A DNA stretch of 64,000 nucleotides, from assembly GCF_026210795.1 (NCBI RefSeq), contig NC_089432.1:3224001-3288000 (forward strand), written 5' to 3'. The position numbers and the translations under genes are program-made. Below, one piece after another: positions 1 to 64,000 of this stretch. The notes under the pieces were generated by a model, which saw nothing but the letters and a program-made list of their open reading frames with translations, was not told where the DNA came from and did not search any database. Source of the stretch: Rhizophagus irregularis. Lineage: Eukaryota; Glomeromycota; Glomeromycetes; Glomerales; Glomeraceae. Each line of letters begins with the position of its first letter. The stretch's first letter is position 1.

Positions 1-1
1 T

Positions 2-460
2 GATATTGGAATAAGTGTCAATAAAGATTTAAAAATGGCTGTGTATTGGTATGAAAAAGCTGCAAATAATGGAGATTTAGAAGCTATGCATAATCTTGGC
101 CTCATATATAAAAATGGAGATGGTGTTGATAAAGATCATCAAAAAGCTTTTGAATTATTCAAACAATCAGCTGAAGGAGGAGATTCAAGTGGAATAATGA
201 TGTTAGCTTATTGTTACGATAATGGAATTGGAATTAATATTGATAAACAAAAGGCAGTTGAATTGTATCAGAAAGCTGCAAATTTAGGACATATAACGGC
301 TCAATATAATCTTGCTATTATATATGAAGAAGGAGATGGAATTAAAAAAGATTTAAATAAAGCAATTTATTGGTATGAACAATCTGCTAAACAAGGACAT
401 CAAAAAGCTCAAAATATATTAAAAAAACTAAGAAAAATTAGAATTAGGAACAATTTATGA
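2..460 (+). CDS. Sel1-repeat protein, 3' end (kinase-Sel1 family, 5' part outside window)
   Basis: The frame is open from base 2 and ends at a TGA at 458-460, so this is the C-terminal part of a gene that starts before the window. The visible residues form about three Sel1-like repeats (cores MHNLGLIYKNG, GIMMLAYCYDNG, AQYNLAIIYEEG) and a terminal helix. It is nearly identical to the last exon of copies A, B and C, which carry a kinase domain upstream, so the missing part very probably encodes a kinase. Sel1 repeats are helix-turn-helix solenoids that act as protein-protein scaffolds. The C-terminus (KKLRKIRIRNNL) is a few residues longer than in A to C, which end in ELKKN. The ATG at 35 is an internal methionine, not the start. 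Confidence 0.85.
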   Translation, partial: DIGISVNKDLKMAVYWYEKAANNGDLEAMHNLGLIYKNGDGVDKDHQKAFELFKQSAEGGDSSGIMMLAYCYDNGIGINIDKQKAVELYQKAANLGHITAQYNLAIIYEEGDGIKKDLNKAIYWYEQSAKQGHQKAQNILKKLRKIRIRNNL

Positions 461-997
461 TGTAAATTATTTGTACCATTACATAGAAAAATAAACATGG
501 TAATTTTAAACATCAGTATTTATTAATTAAATTATGTAGTATCAAATTTTTATAATATTAAATTGAATATAATGAATGTGTATTCTTGTTAAACACTTAA
601 AATTATTATACCTTTTAAAAAGGAATAAATGATATACTATAAAGTACTTTCATTACTTTTTAACTCAATAGCCAGTAATATATCTTAATTTTTTTAAAAA
701 ATTATATAATAATAATTACATTAGTATCTTATTAATACAAAATGATGTATAGATAAAACACTTAATATGCAACCAATAATATTTCCCAAAATTCCAATTT
801 TTTACTTTGACTCAGCTAATTCTATATGGCAATTTTAATTAATCGAGGTAGATCTTTTTTGGCCAAAAGCAGGTTGTCCAAAAATATACTTGAGAATTTG
901 TCGTATCTAAAATGTAAATCTTAACATTTCTTCTATTTGTTGAATCCAGATAAAAAAATCTCATTAGGAGGATAAAATTAGTGTAATTCTATAAATA
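461..997. other. 3' flank shared by the kinase-Sel1 copies
   Basis: AT-rich DNA without a gene. It matches the DNA downstream of copies A (8987-9490), B (19895-20475) and C (from 30462) in recognisable blocks such as AAATAAACA..GTAATTTTAAACAT and GACTCAGCTAATTCTATA. This shows that the duplicated unit includes several hundred bases of 3' flank. Confidence 0.7.
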
Positions 998-1145
998 CAC
1001 AGGTGATCGTGATAAATTGGATCTTTGATAAACCGGATTTGGTGTAGGGTTTCAATCTGTTATCTGAATTAGAATCCGGATTGAAATCTGTATTTCAGAT
1101 TTAGATCTGGATTAAGACTTGTAATTCGGATTAAAATACAGATTA

Positions 1146-1349
1146 CAGCTGTTTTCATAAGACCTGGGACAAAATAAATTTTTGGACCCGACCACCAACC
1201 CACCAATCTGGTTCAGTTGTTATTTGCTTTACAAATCAAATTATCAAATCTGGATTACATGCCTAGCGAAAAATACTGGATCAGCAGGTCAGTGGGTCGG
1301 TGGTCGGGTTCAAAAATTTATTTTGTCCCAGGTCTTATGAAAACAGCTG
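1146..1349. mobile_element. MITE with ~50-bp TIRs, TA target site, nested in the 998-3046 element
   Basis: Long terminal inverted repeats begin CAGCTGTTTTCATAAGACCT and are mirrored at the right end, with very few mismatches over about 50 bp. TA dinucleotides at 1144-1145 and 1350-1351 fit a TA target duplication. At 204 bp it is a typical miniature element of the Tc1/mariner group. It interrupts the larger element, so it is the younger insertion. Confidence 0.8.
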
Positions 1350-2141
1350 TAAATTATATTGTCCAGATTAAATCTGAATGAGACTTATGATAATTATATA
1401 TCAATAAATTATTTAATATAAAATATTATATATTATATAAGTTTTTTTTTTATTTTTTAATAAGATTAGTATGCAATATAAATTTATTACACTTATATTT
1501 CTAATATGCTTCATCTTCTAGTTATTCCAATCTGGCGTGAAAACTTCCATAACTTTCATATTTTGTTTTAAAAAGTGCATTTTAGTCACTATTCCCTTTC
1601 ATCCAAGAATGTACGTATGCATAGTTCTCCATTAACATCAAAACATTTTGTAAAATAACTATGTGTGATACTTGTATATTTTCTTTTAGCACTGCCCTCT
1701 TTTATAAATATTAATTAAAAAAAAGATAATTTTTATTCTTTTTAATAAAAAGAATTATTTTACAACCTTTTCTTCTAATTTCATAGGCAGTAGTCGCTAA
1801 TTTTGTAATTCTTTGAACTTAAAGGGCTTTGTAAACTTCTATTAGGAAATTCTTCATTATCCAAATCAATTTCAATATTATTATTTTCTATTGTTTATAT
1901 TGTTTACAATAACTTAAGTGAGACGTAAAGAATTTTGTTTACAAGTAAATAGTGATTATTAATATAGTAAATCAGTATTAAACTATTTATATACTAATCC
2001 GGATTACAATCCGTCCAATCCGCTAATCCGGATTACACAATCCGTCTAAATCCATCTTAAGGATCTAATTTGGTGTTATTTCAGATTTTTCTCCCGGAAC
2101 CAAATCTGTCATTAAAACTAGGAAACGGTAACCGTTGGTGC

Positions 2142-2654
2142 GTCCGAAGCATCATAAATTACATGTTCATAAATTTAAACTGAACACTAAAAATATCACA
2201 CTAAAAATGCTAAAAAAAGTAATAGTATCACTAAAAAATGTCATTTTATTATCATACTTTCATACTTTGTACTATTTTTGCAAATTTTTAATTTATTCTC
2301 ATGATTGTCAAAAAAAAAATAAAAAGTTAACATTTAATTAAAAAAAATACAAAATGTAAAAATTATGAGTAAAAAAAAATCAATTTATTATTTGAATGCC
2401 ATAAAAAACTTTAAGAAATAAGAAAATTTAAATCAGGGATAAAAAAATTTTTAAATTTAACGTATAAACAGTAGTCATGTGACTTTATAAAGATATTTTT
2501 AGAATCAGGGGACATAAACAAAAAGTGTTGTACACGTAAACAAATTTAAGGTTACACCTGATCCTTAAATTTTATTGGTCATACACGTGTGCGGACAGAC
2601 AACACTTGCATGGTTTGGAGTAGTATGGAAGTGTCCTACGCTTACGCTTCGGAC
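2142..2654. repeat. Possible nested inverted-repeat element
   Basis: GTCCGAAGC at 2142-2150 is mirrored by GCTTCGGAC at 2646-2654. The arms are short (about 9-11 bp) and no target duplication was found. It may be a small element inside the 2-kb element, or chance. Confidence 0.25.
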
Positions 2655-3259
2655 AATAATCGTGATACCAGATTTTATTAGTAAAGTCGCAATATTTCAT
2701 AAGTCCTATATCAGTTATATCAAAAAAATTTTGATATATTGAATTTTTCCAAATTTAGCATTAATGTATCCTTTTTAGCATACCTTTATATTATTGTAAT
2801 TTTAAAAAAATGCTTGATTCCAGCCGAAATGGTTAATTTTTAACAGAATTAAAATTAATAATTTTATACCAAAATTCTTTACGAATATTGCATACAATTT
2901 TACCATTCTTTTTTTTTATATTAATAATTTAATCAAAATTTTCATATAAAATCCAGTATAAGAAGATTTTTTGTTATATCGGATATCTTGATATACCGGA
3001 TATTTTCTCTGGAATAAATCAATCCGATTTATTGTGATCACCTGTGTAATACAAATGTGAAAAACTATATAAATTTACACCACTAGCGATGATGTACGAG
3101 TGTGAAAAATTTAGAAAAATTTTCAATAATATAAAATATTAGCGCATTTTTTTAATAGTAAAATATGGCGTAATTATTTAATTATATAAAATCATGTAAT
3201 ATTATAATAATATAAAATCGGTATAATTTATTTATTTATTAAAATGACTAGATAAACGC

Positions 3260-4450
3260 ATTTATATAAGAATAAGATCACATGAAATATTTTAACTGAA
3301 TCTAAAAGTTAGAAATAACGAAAGTAAAGAAACGATAATTATCCCTAAAAAGACTTATGAACTTACAAAAGAAATACCTATCCAAGTATCCCTAATCTAA
3401 GAAAAATATGTAAATGAGAAATGTTAGTGAAACATTTCTAATTAGAAAAAAAGGCAAAAATAAATGAAAGTTTTATAACGAAAATTACAAAACTTACTAT
3501 TTCTGATTGCTCAAATCAAGAAATCCGAGTATACAAATGAAGAAAAATTTTAGAAAATGCTTCTAATAAAAAAATTAAAAATAAAAAGTTTCTAAGTTAT
3601 AAATTTGAAACTTACTGCATAGAACAATTCAATGTCAGATCCAATGCCAAAGAAAGTAATGAAAAAATGTTAGCATATCGGCTGATTGGAAAAATCGAGC
3701 CAATTAATATTTAAGCTCAGTTGATGGTTCATTATATAACTGATGGGTTACTTATTGTCATTTAGCATATAAAATTATGGGAGGCTTTTCTGATCAGCCG
3801 ATATGGTAAAAAGTTTCATTAAAAAAGCTTCAAAGTTGGTTATTTTAAACTTACCAAGGTTCCAATGCCAAATCAAATGCCAGTACCTAAAAAAAGAAAA
3901 AAGAAACATTAGCAAATGTTTCTACTAAATTTTATAATAAAGCATCACAAAACTTACTGGTTTCGAAATTGAAAAACCTATAGCCAGAATCTAAAAGAAA
4001 AAGGGAAATGTTAGCAAATGTTTCTAATTAAAAAATACATAAAAAAACTAAGAATTTATAAAATTTATCATCCCAATTAGTCAAGATCGAAAAACTGAAA
4101 TCTACAAAAAAGAAAAAAATAAACATTAATAATGTTTCTAATAAAAAAAGTTAAAAAAATTTAAGTTTCATAATGAAACATACAAAACTAAATCATTTCA
4201 GTGGACACTTAAAACTTACAAAAAGAAAGTAATGAAACATTACCTACCTTAAAAAAATTGAAAAAAATTTAAGTTCAATTTTTGAAACTTACTCAATGTT
4301 CAGTACCGAAGTAAAGCATAAACATTTCTGTAAAAAAAGAATTAAAAAATAAATTGAATTTTATAACTTCGAAACTACTCAAATATCCAATGCAGTTATG
4401 CCAAAATTGAAACTGGTGGGAACCTATGTACAAAAAAGAAAGAAAGTCTG
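3260..4450 (-). repeat. Degenerate tandem array of intron-like units (about nine, ~115 bp each)
   Basis: Read on the - strand, the units repeat a GTAAGTTT-like donor (+ strand AAACTTAC, for example near 3491, 3613 and 4290), a branch-site-like CACTAAC or GCTAAC inside an inverted repeat (+ strand AAATGTTAGTGAAACATTT near 3420 and similar near 3906, 4007 and 4125), a T-rich tract, and a short core. The plan is that of the array at 49850-52010, but this one is more decayed. One unit is split by a 13-bp-TIR element at 3674-3805. No protein can be read through it. Confidence 0.6.
3674..3805. mobile_element. MITE with 13-bp perfect TIRs
   Basis: CATATCGGCTGAT (3674-3686) is mirrored exactly by ATCAGCCGATATG (3793-3805), giving a 132-bp element inside a unit of the intron-like array. 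No clear target duplication is visible, so its superfamily is not assigned. Confidence 0.6.
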
Positions 4451-4589
4451 AAAAAAAATCAAAGTTTAAAAAAAGTTACGTTAGCGTGATCCTTAATTTA
4501 TGTTGAAATTTAGGCGAATCACCTGACCGAATTGGCTGAAATTTTGTTAAAGTCAAAAGTTATGATTTCTACTAGTGAATTTTATGTGT

Positions 4590-5040
4590 AGGTTCTTATA
4601 TTTAAGAAATTATTCAAGATGTAGATTTCTGAAATTACCTATTCGTGTAGAATCTACGCAACTTTTTAGATACAAAATTATTTACTATTACTAGCTATAT
4701 TTTCTGTAATAATTTCTTTTTTATTCTTTTTGTATTATATTATTGTTTTTTGGATTATTTAATTTTCCTATATTTTTCCTACCGTTGTTGCGTTCGTTTC
4801 AGACTTAAAATCATGCATTTAAGAAATTATTTCAAGATGTGAAAACCTACATAACTTTTAGGATACAAAATCATTAAAGTGTTTTTTAAATCATGTCTTT
4901 ATATGTAAGTTACTTAAAATCATGTATTTATGAAATTATTTCAAGATGTAAAACTTTCAAACTACCTATTCATGTAGAATCTAAACAACTTTTTAAAATC
5001 CGCCTTATTAAATAACTGTTTTTAAGTGTAAATTATGCAA
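4590..5040. repeat. Degenerate direct repeats
   Basis: Three related stretches share blocks such as TTTAAGAAATTAT..CAAGATGT and TTCATGTAGAATCTA..CAACTTTT (near 4605, 4815 and 4925). No coding potential is seen. The DNA between 4451 and 4590 shows nothing recognisable. Confidence 0.4.
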
Positions 5041-5140
5041 AATATTATATTTATAGATTTTTACGGGGTATAATTTCCAGGTATTACACATATTTGACAA
5101 TTTTACGTTAATACTAGCCTAATATACTAACCTCCTGATG

Positions 5141-6672
5141 CTATTTACGAAAGTGGCGTAGTTCAACTGTTTATGATATACTAAATGTAAAATTTTATCT
5201 TTAGTTAGCATAATTATCTTGATAAAAACTTTTTTAAATAATAAAACAATAATAGGAAAAACAGTAAATAAAGCACTTAAACACTTTATGTTTGACGCTT
5301 AAAAACAATATACGCTGCATGTTTGCGCTCATTACGCTCATCATTATTTTTAAAATTAGTAATTTAGTTAGATATGGTTTTTTTCAAATATTTTATTAAG
5401 CAAAAAATTATTTTCATACCATAAAATTGTTAAGCCCAGACTCCGGAGCAATAATTTATTTATTTAACACGTGACAAGACCATCTTAGATCATTGTGTTA
5501 CTCAGTGGTCCCGGAGACCCGGACTAATCAAATTTTATATTATATGATACTGAGTAATAACTAAACTAATTTTAATTGTGTAGTCACTTATAAGATACTA
5601 ATTATTTCTCATAAAAAAGTAATTCATCAAACAAGAACTAGGTTTATTGAGAAACTAGAAGGTTCTTTATCATGACAGCAATGCATAATTATGTTCAAAT
5701 CTGATATATTTGTAATAAAATTGAAGCATGAATGTTTCTATACACAATTTTAATCCAGACACTACATTCTAATGCTCACAGCTTCACAATGTACATTTCA
5801 TATTATAAATAAGATGGGATGAAATAATTTGATAATTTTTTTGATATTTTTTTTTTCTTTTTTAATAGAATCTGTTTGATGTATTTGAAAATTTTTTTAA
5901 TAGTATTGATATCCATTTGATAGTTTTTTTGATAACTGAAGGTCTATCTGAAAAAAAAAAGTTTAATACTACGTATCTCTAAACTTTTATTTAAATCTCA
6001 GACTATTTCTCTATACTTGAAAATTTTCTTTATCTAAGTATTGTTAACATTGTTTAATTTGGATTCAGATCAAATCGTCATATTTTTTTTCAAAATTAAA
6101 ATTAATCATAACCATAAATTTAATGTAACTACAATTTATTAAGATGAAATATTGAACATTTTCTTTTGCAAAAAGAAGAATAAAATGCATTGATTTTTAA
6201 GATAAATTTTTTACAAAAAAGAGAAAAAGATAAATCCAAAATGGAAATTGATTTCCAATTTTTTTAATAAAATTGAGACGAATCTTTTTTTCTTACAAAA
6301 AGAAAAAGTGATAAACCAATGATCTTTAAATTTTATTTTATCTCAAAAATAGAAAAGGATAAAGTAAAAATAGCAAGTGATTTCCTTTTTAAACAAAAAA
6401 AAAAAATTAAAGAAGGTTAGTTTCATCTATACTAACATAATTAAAATACCAAATTAATCATGATTTTTATGATGATCATATCCTGAAATGTATTAAATTG
6501 TTTACGTGTAAATATATTGACAATTAATCTTTATTTACCACAATATGTCACACGAGTGATTGTATGATTTACACAAATCCATAAATAGAATACTTTTTTT
6601 TTCCTGTCCACCGTAAAAAATTTTTATTTCTTTTTTCATCTATTATTTCTAATAATAAAATAATAATAAAAA
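5141..6672. repeat. 5' flank module of copy A (segmental duplicate)
   Basis: This stretch has no gene but matches the DNA upstream of copy B (15950-17585) and, in split form, copy C (20476-20984, 24639-24684, 27430-27924). Shared blocks include TATACGCTGCATGTTTGCGC, GATACTGAGTAATAAC and AACAAGAACTAGGTTTATTG. The order is conserved, so the duplicated unit spans at least 1.5 kb upstream of the ATG. Confidence 0.75.
6549..6590 (+). promoter_or_regulatory. Conserved promoter block of kinase-Sel1 copy A
   Basis: The block CACACGAGTGATTGTATGAT followed by a TATA-like CATAAATAGAA sits about 85-120 bp before the ATG. It is practically unchanged before copies B and C, while neighbouring poly-A/T tracts vary. 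Core-promoter function is inferred from position and conservation. Confidence 0.5.
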
Positions 6673-8986
6673 ATGCAAAATAACGAAAATATAAATGAAT
6701 GGACAAATTGGATTGAGGAGGCTATTATTAAACAACATATTAAATATTATGAGTATGAAAATTTTAAAAATATTCAAGAAGTTGGTTCCGGAGCATTCGG
6801 AAAGGTTTTTCGTGCAAATTGGAAAAATTTTGGTCATTATTTAGCATTAAAATCATTTTATAATCTAAACGATATTACCTTAAAAGAAATTGTTAATGAA
6901 GTAATCAAATATTTTAATTTCATTTTTTTTAAAAAAATTATTTTTTCGTATACTCTTTTTCATATTTTACTTATTTATTTTCTTAATTTTCTAATTATTA
7001 TGCGTTACAATTTAGCTTAAACTTCAGCGAGAAGTAGATTTTCATGACAATATTATTCGCTTTTATGGAATCACAAAATTTGAATCAGGTATTTGTAAAT
7101 ATCTATATATCAAGCATAACAAATAAAATTAGGGTTATTTAATTTTTTTTCTTTTTGTAAAAACTAATAATCGATTCTTACTTTTTTTATTAGAAAATAA
7201 AATTGACCAAACAAAGAATTATTTGTTAGTAATGGAATACGCTAACGGTGGTACCCTTCGTGACTATTTAAACGAAAACTTCAATAGACTTAGTTGGGAT
7301 GATAGGTATAATTTAGCTCATCAATTAGCTTGTTCTGTATTATGTCTACATGATGAAGGGATAGTTCACCGAGATTTGGTATTTTTTTTAATAAAATATT
7401 TAAAATACTTTACGAACTAAATTAATATTATTTATATATTATAATAGCATTCTTGTAATGTGTTGGTTCATAAGAAATCCATCAAGTTGGCGGACTTTGG
7501 ATTATCAAAAAGAATTGATGAAGCATCGAATTCACAATCAAAGTTACTTGGTATGGTTCCCTATATTGATCCGAAAGTATTAATTAATAGCAATAATTTA
7601 AAATTAAATGAGAAGAGCGATGTATATAGTATCGGCGTTTTATTATGGGAAATATCAAGTGGGAAACCACCATTTCATGAAGAAAACAATAAGATTGGCT
7701 TAATCTATGACATTTCACAAGGACGAAGAGAAGAAATTATTCCCGATACTCCTAATGATTATTCAAATCTTTATATTGGTAAATATGATTTTAATATATT
7801 GGTTGTTTTACTTATTAAAGTCATTATTTTAATTAAAATTCTTTAATTATTAGAATGTTGGAATAATGAACCAAATAAACGACCAAATATGCATGAGGTT
7901 GTTAATAGATTAGGAGTATTTATTCCAAATTCAAATAGCATAACAATTGATCAACAGAATAACATATCTGATCAAACTTATCCTACGCCAAATGAAATTC
8001 TAACCCCAAATAGTGCAGGAAATTCATCACATGGAGAATTATCTCAAATGATCCAAAATTTCACTAATATGAATGCAAATGAAATAGATAGTATGTCTAC
8101 TATTGAACAAATTAATGAATATATTTCACCTAGTAAGAAAAATTTAAGCATTATACTTAGCGAAATAGTTGATCTCATTTTTAAGGAAAATATTAAAGAT
8201 AATATGAAGGTAGAACAGCATGTTCTTGATTATTTGAATAATCATAATGTAAATTCTAAAGAAATTTATAATTGGTTATTAAATAATCAAAACAATTCAG
8301 AATCTATTTTTTTACTTGGTTATTTTAATTATCAAGGAATTAAAACGACAGTGGATCTTGAGAAAGCATTTAATTTACTTATTAATGCATCAAAACAGGA
8401 TCATACATTAGCACAATATTTTGTTGGACAATGTTATGAATTTGGATATGGAATTACAAAAAATGAAAAACTTGCATTTGAATATTATGAAAAAGTAGCT
8501 AATAAAGATTATGCAATGGGACAATTTAAATTAGGTGTGTTTTATGAAAATGGAATAAATATTAAAAAAGATTTAAAAATGACTGTGTATTGGTATGGAA
8601 AAGCTGCAAATAATGGACATTTAAAAGCTATGCATAATCTTGGCCTCATATATAAAAATGGAGATGGTGTTGATAAAGATCATCAAAAAGCTTTTGAATT
8701 ATTCAAACAATCAGCTGAAGAAGGACATCTAAATGGAGTGATAATGTTAGGAAACTGTTATTATTTTGGAATTGGAATTAATTTTGATAAACAAAAAGCT
8801 GTTGAATTATATCAGAAAGCTGCAAATTTAGGACATAAGGTAGGTCAATATAATCTTGCTATTATATATGAAGAAGGAGACGGCATTGAAAAAGATTTAG
8901 ATAAAGCAATTTATTGGTATAAACAATCAGCTAAACAAGGACATCATAATGCTCAAACTAGATTAGAAGAACTCAAGAAAAATTAG
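6673..8986 (+). CDS. Protein kinase with C-terminal Sel1-like repeats (copy A)
   Basis: Five exons: 6673-6900, 7016-7088, 7194-7378, 7448-7778 and 7854-8986, all GT..AG and in phase, giving about 649 residues. Kinase motifs in order: glycine loop VGSGAFGKVFRANW, lysine in LALKSF, catalytic loop HRDLHSCNVLVH, metal-binding DFGLSK, helix-F region DVYSIGVLLWE and the CWNNEPNKRP end motif. The usual APE is replaced by PYIDPK. After a Ser/Asn-rich linker come about six Sel1-like repeats and a terminal helix. The protein should be a cytosolic TKL-like Ser/Thr kinase with a protein-binding solenoid; no signal peptide or membrane segment is seen. Catalytic residues look intact. The start is supported by B and C, which share the MQNNENIN beginning. 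Substrate unknown. Confidence 0.88.
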
Positions 8987-9490
8987 AATTAAAAACAAAG
9001 TTATGATGGAAATTATTTAAAAAAAATTTTTTTTTTATTGTATTTATAATTGTACTATTACATAGGAAAATAAACACGGTAATTTTAAACATTAGTATCT
9101 ATTAAATTACGTAGTATTAAATTTTATAATATTAAATTTTATATAATAAATGTGTATTCTTGTTAAAGTTAAACATTAAACACTTAAAACCTTAAAAAAA
9201 AAATTGTTTAGCCTTAATTAAATATTAATTATTTTTTGAATTTTTTGAGGAAATCTCCTGACAACATTTCTTTATAAAGTACTACTTCATTACTCTTTAA
9301 CTGAATAGCCGGTTAACATAAAGTATCTTTAATTTTTTTTAAAAATTATTATATCACAATAATCACATTAGTATCTTAATACAAAATGATGTAAAGATAA
9401 AGTGCAACAATAGTATTTCCCAAAATTCTAATTTGACTCAGCTAATTCTATAAGGCCGGTTGAATTAATCGAGGTAGATCTTTTGGCATG
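8987..9490. other. 3' flank of copy A
   Basis: No gene. It is homologous to the 3' flanks of the other copies up to the block AATCGAGGTAGATCTTTTGG near 9485, after which the match stops abruptly next to the truncated gene at 9538-9896. That point is a duplication or rearrangement breakpoint. Confidence 0.6.
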
Positions 9491-9537
9491 GAATATTGAA
9501 TCTAAGGATTGCAAATTAATTATTATATATATAATTT

Positions 9538-9896
9538 TTAAGTGTAATTTGTGTAATATATTGTATTAATATTAATATTTACATCTGTAAATGCCGCTTC
9601 TTTATTATTCCATCCCTGAATTTGGTAAATAATTGCAACACCTTCTTCGCTTGTTGGTGGGTATTCAACTGGTGTTAATGAGTGAATAATTGTTTTAACA
9701 GTCATAGACTTTGTAATATATATTTCATCATCCTTAGGTTCAGGTGGAGATATATTATTTGGCTAAATTATACAATATAACGGTGTATTACTACTATGTA
9801 GTTTACTTAATAATTATACGTTTAAAATTATATTACCTCTATATTAAGGTCCTCTTCATAAACAATATCTTCTTCATTAACAAAATTAGTATCCAT
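9538..9896 (-). pseudogene. Truncated 5' end of an unidentified gene (two exons)
   Basis: On the - strand an ATG at 9896 opens exon 1 (9896-9837, 20 codons, acidic, beginning MDTNFVNEED), followed by GTAATA. Exon 2 starts after TTTAG at 9762 and runs in phase for 60 codons to a possible donor GTAAAT at 9582. It contains PNNISPPEPKDDE and EGVAIIYQIQGWNNKEAAF. Read through, the frame stops at 9538. Codon use and the phase-0 splice sites argue for a real gene, but nothing coding follows before the breakpoint near 9490, so it looks cut off. I do not recognise a domain with certainty; a Rhizophagus lineage-specific, perhaps transposon-linked family is possible. Confidence 0.45.
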
Positions 9897-9937
9897 AGAT
9901 GATAATTATTTCTTTAAAAACAATTTGTTTAACGTGA

Positions 9938-10107
9938 ACTTTGATAAAAGGTATTTTGACACGAAAGTTTATTGTAAATGATTATTTCTTTAAAAATCAA
10001 ATTGCTTTGATAAAAGGTATCTTGACACGAAAATTTTTTGTAGATGAAAAGTGTTTAACACGAGTTTCGATAAAAGGTATCTTGACACGAAAAATTTTTT
10101 TACTATT
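9938..10107. repeat. Three direct repeats, ~66-bp period
   Basis: The block TTTGATAAAAGGTATYTTGACACGAAA occurs three times (about 9940, 10006 and 10074) with diverging spacers. It lies just upstream of the truncated - strand gene and may once have been part of its 5' region. A short + strand frame through it only reflects the repeat. Confidence 0.6.
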
Positions 10108-10387
10108 ATTACGAAATTCAGAGTAGGCTGAGCTGTTATTCATCACCTAAGTATACTTCACACACACCTCTTATGTTATATACTGCTAAATGTTACCATA
10201 CTTGACTGGTCTTTTATATAACATAACCTCATACTACGCTACAATTTCTTGTGCCAGTTAAGGTTAGTAATATTGCATCTTTGGCTAAATTTTTGTCCCA
10301 TTGCTTGATCACGTGATCACACGGATATATTTTTGATTGGGTTAAAGCACATGACAGAAGCAGAAAAACTTCTGATTGGTCTGTCCA

Positions 10388-10434
10388 CTTAGGGTTAAGA
10401 CCTACGCGCTTAGGGTGTTATGGTTAGGGTTAGG
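10388..10434. repeat. Degenerate telomere-like TTAGGG repeats
   Basis: Four TTAGGG/TTAGGGT hexamers lie within about 47 bp, interspersed with variants. The rest of 10127-10648 is AT-rich and holds a GATCACGTGATC palindrome near 10308 but no gene. Confidence 0.4.
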
Positions 10435-10648
10435 ATTATTGTGATATTAGGAGATTTGTAAAATTTTCTGAAGTGAAAAAATGCAAAAAAATATAAAAAT
10501 TTTTTATTTACATTTTGTATTCTATATATAATTACATTTTCATTCTATAGTAATAAAGTATACATTATACGCAGTGCAGTCTTTAAAAAAAATATACATT
10601 GAATATTTATACTTTTCCCATTAATCAGTAATAAATCACTAATCATCG

Positions 10649-13600
10649 TTACATCTTCCATTTATCAATCAAAGACTCTCCCTTATTCTGTTTAAATATA
10701 ATAGGTAAAAAAGATTTTATTTCATCTTTCCTAACCAATTCGTTCTCACCAAAGGTGCTCCAGTATCTATCTAATGGCCAAGGTCGTGTATAAAGTACTT
10801 TAAATAGTCGTTTATTAATTTCATTATCAAACTCAAACGCTTCAACACCTCGAATATACATAATATTAGCTTTTTCTCCCGGTCTCGATCGTGTAGATAT
10901 ATAATCTATGCTTTTTATTTCTGATGTTGCTTTGTATGGGAGTTCTCCCTGATGAAAATCAGCATAGATACCTAGAACCTTATAATCTTTCTGCCGTATA
11001 CCAACACTTGCTGGATTTGTTAATGCGAAATTGTCTACCGATTTATAGGTTGATTGTTTTGCATTCTTGTTTTGAATTAAAATGACGCCATAATCAGAAG
11101 AGTATTTAAATGGAATGACATGATCGATATCTTTGAACCCAAATGGCATCCTGATGGCAGCATGGCGGTGATAAGCTTCTTTGACAAGATCCTCCGTTAG
11201 GAATTTATTCCCTTCAGATTCATTCACATAATCCATATTGGTAGCCAGCAAAGATATCCAATGATTAAATCCAACTTTTGCATCATTTATTTTCAATTCG
11301 TCAAGAAGCATACTATGGCCATCAATTTTTTCTAAAAATAATTTTAAGGGAATTTTCTCCAAATATGTAGCTGATCCTAAAAATATTTCTCTCGCAACAA
11401 CTGCATATCTCATCAAAAAGAGGATGCGATTGACAAGTTCTCCTCTTTCTCCCACTTCTACTACCCCACGACTGAGCAGTTCCACCAATGTGTCCAAGCA
11501 GTTTTCCCAACCAACATTAATGATTCCTTTTAGAGCACCAGATGCAAGGATAGCATCAGAAGGATATGTGCAAAGAATGCTTGTACGATCAGGTGAAATC
11601 CCTATAGCAGTAGCCATATGGGATGCTATCAGATTGTCTACTTCTGCAATTCGAGGAGAAACTTCAAGAGCCAGGGTGCAAGATATACATGCAAGATTAG
11701 CAATATAATCATCCTTCTTTTTGCTAAAGTTGCGGATCTTCTCTGAAGCTAGAAGAATAAGATCTTTAAGACTTTCTCCGGCTTGAGCAAGAGAACCCCA
11801 AAGGGGAGTTCCTAGATATACAGCCCTTTTAAGATCGTAATCTTTATCAAAGTTTTCTTTACCAACGTTTTCAACAAGTAATGCTAACACGTCCGTGGTA
11901 CTTACATCTAAATACGCAGGAAATATTTGGAAATTAGTTGTTCTGGCAGATACGGTATCTTTTATCGTTGGAGGAAGGAAATTGCCAATCTTCCCATTTG
12001 TGCTGAGAACAACATTAAAGAATCCTTTCCATGAAATTTTCTTAATTTGTCGTCTCCATTTAACAAAGCAGGTTTCGCCACTATTTCTCTGCGTAATTAA
12101 TTCATGTGCCTCGTCAATACAACAAACTACAGAGATACCTATTTGGGGAAATAAATCCTTAACAAATTCTTCGTTATTGCATTTTGATTGTGAAGATTCA
12201 AGATCCAACGATCCCAAAACTACATTCCAGAATTCCTCACATTCGTGATCACCTTTAACTTGAATATCCCAAAACTCCTCTGCGCTCCATCCTTTGTTTT
12301 TAATTTCTTCGATTGCGCCACACAAAAGAGCCCCAAATTCATCATCCCGAATTGTATCCAGAACTTTTTGAGCAAAAGGTGTTGATTTGGGGTATCCAGT
12401 ACTATCCTCACTACGTTTACAGATGTACAAGACATAGATCCCCTTGGTTCTCAATTCCGCCACAAGCCGCGTTTTACCGGAACCGGAGCTTTGTATGATT
12501 GCTAAATAAGGGACGTATCTGCTATCTGACAACCAAATTTCATGAAAAAAGTTTAGCCGAATGTAAAATTTTTCCAGAACAGTGCCTTGGTATTTAGTTT
12601 GGAATGCTTTTTCAATTCTTTTCGATTCAATATTATCTGTAAAAAATAATAATATATACAGTATAATGAGAAAATAAATAATGATTTATAAATGCAGAAC
12701 ACTAACAGTTTGTACTATGCATTCTTACTCATTTTTTTTCTACTTGATGTGCTCTTGTTATCTAATGATAGCAAGTAAATAAAATGTCAGAATTGTATTT
12801 AATATATTTAATATTCGAATCCAACCATGGTATACATACCATTTTTTTTGTTTACAATAATAACCTCTAATTTCATACCATACAGAACATCAATAGAAAT
12901 AGCGGGATCCAAGAATTCCGTTTCATTTCTATTGCGAAGGAAGACCATCTCATAGGAATAATCGCTGAGGGTATTAAAACTATCTTTGATTTCTCTTCTA
13001 AGACCATCTACGTCATAAATTCCCTTTGAATCGCAATCTTCTTTTCTAAAGGTGAGACTAAATTCTTCATAATAAACCCATATTTTCTTAACTTTTTTAG
13101 CTAGATAGAATGTGAGTAAAGAGTATTAAGACATTTCGTGATAAAATTCGTATATGGGCCAAAACAATTAACTACCTTCTTCGAGCTTCACCTTTTTGTT
13201 TGGACGGTCTAAAAAGAAGAAAGTGCGCAAGTAAATAAAATGTCAGAATTGTATTTAGATTTTGAAATATTCGAATCCCATACAATTTTCTTTGTCTACA
13301 ATAACATCTAATTCCATAAATTCCATACTATATAGATTATCAATAGAAATAGTGGGAGCTAAGATTTCTGTTTCATTTTTTTTGCGAAGGGAGAGCATAT
13401 CATTAGTATAATTGCTGAGGCTACTCAATCTATCTCTGATTTCTCTTTTAAGATCATCTACGTCACAAATTCCCTTTGATTCCAACTCTTCTTTACTAAA
13501 GGCAATGGGACATCGATCATAACAAACCCATATTTTCTTTTCAGCTAGATAGTATGTGAGTAAAGAGTATTAAGACATTTCGTAATAAAATTCGTGTAGA

Positions 13601-14219
13601 AGTAACGAAAAGATGGGACTACGAAGATATGAAAAGAATATGATACAGCGCAGGAAGCATATTATACTTACGAGCGATGGTGGGTGTGGTGTAGTCGATG
13701 GCGATGATGTGGATCTTATTTGGCATAAAATTGAGACTATTAAGTTCATCTTGAATATATACTTCTAACATATCACTAGGTGTCATTTCTTTTCCGCCGA
13801 GTTTGATAATGTCATCTTTAGTAGAAATTTTTTTATTTTCGATATCAGCAGTATCGAGATTAACTTTCCAAAGTTTCGTATCGTAGTGTTCATAGATAAG
13901 GTCCCTTAAAAGCATAATCGTTATTTGGTCTAACTGGATTAGATGTCCATGAAGTTGGACGATCTTTTTATCTGCATTTTTGTAGATAGGAATTGCTTTG
14001 AAACTTCTAGTGTTTGCTTTTACGTTTACAAGTAAACAAGTAAGCGCTCGATCCATTAGGAGATACTGCTATAAATGTGATAAATAAGTAAGTTAAAAAG
14101 AAGAAAAAAGGTTGAAGAAAGAAATTTGAAAGCGTTTTTGAGGGCATTACATCGTGATTCATAATAAACTCTTGATCAGTGTTATCAGTGTTTGATACTC
14201 CGAAAAAAATATCAATCAA
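10649..14219 (-). CDS. Crinkler (CRN)-type protein: UBL header, duplicated middle exon, P-loop NTPase and nuclease-like C-terminus
   Basis: Exons on the - strand: 14219-14151, 14068-13672, 13544-13284 (2a), 13100-12840 (2b) and 12636-10649. All junctions are GT..AG and in phase, giving about 904 residues with one middle exon or 991 with both. Exon 2 codes for the CRN ubiquitin-like header (LRDLIYEHYDTKLWKVNL, then DIIKLGGKEM and NKIHIIAI). The last exon begins with FYIRLNFFHEIWLS and then a Walker A motif (QSSGSGKTRL), a Walker B-like VVCCIDEAHE, and a C-terminal region with DHVIPF and GVILIQNKN that fits the PD-(D/E)XK-like nuclease of RHS/CRN proteins. CRN proteins of oomycetes and chytrids act in host nuclei; in glomeromycetes they are proposed symbiosis or conflict effectors. 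No classical signal peptide is visible. An ATG at 14056 would also give the header. The nuclease call is by resemblance only. Confidence 0.75.
12771..13596 (-). repeat. Tandem duplication of a symmetric CRN exon with its intron flanks
   Basis: Two units, about 12771-13152 and 13227-13596, start with the same GCAAGTAAATAAAATGTCAG block and end with the same GTAAAGAGTATTAAGACATT block. Each holds a 261-nt exon (12840-13100 and 13284-13544) that begins after CTAG and is phase 1 on both sides, so one, both or neither can be spliced without breaking the frame. The encoded 87-residue segments share KIWV, SKG, DVD-LRREI, NETE and ISID positions but are clearly diverged. Confidence 0.75.
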
Positions 14220-14969
14220 TTTATCAGTAGATTTATATGAAAAAAATCAGAGTATTGGCTAACCGTTACGCAATTTTTCGGTCGTGACCGTATTTGGGCA
14301 ATAATCCTTTTGTATCACATCAATTTTTTTATAGTACATAAAAAATCGAATGAGTCAGATTTATTGTCCGAAAGGACTAATTTGATTTAGCCCCCGTTTT
14401 TGTCGAATACACTAGTGTAACCAACACTATTAATATTCGTAACACGCGAGGTGGTGTGGTAAGATTATACCACTACCTATATGACCCCCTGAAATATGGC
14501 ACTATAAGCACGTAGATCACGTAACACTTTGCGAGATGCAACGCGAAGGACTTAAACGGTTTCCGTTTTCCTAGTTTTTAATGAAATGGATAAACAAAAA
14601 GGCAAAAGAAAATTAAAAGAGGAGGCGCTAAATTAATCAAAATTCGAAATCAACCCCGGGACTCCCCGCCAACCCGGAAATAAAAAAAAAGAGGTAATGA
14701 AAACGAACATAAAACAATCGAAAAAAAATCAATTAAACGACCCATATAAGGAGATGTCTATGATGTAGGATAGAGGTGATTTTGATATTACTATTGAAAA
14801 AAAAAATAGGCTCATAAAAATAAAAATTAAAAATTAACCCAAAAACTGGAAGTTTATAATTTGAAACAGTGATCGGGTATTAAAATATCTCCTTTGAGAT
14901 ATGAATTATGTGATTCTGAGTCACCAAATCAAATTAAACCGTATCGGCGTATGACGTGAATCGCCGTAT
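14220..14969. other. Upstream region of the CRN gene
   Basis: No gene is seen. It is a little less AT-rich than the average of the window, holds short palindromes around CACGTGA/GATCACGT, and probably contains the - strand promoter of the CRN gene. No TATA box can be assigned with confidence. Confidence 0.4.
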
Positions 14970-15833
14970 TCGCCATAAAATTTTCCACACCACGTGACTT
15001 GGGTGGCGCGGTGTTTATATTTGACTTAGTGTCCCGTGAACGGATAATCCGTAAGTTCTTTCACAAATCCAGATTTGTGATCCGTAAAATCCGGATAAAT
15101 CATAGTATTTATATGAGTGTAATTTCAGGACTTTAGTTAAATGTAATAGGTTTAGGTAGCATAGGCTAAGTTGTTTAGCAGGTATGGAACCACTCAAATA
15201 TTAATTTTTATCGAGATATCTTTAATATTTGCAATAATATGATATTTTTGTATGGAAACTACTGTGCCGCACGCGGTTGATTTTTTCACTTTACAGCGTA
15301 ATTTTGGTACTTCTGTTAAATGAAACAAGCCTTTAGAGATTAAGTAAAGTTATTAGCAGGTGTAGGATTACTTAAATATTGATTTTTATTAAATTAGCTT
15401 TAATATTTATGGAATAATTAGCATTTTTTACAATAGTGTACTTGACTCAATTGACTCTAAATATCAATAAATATTTATTTGTTTATTAAAATTAAATTTG
15501 ATAAAGTGAGAAGAATTATTTCCACGCTAAAAGGTCTTAGGAAATGTGTTCCTAATTATAAAGGAGGGTAGGGCAAGAGGCTCATGGCATTGCGAAGCAA
15601 TGTGTTCCTAATTTTATTCACAGAATTTTCACGGTGTAGTAGGTTATTCGAGACATTCTCTCATCATGAGCATAACGGGAAAATATCAGTTTTTCTTTTT
15701 TTTTTGACTTTTTCAACTTTTTTTTCGATTTTTTTTTCCTAAGATAAACGTTATAATAAATGCGAAATAAACATTGCGCCAATTAAAATTCAGACGCTAC
15801 AAAATCACGTGGGGTGAAAAAATTTTATGGCGA
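14970..15833. repeat. Possible TIR element (~0.86 kb) with ATCCGGAT-rich interior
   Basis: An arm TCGCCATAAAATTTT..CACGTGA at 14970-14997 is mirrored by TCACGTGG..AAAATTTTATGGCGA at 15805-15833. Several TCCGGATA motifs and short palindromes lie inside and just outside. No target duplication was seen and no transposase can be read. Confidence 0.4.
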
Positions 15834-16327
15834 TACTGGGTAGTTCCGGATACCCGTCAACTAAAAAAAAATCTATCCGGATATCCATTTTTATCGGATA
15901 TCCTTTAGCTTAACCGGATATGCTGAATCCGGATACAATCACTAGAAAGACTAATACGGGACATCTTAGAATACTGTAATTAAAGAGTATTGCGAGCTGC
16001 TGTGAACTTTCTGTGTTATTCAGCAGTCCTGAACTAATCAAATTTTATATTTCTGAAAATATGATACTGAGTAATAACTAAACTAATTTTAATTGCGTAG
16101 TCACTTATGAGATACTAATTAATTTTCATAAAAAAGTAATTCATCAAACAAGAACTAGGTTTATTGAGAAACTAGAAGATTTTTTATCATGACAACTGAA
16201 GCAATGCATAATTATGTTTAATTCTGATATATTTATAATAAAATTGAAGCATGAATATTTCCTATACACAATTTTAATTCAGACACTACATTTTAATGCT
16301 CACAATATACAGTCTGTATATTGTGAC

Positions 16328-16670
16328 TAGGGATTGGGATTGGTTCGTCAGTTCTATTTCTCGTCGGTTCCGCTTCGGTTCTCATTAAGTAAAATATGAG
16401 CTACATGCGTCAAATTTAAGACGCAGATAGAGCATGTGATGAAGATCGAATAGAAAAATTTAGATTGGTCATCAAACGATGGTTTGTCCGTGATCGTTAT
16501 AATTTTGATGACAACCCGATTTGCTCCAAACCGGTTCGGAGCCGGTTCTGGTTCGATTTTTAGAACAGTTCCCGGAGTGTTTCGTGTTCAGGAATCTGCT
16601 AAAATTAGAATCGGTTCCAGAATCCAGAGCCGGTTCAGAACCGCTATGTTTTGAACTTCCCCCATCTCTA
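16328..16670. mobile_element. hAT-type MITE
   Basis: The ends are TAGGGATTGGG and CCCCCATCTCTA, imperfect inverted repeats of hAT style. The 8-mer TATACAGT occurs at 16306-16313 and directly after the right end at 16671-16678, the length expected for a hAT target duplication. On the left, 14 extra bases separate the 8-mer from TAGGG and form a palindrome with it (CACAATATACAG / CTGTATATTGTG). The interior is rich in GGTTC/GAACC and has no transposase. Copy A has the empty site. Confidence 0.6.
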
Positions 16671-17454
16671 TATACAGTTCATATTATAAATAAGATAGGA
16701 TGAAATGATTTGATAATTATTTTGATGCAATCCATTTGATATTTTTTTTCTGTTTTAATAGAACTGTTTTTATTTTGGTGTATTTGAAATTTTTTTAATA
16801 GTATGATATCCATTTGATAGTTTCTTTGATAACTGATGGTCTATATGAAAAAAAAAGTTTAATACTGCGTATCTCTAAAACTTTTATTTAAATTAATATT
16901 ATTTAATTTAGAAATCAAGAAATAATAAATTCATTGTTCTCTTCCTTTTTTTACTAAGATCTTTTTCGTATCTTTTCTAAATTAAAATTAATCGTAATAA
17001 CTACTATAAATTTAACGTAACATTAAGATGAACCATTGAAAAGTTTCTTTTGCTAAGAATAAAATGTATTAATTTTTAAAATTTTTAAGATAAATTTAAT
17101 TTACAAAAAAGAGAAAAAGATAAATCCAAAATGGAAATTGATTTCCAATTTTTTTTTAATAAAAATTGAGACGAATCTTTTTTCTTACAAAAAGAAAAAA
17201 ATGATAAATCAATGATCTTTAAATTTTATTTTATTTCAAAAATAGAAAAGGATAAATTAAAAATAGCAAGTGATTTCCTTTTTAAACAAAAAAAAATTTA
17301 AAAGAAGGTTAGTTTCATCTATACTAACAATATATAAAGTTCCTACGTTCAAATTGGTATCCAAATTATTCATGATTTTTATGATGATCATATCCTGAAA
17401 TGTATTAAATTGTTTACGTGTAAATATATTAACAATTAATCTTTTTTTACACTA

Positions 17455-17500
17455 TGTCACACGAGTGATTGTATGATTTACACAAATCCATAAATAGAAT
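17455..17500 (+). promoter_or_regulatory. Conserved promoter block of copy B
   Basis: Same block as before copy A (CACACGAGTGATTGTATGAT, then CATAAATAGAA), ending about 85 bp before the ATG at 17586. Confidence 0.5.
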
Positions 17501-17585
17501 TTTTTTTTTTTTCCAGACTTCCACCGCAAAAAATTTTTATTCTTATTTCATCTATTATTTCTAATAATAAAAAATAATAACAAAA

Positions 17586-19894
17586 ATGCAAAATAACGAA
17601 AATATAAATTGGATTGAGGAAGCTATTATTAAACAACATATTAAATATTATGAGTATGAAAATTTTAAAAATATTCAAGAAGTTGGTTCCGGAGCATTCG
17701 GAAAGGTTTTTCGTGCAAATTGGAAAAATTTTGGTCATTATTTAGCATTAAAATCATTTTATAATCTAAACGACATTACCTTAAAAGAAATTGTCAATGA
17801 AGTAATCAAATATTTTAATTTCATTTTTTTTTTAAAAAAAAAATTATTTTTTCATATACTCTTTTTCATATTTATTTACTTATTTATTTTCTTAATTTTC
17901 TAAATTATTATGCGTTTATAATTTAGCTTAAACTTCAACGAGAAGTAGATTTTCATGACAATATCATTCGCTTTTATGGAATCACAAAATTTGAATCAGG
18001 TATTTGTAAATATCTATATATCAAGCATAACAAATAAAATTAGGTTTATTTAATTTTTTTTTCTTTATGTAAAAACTAATAATCGATTCTATCCTTTTTT
18101 ATTAGAAAATAAAATTGACCAAACAAAGAATTATTTGTTAGTAATGGAATACGCTAACGGTGGTACCCTTCGTGACTATTTAAACAAAAACTTCAATAGA
18201 CTTAGTTGGGATGATAAGTATAATTTAGCACATCAATTAGCTTGTTCTGTATTATGTCTGCATGATGAAGGGATCGTTCACCGAGATTTGGTAATTTTTT
18301 TAATAAAGTAATTAAAATATTTTACGAACTAAATTAATATTATTTATATATTATAATAGCATTCTTGTAATGTGTTGGTTCATAAGAAATCCATCAAGTT
18401 GGCGGACTTTGGATTATCAAAAAGGATTGATGAAGCATCGAATTCACAATCAAAGTTACTTGGTATGGTTCCCTATATTGATCCGAAAGTATTAATGAAT
18501 AGCAATAATTTAAAATTAAATGAGAAGAGCGATGTATATAGTATTGGCGTTTTATTATGGGAAATATCAAGTGGGAAACCACCATTTCATGAAGAGAAAA
18601 ATAAGATCGGCTTAATCTATGACATTTCACAAGGACGAAGAGAAAAAATTATTCCTAATACTCCTAATGATTATTCAAATCTTTATATTGGTAAATGTTG
18701 TTTCATTATATTATTTGTTTTACTCATTAAAGTCATTATTTTAACCAAATTCTTTAATTATTAGAATGTTGGAATAATGAACCAAGTAAACGACCAAATA
18801 TGCATGAGGTTGTTAATAGAATAGGAGTATTTATTCCAGATTCAAATAGCACAACAATTGATCAACAGAATGACATATCTGATCAAACTTATCCTACGCC
18901 AAATGAAAATCCAACTCCAAATAGTGCAGGAAATTCATCACATGGAGAATTATCCCAAATGATCCAAAATTTCACTAATATGAATACAAGTGAAATAGAT
19001 AGTATGTCTACAAATGAACAAATTAATGAAAATATTTCGTCCGAGAATTATTTTAGCATTGTGATTAACGAAATAGTTGATCTCATTTTTAAAGAAAACA
19101 TTAAAGATAATATGAAGGTAAAACAGCATGTTATTGATTATTTGAATAATCATAATGTAAATTCTAAAGAAATTTATAATTGGTTATTAAATAATCAAAA
19201 CAATTCAGAATCTATTTTTTTACTTGGTTATTTTAATTATTTAGGAATTGAAACAATTAGTGATCTTGAGAAAGCATTTAATTTATTTATTAATGCATCA
19301 AAACAGGATCATACATTAGCACAATATTTTGTTGGAAAATGTTATCAATTTGGAAATGGAATTACAAAAAATGAAAAACTTGCATTTGAATATTATGAAA
19401 AAGTATCTAGTAAAGATTATGCAAGTGGACAATTTAAATTAGGTTGGTTTTATGATATTGGGATAAGTGTCAATAAAGATTTAAAAATGGCTGTGTATTG
19501 GTATGAAAAAGCTGCAAATAATGGACATTTAAATGCTATGCATAACCTTGGCCTCTCATATAAAAATGGAGATGGTGTTGATAAAAATAATCAAAAAGCT
19601 TTTGAATTATTCAAACAATCAGCTGAAGGAGGACATTCAGATGGAATAACGATGTTGGCTTATTGTTATGATAGTGGAACTGGAATTAATATTGATAAAC
19701 AAAAGGCAGTTGAATTATATCAGAAAGCTGCAAATTTAGGACATAAGGTAGGTCAATATAATCTTGCTATTATATATGAAGAAGGAGAAGGAATTGAAAA
19801 AGATTTATATAAAGCAATTTATTGGTATGAACAATCAGCTAAACAAGGACATCAAAATGCTCAAACTAGATTAAAAGAACTGAAGAAAAATTAG
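17586..19894 (+). CDS. Protein kinase with C-terminal Sel1-like repeats (copy B)
   Basis: Five exons: 17586-17801, 17927-17999, 18106-18290, 18360-18690 and 18765-19894, about 644 residues. The motif series matches copy A (glycine loop, LALKSF, HRDL, DFGLSK, PYIDPK), followed by about six Sel1-like repeats. It lacks four residues (EWTN or NEWT) near the N-terminus, a 12-nt in-frame deletion relative to A and C. Introns are the same four as in copy A and differ mostly in poly-A/T length. No stop or frameshift is seen, so it should be functional. Role as for copy A: a kinase carrying a protein-binding solenoid. Confidence 0.88.
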
Positions 19895-20475
19895 AATTAG
19901 AAACAAATTTATGATGTAAATTATTTTAAGAAAAATTTTTTTTTATTGTATTTATAATTGTACCATTACATAGGAAAATAAACACAGTAATTTTAAACAT
20001 TAGTATTTATTAAATTACGTAGTATCAATTTTTATAATATTAAATTGAATAATATAATAAATGTTGTATTCTTGTTAAACGCTTAAAATTATTGTACCTC
20101 TTAAAAAGGAATAAATGATTAAAAGTTGTTGAGAAAATTGTTTAGCTTTAATTAAATATTAATTATTTTTTGAGAAAATCTCCTGACAAAATTTCTTTAT
20201 AAAGTATTTCATTACTTTTTAACTATAGCAGGTTAACATATCTTCAATTTTTTAAAAAAATTATTACATCATAATAATCACATTAGTATCTTAATACAAA
20301 ATGATATAAAGATAAAACACATAATATGCAATCAATAATATTTCCCAAATTCCAATTTTTTACTTTGACTCGGCTAATTCTATAAGGCCGTCGAAGTAGA
20401 TCTTTTGGCCAAAAGCAGTTATCCAAAAATATACGTTACCTCCATTTGTTGAACCCAGATAAAAAAATACATTTA
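19895..20475. other. 3' flank of copy B
   Basis: No gene. It matches the 3' flank of the partial gene at 461-997 up to GTAGATCTTTTGGCCAAAAGC, and is followed directly by the 5' module of the next copy, as expected for head-to-tail duplication. Confidence 0.65.
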
Positions 20476-20984
20476 ACGAAAGTGGTGTAGTTAAAATGTA
20501 AAATTTTATCTTTATTAGCATAATTATCTTAAGTTTACTTCAACATTTAGTCGATAAAAACTGAAACAATAATAGTAAAAACGAGAAGTCCTATAATAAT
20601 CGATAATGATACCATGACAGTAAAGCATTTGATGTTTGACGCTTATAAGCAATATACGCTGCATGTTTGCGCTCATTAAATCGCTTATCAGTATTTTTAA
20701 AAATTAGTAATTTGGTTAGGTATGCGCCTTTTTTCAGGGGTTTTAATAAAATTTTCATGCCATAAAATTGTTAAGTCCGGACTCACGAAGCAATAATTTA
20801 TTATTTAACATGTGACAAGACTAATATGGGGACATCTTAGATCATTGTGTAATTAAATGTTAATCAGCAGTCCGGGACCAATTAAATCTTATATTATATG
20901 ATACTGAGTAATAACCAAACTAATTTTAATTGTGTGGACACTTATGAGATCCTAATTATTTTTCAAAAAAAAGTAATTCATCAA
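20476..20984. repeat. 5' flank module of copy C, left part
   Basis: Matches 5141-5630 in order (GTGGTGTAGTT, TATACGCTGCATGTTTGCGC, GATACTGAGTAATAAC). It stops exactly at GTAATTCATCAA, where the Helitron-like element begins. Confidence 0.7.
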
Positions 20985-21278
20985 CTAGGGTGGCGTAGGA
21001 ATCTAGTTGGCACACCCTTTTTATTTTTCAGTTAATATGTTATTTATTATGAGTTGTGTATTTATGTTTTTGTTTGTAATATATCGAGAAAATAATTTTT
21101 TTATAGATTTTTTTCATGTATTTGATTATATTAAAGAAAAACTTTTTTAACTTATATATTTATTTGTATTACTATTTAATGATAAATTAATAATTTATTT
21201 ATTATTAATAAATTTAATTTATACTTATTTTTATATATTAAAGATCAATTTTATTTGGTATAATTATATAATTTAATA

Positions 21279-22006
21279 TTAAATTGGTAAAGGATTTTGA
21301 GCTAGTATTTCAAGATGTTCATATTCTTTAATTACATCTGGGTCTGTTTTAAAAGCAGCTTTATCAAGTGCTGCTATTTGTATGTTATCCCAGTTAGGAC
21401 ATCGGCTTAAAACAGTATATGCTTGACCAGGTGCAAATATTTGTTCATCTAAACTAATAGTTATATAGTATAAAGTAAAACCTTGAGTTTTATGAACAGT
21501 TAAAGCATAAAAATTTTTTACGGTGTAAAGGAAGGGCTTCAATTTCTTCAGGGATTTTCGCTAATATTGGAAATTGTAATCTATTTCTTGGGCGTGGACA
21601 AGAAAAACATGTGGGAATTTTAAGGATTCCGCATCTGATTGTAGCATAAGTTAATACACTAATTTCATTTGATTCTTCTATTGGATAAAGATCTGATGAA
21701 GGGCTGTATTGAATCCAAGTAGCTTTATCTTTATATAATAATTTTCCACAGTAAACACAAGGAGTATTGGGATATTCTTTGAAAAAAGTAGATTGAAATT
21801 TAGAGTATATACTGTACGTTGAAAAGACTGGTTTGGTCTCCATAAATTAGGAGTAAAAGGGGTAATTTGAATTTGTTGAGAGTTATTTGTTTGATCAGGG
21901 GAAAATAATATTTCTTCTGATGTGTTATTAGAAGTAATTGAAAATGGATCAATTATATTTTCGTAGGAAGGTCTATGTAATATTCATTGTATATAAAATT
22001 AGACAT
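21279..22006 (-). pseudogene. Helitron/PIF1-type helicase remnant, internally deleted
   Basis: From an ATG at 22006 the - strand shows decayed N-terminal coding with at least one stop and frameshift, then a segment with CVYCGKLLYKDKA and paired Cys (CPRP) typical of the N-terminal part of Helitron proteins (to about 21520). It then jumps directly to the C-terminal PIF1-helicase motifs: ALTVHKTQGFT, then GQAYTVLSR near the stop at 21279. The whole Rep/helicase centre, normally more than a thousand residues, is missing. The junction lies in an A/T run (21508-21520), where the two parts are also in different frames. A full-length relative would be a Rep-helicase for rolling-circle transposition; this copy cannot work. 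Confidence 0.75.
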
Positions 22007-22189
22007 GGTTATTTAAAAAAGTAATGTAAAAAAGAATAAGATTTTATGTTGATATTATTTTTTTTTATTATTTATTATATTTATTATTTGTTATTATATT
22101 GTAATAAATTAAAATAATTATATGTAAATAACTGATAAGGAATTTTTATTTTTGTATATTTTTTTTTTCGTATATATAGTATATTTTTT

Positions 22190-22300
22190 ATAGTTAGATA
22201 ATTATTATTAATAAAAATTAATTAGATAATAATTATTAGTAAAAATTAATTAGATAATAATTATTAGTAAAAAATAATTAGATAATAATTATAAAAATGA
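22190..22300. repeat. Short tandem repeat, ~28-bp unit
   Basis: TTAGATAATAATTATTARTAA-like units occur about four times in a row, within the Helitron-like insertion. The surrounding 22007-22740 is otherwise AT-rich and holds no gene. Confidence 0.6.
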
Positions 22301-22744
22301 ATATTAATAATAAAATTTACTAATGAATGATTATTTAATAAAAGTTATATATGTAAATTAGTTTTTTTAGTTTGGGAAAAATTATATATTTTTTTTGATT
22401 GTTGTACGATTTTTTATTTTTTTTTTATTAATAGAATTAGATGATAATTATAATAAAAAATATTAATAATAAAATTTAGTAATAAATGATTATTTAATAA
22501 AATGTTAACGTTATATATGTAAATTTTTTCAATTGAATAAGATTAGAGAGAAATTTTAATATTATATGCAAATTAGTTTTTTAGTTAAAAAATATATAGA
22601 GAGAAATAAATTTATTGATTAATTATGATAAAAGGAACAATACAAAAATATTTTAAAAGAATTGTTAAAATAATTAATATCATCAAAAATAATTGTATAA
22701 AAATAAAACAAATTGATATTATATAAATTTATATTACTGTATAA

Positions 22745-23782
22745 TTACGACTTTCTTGTTTTTTTATTCTTATTTCTATTATTATTTCGATATTTTGATG
22801 GGAAATCATCATTATTGTCTATATTTTCGTCATCATTATTATTAGAATTCGATATTCTTTTATTCCTCTTATTATTATTATTATCATCATCATAATTTGA
22901 TGGAAGATCATCATCGTTATTTATATTTTACTATTAATATCATTATTAGAATTTGATATTTCTTCTAATGTAGTATCAGTAAGAGTTTCAGTCCGATTAT
23001 TAGTTATTGATTGAGCTGATAATCTTTTTGAAGATGTTGTTGATCAAGTGTATAGAGAAGAAATTGAATCATCTGTTGAATTTCCAATATTTGTATTCAT
23101 CATAGTAATAAAATTTATATCCTGAATTTCGATTTGACATTCTGAATCAACAAAAATCATTTCTCCCAACATCATTACATTTGAATTTTTTCTGATTTTT
23201 TTCACTTTATTATCAATTGCTTTTAAGTATCTACATTTTATATTAATTTTGTCAGCAACATTTCCCTTTCCAACAAATTCATTAACATTAAGTTTGATAC
23301 TTTTAAATAAATCATCATCATCTTGTACTTGTCTTATAATGTAACCAATGAAAAAAACGGAGATTGAACTAATCGGAAGATTATCTTTCGTAAGGTTCAA
23401 CATTAGCTGTCATCTAGTTTATTTTTTATTTTTATTTTTTATTTTTTTTTAAAAAAAAAGAATCAATAATTATTTTTATCTCGGGTATTATTTTTTTTTT
23501 TTACATAAATAATACATTAAAAATTACCTCCAAAATATCATCATGAGGAAGCTCTTCATTAAGAGAAAATTTTCCTGTAAACCTAACTACATCGCCAGAT
23601 GCAAAATCGGGAATCCATTTCGGAACTGATGGATTTTTTGGAAAAAAGGCAATTATTTTTATATTCATTGTTGTATTATCTTCTTTTCTCATAATACCAA
23701 TAGTTTCTTTTATAATAAAATTATTACTTTCTCATTCAACAATTGAATGAATTAAACAAATTAAAGTGAGTTTTGCTGGCAT
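22745..23782 (-). pseudogene. OB-fold-like (RPA-like?) gene in the Helitron-like element, decayed
   Basis: An ATG at 23782 (MPAKLTLICLIHSIVE) is followed by an in-frame TGA. Beyond it the frame continues with FASGDVVRFTGKFSLNEE to a phase-0 donor at 23528|GTAATT. Exon 2 starts after ACAG at 23406 (LMLNLTKDNLPISSISVFFI) and runs to another TGA at 23044. Still in frame come Ser/Thr-rich residues, then a 2-base shift and an Asn/Asp/Lys-rich tail ending at 22745, built of two related ISNSNN..FPS repeats. GDVVRFTGKF followed by beta-strand-like segments suggests a single-strand DNA-binding OB fold, and RPA-like genes are known companions of Helitrons; both are inferences. Confidence 0.5.
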
Positions 23783-24638
23783 AGTATTTATTTATTTTTT
23801 TTATTTATTATGTAGAGAAATAGATATTTTTTTTTTATTTTCTTAAACGATATTTTTTTTCTTTTCAAAAAAAAAATAGATATTTATTATTAAATATTTT
23901 TTTTTAAGAGTTAAAAAATGAAGTCAATATTTCTTCATAAAAAATAAAATCATTTTTACTTTTTATGATCAAATATTTACGTTTATTTATTTTTATAGAT
24001 ATATTATTTATTTGTTTATTTAATCTTATAACATTTCTCCGAATTTTTTTAACTTTAAATGGGAAATTTTGATTACATAATGATTGACATTTACCGTAAT
24101 CTTTCATTTGTTTAACCAATAATGGTAAAAGAATAGATAAAGATTTTTTTTTAATTAATAAAAATAAAATATTTTTTGAGATAATTTTTTATGATATTAT
24201 TTTATGGTAATATATATTTTTTTCTGATAACTTTCATAAACTTTTTTTTATTTATCATAGTAAATTTATTATTAATAAATAATTACGCTTATCACTTTTA
24301 CCATTTTGTTACGTACATGATGATCGTCATTTTTTTTTGAAAAGAATCACGTTTTTTTTTTTTTAAAAAAAAAATATATATTAACTTGCCATCCGTGGAG
24401 AAGCTAACTGCTTGAAGCTTGAAGCTTGAAACTTATGCCTAAGCCTATACTTAAGTATATGCTTCAAGCTTCACAAGCTTAATATAAAAATGCTGGAAAA
24501 GTTTAAGCTAAATTTGGGCATCAAACTAACCATATATTGAATTTCATGGTTAGTATGATCAACAAATTTATTAAAACAATACTACTATTAAAGTTAAACA
24601 CATTACACAAGCTTTTCGGCATTCTTATCTTCAAGCTA

Positions 24639-24684
24639 ACAAGAACTAGGTTTATTGAGAAGCTAGAAGGTTTTTTATCATGAC
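24639..24684. repeat. Remnant of the 5' module of copy C, right of the insertion
   Basis: ACAAGAACTAGGTTTATTGA..TTATCATGACA matches 5630-5676 and 16147-16193, then homology breaks off. It fixes the right junction of the Helitron-like element and the left breakpoint of a second rearrangement. Confidence 0.75.
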
Positions 24685-25036
24685 AAGCCCCTATGAAAAA
24701 TTTTTATCCAAATATTTACATTATTTCTCCGTGGCATTCATAAAATTTCGTGAAAATGATACATTCACGGATATCCGTGTTAGCAGCAAATCCTATATGA
24801 GCTCTATCTCTATGCTGTGTTATAAAGTACACCTAACGGTATGTAAAATAACTAAACTAAACTCGACCCAATACTCGACCCTGCTTTATCATCCCGTGGC
24901 TAGCTAATCCTATTAATATAACAATTAAAATAAACAAATCTACATCATAAACTACAAAAAAAACCTAAATACTAACTATTGTGAAATGAATTTGTTACCA
25001 GAAAATTTTTTACGTAAAATCACGTGACTTCTCTAA
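24685..25036. other. Unassigned DNA between the breakpoint and the Harbinger-type element
   Basis: A + strand frame at 24680-24907 (75 codons) starts in the duplicated flank and has no recognisable motif. CACGGATATCCGTG is a short palindrome at 24766. Nothing else is seen. Confidence 0.3.
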
Positions 25037-25504
25037 GGCCACGCAAACTAATATTTTTGGTTCACGTAACATTAAAATTTAAAATTGACCCGGGGACCCG
25101 GGTTTTATTTTTTATTAAAAAAAAAAATTTTTATTATAAGTCACGTAACTTACTAGTTTATAATTAGATGAATTTCGTTCCAGTTTGTTAAAAATACCTA
25201 TCATACTGTACATGTACGAATAAGTTACAACTCTGTAACTTTAAAAGATTGGGAAGATTTACCAGTTGAAAAAGAGACAAAAATGAAGGATTTTTCTAAT
25301 GATATATCAATTTCATGTTTGTCATCTAATTTCTGGGAAGCAGATTTTAAAGTACTATTCATAAATCATAATAATTAAGATTTAACCAATAAAATCACTT
25401 GAAAACACGTGAAAAAAAATTTTACATATAAAAATTTTTTGGTCAAATTTTGAAAAAGTGACCCGGCCGGGTGAAGTGAACCAAAAATATTAGTTTGCGT
25501 GGCC
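25037..25504. mobile_element. PIF/Harbinger-type TIR element with a coding remnant
   Basis: 29-bp perfect terminal inverted repeats begin GGCCACGCAAACTAATATTT and are flanked by TAA on both sides (25034-25036 and 25505-25507), the 3-bp target duplication of PIF/Harbinger elements. At 468 bp it is non-autonomous. Inside, the + strand frame 25184-25378 is open for 64 codons, is preceded by CAG as in a 3' splice site, and has a non-repetitive composition (LKDWEDLPVEKETKMKDF, SNFWEADFKVLF). This looks like a captured terminal exon or a residue of the parent transposon; no domain is recognised. Confidence 0.8.
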
Positions 25505-27343
25505 TAAGATTCTTTATACTTTATCCTCTACTCTCCAACGCTTCTAAAATTTTTTCACCAGAAGGCTATTCTTGACTCTCTTATCACCAATGTCTTTTCC
25601 ATCCATCACTTTATTTTCATTCTTTAGGCATTTTGTAAAGTCTTCATTTAGCATGGTGTAATATTTCAAAATATCACTTTTTCCACTAAACTTATGATAT
25701 TACGACCTAATACATTATATTGATTTCCTTGTTTCACCCAGTCTAATACTTTATCTTCTCAAGTCCATACGCCTATCCAATGTCTTTGATGGCTTCTGAT
25801 CGTCTCCCATTCTATTTCCTTTGAGGTAGCTTTGAAAATATCACCCAACTTCTCTAACTTTCGATTAATTGATTCTGTCATTTCTGTGTTTTCTTCCATA
25901 TTTTCGGGGTCTTTATATTGTTCATACTTTATTTTTTCGTCTGCCGATATTTATTTATAACCTCAACTACTTCTTCGGTCGCTATATTATCCCGTTTTAG
26001 AACATTTTTTTGTGAATTACCATTTTTTTCACATTCGTAGGACATAATATCATCTTGTCTATCTCAACAAGTTCATAAGTGCCAGCTCTGCTTTTTTAAC
26101 CTCATCTGCATCTGATTCTTCTGATGTTTCTCTTACCCTCCATCTTTTGATCAAATCTACTACCTTTTCTTCATTTATCAGTGATTTCAATCTTTCTACC
26201 GTTTTGTTTTTAATTCTATTATCTGCAATTTATCTAACCCCACGTTTTGAGGCGTTCGCGGTGTAGAATTTACCGTAGATGAATTGACCGTCTTGTTAAT
26301 CTCTTTTCTTCCTTCCGTTTCTATTCCTCTGAAAATCGTCTTAAAATTACGTACACTCCATATTCTCTTTATATCTCTTTCTTTAAATGAAGCTTCTACC
26401 GCTAATTCCATAATTTTAGAATCAATAAAATATGCTATAATTTTCCAATTCTTTTGATATTTAATGACCTTGGCAAAAGCGATAGTGTATTTTTGTTGTA
26501 GTTTTTTAATGAATTCGTAACTTCCTTCATTTCATCCTCTGTTAAGTCTCTTATTAATTGCCATTTGTCACGTTCTTGCCTAGCTTTGAGACCTGCTGCG
26601 GCATCGTACTATTATATAAAAGTTTTACTAATACCTATTCCAAAAGAACCTTTCTGTCAAGTTTTCTCAAAATTTTCGTTCAACAGAATATGTTCTTGCA
26701 AATTTATATTTGTGTTGTTGTTTCACTTGAATACGAAATACTTCTTCCTTCCAATATCGCAGAATATCATAAAAAAACATGTCCCGTACTATCTCTTTTT
26801 CTCTGTTATCGCTGGAATCTCCACAATCGGCGCCTTCTTCCCTTTTTCTGAAGACTGACATCTATTTTCTGATTTTTTAAATGTGCTCTTCTTATCAGCC
26901 TTGATTTTTTAAAGTTTTTCCCCAACTCATTTTAACTTGCTTTATTCGACATATTGTACCATGCAACTGCTCAACCATTCATTCTATGCTTTTATCACAC
27001 CTTCCTGTATCGCTATCATCTTACATGACCGTGCATTCGCTTTGCCCGTCCTTGCAATTTCTCATTTTCTCTGCCTATGCATTTCATATTGTCCACATAT
27101 ATTTTATGAGCAACTTCCACGCTACTCTCTAATAAAAGCATTATTGTTTCTACCGGAATGTTTATTTCTTGAGTTATGGTATCAAAAACCTTTCTGCTCA
27201 TTGTTGTTTGTTTAAACACCCGTTCAACATTTTCTTGAATATGTGTCGGCTTCTTGTACCTATCTGTTTAAAGTTTTTTGATAAGAAACTAAATATATCT
27301 TTGTAATAAGTGTTAACGAACTCTTTCGGTGTTAAATAAGGGT
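25505..27343 (-). pseudogene. Degenerate unidentified gene with several frameshifts and stops
   Basis: From an ATG at 27343 (MDPYLTPKEFVNTYYKDIF) the - strand can be followed through at least five frame changes: VERVFKQTTMSRKVFD to 27016, then RYWKEEVFRIQVKQQHKYKF near 26700, LIRDLTEDEMKEVTNSLKN near 26520, FIDSKIMELAVEASFKERDI near 26400, and on through KLEKLGDIFKATSKEIEW and a stop-interrupted WIGVW near 25780 to GEKILEALESRG near 25540. The protein-like composition (many Lys/Glu, few Phe runs) differs from random frames here. I do not recognise the family. The 3' end abuts the Harbinger-type element, which may have inserted in it. Confidence 0.55.
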
Positions 27344-27429
27344 CCATTTTCTATATTTATTTAAATTTTTTAAATTATTTTGTGATATTTTTTGGTCTTT
27401 CACTCTGCAAAATTTTTGGTCAGAGGATC

Positions 27430-27924
27430 GACAAGAAAGAGTTTTTCAGATAAATTTAATTTACAAAAAGAGAAAAAGATGAATTCAAAATGGAAATTGA
27501 TTTCCAATTTTTTTTTTAACAAAATTGAGACGAATATTTTTTTTTACAAAAAAGAAAAAATGATAAAATCAATGATCTTTAAATTTTATTTTATTTCAAA
27601 AATAGAAAAGGCTAAATTAAAAATAGCAAGTGATTTCCTTTTTAAACAAAAAAAGGTTAGTTTCATCTATACTAACAATATATAAAGGTTCCTACGTTCA
27701 AATTGGGAATTATGGTTACCAAAATTATTCATAATTTTTATGATGATCATATCCTGAAATAATACTGACAATTAATCTTTTTTTTACCACACTATGTCAC
27801 ACGAGTGATTGTATGATTTACACAAATCCATAAATAGAATTTTTTTTTTATTCCGGACTTCCACCGTAAAAAATTTTTATTCTTATTTCATTTATTATTT
27901 CTAATAATAAAAATAATAACAAAA
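27430..27924. repeat. 5' flank module of copy C, gene-proximal part
   Basis: Homology to copies A and B resumes at GATAAATTTAATTTACAAAAAGAG (near 27450) and continues to the ATG. About 510 bp present upstream in copy A (5685-6195) are replaced here by the 24685-27430 material. Confidence 0.7.
27795..27840 (+). promoter_or_regulatory. Conserved promoter block of copy C
   Basis: Same CACACGAGTGATTGTATGAT plus CATAAATAGAA arrangement as before A and B, ending 85 bp upstream of the ATG. Confidence 0.5.
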
Positions 27925-30461
27925 ATGCAAAATAACGAAAATATAAATGAATGGACAAATTGGATTGAGGAGGCTATTATTAAACAACATATTAAATATT
28001 ATGAGTATGAAAATTTTAAAAATGTTCAAGAAGTTGGTTCCGGAGCATTCGGAAAGGTTTTTCGTGCAAATTGGAAAAATTTTGGTCATTTAGCATTAAA
28101 ATCATTTTATAATCTAAACGATATTACCTTAAAAGAAATTGTTAATGAAGTAATCAAATATTTTAATTTCATTTTTTTTTAAAAAAAAAATTATTTTTTC
28201 GTATACTCTTTTTCGTATTTATTTACTTATTTATTTTCTTAATTTTCTAATTATTATGCGTTTATAATCTAGCTTAAACTTCAACGAGAAGTAGATTTTC
28301 ATGACAATATTATTCGCTTTTATGGAATCACAAAATTTGAATCAGGTATTTGTAAATATATAAATATCATCATAATAAATAAAATTATGTTTATTTATTT
28401 TTTTTATTTATTTTTTTTTTTGTAAAAACTAATAATCGATTCTTTCTTTTTTATCAGAAAATAAAATTGACCAAACAAAGAATTATTTGTTAGTAATGGA
28501 ATACGCTAACGGTGGTACCCTTCGTGACTATTTAAACGAAAACTTCAATAGACTTAGTTGGGATGATAGGTATAATTTAGCTCATCAATTAGCTTGTTCT
28601 GTATTATGTCTACATGATGAAGGGATCGTTCACCGAGATTTGGTATTTTTTTTATAAAGTATTTAAAATATTTTACGAACTAAATTAATATTATTTGTAT
28701 ATTATAATAGCATTCTTGTAATGTGTTGGTTCATAAGAAATCCATCAAGTTGGCGGACTTTGGATTATCAAAAAGAATTGATGAAGCATCGAATTCACAG
28801 TCAAAGTTACTTGGTATGGTTCCCTATATTGATCCGAAAGTATTGATGAATAGCAATAATTTAAAATTAAATGAGAAGAGCGATGTATATAGTATCGGCG
28901 TTTTATTATGGGAAATATCAAGTGGGAAACCACCATTTCATGAAGAGAAAAATAGGATTGGCTTAATCTATGATATTTCACAAGGACGAAGAGAAGAAAT
29001 TATTCCTGATACTCCTAATGATTATTCAAATCTTTACATTGGTAAATACTGTTTCATTATATTATTTGTTTTACTTATTAAAGTCATTATTTTAACCAAA
29101 TTCTTTAATTATTAGAATGTTGGAATAATGAACCAAGTAAACGACCAAATATGCATGAGGTTGTTAATAGATTAGGAGTATTTATTCCAGATTCAAATAG
29201 CACAACAATTGATCAACAGAATGACATATCTGATCAAACTTATCCTACGCCAAATGAAAATCTAACTCCAAATAGTGCAGGAAATTCATCACATGGAGAA
29301 TTATCCAAAATGATCCAAAATTTCACTAATATGAATACAAGTGAAATAGATAGTATGTCTACAAAAGAACAAATTAATGAAAATATTTCGTCTGAGAATT
29401 ATTTTAGCATTGTGATTAACGAAATAGTTGATCTTATTTTTAAAGAAAACATTAAAGATAATAGGAATGTAAAACAGCATGTTATTGATTATTTGAATAA
29501 TCATAATGTAAATTCAAAAGAAATTTATAATTGGTTATTAAATAATCAAAACAATTCAGAATCTATTTTTTTACTTGGTTATTTTAATTATGTGGGAATT
29601 GGATCAACCAAAGATGAAGAGAAAGCATTTAATTTATTTATTAATGCATCAAAACAGGATCATACATTAGCACAATATTGTGTTGGACTATGTTATCAAT
29701 TTGGAAATGGAATTACAAAAAATGAAAAACTTGCATTTGAATATTATGAAAAAGTAGCTAATAAAGATTATGCAAATGGACAATTTAAATTAGGTTGGTT
29801 TTATAAAAATGGAGTAAGTGTCAATAAAGATTTAAAAATGGCTGTGTATTGGTATGAAAAAGCTGCAGATAATGGACATTTAAAAGCTATGCATAACCTT
29901 GGCCTCTCATATGAAAATGGAGATGGTGTTGATAAAAATAATCAAAAAGCTTTTGAATTATTCAAACAATCAGCTGAAGGAGGACATTCAGGTGGAATAA
30001 TGATGTTAGCTTATTGTTATGGTAGTGGAATTGGAATTAATATTGATAGACAAAAAGCAGTTGAATTATATCAGAAAGCTGCAAATTTAGGAAGTAAGGT
30101 AGCTCAATATAATCTTGCAAACATGTATAAAGATGGAGATGGTGTTGATAAAAATAATCAAAAAGCTTTTGAATTATTCAAACAATCAGCTGAAGGAGGA
30201 CATTCAGGTGGAATAATGATGTTAGCTTATTGTTACGATAATGGAATTGGAATTAATTTTGATAAACAAAAAGCAGTTGAATTATATCAGAAAGCTGCAA
30301 ATTTAGGACATGAGGTAGCTCAATATAATCTTGCAAACATGTATAAAGCAGGAGTTGGGATTGAAAAAGATTTAGATAAAGCAATTTATTGGTATGAACA
30401 ATCAGCTAAACAAGGATATATAGATGCTCAAACTAGATTAAAAGAACTCAAGAAAAATTAG
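27925..30461 (+). CDS. Protein kinase with expanded Sel1-like repeats (copy C)
   Basis: Five exons: 27925-28149, 28273-28345, 28458-28642, 28711-29041 and 29116-30461, about 719 residues. The kinase motifs equal those of copy A (VGSGAFGKVFRANW, HRDL, DFGLSK, PYIDPK) with one residue missing before LALKSF. The solenoid has about eight Sel1-like repeats instead of six: a block of 72 residues, beginning DGVDKNNQKAFELF, occurs twice in tandem and keeps the frame (216 bp). No disabling change is seen. Function as for A: a soluble kinase with a protein-binding repeat domain; the longer solenoid could alter partner choice. Confidence 0.88.
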
Positions 30462-33179
30462 AATTCTAAACAAATTTATGATGTAAATTATTTAAGAAAA
30501 AATTTTTTTTTATTGTATTTATAATTGTACCATTACATAGGAAAATAAACACGGTAATTTTAAACATTAGTATTTTTTAAATTACGTAGTATTAAATTTT
30601 ATAATATTAAATTGAATATAATAAATGTGTATTCTTGTTAAAGTTAAACGTTTAAAACTATTGTACTCCTCAAAAAAAAAAAATTGTTTAGCCTTAATTA
30701 AATATTAATTATTTTTTGTGAAAAACCTCTGATATCTTTACAAAATACCTTCATTACTTTTTAACTAAATAGCCGATTACATATCTTTAATATTCTTAAA
30801 AAATTCTTACATTACAATAATCACATTATCTTGAAATATAAAGATGTAAAGATAAAGCACCTAATGTGCAACAATAGCATTTCCCGAAATTCCAACTTTT
30901 TTACTTTGACTATTTTATTAGCGAATAATTCTACAGGACCATTTCAATAAGTAGAGTTTGGTTGAATTTTTTGGGTCAAAATTCATATATTATACCGTAA
31001 TAGATTTAGTATTAATAATGACAATCAAGTATGATGTAAGCAACACGTAATTCAGTTAAATTCAATTTGTATGAAAAAAAAAAATCACGAGTAATTTTAT
31101 TTTCAACAATGATAACTTTAACATATTAATTGTATTCGCAAAACTGCGAATTACAGCATAACCGATTATGACTTTGATGCATATTTATATTGAAAAGCAA
31201 TTTAAAGTACATATAATAACATAAATTTTTGGTTTTAAATGACAATAATTTATCGGAATGAAATAATATAACAAAATAAATTTACTTTGAACAGCTTTTT
31301 TATAATGAATTATATATTGTATTGTGTTGTAAAAAGTTTATTAGTCAAAATTCTTTAACAATTTTTTAAAAATAAATATTTACGTGATGTCACAGTTACT
31401 GAATTTTTTCTGCTGCATGTTAATGTTCATTCTATAAACTTCCACGCAAGCCTCATGCAAATCGATAATTACACTGTGACTTTTTGTTTATTATAACTAT
31501 TGTTTCAAGCAAAAAATTCTGTATATCAGGTTATCAATTACAATGAAAACTTTCGATAATATACTGTAACGTAAAAAATCTACATAATGTTAAATTTTTA
31601 AATAAACCATTTAATTTACCTTAACTGATTTGGAATTTAGTCCATTATTAAGATTTCACCAATAAATTCTGGTATAAGACAAAATTTTTAAATAATTTTA
31701 GGATGAGTTAAAAAGGAATTAACCTAGTAATGTATTGGTATGATACTTCACGTAAATAATTTAAATCTGTTTATTATGTACACGTGATGAAATTTTGTCG
31801 GATTTTTTCTAACGAAAAAGTTTAGTTTATTAATATTTCATCATGTGATCGGCCGTAGCAAGAACGGTGAAAAAATTTCGCTTTTTTTAAAACCGAAATC
31901 TTTTTTGTTTTTTTTCAGGTTCTTTTCTTTATTCGATTTTTCTTTTAATACAGTATTTCGATTTTTAATTTTTTTCCCTTTGTAACCTATATAGTAACTC
32001 TTTAAATTTGAATCATGATCGGATCGATAATGTAGTATTGCGAAAGCACCTTTTTACTAATATTTTATTTTTTCCTAATTTTATTTTGTTCTTTGCTTTA
32101 GGTTTGATCTGTCCAGTGTTGCGATGTAATCGAAATAATTTTTTCTTTTAAATGAATATATTTTATATAATTTTATTTATTTAATATAATAAAATTTTAA
32201 TCAATTTTTATTTTTCATTCACATTATAATTATAAATAAATGAAAATTTTGAATTAACATTATGTAATAACCAATTTTCCTAAATATATATCAGAAATTA
32301 CATCATGTTGATTAAATTCATTAATCCTGTTGAAACGCAACAGATTACAACTAATATATTATTAAAAATATTTTTAATAATATAATACTAGCAATATTAA
32401 ATTAAATGAAAATATACTGTCACGTACTTTTTTTTTCAATTTACAATTCCAATTTTTAGATTATTTATATTTTAAATGGTTCGTGGTAGATTTTTTTCTC
32501 GTTCAGTATCTGTAATAAACCGTTATGATTATAATCATAACTATCACGGCGGCAACTATTACGGCGTACATAAACAAAGAAAATGAAAATAGGTTTAGAT
32601 TAGAACGAATAAAATCAATGATTCCATTGTTATTTATTTAAATATAAACTTACCAGTATATTATATAAACTTATTAAAGCAAGAGAAAAATATCATCATG
32701 TACAAATATAAACATAAACAAAAAAGATTCTAAGAAATAATGACATATACGATTTCAAGATGTTCGAATAATATTTTGATTTTTAAACAATTAAATGTAA
32801 ATACTATTAGCTACAATATAAAAAAAAAAAATTTTAAATTTTCCCAATAACGAATTCGATGTTATTAATGAAACTACTAAATATTGAAATAAATCTCGTT
32901 TAATGTAAATATATGATCGACACATACCTGCCTAATACGATAAAAATTTAAAAATTTCTTGGCATCATCTGCCTTAACGAACGATATGACGTAATCATTA
33001 TTTTATGCTGCATAAGCGTGACTCAAAAAATTACACAAATTAAATTTTGTGAAATTTGTGCCACTAACACAAACTTGAATATTTATAAAATAGTACAAAT
33101 TATTTTTTTCTTTATAAAGTTAATTTACACAGTAAAATAATTTTTTTTTTTATACTTAAATACTTAAACAAAACATAAA
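30462..33179. other. Intergenic region between copies C and D
   Basis: The first ~500 bp match the 3' flank of the other copies. The rest is AT-rich with no recognisable gene or element except a 36-codon frame at 32476-32586. TTTATAAAATAG at about 33081-33092, roughly 90 bp before the ATG of D, is a TATA-like candidate. Confidence 0.5.
32476..32586 (+). CDS. Small ORF, Arg/Tyr/Gly-rich, doubtful
   Basis: 36 codons starting MVRGRFFSRS and containing YHGGNYYG, ending at TGA. GC content in CACGGCGGCAACTATTACGG is well above the surroundings, which is why it stands out. No family is recognised. It may be a fragment of an RNA-binding protein tail, or chance. Confidence 0.2.
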   Translation: MVRGRFFSRSVSVINRYDYNHNYHGGNYYGVHKQRK

Positions 33180-35327
33180 ATGTCTAATACTGAACTTAAA
33201 GAAGTTATTGGTAATTCAAATGAATGGATTAATTGGATTGATGAATCTATTGAGAAAGAACAAATTAAATATTACGATTATAAATATTTTAATAATATTC
33301 AAGAAATTGGTTCTGAAAGTATTGGAAAGGTCTATCGCGCAAATTGGAAAAATTCTAATGATTATTTAACGTTAAAATCTTTTTTTAAATTTGATATCAC
33401 GGCAAAGGAAATTGTTAATGAAGTAACTATAATATAAATATTTCTATCTTTATAATATGATAATGTACATTGCTTTTCTAATTACAATTTTTATTTGTTT
33501 TTTAGTTTAAACTTCAGCGTGAAGTGGATTTTCATGAAAATATAATTCATTTTTATGGTATTACAACAGGTACAGTATTACAAAAATATTATAATCATTA
33601 TTTTATAAAGATGAATAAAATCTAAAATTATTATTTTTTTTTTTTCAAAAGAAAACCAAAGTGATAATTCAAAAAAATATTTGATAGTGATGGAATATAC
33701 CGATAGTGGTACCCTTCGAAATTATTTAAGTGAACGTTTTGAAAATCTCACTTGGAATGATAAATTAAATCTGGCATTTCAATTAGCTGATGCTATATCA
33801 TATTTACATGATAAAGAAATCATGCATCATGATTTGGTAGGTTATATACAGTACCTATTTACGACTTAATATATTACATTGTAAGATTATATACTTAATA
33901 CAATTATTTATTTTATTTATTATATTTAATAATAGAATTCAAATAATATTTTAGTTCATAAGAATACAATCAAATTGGCTGACTTTGGATTGTCAAAAAG
34001 GATTAAAAAATTACTTAATCTAAACTTATTTGAAATGGTCGCCTACATTGATCCACAAATGTTTAATAGAAAAGATGACAGCAATAACCAAATACAAGTA
34101 TATTCATTAAATAAAAAGAGCGACATATACAGTATTGGCGTACTTTTATGGGAAATATCTAGTGGACGACCACCTTTTTATAACAAACCAGATGTTGTTG
34201 ATTTGGCTACAGAAATATTACAAGGTCTCAGAGAATCATCTGTTCCAAATACACCCAAAGATTATGTAAAAATATATACTGGTAAAATACAAATAAATTT
34301 AATTATGATTAATTATAATAGTATTATTATTATTTACAGATTTATTTTATTATATTTAGATTGTTGGAATAATGAACCGGATGATCGTCCAAATATCAAC
34401 AAAGTTGTTACTAAATTAAACGTAATTATTTCTAATGTAGAAGATATTCAATTATCAAGTGAACTACTTAAATCAAATATTGAAGTACCTGAAAATACTA
34501 TTATTAATGGGAAAATATCTCAAATTATTCAAAATTTTAATAAGATAAATGTAAAAGAAATAAAACCTTCAATTTCATCAAATTTAATTATAGATGATTT
34601 TGAATTAATAGTTATTGAGATGATTCTTCTTCTTGAAAATATAGTAATAGAAAGAAAAAAATATGAAATTATTATTTATCTTAATAATCATAATATAACT
34701 ACAAAAGAAATTTATAATTGGTTATTAAATGATCAGAATAATTCAAATTCAATTTTTTTACTTGGAGTATTTAATCATTTTGGTATTGAAATTAATATTA
34801 ATAATCAAAAAGCATTTGAATTATATCAAAATGCAGCAAATTTAGGAAATGTATTTGGAATAACTAGTTTAGGATATTGTTATAATAAAGGTGTTGGAAC
34901 TAATATTGATGAACAAAAAGCATTTGAAATGTATCAAAAAGCTGCAAATTTAGGAAATCCACGTGGAATGAATAATTTAGGTACTTGTTATATAAATGGA
35001 TTTGGTTCTATTATTGATAATAATAAGGCATTTAAATTATATGAAGAAGCTGCAAGTTTAGGAAATATACTTGGAATAAGTAATTTAGGTTATTGTTATG
35101 AAAATGGTATTGGAACTAATATTAATGAACAAAAAGCATTTGAATATTATCAAGAAGCAGCAAATTTAGGTGATAATGAAGCTCAATATTATCTTGCTTT
35201 AATGTATGAAAATGGTGAAGTGGTTAAAATGGATATAAATCAAGCAATTTATTGGTATAATAAATCTGCTGAACAAGGAGATCTAGATGCTCAAATTAAA
35301 TTAAATGAATTATTACTAGATTTGTAA
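33180..35327 (+). CDS. Diverged kinase-Sel1 protein (copy D)
   Basis: Five exons at the same positions as in A to C: 33180-33422, 33506-33569, 33652-33836, 33936-34281 and 34360-35327, about 601 residues. It has the same order (N-terminal NEWINWIDE, kinase, linker, about five Sel1-like repeats) but is much diverged. The glycine loop reads IGSESIGKVYRANW, with the middle glycine replaced. The lysine is in LTLKSF. The catalytic loop is HHDLNSNNILVH (Arg of HRD replaced by His, Asp kept). DFGLSK is kept and the APE region is AYIDPQ. Activity is therefore uncertain. The last intron (78 nt) has no stop and keeps frame, so its retention would add 26 residues. Confidence 0.85.
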
Positions 35328-36082
35328 AATTTTTAAAAATTACAGGTTTATAATAAATTAAAAGATATTTAGCCATCTTGACAAATTATTATATCTGACA
35401 TGATGTCTAGAAATCAACCGGTATGATGTCATCATGATTTCGATGGTTTGCGATTAGGATCCACTTTATTATTCTTCATATAATTTTTAAATTATAAAAT
35501 TTTTTTTGAAAGTGTGGGCTGGAATTTTAGGTCGTTAATAGTTTAATACTATCTGGTTAAAAGTTGTTTGCTAACTTTTATATCTATAATTTATAATTAT
35601 GAGTTTCCACGCTTTCTAAAAATCAACTCCACAGGTTTGGACAATTTTTTTGTAATAACATGATTTTTAACCCTTGGTTATTTATACTTATTAAACCGTA
35701 TAAAAAAACCCTCTTTTTATTATATTTATAAAAAATTTGACCTTTTTCTTTATTAAAATAAAAAAAAAAACTTTTTATTAATTAATTAAAAAATTTAACA
35801 AATCAATGTAAAAACTTTATTGATCAGAGCCCTTAACCTGTTCGGAGCTCTACCGGATTTTTATAATAAAAAAAAGCATAAAAAAAAAAGTTTGTTACAC
35901 GGAATAATTTAAATAAAATAGTAATATATTCAATAAAATTCTTTTGATAATTCTAATTTTTTTTTAAAGATCCACAATCTGTCATAAAATTCTTCCTATT
36001 TGATCGCTCAACGATAGTGGCACAAATGGTCGCATTGGTATAAGAACAAACTTTTTTATAATGTATAATTTCTAGATTGAAT
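35328..36082. other. AT-rich intergenic DNA
   Basis: No gene, element or motif is recognised. Confidence 0.5.
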
Positions 36083-36092
36083 TATCAATGTA

Positions 36093-37309
36093 TGGCCCGC
36101 CGTAAGCACGGAAAGGTTGATGAAAAATCATCATGGTGCATGATGATTTTTCACCATGTTGCATGATGGCTTTTCATCATGATTAATGATGACTTTTCAC
36201 CATAATTTATGATGACTTTCACCATGTAACGAATAATTTTCATCATGTTTCCTAATACAGAATTGTTCAATATCCAAAAATAGCTTACCATGCCACTGGT
36301 TTTTTATATTGCAAATTTAGTAAATTTTAAGATTTTCTTTTACAAATTTGGAAATTTACCGATCCTTTTATGGAAAGCCGTCCTTGACAAAAGGTTGATG
36401 TCCAAACATCATGAAATATAATGTTTAGACATCATGATGGTATGTCTAGACATCATGTTTGTATGGAAAGCCGTCCTTGACAAAAGGTTGATATCCAAAC
36501 ATCATGAAATATAATATTTAGACATCATGATGGTATGTCTAGACATCATGTTTGATATATGTAGGATGATGTTTGTACATTATTTAACATGATGTGAAAG
36601 ACATCAACCGACATGATGTCTAGACATCATGCTGATCAAATTACCAAATATAGTATATTTATGAGTTACACAAAATAAAATTTACTATATTTGGTAACAT
36701 GATGTCTAAGACATCATGTCGGTTGATGCTTGAGCATCATGTTGAATGATGTACAAACATTATTCTACATATATCAAACATGATGTCTAGACATTATCCA
36801 ACATGATGTCTGGATATCAACCTTTTGTCAAGGATGGCTTTCCCTATGTTTGATATATGTAGGATGATGTTTGTACATTATTTAACATGATGTCTAGACA
36901 TCGTGCTGATCAAATTACCAAATATAGTATATTTTATAAGTACACAAAATAAAATTTACTATATTTGATAACATGATGTCTAAGACACATTATCCAACAT
37001 GATGTCTGGATATCAACCTTTTGTCAAGGATGGCTTTCCATATGGTAAGCTATTTTTGGCTATTGAACAAAACATGATGAAAATTATTTGTCACATGGTG
37101 AAAATTATTCATCTTATGGTAAAAAGTCATCATAAATCATGATGAAAAATCATCACTAAACATGGTGAAAAGTCATCACATAAACATGGTGAAAAGTCAT
37201 CATTAATCATGATGAAAAGTCATCATGCAATATGATGAAAAGTCATTATGCAACATGGTGAAAAATCATCATGCATCATGATGATTTTTCATCAACCTTT
37301 CTGTGCTTA
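36093..37309. mobile_element. Large palindromic TIR element (MULE-like target site), built of CATCATGATG repeats
   Basis: The 10-mer TATCAATGTA occurs at 36083-36092 and 37310-37319, fitting a 9-11 bp target duplication of Mutator-like elements. The arms begin TAAGCACGGAAAGGTTGATG (left, after 10 extra bases TGGCCCGCCG) and end with the mirrored CATCAACCTTTCTGTGCTTA. Each arm is filled with variants of ATCATGATGAAAAGTC. Further in, GCCGTCCTTGACAAAAGGTT occurs twice and its complement twice, and an ACCAAATATAGTATATTT hairpin occurs twice. No transposase is encoded. Confidence 0.65.
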
Positions 37310-37417
37310 TATCAATGTACAACAAATATCCCAATTGAGCGAAAAAGTGAATATATTTGGAAATGATCTAATCATTTCAATCTCTCTTTTTACGCCCATA
37401 ATAACTTTGTGCAACCA

Positions 37418-37421
<4 letters not shown>

Positions 37422-37455
<34 letters not shown>
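37422..37455. repeat. (AT)n microsatellite
   Basis: About 17 AT dinucleotides, some 85 bp before the ATG of the F-box gene. Confidence 0.95.
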
Positions 37456-37458
<3 letters not shown>

Positions 37459-37540
37459 TTGTCGCTCCGAGTTATATAATAAATTTACCATATTTTGACG
37501 TAACTTCCAATACCTTTCCCCTTTTCCCCTCACTCTCAAT

Positions 37541-39175
37541 ATGGCATGTTCAAAGTTATTTTCAGGAGATTTACCAGAGTTAATAAACGAAATTATTCAA
37601 TATTTTCATTATGATTATAAAACACTACATTCATGTATATTTGTTAATAGATTATGGTGTCGTTTAGCAATCCCATTATTATGGGAAGATCCATTTTCAA
37701 TTAAATTTCCTAAAAATTATTACTTTATTGAAATTTATTTGAATAATTTGAATGATGATGATAAAGTAAAATTAAATGAATATATAATTCATAATGAATT
37801 GTTTCCTTTAAACACATTATTTAATTATCCTAGATTTATTAAACATTTAGATGCATATAAAGTTAGTAATTCTATCGAAAAATGGGTTAAAACTATTATG
37901 AATTCAACAATTAAAGAGCAACATTCAAACTATTCTATAACAAATGCAAATTTATCACTTTCACAAATTATAAAATTAATTTTTTGGTCATTAATTCTAT
38001 TATTCATTAAAAATGAAGCCAATTTGCATAGTTTTAAAGTTACAACATGTATTGGATATAGTAATGAGATTATTGAATTAATCTTACAAAATCGTAATTT
38101 CATTTATAATATTAAAAATTTAGCACTTAAACTTGATAAAGCAAATGATAACATAATAAAATTTTTAGAATTTCTCTGTTCTAATTGTAATTCAATTTCA
38201 TCCCTTTATTTTCCACTTCCTTCATATAATAATTATCCAATAATTGAAAAATATTTATCACAAATAATTAAATCTCAAGAAAATCTTAAAAAGATTTCAT
38301 TTGGTTATGGTTATGGATGCTCCTTATATCATCCTTTATTATCTTTAAATAATCTTAATTGTTCAAATACATTAAATACAATTATATTTTATTATATTAA
38401 TTTTAAAAATATAAATGTATTAAGTGAAGTATTTAATCAATTAAATGTTTTAGAATCAATTCATATTGTTTATTGTTATCATCTAGATTCTAAATTTATT
38501 CAACAAATTAATAATATTATTAAACCATTTAAATTGAAATCTTTATTTTTGGATGGAGTGAATTATGAATTATTAGAACCATTAATGCAAAAGTCTGGTA
38601 ATTATTTAGAAAGTTTTGGATTTTATCACGATGGATCACAAAAATTATTACAATTAATTATTAAGTATTGTAACAAAATTAAATTTTTATTTCCTATTTG
38701 GACGAATAATCAGTTTATTTATTTATTATTCAATATAATTGAAAATATTAAACAAAATCTTAATTATCTTTCAATTGATCATCGCGGTCATAATACTAGT
38801 TCAACTATATTACAAAATTTAGGACAAATTCTTCCTTTTAAATTAGAATATTTGAATTTATGTCTTAATTTGATTAATACAAATGATTTGAGATTCTTTT
38901 TAAAAAATTCTCAAAATATTTTTATTAAAAAATTATTAATTAAAAATACAATGAATGAAAATTGTCAAAATAATATTTTTCCATATATAAAAGAATATAT
39001 TATGAAAAAGAAACGAATTAAGTATTTAGCTATTAGAGAAATTCTTTGTAGTAAAAGTGAAGACTTATTTTTTTCGAAAGATAAAGTAAAGGAATTTGAA
39101 TTATATGGTATTCAAGTTTTAAATTATGATGATTTTGTTATTGATATTTATAGTTTTATAATAGAAACTTATTAG
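37541..39175 (+). CDS. F-box protein
   Basis: A single uninterrupted frame of 544 residues. The N-terminal 50 residues have the F-box pattern: LPELINEIIQYF, then LHSCIFVNRLWCRLAIPLLW followed by EDPF, which would bind Skp1 in an SCF ubiquitin ligase. The rest is Leu/Ile/Asn-rich with irregular leucine-rich segments (NLKKISF, LNLCLNLI), plausibly a degenerate LRR substrate-binding domain. Length and layout fit the large F-box families of glomeromycete fungi. No introns, membrane segments or signal peptide. Substrate unknown. Confidence 0.8.
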   Translation: MACSKLFSGDLPELINEIIQYFHYDYKTLHSCIFVNRLWCRLAIPLLWEDPFSIKFPKNYYFIEIYLNNLNDDDKVKLNEYIIHNELFPLNTLFNYPRFIKHLDAYKVSNSIEKWVKTIMNSTIKEQHSNYSITNANLSLSQIIKLIFWSLILLFIKNEANLHSFKVTTCIGYSNEIIELILQNRNFIYNIKNLALKLDKANDNIIKFLEFLCSNCNSISSLYFPLPSYNNYPIIEKYLSQIIKSQENLKKISFGYGYGCSLYHPLLSLNNLNCSNTLNTIIFYYINFKNINVLSEVFNQLNVLESIHIVYCYHLDSKFIQQINNIIKPFKLKSLFLDGVNYELLEPLMQKSGNYLESFGFYHDGSQKLLQLIIKYCNKIKFLFPIWTNNQFIYLLFNIIENIKQNLNYLSIDHRGHNTSSTILQNLGQILPFKLEYLNLCLNLINTNDLRFFLKNSQNIFIKKLLIKNTMNENCQNNIFPYIKEYIMKKKRIKYLAIREILCSKSEDLFFSKDKVKEFELYGIQVLNYDDFVIDIYSFIIETY

Positions 39176-40744
39176 CTATATAGTAATATAGTTATGCAAT
39201 TTACAGTATTATGACATATACGTATACTGTATAATCATGGGATGAAGTGCGCATATTCTAGTTATATTGTATAATTAAGTATAAAAGAATTATTTTTGTA
39301 GAAAAACATTAATAAATAAAAATAAAGTTAAATTGAGAAAAGTTTCTCCGTTCAAATATTAATAATGCGTTTTATTCAATTTACTAATTAAATGTAATAA
39401 AGCTGATGAAAGATTAAAAAAATTCAAAAATATTAAATATGAATATCAAATATGGATTGATCATTTAATCAATAGAAATATAAATATGAAAGACTTAAAC
39501 GTAAAGCATTATACATTTTTTTTTTTGATCATTATTTTACGTAATTTAAAATTATTTATCTTAATTTTATTTTAGCACAACGGATTAATGATAACTGGTT
39601 AATTAACCAATTAAGACAATTAACCGGTTAAGGAATCTTAAAATCAAGGTTAACCGGTTAAAACTAATTTGACCATAATTCTGGTCAAATTTATATAATG
39701 CGTCCCAGTGACATGAATCGTGATTACGTGTTCCAGAACTTCAAGTTTATAATACTATTTATTAAAAACAGCATTAATACCGACAACTAAATATGTACGC
39801 AAAATCAAAAATCGACAAAAAGATTTAAGCTCTAGGGAAGTATTGTACTAATTGTATTAGTGATTAATTTATGATATTTTTATAATATTAAAAAATTGCA
39901 AAATGTATATGAAAGTAATAGAGCAAAATGGATTGATGGATTGAAATATGGCATTTAAATAATAATTGAAATAAAATAGACCATTGAGTTTTTGAATAAT
40001 TCAAATTGATGATACAAGTTTATGATTTATTTGAGCTTTTGATAACTTAACATATTCATATAACTAAAAAAGAAACCTAAAATTTTATCTATTTCATCTA
40101 CTGTATTTAAAATTTTGTTGGAGTTAGTTTTTTATATATAGAATTAAAATCTAAGTTTATTAAAAATGTGTTATTCGACAAAATTTTTACTATTATAAGT
40201 GGGAATATTTAAATGAGTAAACATTTAAGCAAATTTTGCAAAGTTTATGTAATACTGTACCGTAATTATTGCTAAATTTTGAAATGCTTTTTAGATTTGT
40301 CCATCAAAAAGAAAAATTATTTGAAAATATTAAATGAAAATTTATTATAAATATAGTTTATTTTTTAACGAAAATTCATCAATTTTTATAGTAAGAATAT
40401 AACTACTTTTCCACAAAAAGACGTTAATTGCTTACGAAATAAAAAAAAATTAGTTTGTATGTATTGTATGGTTCATGTTTCAGGTTGTGTATTCTAGATA
40501 ATTTTTTCCGGAAGTTAATATAATAAATTAAACTTTCTATTTTTAACCCATTTACTATTAGCTCTACGAATCTCTTCGGGGCCAGAATTACATAATGCTG
40601 CCTGGCATTATTCAGGATCTACACGTAGTTTTGTTGATTCTACGCAAACTATTGTTTCCTTTTTTGTCCTCATTGAATATCCAAATTAAATCATGTATTA
40701 AACACCGACTTTTACAAACTTTTTAACAGAATTTATATTATAAA
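39176..40744. other. Intergenic region with TTAACCGGTTAA palindromes
   Basis: No gene is seen. At 39590-39665 there are several copies of TTAACCGGTTAA and TTAATTAACCAATTAA, a small palindromic cluster. The region before 40745 should hold the promoter of the next gene; no clear TATA box was found. Confidence 0.4.
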
Positions 40745-42260
40745 ATGTGCTTTATTAATGAAAATCAATTAGTATACGAATTTAATAAATTAAATATTTC
40801 TGATAAAGATTCTAATTCCGTGAAAATTAATCATAAAAATTGTTATGACCCAGATAATAAAAAATTTTGGTGTAAAGAATGTGTTCCTCGCTGCATAGTT
40901 GAAGGATGGACCAGTGGAAATGATGATATTGATAAATTTATCAAGGATACGATTTATAATGCAAATGATCATTATATTTATCCATTTTTTCTTGAATGGA
41001 TTCCATTTGATAGATTTAAAGATATGAAACAAATAGGTGAAGGTGGATTCGCAAAAGTTTATTCTGCAACTTGGATTGATGGTATAACAAACTATATTAA
41101 ACAAGATGATGGAAATTGGATAAAAAGAGAACCTGAATCCATACAAGTTGCTTTGAAAAGGTTGAATGGATCACAAAATATATCAGCTGATTTTTTAAAT
41201 GAGGTATTTTTTTCACATGCACTTATTTTATAATCTTATAAACTATTGAAAATATATTTAAATTTATTTTAATTTGAATAATAGCTTAAAACACATTGGA
41301 AATTAAATTTCTTACAAGGTAGTTCTTTAACATTTTATGGAATAACTAAAGATCCAGAAACTGAAGAAATTATGATGATTATGCAATATGCAGAAGATGG
41401 AAATTTGAGAAATGTTCTTTCAAGTAATTTTAACAACATTTTTTGGGATAAGAAAATTGGTTATTTATTGGATTCAACACAAGACCTTGAAAGTTTACAT
41501 AAACTAGGATATTTTCATAAAGATTTTCATAGTGGAAATATATTAAATATTGGTGTAACTTCTTATATATCAGATTTTGGATTATCTAAACCATCAAATG
41601 AACAAAAATTAGATAAAATATATGGTGTTTTGCCATATATTGCCCCAGAAGTTTTAAATGGAGAACCATATACATTACCTTCAGATATTTATAGTTTTGG
41701 TGTAGTTATGGCTGAGTTATCATCTGGAAAACCACCTTTTCATAAAAGAAAACATGATAATAGTTTAGCATTAGAAATATATAATGGTCTCAGACCAGAA
41801 TTTGGAAAGGGAACTCCTAAAATTTATAAGAAATTGGCACATAGATGTATGGATGCTAATCCAAATCAAAGACCAACAGCCAGTAAACTATATGAAATAT
41901 TAAAATGTTGGTATTATTATGATGATAATGAGAAATATGGATATAAAGGAGAGGAGGTTAGAATTGCATTTGAAAAAGCTAATAAGGAAATACCAAATAT
42001 TTCAACCTTACATGAAAAAGATCCGGATGCTATTTATACTAGTAGAGCATTTACATTTAAAAATTTGTTAAAACCAATTAATTCAACTTTTATTGCTACT
42101 ATATATCTTAATGAAGAAGATAATGAAGGTATTGCATTTTATATTACATTTTTAAATTTTATAAAATAATTAAGATAATAATAACTAAATCTTATTTATT
42201 ATAATAGGTTGTCAGGATTCTCAATTAGCTGGCTTAGAGATTTCTAGCTCATTAAATTAA
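40745..42260 (+). CDS. Protein kinase (TKL-like orphan family)
   Basis: Three exons: 40745-41203, 41285-42128 and 42208-42260, in phase, about 451 residues. The last exon encodes a short conserved-looking tail (DSQLAGLEISSSLN). The N-terminal part has a Cys pair (FWCKECVPRC) followed by GWTSGNDDIDKFI and EWIPFDRF, typical of the orphan kinase family expanded in Rhizophagus. Kinase motifs: IGEGGFAKVYSATW, VALKRL, catalytic loop HKDFHSGNIL (HRD Arg replaced by Lys), ISDFGLSK, PYIAPEVL (intact APE), DIYSFGVVMAELSSG and a final RCMDANPNQRP. Activity looks likely. Read without the last splice it would end at 42169 with a different tail. Confidence 0.85.
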
Positions 42261-43532
42261 AGGTGAATATAACTTACTATCTTTATCATGGTGACCGATT
42301 AAAAAAAAAAAAAAAAAAAAAATTTATACTTGAAAAAATAAAAAATATGCTCATAAACAATGCGATTTTTAAGATTCCAATGGTTTTGGTATAGGTGACA
42401 ATTTCACGCTATTTACACATTAAATATAATTAGGAACTATTTATTTTTGTTTTCATAAAATCTTTAACATGCAGTGAAGTTGAGAGAAGTGTAAGTGTTT
42501 AGAACTTTTAAGCAAAACTTGGTATGATTTTGTTTTTTTTTTGCCAATAGTAAAGAAATTTATAATTGATTTTAAAGTTAGGTGAGAGTGGGGAAACTTT
42601 TTGTGAATTTTTAACTCCTTATCATTAAGATTTTTATTTTAGTATCATTAGAATCATCTTGGTTTAAAGCTTTTTTTTTTGATTTAATATTTATTTTTCA
42701 AAAAAAAATATTATTTTTGTAACTTATGGTTAATATTGGGCAAAATATAGATAATTTTGCTATTAAATACTATCATCAGATTATACTTAAAATAGAGCTT
42801 GCAGTTAAGCATAACTTTGCTTAATTTAAACAAGTGGATTGTTTACTGTGATTTGTAACATAGTAATTATTGCACATTTGATTTTTTTTTATTTGATTAT
42901 ACTAAGCAATAAATTAATATGTATATTCATTTTAGCATGTACTACATTAAAATAGAATAAAGTTAGAAAACTTTAGTTTATCAAGAAGAAAAAATAACTG
43001 ATGCATTATATTTAAAATAAAAGTCAACAAATATAGATTAGCTATTGAAATAAGTATAAAAATTTTACATTATCATTGGAAATGGTTTTATATTATTATT
43101 TTGATAATTTATAACTCATAATTGGAAAAGTTATAAAAAAAGATTTATTAAAATTACAAACTAAGAAACTTGTAAAATATTTACTATTCTAATCTTAGTG
43201 TTTTAAATAATTCTAAGTATAATAAAAAAAAAGTGAATATAAATATATAAGCTAAAAAAAAAAGAATTATTTAAATTACAAACTAAGAAACTTGTAAAAT
43301 ATTTTACTACTCTAGCCTTAGTGTTTAAATAAATTTAAAAAGAATAAAATGAAAAACAATTTCTTTTGAATGTGTAATATCAAATATCACTTAAAAATTA
43401 AAACTATAAATTTTTTAAAAACAAACAATGATTAGTTAATTTTCATCTGTTTTAATATCTAAATAATTAAATATTAAATAAAATTAATTTCATATAAATA
43501 ATTTGAAAGATTAATTTTTTTTATATACTATA
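42261..43532. other. AT-rich DNA between convergent kinase genes
   Basis: No gene. It lies between two genes that point towards each other, so both 3' ends are here. A ~122-bp tandem duplication lies at about 43140-43330. Confidence 0.5.
43140..43330. repeat. Tandem duplication, ~122-bp period
   Basis: AATTACAAACTAAGAAACTT and the following ~50 bp, including CTTAGTGTTT, occur at about 43153 and 43275 with few differences. Confidence 0.7.
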
Positions 43533-44679
43533 TTACATACCTAATGACTTCAAATTAACCATACATCCACTCAAATCTTCACTTGCTATCATTTCATTCA
43601 ATTTTTTACTAGTAAAATCAAGTAAACGACTTGTATAACATGCTTGTGGATGTGATTCAGTAACAAGATTGTTGTTATGCTGCCCAATTGGTGCATTTAT
43701 AAATTCCATAATGTTGCTTTTTAATTCTTCACTGTCTTCATAAGAATTGAAAATCCAATTTTTAATAATTTTTAACACTTCTTTAGAAGATGGTCTTTTT
43801 GATGAATCTTCATTCCAACATTTTTTCATTAAATCTACATAACATTGTGGAGTATTTTCAAGAATTTCAGGACGTACACCCTTACAAATACTCAAACTAA
43901 GTTGAATATCATGTGCTCTATTATTAAATGGTGGTATCCCGGATGTAAGTTCCCACATAATCATAGAAAAACTATATATATCACTAGCTGGAGTATAAGA
44001 TTTGCCTCTTAAAACTTCAGGAGCCATAAATGGAATTACACCATAAATATCATACTTTTTCAAAAATGATTTTACAGGTTGGCATAATCCTAAATCACTA
44101 ATATAAAATTTATCCTTATTGCCATCATCATTATGATTTAAAATATTACCATCATGAAAATCACAATGAATAAGATTTTTTTCATGTATATCACTAAGTC
44201 CAGAAATAATTTCGTACAACATATATAATTTTTGATTCCAATTATTTTTTACTATTCTTGTTAAATTTTCTCTTAAATTACCTTTATTTGCATAATCCAT
44301 TACTACCATATATTTTGAAATATTTGGATCTTCTGTAAATCCATAAAAAAATATAATATCATCCGAACTTGAAACGCTTGTATGATATTTCCACTAAAAA
44401 AAATAATAATAATTTATTAATTTTAGTTTAAATTAAAAATAAAAAATAATATACTATCATACTTCTTTTAAAAATTCATTTAAATTTTCATTCAAATTCT
44501 TGTGACATTTAAGAATTACTTCTTCATCTTTATTATTATTTAACCAAGTAGCTTTATATATAGTACCAAATCCTCCTTCATTAAGATATTCAACATTCTT
44601 AAATTTGTTATAAGGAATCCATCTTAATTTTTTTTCAAGAATAAAATCATCTATAATTGTATTTCCACTTTTCCCATAT
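43533..44679 (-). CDS. Protein kinase (TKL-like orphan family), 5' end unresolved
   Basis: Two clear exons on the - strand: 44679-44463 and 44393-43533. The first starts after TTTATAG in phase 2 and encodes GKSGNTIIDDFI, RWIPYNKF and the glycine loop LNEGGFGTIYKATW with VILKCH. The second encodes GFTEDPN, VVMDYANKGNL, the catalytic loop HCDFHDGNIL (HRD Arg replaced by Cys), ISDLGLCQ (DFG replaced by DLG), PFMAPEVLRG and KKCWNEDSSKRP. It stops at 43533, or could splice at GTATGT a few codons earlier. Because the first visible exon begins at an acceptor in phase 2, the start codon must lie upstream, beyond the intron-like array at 44745-47860. A candidate first exon is at 47915-48010. HCD/DLG variants occur in active members of this family, so it is not necessarily a pseudokinase. 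Confidence 0.8.
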
Positions 44680-44744
44680 CTATAAATTTAAATAATTAAA
44701 ATTATATTATAAATATTATATATAGATTGTATTATAATTTGCAC

Positions 44745-47700
44745 AAAACAAATTATTACTTACTCTAAAATTTAAATAGGCATTTAACGTAATATAATAT
44801 AAGTCTTAATTTTTGGATAAATACATATAACAACCTATAATTTACAACTTACCAACTAAAGTAACAAATATTTTTCAAATGAAAGAATTCAGTTATCAAA
44901 TAAATATTATATAAAATATATAATGATAGAGATACTTACAAGCTAGATCATAAATAATTTTAAATAAAAAAATTAGTTAGTTTAAATTATATGAGCGTAA
45001 ATATTATAACAATAAGTAATAATAGAATTAAAATAATTAACTTACGATCTAAAAGAATTTAGTTAGTTTAAATTATATGTAAATATTATATAAGCAAGTA
45101 ATAATAGAATTAAATAAATAACTTACTCACTATATTTTTAAATAATTTTTTAAATAAAGATTTAGTTAGTTTAAATTATATGTAAATATTATAACAATAA
45201 GTAATAATTGGATTAAATAAATAACTTACAATCTATTAAATAAATAAAGAAATTTAGTCAGTTTAAATTATATGTAAATATTATAACAATAAGTAATAAT
45301 AGAATTAAATAAATAACTTACAATCTATTTAATAAATAAAGAAATTAGTTAGTTTAAATTATATGCAATAATAGAATTAAATAAATAACTTATAACTTAC
45401 GAACTATTAAATAAAGAAATTAGTTAGTTCAATTATATGTAAATATTATAACAATAAGTAATAATGGAATCATTAAATAAATAACTTATAACTTACGAAC
45501 TATTAAATAAAGGAATTAGTTAGTTTAAATTATATGTAAATATTATAACAATAAGTAATAATTAAATTAAATAAATAACTTACACCCTATATTATTTAAT
45601 AATTTTTTAAATAAAGAAATTGGTTAGTTTAAATTATATGTAAATATTATAACAATAAGTAATAATTAAATTAAATAAATAACTTACGATCTATTAAATA
45701 AATAAAGAAATTAGTTAGTTTAAATTATATGTAAATATTATAACAATAAGTAATAATTGAATTAAATAAATAACTTACGATCTATTAAATAAATAAAGAA
45801 ATTAGTTAGCATAAATTATATGTAAATATTATAGCAATACTAAGTAATAATAGGAATTAAATAAATAACTAATAACTTACGAACTATTAAAAAAGAAATT
45901 AGTTAGTTTAAATTATATGTAAATATTATAACAATAAGCAATAATAGAATTAAATAAATAACTTACACCCTATATTATTTAATAATTTTTTAAATAAAGA
46001 GATTAGTTAGCCTAAATTATATGTAAATATTATAATAATAAGTAATGATAGAATTATAGAATTAAATAAATAACTTACACCCTATATTATTAATAATTTT
46101 TTAAATAAAGAAATTAGTTAATTAAAATTACATGTAAAAAATAATAGAATTAAATAAATAACTTACGATCTATTAAATAAATAGTTAGTTTAAATTATAT
46201 GTAAATATTATAACAATAAGTAATAATAGAATTAAATAAATAACTTACCATCTATTAATAAATAAAGGAATTAGTTAGTTTAAATTATATGTAAATATTA
46301 TAACAATAAGTAATAATTGAATTAAATAAATCACTTACACCCTATATTATTTAATAATTTTTTAAATAAAGAAATTAGTTAGTTTAAATTATATGTAAAT
46401 ATTATAACGACATGTAATAATTAAATTAAATAAATAACTTACGATCTATTAAATAAATAAAGAAATTAGTTAGTTTAAATTATATGTAAATATTATAACA
46501 ATAAGTAATAATAGAATTAAATAAATAAACTTACTATCTATTAAATAAATAAAGAAATTAGTTAGTTTAAATTATATGTAAATATTACAACAATAAGTAA
46601 TAATTGAATTAAATAAATAACTTACCATCTATTAAATAAATAAAGAAATTAGTTAAAATTATATGTAAATATTATAACAATAAGTAATAAGAATTAAATA
46701 AATAACTTACTATCTATTAAATAAATAAATTAATTAATTAGTTTAAATTATATAAAAATATTATAACACTAAGTAATAATAGAATTAAATAAAAACTTAC
46801 AATCTATTAAATAAATAAAGAAATTAGTTAGTCTAAATTATATGTAAATATTATAACAATAGTAATAATAGAATTAAATGAATAACTTACACCCTATATT
46901 ATTTAATAATTTTTTAAATAAAGAAATTAGTTAGTTTAAATAGTAATAATTAGAATTAAATAAATAACTTACGATCTATTAAATAAATAAAGAAATTAGT
47001 TAATTTAAATTATATAAAAATATTATAACAATAAGTAATAATTGAATTAAATAAATAACTTACGATCTATTAAATAAATAAAGAAATTAGTTAGTTTAAA
47101 TTATATGTAAATATTATAACAATAAGTAATAATAAAATTAAATAAATAATTTACCATCTATTAAATAAATAAAGAAATTAGTTAGTTTAAACTATATGTA
47201 AATATTATAACAATAATTAATAATAGAATTAAATAAATAACTTACGATCTATTAAATAAATAAAGAAATTAGTTAGTTTAAATTATATGTAAATATTATA
47301 ACAATAAGTAATAATAAAATTAAATAAATAATTTACCATCTAATAAAGAAATTAGTTAGTTTAAATTATATGTAAATTTTATAACAATAAGTAATAATAG
47401 AATTGAATAAATAACTTACATGCTATATTATTAATAATTTTTTAAATAAAGAAATTAGTTAGTTTAAATTATATAAAAATATTACAACAATAAGTAATAA
47501 TAGAATTAAATAAATAATTTACCATCTTTTAAATAAATAAATAAAGAAATTAGTTAGTTTAAATTATATGTAAATATTATAACACTAAGTAATAATAGAA
47601 TTAAATAAATAACTTACCGTCTATTAAATATATAAAGAAATTAGTTAGTTTAAATTATAAGTAATAATAGAATTAAATAAATAACTTACCATCTATAAAA

Positions 47701-47860
47701 TAATTTTTTAAATAAAGAAATTAGTTAGTTTAAATTATATAAATAATATAAATATAGATATCATATAACTTACACCCTATAGTATTATTAATTATTAATT
47801 AGTTAGATATAAAGATAATATAAATGCAAATTATATATATATTACTTACAATCTAGTTAA
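44745..47860 (-). repeat. Tandem array of ~35 complete intron-like units separated by 3-nt 'microexons'
   Basis: Units of about 70-115 bp repeat GTAAGTTATTTATTTAATTC, ATAATATTTACATATAATTT, AAACTAACTAATTTC and TTTATTTATTTAATAG (- strand order). These are a consensus donor, an AT-rich body, a CTAAC branch site about 25 nt from the end, a T-rich tract and a TAG acceptor. In 34 units the acceptor AG is followed by exactly three bases and then the next GTAAGT (GTAAAT in four). The triplets vary: ATC 8, GGT 6, ATG 6, ATT 4, TTC 3, ATA 2, and TTG, CTT, TGA, CAT and ACG once each. The GGT units (and the CAT and TGA units) belong to a longer subtype with TAATAATATAG-like acceptors. The last unit (44758-44766) has a 1-nt gap. 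The array lies directly upstream of the - strand kinase exon at 44679. Confidence 0.85.
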
Positions 47861-47914
47861 ATATAATTAGTTGAACTATGTAAAATATTAAACATGAATT
47901 ATTTATAAATAAAA

Positions 47915-48010
47915 ACTTAATATTTCAGTTTGAGTTTGTTTGATACCTTTAATACGTTGATCCATTACTATATCAAAATTCTCCCTAATTGGAAAAGAAG
48001 TAAATATCTT
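47915..48010 (-). other. Candidate 5' exon upstream of the intron-like array
   Basis: The - strand is open from about 48010 with an ATG at 47965, encoding MDQRIKGIKQTQTEIL, then runs into AAGTTTTT where the first array unit would start. Composition is protein-like compared with the array. It could be the first exon of the kinase gene at 43533-44679, but no consensus donor is present, so the link is unproven. Confidence 0.3.
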
Positions 48011-49849
48011 TTTTTCTTTTTTTTAAAATGCCTTTATTTATTAGTATAAATAAATATGGTAACAATATTTATACAAAATACATTGTGTTAATTACAATTA
48101 CAAGCATTGCATCATTGCATATATGACAAACAAATTTTGCACAACCGGAATGTATATCAATTATTACAAAATCGCAGTAACTGGTTAATCTTTTCGTCTT
48201 AGGTAATTATTAAGCACCAATGAAATGATTATCATTCATATTAGTTTTGTTAATATCGTTTTTAAATAAATTATAGCACTTTGAAACAAAAAAAAAAAAA
48301 TATTTATAATTTGCCAATCTTCTCACTATTAAAAAAGGTTTGAAATAAAATAAATAAAATATAAAGTTATAAAAACAAAAAAAAACACTCCAATTAAGGT
48401 GCATGGTTATGGTGTTATATGTGAATTTCAGCCACCTCCTTTTTAGAAATATAGATCATGTTTAATAATGGCTAATTTTTGCAATTTTCCAAATTTAATT
48501 AGTGTTCAGTAAAATTTTGTCCACATACTAATTAATCATTTTGTCACTGATCGGTAAGATCATGAATTGTTTAATTATAAAAATATTTTTCAAAATTTAA
48601 TTAATAAATGCTTGACAATTCAGGCATTAAGTCATATAGGTGAAAATTTTTGGGTAATGCTGGGGTCATCCACCCATACGATCAACTGGTACTTATATTT
48701 ATATTATTTTTTGTCAAAAATTGTGGAATAAAAAATAATGTGAATTTCTGATTATTGGTTACTAATGCTAATAAAAGCAATGGAATTTAATTGAATCAAT
48801 AGACACTGGATTTCCATCTTCTTTTTTAATGATAATTAATTATTAATTAATTTTTTGAAAAACTATAATTTTTTATTATTCTAAACAATAATAATCAAAC
48901 AACTAAATTTCTTGAATATTCACATACGTATAATATTGGTAAAACTAATTGGATTAGTACTGTAAAAGAATCCTGAACAATATATATACACAGTATATTA
49001 GATGGGTTTGGGCCGGCAAACTTTCTTCAAAATTCACCCAAGCCGGGTCCGGGCCGGCACATGATTTTTCGTTAAACCCAGATTTTTGTAATTCTGGCCA
49101 AAATCGTCTTAATTCCGGCCGAAATTAAACTGGGCTAAAATTAAGTTGGCCGATTTTTGTTGTTTTTACAACAAATGATATAATAATAATCCAGGTTCGG
49201 TCCTGCAGGCCGGGCCGGGTTGTAAAATAGGGGTCAATGCAGACCTCTAGTGTATATAGGTCAGATGAAAATTTCAAAATTTACTCAAACTATTTACAAT
49301 CCTGCTAAGCAAATTCTTATTATGACATTAAGATTTTCTACATTACTAAGCAATTTATTTTGTGACCATTTATAAAAAAATATATTTATATATTTATTAA
49401 AAATATTTTATTTAAACACAATTTTAAATATGAATTATAATGACTATTGGTAAATTTTTTAAGGTAAAAATCTGCGAAGAAATTTCTGCGCAGATCTGCA
49501 AGTGTTAAAAAAATCTGCGCAGAATTTTTAAAATACATCTGTGAAATTCTTCAGAATATTAAAAAATTTAGTATTGGACACTGCATTAATTAATTCATTT
49601 ATAAATTGAAATCTTTTTATTAAACTGTATTTAATAATATTTACAAAATTAACAAAAAAGTACATATTACATGTTGAAAGTTATCAAAGAAAAAAAAGAT
49701 TTTATTAAATGCACTAAAATCAAAGTTCCGTCGTCTTCTTTACATCAAATTCATATGTTGTTAATGGTTTGGGACATTGTTCCAGTTGGTTCGATTCCAA
49801 CAAACAACAAATAAAATAGAAAAAATCCAAAGTTCTTTGCGCACATTCA
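48011..49849. other. AT-rich intergenic DNA with small repeats
   Basis: No gene is seen. At 49470-49545 there is an inverted cluster of TCTGCGCAGA/AAATCTGCG motifs. Around 49780-49800 GTTGGTTCGATTCCAAC looks like a tRNA T-arm, but there is no tRNA body. Confidence 0.4.
48993..49252. mobile_element. GC-rich hAT-like element, uncertain
   Basis: A 260-bp island rich in GGGCCGG/CCGGCC in AT-rich DNA. It begins TAGATGGG and ends GACCTCTA, which resembles weak hAT ends. The flanks CAGTATAT and GTGTATAT match in 6 of 8 positions. It resembles other miniature hAT elements but the ends are not secure. Confidence 0.35.
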
Positions 49850-52010
49850 CTAGAGTACAGAATATTAGAACTACAAAATAAAAAGAAACGTTAGTAACGT
49901 TTCTTGAAAAAAAAATTTTAAAATTGTTTCACAACATTAAAGTATTGCGAAACTTACCATTTCGATTTTCCACTATCGAAAGTCTGAAACTTACAAAAAG
50001 AAAAGGAAGAAACATTAGTACCGTTTCTTTGAAAAATAAAAATGAAGATTTCGAAGATTACCTTCGAAATTTCGTCTAATGAGCATTCAGAAACCCGTAA
50101 ACCTACAAAAGAAAGAAAATCGAAATGTTAGTAAATCATTTTGATAAAAAAAAGCAAAAAATTTCAAAGAAATTACCTTTGAAATTCAATCCAAGCACCA
50201 GAAATCCGTAGACCTACAAAAAAATAAATAAATAAATAAACGAACGTTAGTGAACATTCGTTAAATAAACAAACATAAAGAATTTCAAAGTTTTACATTA
50301 GAAATCCCATCCAGGCGGTGACCAAATGCCGAAAACCTACCAAAAAAAAAACGTTTCGTTTAAATAAAATAAAAAAAATGTAGAATTTCGAAGTTTTACC
50401 TTCGAAATTCCGTCCAAGAGGCACCAAGAAAGCCGAAAATCTACAAAAAAAAAAGAAAAACGAAACTTTAAATAACGTTTCGTTTAAAAAATAAAAAAAA
50501 TATTAGTTTTGTAACGAAAAGTTCGTTACGAAACTTACCATGTTGAAAATTCTGTCCAGACGAAACTGGAAAGCTGGAAACCTACAAAAGAAAAACTGAA
50601 ACGTTAGTCAACGTTCGTTCAAGTAAAAAATAAACAAAAAAAAATAAAAAAATTTCCTTCGAAATTCCGTCCAGGAGAGTTCAGGAGAGCCAGAACATAA
50701 AAAAAGAAAATCGAAACGTTAATAACGCTTCGTAAAAATAAACAAAAAATAAATAAAAAATAAAAATAAAATCGAAGTTTACTTTTGAAATTAAGTCCTT
50801 CGGCGTCCTGGACCTACGAAGAAAGAAAAAAACGAACGTTAGTGAACGTTCGTTAAAAAAAAAAGACTCCTTTTTTTTTAAGTTATTTACCTTCGAAATC
50901 GAGTCCCGTACCTTCGGCGTCTTGGACCTACAAAAATGAAACGAACGTTAGTTAACGTTCGTAAAAAAATCTAATAAAAAAAAAACACTTTCGAAGGATA
51001 TAAAGGATATACCCTCGAAATGGAGCCCACGAAGCGTCCGGAAAGCCGTGGACCTACAAAAGAGAAAGCCGAAACGTTGGTAAACATTACGCTAAAATAA
51101 AAGAAAAAAAAGTAAAATGAAAAATTTCGAAGCCTCACCTTCGAAATAGGAGACCGGAACCTGCCTTTCGGTTTCTTGTACCTACGAAAAGTAAAAAAAT
51201 GAACGTTAACATTAGTAACGTTCATTAAATAAAATAATAAAAAAAAAAATCGAAGGTTTTACCTTCGATATGAAAACCTTCGATATGGGAGTCCGGAACT
51301 TGTCTTTCGGCTTCCTTTACTTAAAAAAAAAGAAGTACGAACGTTACTAACGTTCGTCAAATAAATTAATAAAAACTTTTTTTCGAAGGTTTACCTTCGA
51401 TATGGGCTATGGTGCAGGCTGTACATGCAAAGTTGGCAAGATAATCTTTGTCGTTTTTGCTAAAATTGCGAAGAAAGATGAATAAGGTTTATAAGACTAA
51501 CACCCGCTTGAGCAAGAGAACCCCAAAGGGGAATTCCTAGATATGCAGTTCTGTCGGGATTATAATTCTTATTAGCATTTCCAGCAAGTGATACCAATGC
51601 ATCCATGGTATTAACATCCAAATATGCGGGAAATACTTCAAAATCATACGATCTGGCAAATATAGTGTCTTTTATTACTGGAGGGAGAAAATTGCCAATC
51701 TTCCCGTTTGTGGGAGTCTAGAACTCGTTTCGGTTTCCTTTACCTAAAAAAAGGAAATACGAATGTTACTAACGTTCGTCAATAAATTAAATAAAAAAAA
51801 AATTAATTTTTTTCGAAGGTTTTACCTTCGATATGGGTCCGGAACTCGTTTCGGCTTCCTTTACCTAAAAAAAAAAGAAATACGAACGTTAGTTAACGTT
51901 CGTTCAATAAAAATTAATTAAAAAAATAATCGCTTTTACCTTCGATATGGAAGTCCGGAACTCGTTTTCGGCTTCCTTTACCTAAAAAAAAAAGAAATAT
52001 TTACGAAAAA
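49850..52010 (-). repeat. Tandem array of intron-like units with hairpin-embedded branch sites and ~40-nt cores
   Basis: About 17 units of 100-130 bp. Read on the - strand each has an inverted repeat centred on a branch-site motif (GAAACGTTACTAACGTTTC, or ACGAACGTTCACTAACGTTC), a T-rich tract, an acceptor such as TTTTGTAG, a core, and a GAAG|GTAA-type donor. Cores begin GTCCANG or GTAAAGGAAGCCGAAA and end ATATCGAAG or ATTTCGAAG. Core lengths read by eye include 37, 39, 41, 42, 43 and 57 nt, so they do not keep one reading frame. The cores are GC-richer than the rest. One core is interrupted by a 308-bp Crinkler-gene fragment (51407-51714). The array lies downstream of the - strand pseudogene at 52055-54255. 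Confidence 0.75.
51407..51714 (-). pseudogene. Crinkler NTPase-domain gene fragment inserted in a repeat core
   Basis: This piece is clearly homologous on the same strand to 11660-11990 of the CRN gene (shared AGAGAACCCCAAAGGGG, CCTAGATATRCAG, ATTGCCAATCTTCCC) with roughly four-fifths identity by eye and a small deletion. It is too diverged to be a direct copy of that gene, so it comes from another paralogue. TGGG borders it on both sides (51403-51406 and 51711-51714), inside a core that in neighbouring units reads ATATGGGAGTC without a break. It is not functional. Confidence 0.8.
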
Positions 52011-52054
52011 AAAAGTTTTTTTACGAAATATAACATATCTGACTTCATTTTGTT

Positions 52055-54255
52055 CTTTTGTTTTCTGAAGTGTTATCTGGTATTACTCCAATCACGTACA
52101 CAATAAGGACCATCATCGTTGATTGTGTCTTCCATGCCCATTTCCCCTTTCACAGACAGTCTTACCGTAGGCAGTGTCTATAAAAGATAAATGAACCTAC
52201 AATAAGTAATAGCAAATGAGATGCATTTGTATGTCTAGACAGTCTAGTATAGAAATACCTCCAAATGAACTCCTATTATTACGACTTAGCTAGGAGCCAT
52301 CGATTGTATATGTCGTTGGGAATTTTACACTTAAATATTTCATATATTTTATACGTTTTCATACAAATGAGGCCCGTGAGGTAAATTAATATAAATATTC
52401 TAAAAACATAGAAGTTGGCTAGGTTTTACTGTAAAACACCCCAAGCAAAAAAAAATGGAAAATACCTACTATATCCATGGATGCCACAGATTTGAGTTTC
52501 TTCGCTGTTGTTACGGAGCATTTGCAATATTGTAAGAAGTGATAATTTAAATCATCCACTTCATTACGTGCTAATTTCGTTATATCTCCCATATAATGTG
52601 TCGAGTAAATTCCGTGGGCCCAAAGGACTATTCATATAGAATTGTAGCGTTATCATCCTGATATAAGACAGCATCGTTCTTATCGTCTCTCTTGAATTTG
52701 ATGGTTTTTGGTCAACATTTATGTTATAAACTCTATCTTTGTGTGCTTTGTTTATGATTTCTCCACTAAATCAAAGATATGTATCAATTCATCATATTCA
52801 TCATAAAATAAAAAGTACAAGATTAAAGGCTTACAAGGCAATTCCTGATGTCAATTTTAATTTAAATTAAAATCTTATTAAAAAAAAATCCAAAAAACAT
52901 CGAAAATAGATCCAAAATTCGATAGACCGTTTGGTTGGACCAAGTTTTTTCATCGCTGTCTGTTTGCAAGCCATCATAGTAGTAGTAAAACAAAAAATAT
53001 CGACAGACTTCTCTCGTTCATAACATCAATGGCCGTCTCTCATCAAGTGTTTTTTCTACTTCTGACAATGCATTTTTAATATTTCCACTGAGCAAACAAT
53101 GAAGATATTCCTTGATATCTTCAGGAAGATCAACCTCAACAGCAGTGTTTTGAGCTATCATCTCGAACGGTCCTCCGCGTCCGTTTCTGATAATGGTCTG
53201 AACGGTTCGCATAAAATATATATATATATCGATTTCTCATGTCATCAAAAAGTTCATTAATCTTGTTTTTCTTTACAACATTTGTTTCGACCGCAACTTA
53301 CATGATAGATGTCCATCCATTTGTAGTAGATGGGAGGCGAATTTTGAGCCATTACCTTTTTCGTGAGAGAGACAATGAGCTTGTATCGTAACATCTTTTT
53401 GCACTGTTAAAGTCGTCATCAATTTCATATTCATGGTCCACTAAAGAGTTGATGATTTCCTGCTTTACATGACTATCGCGAGTTGTTGATAGTGCGTAAT
53501 GTTTCATTTGTTTTGTTGCGACAGTTGTGAATGTTAAATGTTGCTCTGCCTATTCATAGGAAACAAAGAAGGGACCAGAATTAAATGGCCAGAAATTTAT
53601 AAATGAAGGTTGAAGAGAAACACTTTCCATTACCTGTAATCCATGAACTTTTGTAGTAACCTTTGCCTCTTCTAAGTTTGTATGTCTCAGCCATCGAAAA
53701 CTCATAAATGCATCCATCAGTATCTAAACCATCCTGTATAAGAATCGATTTTAGCCATAAAAAATTTTTAATAGATTTTAATTAACCACAAATAGAGGTA
53801 GCCACACTTCTGTAAGTTTATGAAAGGACCATCGCCACTCAAGAACCGTAGTCTAGTGGTTTTGCTCAATCCCAGTTGTAACAGGGTGGAACCGTAGTCC
53901 CCTATGCTTCCTGTCACACAATCGCCACATAACTCGCAAAAGCATGACTTTACCTTAAATTGTTGCAACATCTTTTTTTGCTGATTTCCTTTCTTCTTCC
54001 GAGCCCTCATTTTCGAACCAGTCAAGTTGCTTGTAAAGTGATGTTGTAATCTTCGTCTTGTTCATTGGAAGTTTAGACGCACGCCATTCTTCATGATACC
54101 TAAGAGCATCCCAAGCTTCACAGGGCGTTGTGAGGAAATAGGAGAAACCTAGTTTCGCCAAAAATCCTAGGAAAAGGTTAAAGAACTTTGTATTAAGAGC
54201 TGGAGTATTCAACGGATACGGTAGAAAATTAATACTTCTTTCGTCTCCCATCACA
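52055..54255 (-). pseudogene. Degenerate multi-exon gene, family not recognised
   Basis: The start (MGDERSINFLPYPL near 54252) leads into FLAKLGFSYFLTTPCEAWDA and LYKQLDWFENEGSEEER. After a frame change come a Cys cluster (CFCELCGDC) and RFLSGDGPFINLQKCGYLYL. Exon-like pieces follow: DGLDTDGCIYEFSMAE..LRRGKGYYKSSWIT (53735-53634, TTATACAG before and GTAATG after), AEQHLTFTTVATKQM (53552 on) with a frameshift leading to AQNSPPIYYKWMDIYH|GTAAGT near 53300, GPFEMIAQNTAVEVDLPEDI to 53018, a stop-containing stretch near 52650, KLARNEVDDLNYHFLQYCKC near 52550, and a last piece RLSVKGEMGMEDTINDDG near 52150, stopping at about 52083. Several disruptions make it a likely pseudogene. Confidence 0.5.
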
Positions 54256-54560
54256 TCCTTTCATCTCCTTTCACTCCTTTCACTCCTTTTTATCTCCCAT
54301 CACTCCTCTACATCTTCTCATCACTTCTTTTCGTCCCCCATCACTCCTTTTCATCTCCCATCACTCCTCTTCGTCTTCCATCACTTCTTTTCGTCTCCCA
54401 TCACTCTTTTCACTCCTTTTCATCTCCCATCACTCCTCTTCGTCTCTCATCACTTCTTTTCGTCTCCCATCACTCTCATGTCCTATTTCTCCTTTTTGTT
54501 TCCTATCACTTCTCATTACTCTTTTTTACTCTCTTCCATTTCTATTACTTTTCATTACTC
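54242..54560. repeat. Pyrimidine-rich minisatellite
   Basis: Variants of CATCACTCCTTTTCATCTCC (with TTCGTCTCC) are repeated about 15 times and then decay. Strong strand asymmetry: almost no G on the + strand. It begins just before the ATG of the - strand pseudogene. Confidence 0.85.
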
Positions 54561-54659
54561 CATTGTTATTTCATTTTTTTTATTAGCATCTTTCTCCTTG
54601 ATCATTGTAATTTACTTATCTTTTTTATTTATTGTTATTGTTTCTTTATTTGTATCACT

Positions 54660-55489
54660 TCATTAAAAATAAATATGGTGATTTTTTTCTTTAAAATCGT
54701 AAATGTGTGGTTTAAATTTTCATATTTGCAAATAAAATTTCATTAAATAAGATTATTTTGAATAAATATATTTGTAAAAAAGTTTTTTTTTAAAATATCT
54801 TTTGTCGATAAAATTTTGAGTTTAACCGATCAAAAATTAGCCAAATTAAAAAAATCAGCCTTCAGCTGATTAATAAATTTACTCTATATATTGTACATCA
54901 TGTGACATATTTGAAAAAAAACCAGGCGACAATCACCCCGGCGACGTTCCCCAATTTTTATAATTCCTAATTACGTCCAATTAAAATTGACTCGTAAACC
55001 ATTAATTATTCATTTTATTAAAAAATATATATATATATATATTTTACGTCGAATAATGAAATAATTCCGATGATTACAAATCAGTAAATCACAGATCCAT
55101 AAATTCGATCTCATTTTTTTTTTAATTTAAACAATTTAAACGTCTTTTAAAAAAATGATATATTTCGGTTTCTTAAACTGATTTATTTATTTTTTTTTTT
55201 AAAAAATAAACGATATTTCAGACCAATTTTTTTAAAAGAAAGATATATTTTTTCAGACCAATTGAAAAAAAAAAATATTAAACCGATTTTTTTTTCTTTT
55301 TCAAAATTTTAAAATCATTTATTTATTTTTTATTTATTAATTAGTTTTCTTAAACCGATTTTTTTTCGTTTTTTAAAATATTTATTTTTTATATTTTTTT
55401 TTAAAAAAACATTTCGGTTTCTTAAACTGATTTTTTTTTCTTTTTAAAAATTATTTTTTTTTATTATAATTATTTACTCTGAAGTCCGA
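54660..55489. other. Low-complexity A/T-rich DNA with degenerate repeats
   Basis: No gene. At 55080-55460 the motif TTTCGGTTTCTTAAACTGAT and an ATTTCAGACCAATT motif recur in poly-T/A. (AT)n at about 55026-55043. Confidence 0.5.
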
Positions 55490-55950
55490 ATTGCAACTTT
55501 TTTAAGATCAAGAATACGGATCTTGGGTAAGTTGCCTTTTTTCTTAAAAAAAATTACTTTTAAAAACGTTATTAACGTTTCTTTTGTCTTATTTTATAGG
55601 ACTTGTACTTTTTCGGGTTGGAATTTCGACTTGAAAGGTAAGAGATTTTTTAAAATTTGCTTTTTTTAGAGATTAATAACGTTTATTTTATTATATTTTG
55701 TAGGGAAACATTTTCGGCTTCCTGGATTCTTCTAAGACATGAGTATGCTCTGTGTGTTGTTATTTTTATAATTTCTTTAAAGAAACATATTAACGTTTTT
55801 TCTTTTTATTTCTCTGTAGGTTTTGGCTTCCTAATTCCTCCAGGACCTAATTCCTCCAGGATATAGGTATGTGTGGGTGGGTATTTATTTGGAATTTCTT
55901 TAATATTAACATTTCTTTTTTTTATTTTTTATAGGTTTTCCATTAAACTG
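55490..55950 (+). repeat. Short array of intron-like units on the + strand
   Basis: About four units with the same plan as 49850-52010 but in the opposite orientation: ACGTTATTAACGTTTC or CATATTAACG, a T-rich tract, acceptors TTTATAG or TTGTAG (55600, 55703, 55818, 55933), cores containing TTTTCGGCTTCCTGGATTC or TTTTGGCTTCCTAATTCC, and donors GTAAGA or GTATGT. The core motif GGCTTCC is the same as in the - strand array read on its + strand, so the cores are related but inverted relative to the splice signals. Confidence 0.55.
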
Positions 55951-56648
55951 CCTTTCCATTTGTAATTTTTGCGATCTAATCATCATTGTAACATAATTAT
56001 TAATAATTGCGTCATTTTATTTGCAGTCCGTCCTAACGAAAAATATCAATATATCATATGACATTATGCAAACTTTCAAAAAAGAGAATCATCTAAAGCA
56101 GGATAAATCACATGATTTGATATAATATGAGTGGACTAATTTTTTTACTGATAGACAGAAACAGAAGGGAAAAGTCTTTAGAAATTAAGAAGCAATTTAC
56201 TTTAAGACATAAAAGCTTTGATGACAATGACAAACTTACAATTCTGGCTAAAATTTGAGTATTACTAAAATCAATGGCTAACTGATAGGAGAACTGGACC
56301 AAATATGAAGTTTTAGGATGTAAAGTATTCGCTACCTAGTTTATATTTATTAAACCTTTTTTTTACCCTATTTTTTTTGTTAAAATCCTTTTTTTTTTTG
56401 TTATTTTGCAGTAGGTTTTACTGGATTTTTCCCAAAATGTTGACTAAAAGAAAAGATTTCCCTTTAAAAAAGCTTATATTTTACATAAAACTTACTCTTA
56501 TTCCAAAATTCATTTGACAATATACATGTAAGATCCTCTTGTAGAATGACAAGTGGTTTAGTAGTTAATAAATTAGATTAGTTTTTGTATTTGATTATAT
56601 ATATTGTGTTAATATAAAATTTTTTTTAATAAACTATTAAATGTGTTG

Positions 56649-56680
<32 letters not shown>

Positions 56681-57176
56681 CTTATTTATAATATTTTTTA
56701 AAATAAAATTACAAAAAAAATTTATATCAATATATAATATTAAAAAATAATGTAATAAAATGTATTTTTACTTTTTTTTTAAATTTACTTAAGATAATAA
56801 AAGTGATTTTAAATGTCATTTTTTGATTTATTTGATAAAAACCATTTTTTATTATTAAATTTCAATTTTTACTAGGAGTAAAATTTTCTTATTGGGATTT
56901 ATATAATATTACATAACATAAATTGACCAATAAAACTTTACTAAAAATGGCCAATTTTTTAAAATGATTTTGTAATAATTTTAAAATACTACTAAAATAC
57001 ATTTAGTATTCCACACGAATCGATTCATGATACGGTGTGACCCTGATTGCTTCTGAATAATAAAAACATATTTTGCGAATAACTTTTGATCTAGCAGTCT
57101 GATTTTGATGATTTTTTTATTTTGATCAGGTCAACGAGACCCATCGATTAAAAAAATGATTATTAAAATTGGATCA
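55951..57176. other. AT-rich intergenic DNA
   Basis: No gene is seen. Holds an (AT)n tract at about 56658-56680. Short frames here have no protein-like composition. Confidence 0.45.
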
Positions 57177-57183
57177 CTAGATC

Positions 57184-57427
57184 CAGTGATGTGCATTGGA
57201 AGCGTCCAATAACTTTTTATTGGAATTGGAAGGCTTGAAATTGGAAGAATTGGAAGATTCCAATATTCCAATAATTTTCAATACATATTAGTTTATATAT
57301 ATATGTATATTGTATATATTCTATGTATACTGGAAGCTTTCAACAAAAATTTGTTGGCATTAGAAGGCTTGGAATTGGAAAAATTGAAAGATTCCAATAG
57401 CTTCCAATCTTCCAATACACATCACTG
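57184..57427. mobile_element. hAT-type MITE
   Basis: Terminal inverted repeats CAGTGATGTGCATTGGAAG and CTTCCAATACACATCACTG (one mismatch) are flanked by CTAGATC on both sides (57177-57183 and 57428-57434), a 7-8 bp target duplication. Inside, GGAATTGGAAG-like motifs recur in both orientations. No transposase. Confidence 0.75.
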
Positions 57428-57434
57428 CTAGATC

Positions 57435-58479
57435 CTAAGATAATAATTTTTGGAGGTTGAATTGAGTTCGAATCAAGTCCAAATTGAATCAAATTTTAGA
57501 GAAGAAATTTGGTTCATGCGGAACACTAAATACATTTAATACATCAAAATGTTTTTATTATACTTTTGTTATTATTTTGTAATTATATTGTATCTAGAAC
57601 TTTAGGTTTATAAAAATAACTCAAAATAATATCATAATAATTTTTTAATACTTTTATTATTATTTTATCATTATAATATAATTAACTTTGATATTATTTT
57701 AATATTTTAATTTCAAAAATACTTTAAATATATTTTAATATATTTTAAAAATTTTACAAAATAATTGTACAATTGTTTTGAAAGCCATTGTATCTAGATC
57801 TATAAAAATATTTCAAAAAATTGGCAACATATGTGCCGATTTTTGGAATTAGTCTAAATTAAGATTTTTATAAAAATTTAATATTTTAGTAAGATTAACA
57901 TTACACAAATCTAAATTAAATATGTGTTACATATTTACGTAACTCAGATTTAATAAAAAATAAAAAAAATTTTTTTAATCAATATTCAAAAATAACGGTA
58001 ATAACCACTTCTTTTTCCCCATCACTCCCATCACTTTTCCATCATTTTTCTATTCACTTTTATTAAATATGACAAAAAAGTTTATAAGCAAATATAGCAG
58101 TTATTTTTAAGTGGTAAGTAAAAGAAAAAACTTAATATTTTATATACATAGATAAGACATATTTTTTCATAATTTTTAGCTTTAATTTATTGTTTTTTCT
58201 TTGTAAAAAATACATGCAAATAAAAAATAATTATGATGTAAAATAGTTGTAAAATGAATAATAAGATATTCTTTTTTTTCAAAATAACTAATTATATATT
58301 TGTTTTTTATCTTTTAAAATTATTTTATTAGATTTATTCTACTAAAATCCTTAAATTGCAAATAAAATCTTTTAAATAAAGTAAAAGAATTTGGGATTCT
58401 CTTATGAAAGCATTTTTTGGTAAGAAATAAAATTTTCAGATCGGACTTTATGCAGGTGACAAAATCGTGCATTATTATT
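57435..58479. other. AT-rich intergenic DNA
   Basis: Nothing recognisable apart from a short CATCACTCCCATCAC stretch near 58020 that echoes the 54.2-kb minisatellite. Confidence 0.4.
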
Positions 58480-59095
58480 CCTGGAGATATGCTAACGTCA
58501 TCATTTTACATTCATTTGAAAGCTGAGAATTTGCTCTATCGTAAGAATCAAAGATCAGGAAAATTGGATCACTGGATGAGGCGTAATTAACGATCAAAGT
58601 CAAATCAAATTTAAAAATTAAAAATAAATATATTAGACGTAATTATTCACAATCCAGTGATTCAATTCATTCGATTTTAGGCTTATTAGATAGACCTCAA
58701 TTTTCTCTTTCAAATGAATATAATTTCATTCGTGTAGCTTGCATCTACAGGTATTTAATAAATTTTTTTATATCAGATTTTATCAAACTTATAAAATTTT
58801 ATATTAATAATATAATTGATGATTCCTAAACATCTACATATAATAAACGAATTATTTTAAATTTATTTTAAAGATAAAAGTTGGCATCACCTTAGGGAGC
58901 AAAGATCATTCAAATTGAATCACTATATGTGAAGTAATTAATGATCAAATTTAGATAAAATTCAATAATATACTGAACGTGATTACTGAACAACTAGTGA
59001 TTCAATTCACTTGATTTTAGATTCATTAGATAGATCTCGATTTTCTCTTTCAAATGAATGTAAATTTATTTGTATAGCTTATTTCTACGAAGAAT
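58480..59095. repeat. Pair of ~210-bp direct repeats with internal inverted repeats
   Basis: Two diverged copies (about 58545-58755 and 58888-59095) share AAAGATCA, TTGAATCAC/TTGGATCAC, CCAGTGATTCAATTCA and TCGATTTTCTCTTTCAAATG. Within each, GATCACTGG..TAATTAACGATCAAA is partly mirrored by TAATTATT..CCAGTGATTC. Confidence 0.6.
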
Positions 59096-62000
59096 TATCA
59101 ATGATTTTGTCATGAGAGTTATATTTGATCTTTTAAATTTTAATGATATCTTATATTAAAAAAAAATTAAAAATTATATAATTAATTAGTTTTTTTTGCA
59201 TTATCTGGTATAAATTTATTATTCTTATATAAATGATAATTTATATTTGCTTTAATAAAATTATTTTTGTGTAAAAAAATTAGATTCCAAGGATCGGCCC
59301 ATATGAAGAAAATGTTATTTTAAAATATTATAAATAAGATATATAATAGGGTATTACAATTAAGTTTATCTAAAATATAAGATATATATTATAAAACTAA
59401 AATTAAGTTTTATCACAATACATTTATAAATTTATTAAAACAATTTATTTAACATAAAATACATATAAAATTATAAAACTATTCTAATATAATTAATCTG
59501 AAACTACTTGTCATACTCATAAGTCATAAAATATCCTACATATATACTATTAAGTAATCTTTTTTATAAAATAATAATGGAAATTTTGTGATAAAAAGTA
59601 TTATAATTATAATACTTTAATATATATTATAATATTATAATTTCAATTTTTATCTAAAATTTGCTTATAAATATAAATAATGTGGATTTTATAATTTATC
59701 ACACCTGTGATGCATCACATCCTTTTTTGTCATCTGTGTCACACCCCTTCTCTTTTCATTTTTTATATGTATTCTGGAAACGGAATTTTTTCAGTTGTAA
59801 AAAATCCATTTTTCACACCTTTAATAGTTAAATGTCACATGTTTTAACATATTTTAATTTTGCCTGGCATTACGTAATTTTGCCCAGGGTAATTAGGGTG
59901 TAATGTATAAATTTATGTATTGCAGATGTGAATATATATATATATATATATTAAAAAACAAAACTCAAATAATATATTATTTTTTTATTTTATTTTATTA
60001 AAAGAGATAATATAAGTATAATGGATAAATAATTAACTGGATAGTTAAATTAATGACTGAAACAAAAAAAAAATTGTTTAATAATTTCTGTTAAAATTTT
60101 ATTATATAAGGATAATCTTTAATTTATCCAGACTATAATATATATGATTTATTATAATTGGTTGGTATACCAATAAAACATTTGATTGTTTCACATGGCG
60201 CCATTCAAATTTATATTTTTTATCAAGTATTATAATGAACTTTTGTAAAATAAACTTACTGCGGATTCAGCAGATCACGCGTGAGAAAGTTATATAATCA
60301 CGTGATTACACAAAAAAAAAAATCGGAGCCAGGCTGAAGTGCAGAAGTCCGTGATTTAATATGTGCAGTAAATCATTTTGAGATTAGTTCAAATATAGCC
60401 GCATCATAACTTTAATACTGTACCAGGTATTATTTATTATACAGGAAAAAAAAATAATATTTCAATTTAAAGGAAATTTGAATCAGTTTTTAATGCACGC
60501 CATAATGTAATCCTTTATTTTACATTTAAAGAAATGATCAGATTTTTTTTTATAATAGAATTTTCTATTATATATTTTAATATAGTAAAAAAGTAATGGG
60601 ATTAAATGATTGTTAAATTGCCCCTAAAGGAAAGGCTGCAAGTTTCGTTTCGCGATATAAAATTTTTAGTAAAATATGAATAGATGATATTATAGTACAA
60701 CAAACAATCAGCGGATCAAAAAAAACATTTACACAGAAAATTTAAAAAATATAAATACATCCATATTTCATTCATTTCTATGAGGAAATGATGACCATTT
60801 CTTTCATTAGTCTTTAACAATAAAAAGAAGAAGGGGGAATTACGATAAAAAAAATAATTTTTTAAAAAAAAACAAAAAAAAAACAACATAATATTTAAAA
60901 AAAAAATAATAAAAAAATTTTAAGAACATTTTTTAATAATAATACATGTAAAAAAAATTTATTATAATAAATTAAAAATTTGGATTGCATTTTTGACATA
61001 TGCTTTTACTAAATACAGTATATTTGATTAAGGTGGGACTAGAGATTAATTTGGCGATTCAACGCCCGGTGAAAGACAATGAAAAAATCGAGCGACAAAA
61101 GCATAATGCTTATCGATTAATAATTGTAATTATTTGCAATATAAGTTCAAAAGTAAATCTTAAAAAAAAAAAAAACTATAAAAAGAATTTTTTTTTAAAA
61201 AGATAAAATTCAAGACGATTAACTTGTTTCCAAATTAAATTATATAACAAAAAGTTTATTATTTTTAGTTTAAATGATAATTTTATTTTTATTTATAGTT
61301 CAAACTTCGTGTAATCATCTTAGTTGATCACATGGTCAATGCACAACATGAAAAAAGAGTAACACGGGAAATTCACGAGATTTAACCGAATATTAAACGG
61401 TAAAAAAGATTTTTTTTGTCAAACAATAAATTTCATTGGTTTATTTGAATTTATAATACAATATTCATTTGTTTAATGATAATCATTAATAAGGTTTAAT
61501 TATTTTTTTATATAGGATCATTTTTCTTTGTGTAAATTATTTTTATTGATTATTAATCACTTGCATAAATTATAATTTATGCAGAATATTACTGGAAGGA
61601 GATTAAGGGGAAAAATAGAATAAACATGAACTTCGGAAATTTATGTTACTGACTCAAAGGAAAGGCCAAAAAAAGAGATCATTAGTTCGTATAAAGTAAA
61701 GTTTCAAAATTTTTTATCGTTTAATTAATATTAAAATTAAATACTTATTTTTTTGGCGTACCGTAATCTTTATCATTGTCAAAAACAAATGAAACAAAAT
61801 AACAAAATGGCTTATTATTGTTATTATTACTAATTTAACACAAAGAATTTTTTACCCATTTTAATTATTACGAAACATCCCGTCATTTCATATAACTTTT
61901 ATGGCTTTGAAAATTTTTCGGGTTTTTTATTATTATAATGATAAAAAGTAAAAAATATCAACGCCTCATTTTTTTATGAACTTAATTTTATTCTTCTTTT

Positions 62001-62799
62001 TTTTTCATGGTAACGTTTATGATTTTGCTTTTGTTATCGGCGTAGATGGTAAAGAAACTCTTTTTTATTGTCCTATTTTTGGAAATTTGGGACGCCCTGT
62101 CAATGATAAATCTTTATTTGTTTTTTTTCAAAATATTTTTTTTTATTTTATTTTATTTTTTATTTTTTTTATTTTTTATTTTTGTTACAGTTCATTGAAA
62201 TACCAATTGCGTTTGTCGATTAAAAAAAAAAAACCATTATTTAAGATTTTAGGAAATTTCCCGCGCTTTATTTAAAGTTGTGCGGATCATCAGCTTCTAC
62301 TTGGAATAGTAGATTTGCAAGTGTCACCGTTTCACAAAGGTGTTACCGTTTCACAGAATGATGTGTTACAGTTACATAAGTTTCACAAGAAGGGGCTGCA
62401 AGATTGCATTTGTTTCTAAAGGGGCAAAAACAAAAATGCTAAATTTGGCGTTATCTTTGACCTTGTGACCTTGGGCTGAAATCGTGTGACATTAGTGTTA
62501 CATATCGTTGCATATTACATGATTTCGTGCAACATCAATAATCAATCATAATGATCCCATATTGGTAAATTTCATATGAAATTTTCCCTTTTAGGAAACT
62601 TTGGCTGGATATTGACGATTATTTACCGTTTGTGTTATTTGTTTATGCTTTTTGTTGGGGTTTGTGAGACACTTGTTTTACATTTTTGTAATTGTCCAGC
62701 ATTTTCAATCGCAGCTTTTTTTTATAAATCATTTTTTTACACACAATAAATATTTTTTTTTTTTTTTTTTCATAAAAAGGGTTTGAAATGATTTTCTAA
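59096..62799. other. Gene-poor, homopolymer-rich region
   Basis: No gene could be supported. A + strand frame near 61000-61206 has a partly protein-like stretch (KDNEKIERQKHNAYRL) but no start, splice context or family. Another at 61976-62275 is Phe-rich low complexity. Repeated TTTCACA motifs lie at 62325-62400. Confidence 0.4.
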
Positions 62800-62800
62800 A

Positions 62801-63685
62801 GTATAAATAGGGTGAGTGAACGGCTTTATATTAGTTTTTTCGTTTTTTTTTCTTTTTCATCCGACTAAAAAATCAGCCGTGTTTCACAAGAAAAAAAAAA
62901 CTGGATTTATATAAAAAGCTATAAATACAAAAAAGCCGGCAAATAAACCGGTAACTAAACCGGGTCTTTTTTTTTTTTTTTTTTTTTATATTCTTTGTCA
63001 TTTTTGTAAATAATTGGCGTTCTTTTTATATTGATCCAATATTTTGGCGCCACAAAAAAAAAAAAAAAATTTATTATATATATATTTTTTTTTATGCTGC
63101 GGGTTATAATCCGTTTAAAGGATCAAAAAAAAAAATCATTTTTTTTTTTTTTTTTAAATAAAATCTAATTTTTTTTTGAAAAAAATTTTCTTTTTTTTGA
63201 TTTTTTTTTTATATTTTAGTGATTTGTACGAAAATTTTTTTTTTTTGTAAATAGTTTATCTAGAAAAAAAAAGGGCGAATCAAAAAAAGGGGAATTACAA
63301 AAAAGGTATATATAAAGTAATTGATCATCCTAATGACTCATTTTAGCTAAAGTTTGTGGAACAGTGACGATCAAATGTGATGTTTTAATTTTATAATATT
63401 GTTAATGTGATTTCATTTTAACAATCACAATTAAAGTGGATGACGTGTACCTTCTCAATCATTAATCAATATATATATATATCAATATATCAAATTATCA
63501 ATTTTTTATTTTCTTTCTCACACATTTTTTCCTTTTTCAATCAATCAATTAGGTTTTTTTTTTTGAACGGTTAAAGGAACAATACTCAAAAATCATAGCA
63601 AAAAAAAAAGAATCATCGTTGTACATATTTCATTAAAACAAAACAAAAGAATTTAATTGATTAATAATATACAATTCGGACAAAA
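62801..63685 (+). promoter_or_regulatory. Putative promoter and 5' leader of the gene at 63686
   Basis: GTATAAATAGGG at 62801-62812 is a good TATA box, with a second TATATATAAAG at about 63306-63316. Between and after them are long poly-T/A runs and a CTTTTTC-rich stretch near 63530, common in fungal leaders. Which box is used cannot be told from sequence. Confidence 0.35.
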
Positions 63686-64000
63686 ATGCATAATTACGTT
63701 ACATCTCCGGAACAAAACGCGCAACAACATGGATCATCGAATCAAGCTAGTATTAATAATATACTACAAAGACCTAGTACTACTACTAGAACGATGCCAC
63801 ATGAATTTACGTTGGATCAAGGAAATCAATCAGCAAAGAGACGAAAGAGTGGTGGTAGTACTTATGTGAATCCTCCTTCTCATCAATCCGATCAAGCTTA
63901 TATGCAACAAGGACCGTATCATTTCATTCAACCTTCATCATCACTTTATTTTAGTCCAATAACAAGTATAAATCCACCAATAACGGTGCGAAATAATAGT
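63686..64000 (+). CDS. 5' end of a Gln/Ser/Asn-rich, probably nuclear protein (partial)
   Basis: An ATG at 63686 opens a frame that stays open to the window end (105 codons). The protein begins MHNYVTSPEQNAQQHG, continues with SINNILQRPSTTT, a basic cluster (SAKRRKSGG) that could be a nuclear localisation signal, and a Gln/Pro/Ser-rich stretch (QSDQAYMQQGPYHFIQ). Codon use is markedly less AT-biased than the neighbourhood. Such disordered, NLS-bearing N-termini are typical of fungal transcription regulators, but no DNA-binding domain is visible yet. Confidence 0.65.
   Translation, partial: MHNYVTSPEQNAQQHGSSNQASINNILQRPSTTTRTMPHEFTLDQGNQSAKRRKSGGSTYVNPPSHQSDQAYMQQGPYHFIQPSSSLYFSPITSINPPITVRNNS

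Follow-up and report, generated by a model that had tools for sequence, protein, structure and literature searches.

The stretch of Rhizophagus irregularis DNA that was analysed (64 kb, referred to below as the window) carries on its minus strand a protein kinase gene in which the kinase domain is preceded by a tandem array of nucleotide triplets, each enclosed by a splice acceptor and a splice donor. Judging from the sequence comparisons described below, it is very probable that this array represents a chain of 3-nt exons, which would be spliced in order, translated in the frame proposed here and closed by an exon of a single nucleotide. This reading is preferred because the frame runs on from the 5' exon into the kinase, because stop codons are avoided between adjacent triplets only, and because the triplets are hypervariable, except for those at the ends of the arrays, which are fixed or nearly so. 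The gene would then be a member of a large kinase family of R. irregularis with a hypervariable segment in front of the kinase domain. This segment, of roughly 10-45 residues and encoded by the tandem 3-nt exons, would have a short 5' coding exon on one side and the kinase domain on the other.

The array in the window

The array sits upstream of the protein kinase domain within the same minus-strand gene (47965 to 43533). Its 34 units, which run from 47854 to 44857, read AG-NNN-GTAAGT in 31 cases and AG-NNN-GTAAAT in three, and the triplets themselves extend from 47852-47850 (first) to 44855-44853 (last). The units are spaced 72-112 nt apart, which leaves introns of 69-109 nt. Two counts given in the initial annotation, which was made on basis of the DNA letters, were reproduced, namely a distance between acceptor and donor of exactly 3 nt on the minus strand (34/34) and the occurrence of 11 different triplet values. 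The GTAAGT donor and CTAAC branch site that it ascribed to every unit are found in most of them: apart from the three GTAAAT donors, the branch-like motif located 15-38 nt before the acceptor end (counted by eye from a list of the 33 inter-triplet introns) is CTAAC in 27/33, TTAAC in 3/33 and CTGAC in 1/33, a further intron (1/33) contains CTAAT only, and the last one lacks all of the motifs searched.

In these 3.1 kb there are 31 occurrences of AGnnnGTAAGT, whereas 300 first-order Markov resamplings predict 0.007; the rest of the 64 kb contains just one, at 42282. This expectation, together with the stop test on neighbouring triplets presented below, rules out a chance origin or a simple minisatellite. 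An assembly error is unlikely as well, since the same kind of array, or a trace of it, is found in many separate loci and in public gene models derived from other R. irregularis records.

Beyond the last triplet the sequence reads TTTTAG/A/GTAAGT, so that acceptor and donor are separated by 1 nt (the A at 44764) instead of 3. This step had been overlooked when the array was described as a regular 3-nt array, a description that does hold for the 34 triplets, and it matters because the frame depends on it. By sequence, the A represents a putative single-nucleotide exon that is required for the frame. The 34 predicted 3-nt exons in one frame have the layout of micro-exon genes, with consecutive very short exons that keep the frame. 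They do not have that of ratchet points, in which the acceptor abuts the donor (AG/GT), as 3 nt lie in between in 34/34 units and 1 nt at the end. The predicted parts of the gene are as follows (positions in the window, all on the minus strand):

47947..47965 (-): 5' coding exon (class B), ATG...AAAG, MDQRIK-G; 19 nt, ends after the first codon base; donor homologous to AAAG/GTATATC of the other class
47853..47946 (-): first intron, to acceptor CTAG
44853..47852 (-): the whole array, in which 34 three-nucleotide exons alternate with 33 introns of 69-109 nt
47850..47852 (-): 3-nt exon ATT; identical in 25/25 first units recognised by intron start
47774..47776 (-): 3-nt exon GGT; identical in 19/19 second units recognised by intron start
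47690..47692 (-): 3-nt exon ATG
47618..47620 (-): 3-nt exon ACG
47523..47525 (-): 3-nt exon ATG
47420..47422 (-): 3-nt exon CAT
47337..47339 (-): 3-nt exon ATG
47246..47248 (-): 3-nt exon ATC
47155..47157 (-): 3-nt exon ATG
47064..47066 (-): 3-nt exon ATC
46973..46975 (-): 3-nt exon ATC
46891..46893 (-): 3-nt exon GGT
46801..46803 (-): 3-nt exon ATT
46711..46713 (-): 3-nt exon ATA
46626..46628 (-): 3-nt exon ATG
46535..46537 (-): 3-nt exon ATA
46443..46445 (-): 3-nt exon ATC
46339..46341 (-): 3-nt exon GGT
46249..46251 (-): 3-nt exon ATG
46167..46169 (-): 3-nt exon ATC
46079..46081 (-): 3-nt exon GGT
45967..45969 (-): 3-nt exon GGT
45881..45883 (-): 3-nt exon TTC
45779..45781 (-): 3-nt exon ATC
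45688..45690 (-): 3-nt exon ATC
45584..45586 (-): 3-nt exon GGT
45497..45499 (-): 3-nt exon TTC
45401..45403 (-): 3-nt exon TTC
45322..45324 (-): 3-nt exon ATT
45230..45232 (-): 3-nt exon ATT
45127..45129 (-): 3-nt exon TGA; a stop in the rejected whole-codon frame only
45046..45048 (-): 3-nt exon ATC
44940..44942 (-): 3-nt exon CTT; same in 16/19 units at this place
44853..44855 (-): 3-nt exon TTG; same in 18/21 units at this place
44764..44764 (-): 1-nt exon A (TTTTAG/A/GTAAGT), by which the frame of the kinase is regained
44463..44679 (-): first kinase exon (YGKSGN...FLKE)
43533..44393 (-): second exon of the kinase, ending with TAA (assuming no further intron)

The kinase part corresponds to the public protein P0001 (DAOM 197198w; 100% identity over 89% of a 200-aa query), in which Pfam recognises a kinase domain (PF07714, E 1.1e-41; PF00069, E 3.3e-38).

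A family of array-bearing kinase loci

The array is not a one-off, as 26 kinase loci were found to carry one. A DNA query of two units returned 277 matches in the genome, and regions of 10 kb were fetched around 26 clusters among the matches listed. Together with the window these contained 31 arrays, with 821 triplets (refined parse), and 26 kinase loci (window included). A kinase match lies 160-533 nt downstream of each of the 26 array ends, that of the window included. The five remaining arrays either form the upstream part of an interrupted array or are cut by the edge of the fetched stretch. Clusters with fewer than four triplets and sites less than 40 nt from the preceding one were left out of the counts, and one array (L013_0) ends in a doubtful TGA/GTGAGT site. 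Six further kinases, chosen among the listed kinase matches whose arrays were absent from the listed two-unit matches, carry arrays as well (6/6; the last 10-15 units of each were examined). Near-identical intron sequence at many loci, as illustrated by the 277 two-unit matches, is also what characterizes introner-like elements, and the fetched clusters are all kinase loci.

The signature of the 1-nt exon is present in 44 exact copies in the genome, at least 41 of which have a listed kinase no more than 1.2 kb downstream, and in 80 copies when one mismatch is allowed (against 27 in a backward control). Among the matches listed, 59 of 131 kinase rows showed it. A pattern that is blind to the intron bodies (three donors, two AGnnnGTAAGT steps) gave 1328 genome-wide matches against 23 in the control. 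The matches listed for it (contig 1 and part of contig 2) form around 12 clusters, some with other intron bodies and some without a kinase among the kinase matches listed, while the fetched array ends were located before kinases in 26/26.

The units appear recent and alike and show higher-order repeats. Insertions within some introns (L009, L031, L035) leave the exons untouched. Some units have lost their acceptor or donor, L014 has one junction stop and L017 one 2-nt exon, which implies that not every array need be intact.

The proposed reading frame

In the proposed frame each codon takes its first base from the end of one triplet (base 3) and the other two from the start of the triplet that follows (bases 1 and 2). 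Every array intron (~70-110 nt, near-identical) except the last would thus split a codon after its first base. In the window, the 19-nt first exon, the 34 triplets, the A and the two kinase exons constitute a single ORF of 399 aa. A chain of one-codon microexons was among the options offered by the initial annotation; the chain of 3-nt exons is indeed the best supported reading, with the amendments that each codon is divided over two exons, rather than each exon holding one codon, and that a 1-nt exon closes the array.

The 5' ends fall into two classes, a short exon ATGGA...AAAG or GAAG and an acidic exon ending in ...TKESK-G or something similar. In both classes the exon stops one base into a codon, at a donor G/GTA (mostly G/GTATATC). 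At the other end, the 1-nt exon A followed by the kinase exon gives A-TTT-GGA, with which the frame enters EFGKSGN. Both ends were recognised by script in 16 of the 31 arrays, and the proposed frame joined them in 16/16 (in the remaining 15, one end was unrecognised or beyond the fetched stretch). For one class the frame of the 5' exon is set independently by the acidic ORF, and the public model P0121 has the same reading. Omission of the A, or use of the 5-nt exon AGTAA found in public models, puts the 5' exon out of the kinase frame.

The other two frames encounter stops. In the third frame there are 110 in 767 junctions. When triplets are read as whole codons, TGA occurs in 5/796 of them in one parse and in 6/798 in another (one at the doubtful L013 end site); it is the commonest of the TGN triplets, more frequent than TGG or TGT. 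The middle triplet base is T or G in 769/796, so that in the proposed frame almost every codon is NNK (with T or G as its third base) and TAG is virtually the only stop that can arise. The T or G at this base is partly tied to the type of intron tail.

Stop codons at the junctions

A stop in the proposed frame arises when a triplet ending in T is followed by one that starts with AG, GA or AA. Among 790 neighbouring pairs this was the case once (L014, ATT/AGA), against 12.4 +- 2.8 when the order of the triplets was shuffled within arrays, and none of 3000 shuffles was as low. For pairs that are 2, 3 or 4 units apart, the stops numbered 9, 15 and 15, against 12.0, 11.5 and 11.1 expected, with no significant depletion. 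The avoidance was retained when unique three-unit contexts were considered (1/540 against 9.9 expected) and when the comparison was limited to the 41 distinct array-wise pairs with a stop-capable second triplet, in which a T precedes in one, with 30% expected (binomial 8e-6). When a stricter donor pattern was used, 2 stops were counted in 767 junctions, one of which resulted from a missed unit with donor GTACGT. In a hold-out made up of the six further kinase loci mentioned above no stops were found in 63 junctions, a set with little power as just three of its triplets are stop-capable. As the avoidance is limited to adjacent pairs, selection seems to act on neighbouring triplets joined in order and in the proposed frame.

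Triplet variability and intron likeness

Conserved splice signals alone do not prove use, as was cautioned at the outset, and the comparison of units bears this out: because the intron bodies are conserved between units nearly as well as the splice signals, the conservation of the latter by itself proves nothing. The triplets, on the other hand, vary far more than the neighbouring intron bases. With two units at either end of each array excluded, as well as pairs beyond the identity limits, 80% of the cross-array pairs with 60+60 identical flanking bases (833 pairs, 160 units) differed in the triplet, with differences of 53, 9 and 60% at positions 1, 2 and 3. Same-array pairs with such flanks (384 pairs, 211 units) differed in 31% (17, 6.5 and 24% at the three positions), and of 1362 pairs within arrays with identical 60 intron bases after the donor, 72% had different triplets. 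Under the proposed frame, the fast positions 3 and 1 are the first and second bases of the codon and the slow one is the third. The putative coding positions are in this sense faster than their neutral neighbours, where it should be noted that the unit pairs are non-independent and that concerted evolution or homogenisation could keep the introns alike.

The triplets at the ends of the arrays are fixed or nearly so (ATT 25/25, GGT 19/19, CTT 16/19 and TTG 18/21). The introns that follow them differ by 6.5-11% between arrays, against 6.0% for middle introns, and the triplets at those middle introns differ in 93% of the pairs (units chosen by intron start, length <150; one random middle intron per array). 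Given that the end triplets hardly change in an identical AG-NNN-GTAAGT setting, a mutational hot spot beside the splice sites is unlikely and selection on the residues is favoured. We infer that the encoded residues would be under strong diversifying selection, with the ends fixed or nearly so and the introns kept alike.

The length of the exons is nearly constant. After 658 of the 664 strong donors inside the arrays (GTAAGT followed by TAT, CAT or CAA; 42 odd rows were read by eye) the exon length is 3 nt. The six exceptions include one 2-nt exon (L017), two or three 6-nt exons (L024, L026 and perhaps L016) and two cases without a near acceptor (L009, L016).

Public gene models and alternative explanations

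The predicted peptides of 14 of the 31 arrays matched no database protein (0/1613 candidates at E<=10). A query made of the L030 5' exon and segment found one protein, P0121, which has the acidic 5' exon as well; its model omits the array. It reads ...TKESK into EFGKSGN and appears to pass straight from the 5' exon to a point shortly before the 1-nt site. Four other models (P0002, P0006, P0007 and P0035), all named partial and starting without M, chain single codons in the other frame, including a would-be 5-nt exon AGTAA, and continue with LSKFGKSGN or SSKFGKSGN. The kinase of P0006 is 98% identical to that of locus L033, the triplets of which P0006 spells, save for the ends, in neither frame (by eye). 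These partial models show that annotation programs see the codon chain too, but they leave the choice of frame undecided. Read aligners place 3-nt exons poorly, and the distance from the 5' exon to the kinase at the window locus is 3267 nt. The accessible part of the DAOM 197198 assembly paper gives an intron limit of 3000 nt for the minimap2 mapping of Nanopore reads (PMC10234402). Taken together, poor alignment and excess length may explain why the annotation missed the array.

It is conceivable that the whole array is a single long intron grown by tandem duplication, in which the inner signals are passengers and the triplets noise. The recent age and likeness of the units, their higher-order repeats, the loss of splice sites in some of them and the P0121 model of a related gene, which appears to skip the array, would all fit. 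Such an intron, however, should show neither stop avoidance confined to adjacent triplets nor an excess of triplet variability over the neighbouring intron bases combined with fixed or nearly fixed ends, nor a frame shared through the 1-nt exon, which makes this explanation improbable. An origin of the array by tandem duplication, as already suggested in the initial annotation, is compatible with all of the evidence. Somewhat less probable still is the view that the triplets are whole codons followed by the 5-nt exon AGTAA, which would yield a greasy segment rich in I, L, M and G with a translation start inside the array. The four partial models read in just this manner, but TGA triplets occur in 5 of the 31 arrays (that of the window among them), the 5' exon would be out of frame in both classes, the weaker-looking donor GTAATA would have to be used despite the overlapping GTAAGT, and the neighbour-dependent avoidance of stops would go unexplained. 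On account of the TGA triplets and the out-of-frame 5' exon, the whole-codon frame was rejected.

The units could also be alternatives, with different subsets of microexons being spliced in and many isoforms per gene as a result. Since all units are 3 nt any subset would be in frame, and the splice sites are interchangeable; yet the stops created by skipping units (9, 15 and 15 against about 11-12) are not significantly avoided. This speaks against the 'sliding alternatives' that had been considered earlier and renders such a use of the units about as improbable as the single intron, although occasional skipping of a unit may take place. The recursive ladder that was proposed next to it describes a plausible route of splicing for the microexon chain rather than a separate outcome.

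Splicing and diversification of the proposed microexon chain

To splice more than 30 exons of 3 nt in succession, and then one of 1 nt, is very demanding for the spliceosome, which counts against the proposed chain. An acceptor and a donor that are 3 nt apart can hardly be bound together, which makes removal intron by intron, by intron definition, the natural and most likely route. Each removal would fuse NNN to the growing upstream exon and thereby bring the next GTAAGT donor to its end. Interchangeable introns would in addition allow the duplication, loss and reshuffling of units by unequal exchange: as the introns are near-identical, exchange could occur anywhere in the array without loss of frame, and length and sequence could change by one residue at a time.

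The predicted product is a kinase whose N-terminal segment contains many R, D, Y, F, W, N, H and G residues. From its position and variability we would guess that this segment probably serves the kinase as a variable element for recognition or docking. It is quite possible, and put forward here tentatively, that the family constitutes a germline variable-region system with one-codon resolution, spread over some dozens, perhaps even a few hundred, of the kinase genes, in which introns act as universal joints and recombination edits, lengthens and reshuffles the recognition segment in frame. Such a system could serve the recognition of non-self or of partners in the fungus. If the proposed structure is true, the arrays would be the densest intron-exon structures known to us, with tens of consecutive 3-nt exons and a 1-nt exon handled in order, and would provide splicing research with a natural series of minimal exons. 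It would also mean that introns are used as modular joints for protein diversification, and that a large gene family of this root-symbiotic fungus, an important symbiont of plants, has a variable region that had stayed hidden.

Relation to known systems

In the literature searched, namely open-licence papers, no description of one-codon-sized exon arrays like these was found. Several known systems share part of it. In recursive splicing at ratchet points the donor is regenerated at the acceptor and removal is stepwise, with no exon left, and introner-like elements are dispersed among genes. The kinase arrays are unlike the former (as named in the accessible text of PMC4674806) in that 3 nt are proposed to stay at each step, and unlike the latter in that the intron copies adjoin each other, with 3 nt in between, at a single site in one gene family. 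They do resemble fungal introner-like elements (PMC4457414, available part) in having multiplied in many copies, and the intron gains by tandem duplication of PMC4974935 (available part) in that duplication gives new introns, as proposed here, although single events are described there.

As far as the accessible text of PMC10526429 extends, the micro-exon genes (MEG) of Schistosoma mansoni likewise contain runs of very short exons (3-81 bp) and encode a variable protein family, but their introns reach 5 kb, their exon lengths differ and their products are secreted. The likeness is in layout alone, as in the arrays all exons are 3 nt, the introns are near-identical tandem copies of ~70-110 nt and the product is a kinase. 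The aphid bicycle and megacycle effector genes, one of which has >100 microexons, share the many microexons, the rapid evolution and the positive selection; uniform one-codon exons or near-identical tandem introns are not mentioned in the available part of that paper, and these genes encode putative effectors instead of kinases (PMC9168663). A frame-required 1-nt exon, as predicted at the end of the arrays, is described in the accessible parts of the reports on Arabidopsis APC11 (PMC4674806) and Fusarium CYP621A (PMC12940212), where it stands alone, whereas in the kinase family it would terminate a series of 3-nt exons. For APC11, intron definition and recursive splicing were discussed as a means of stepwise removal (PMC4674806), and the fungal 1-nt exon of CYP621A is backed by transcripts (PMC12940212).

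Variation within and among the putative microexon arrays

At the kinase loci L012 and L013 (C7:2567874-2578654), four consecutive array pieces of 23, 13, 9 and 20 triplets were found upstream of one kinase, and these may constitute a single gene with more than 60 microexons across 10.8 kb, or else a broken gene. Many units of one array at locus L010 share a GTACGT variant donor, which is a sign that intron variants spread inside an array. Foreign-looking insertions occurred within array introns of other such loci, where the adjoining 3-nt exons are undamaged:

L009, oriented 2187-2560, insertion
L009, oriented 4718-5050, insertion
L031, 4318-4582, insertion
L035, insertion

Ladders and signatures away from listed kinases

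Clusters of the same AG-NNN-GTAAGT ladder with different intron bodies, and with no kinase among the matches listed, lie on two contigs of the genome assembly:

C1:1383485-1385595, ladder cluster
C1:2291971-2294320, ladder cluster
C1:4548430-4552227, ladder cluster
C2:19256-23445, ladder cluster
C2:331908-333693, ladder cluster

These five may represent either additional subfamilies of kinases or genes of another kind. At C5:3681052-3812941 and C8:4068259-4160169, the 1-nt-exon signature forms clusters of copies with one mismatch, in the form TTTTAGAGTAAGTTATAA or ending in AATTA, none of them near a kinase among the matches listed.

Other tandem repeats in the window

The window also contains further tandem repeats, of which the 108-bp ones may be Sel1-like, as suggested by their wording:

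29910-30407, 108-bp tandem repeats
34782-35170, 108-bp tandem repeats
36128-37284, tandem repeats of 21-93 bp based on CATGATG-like words
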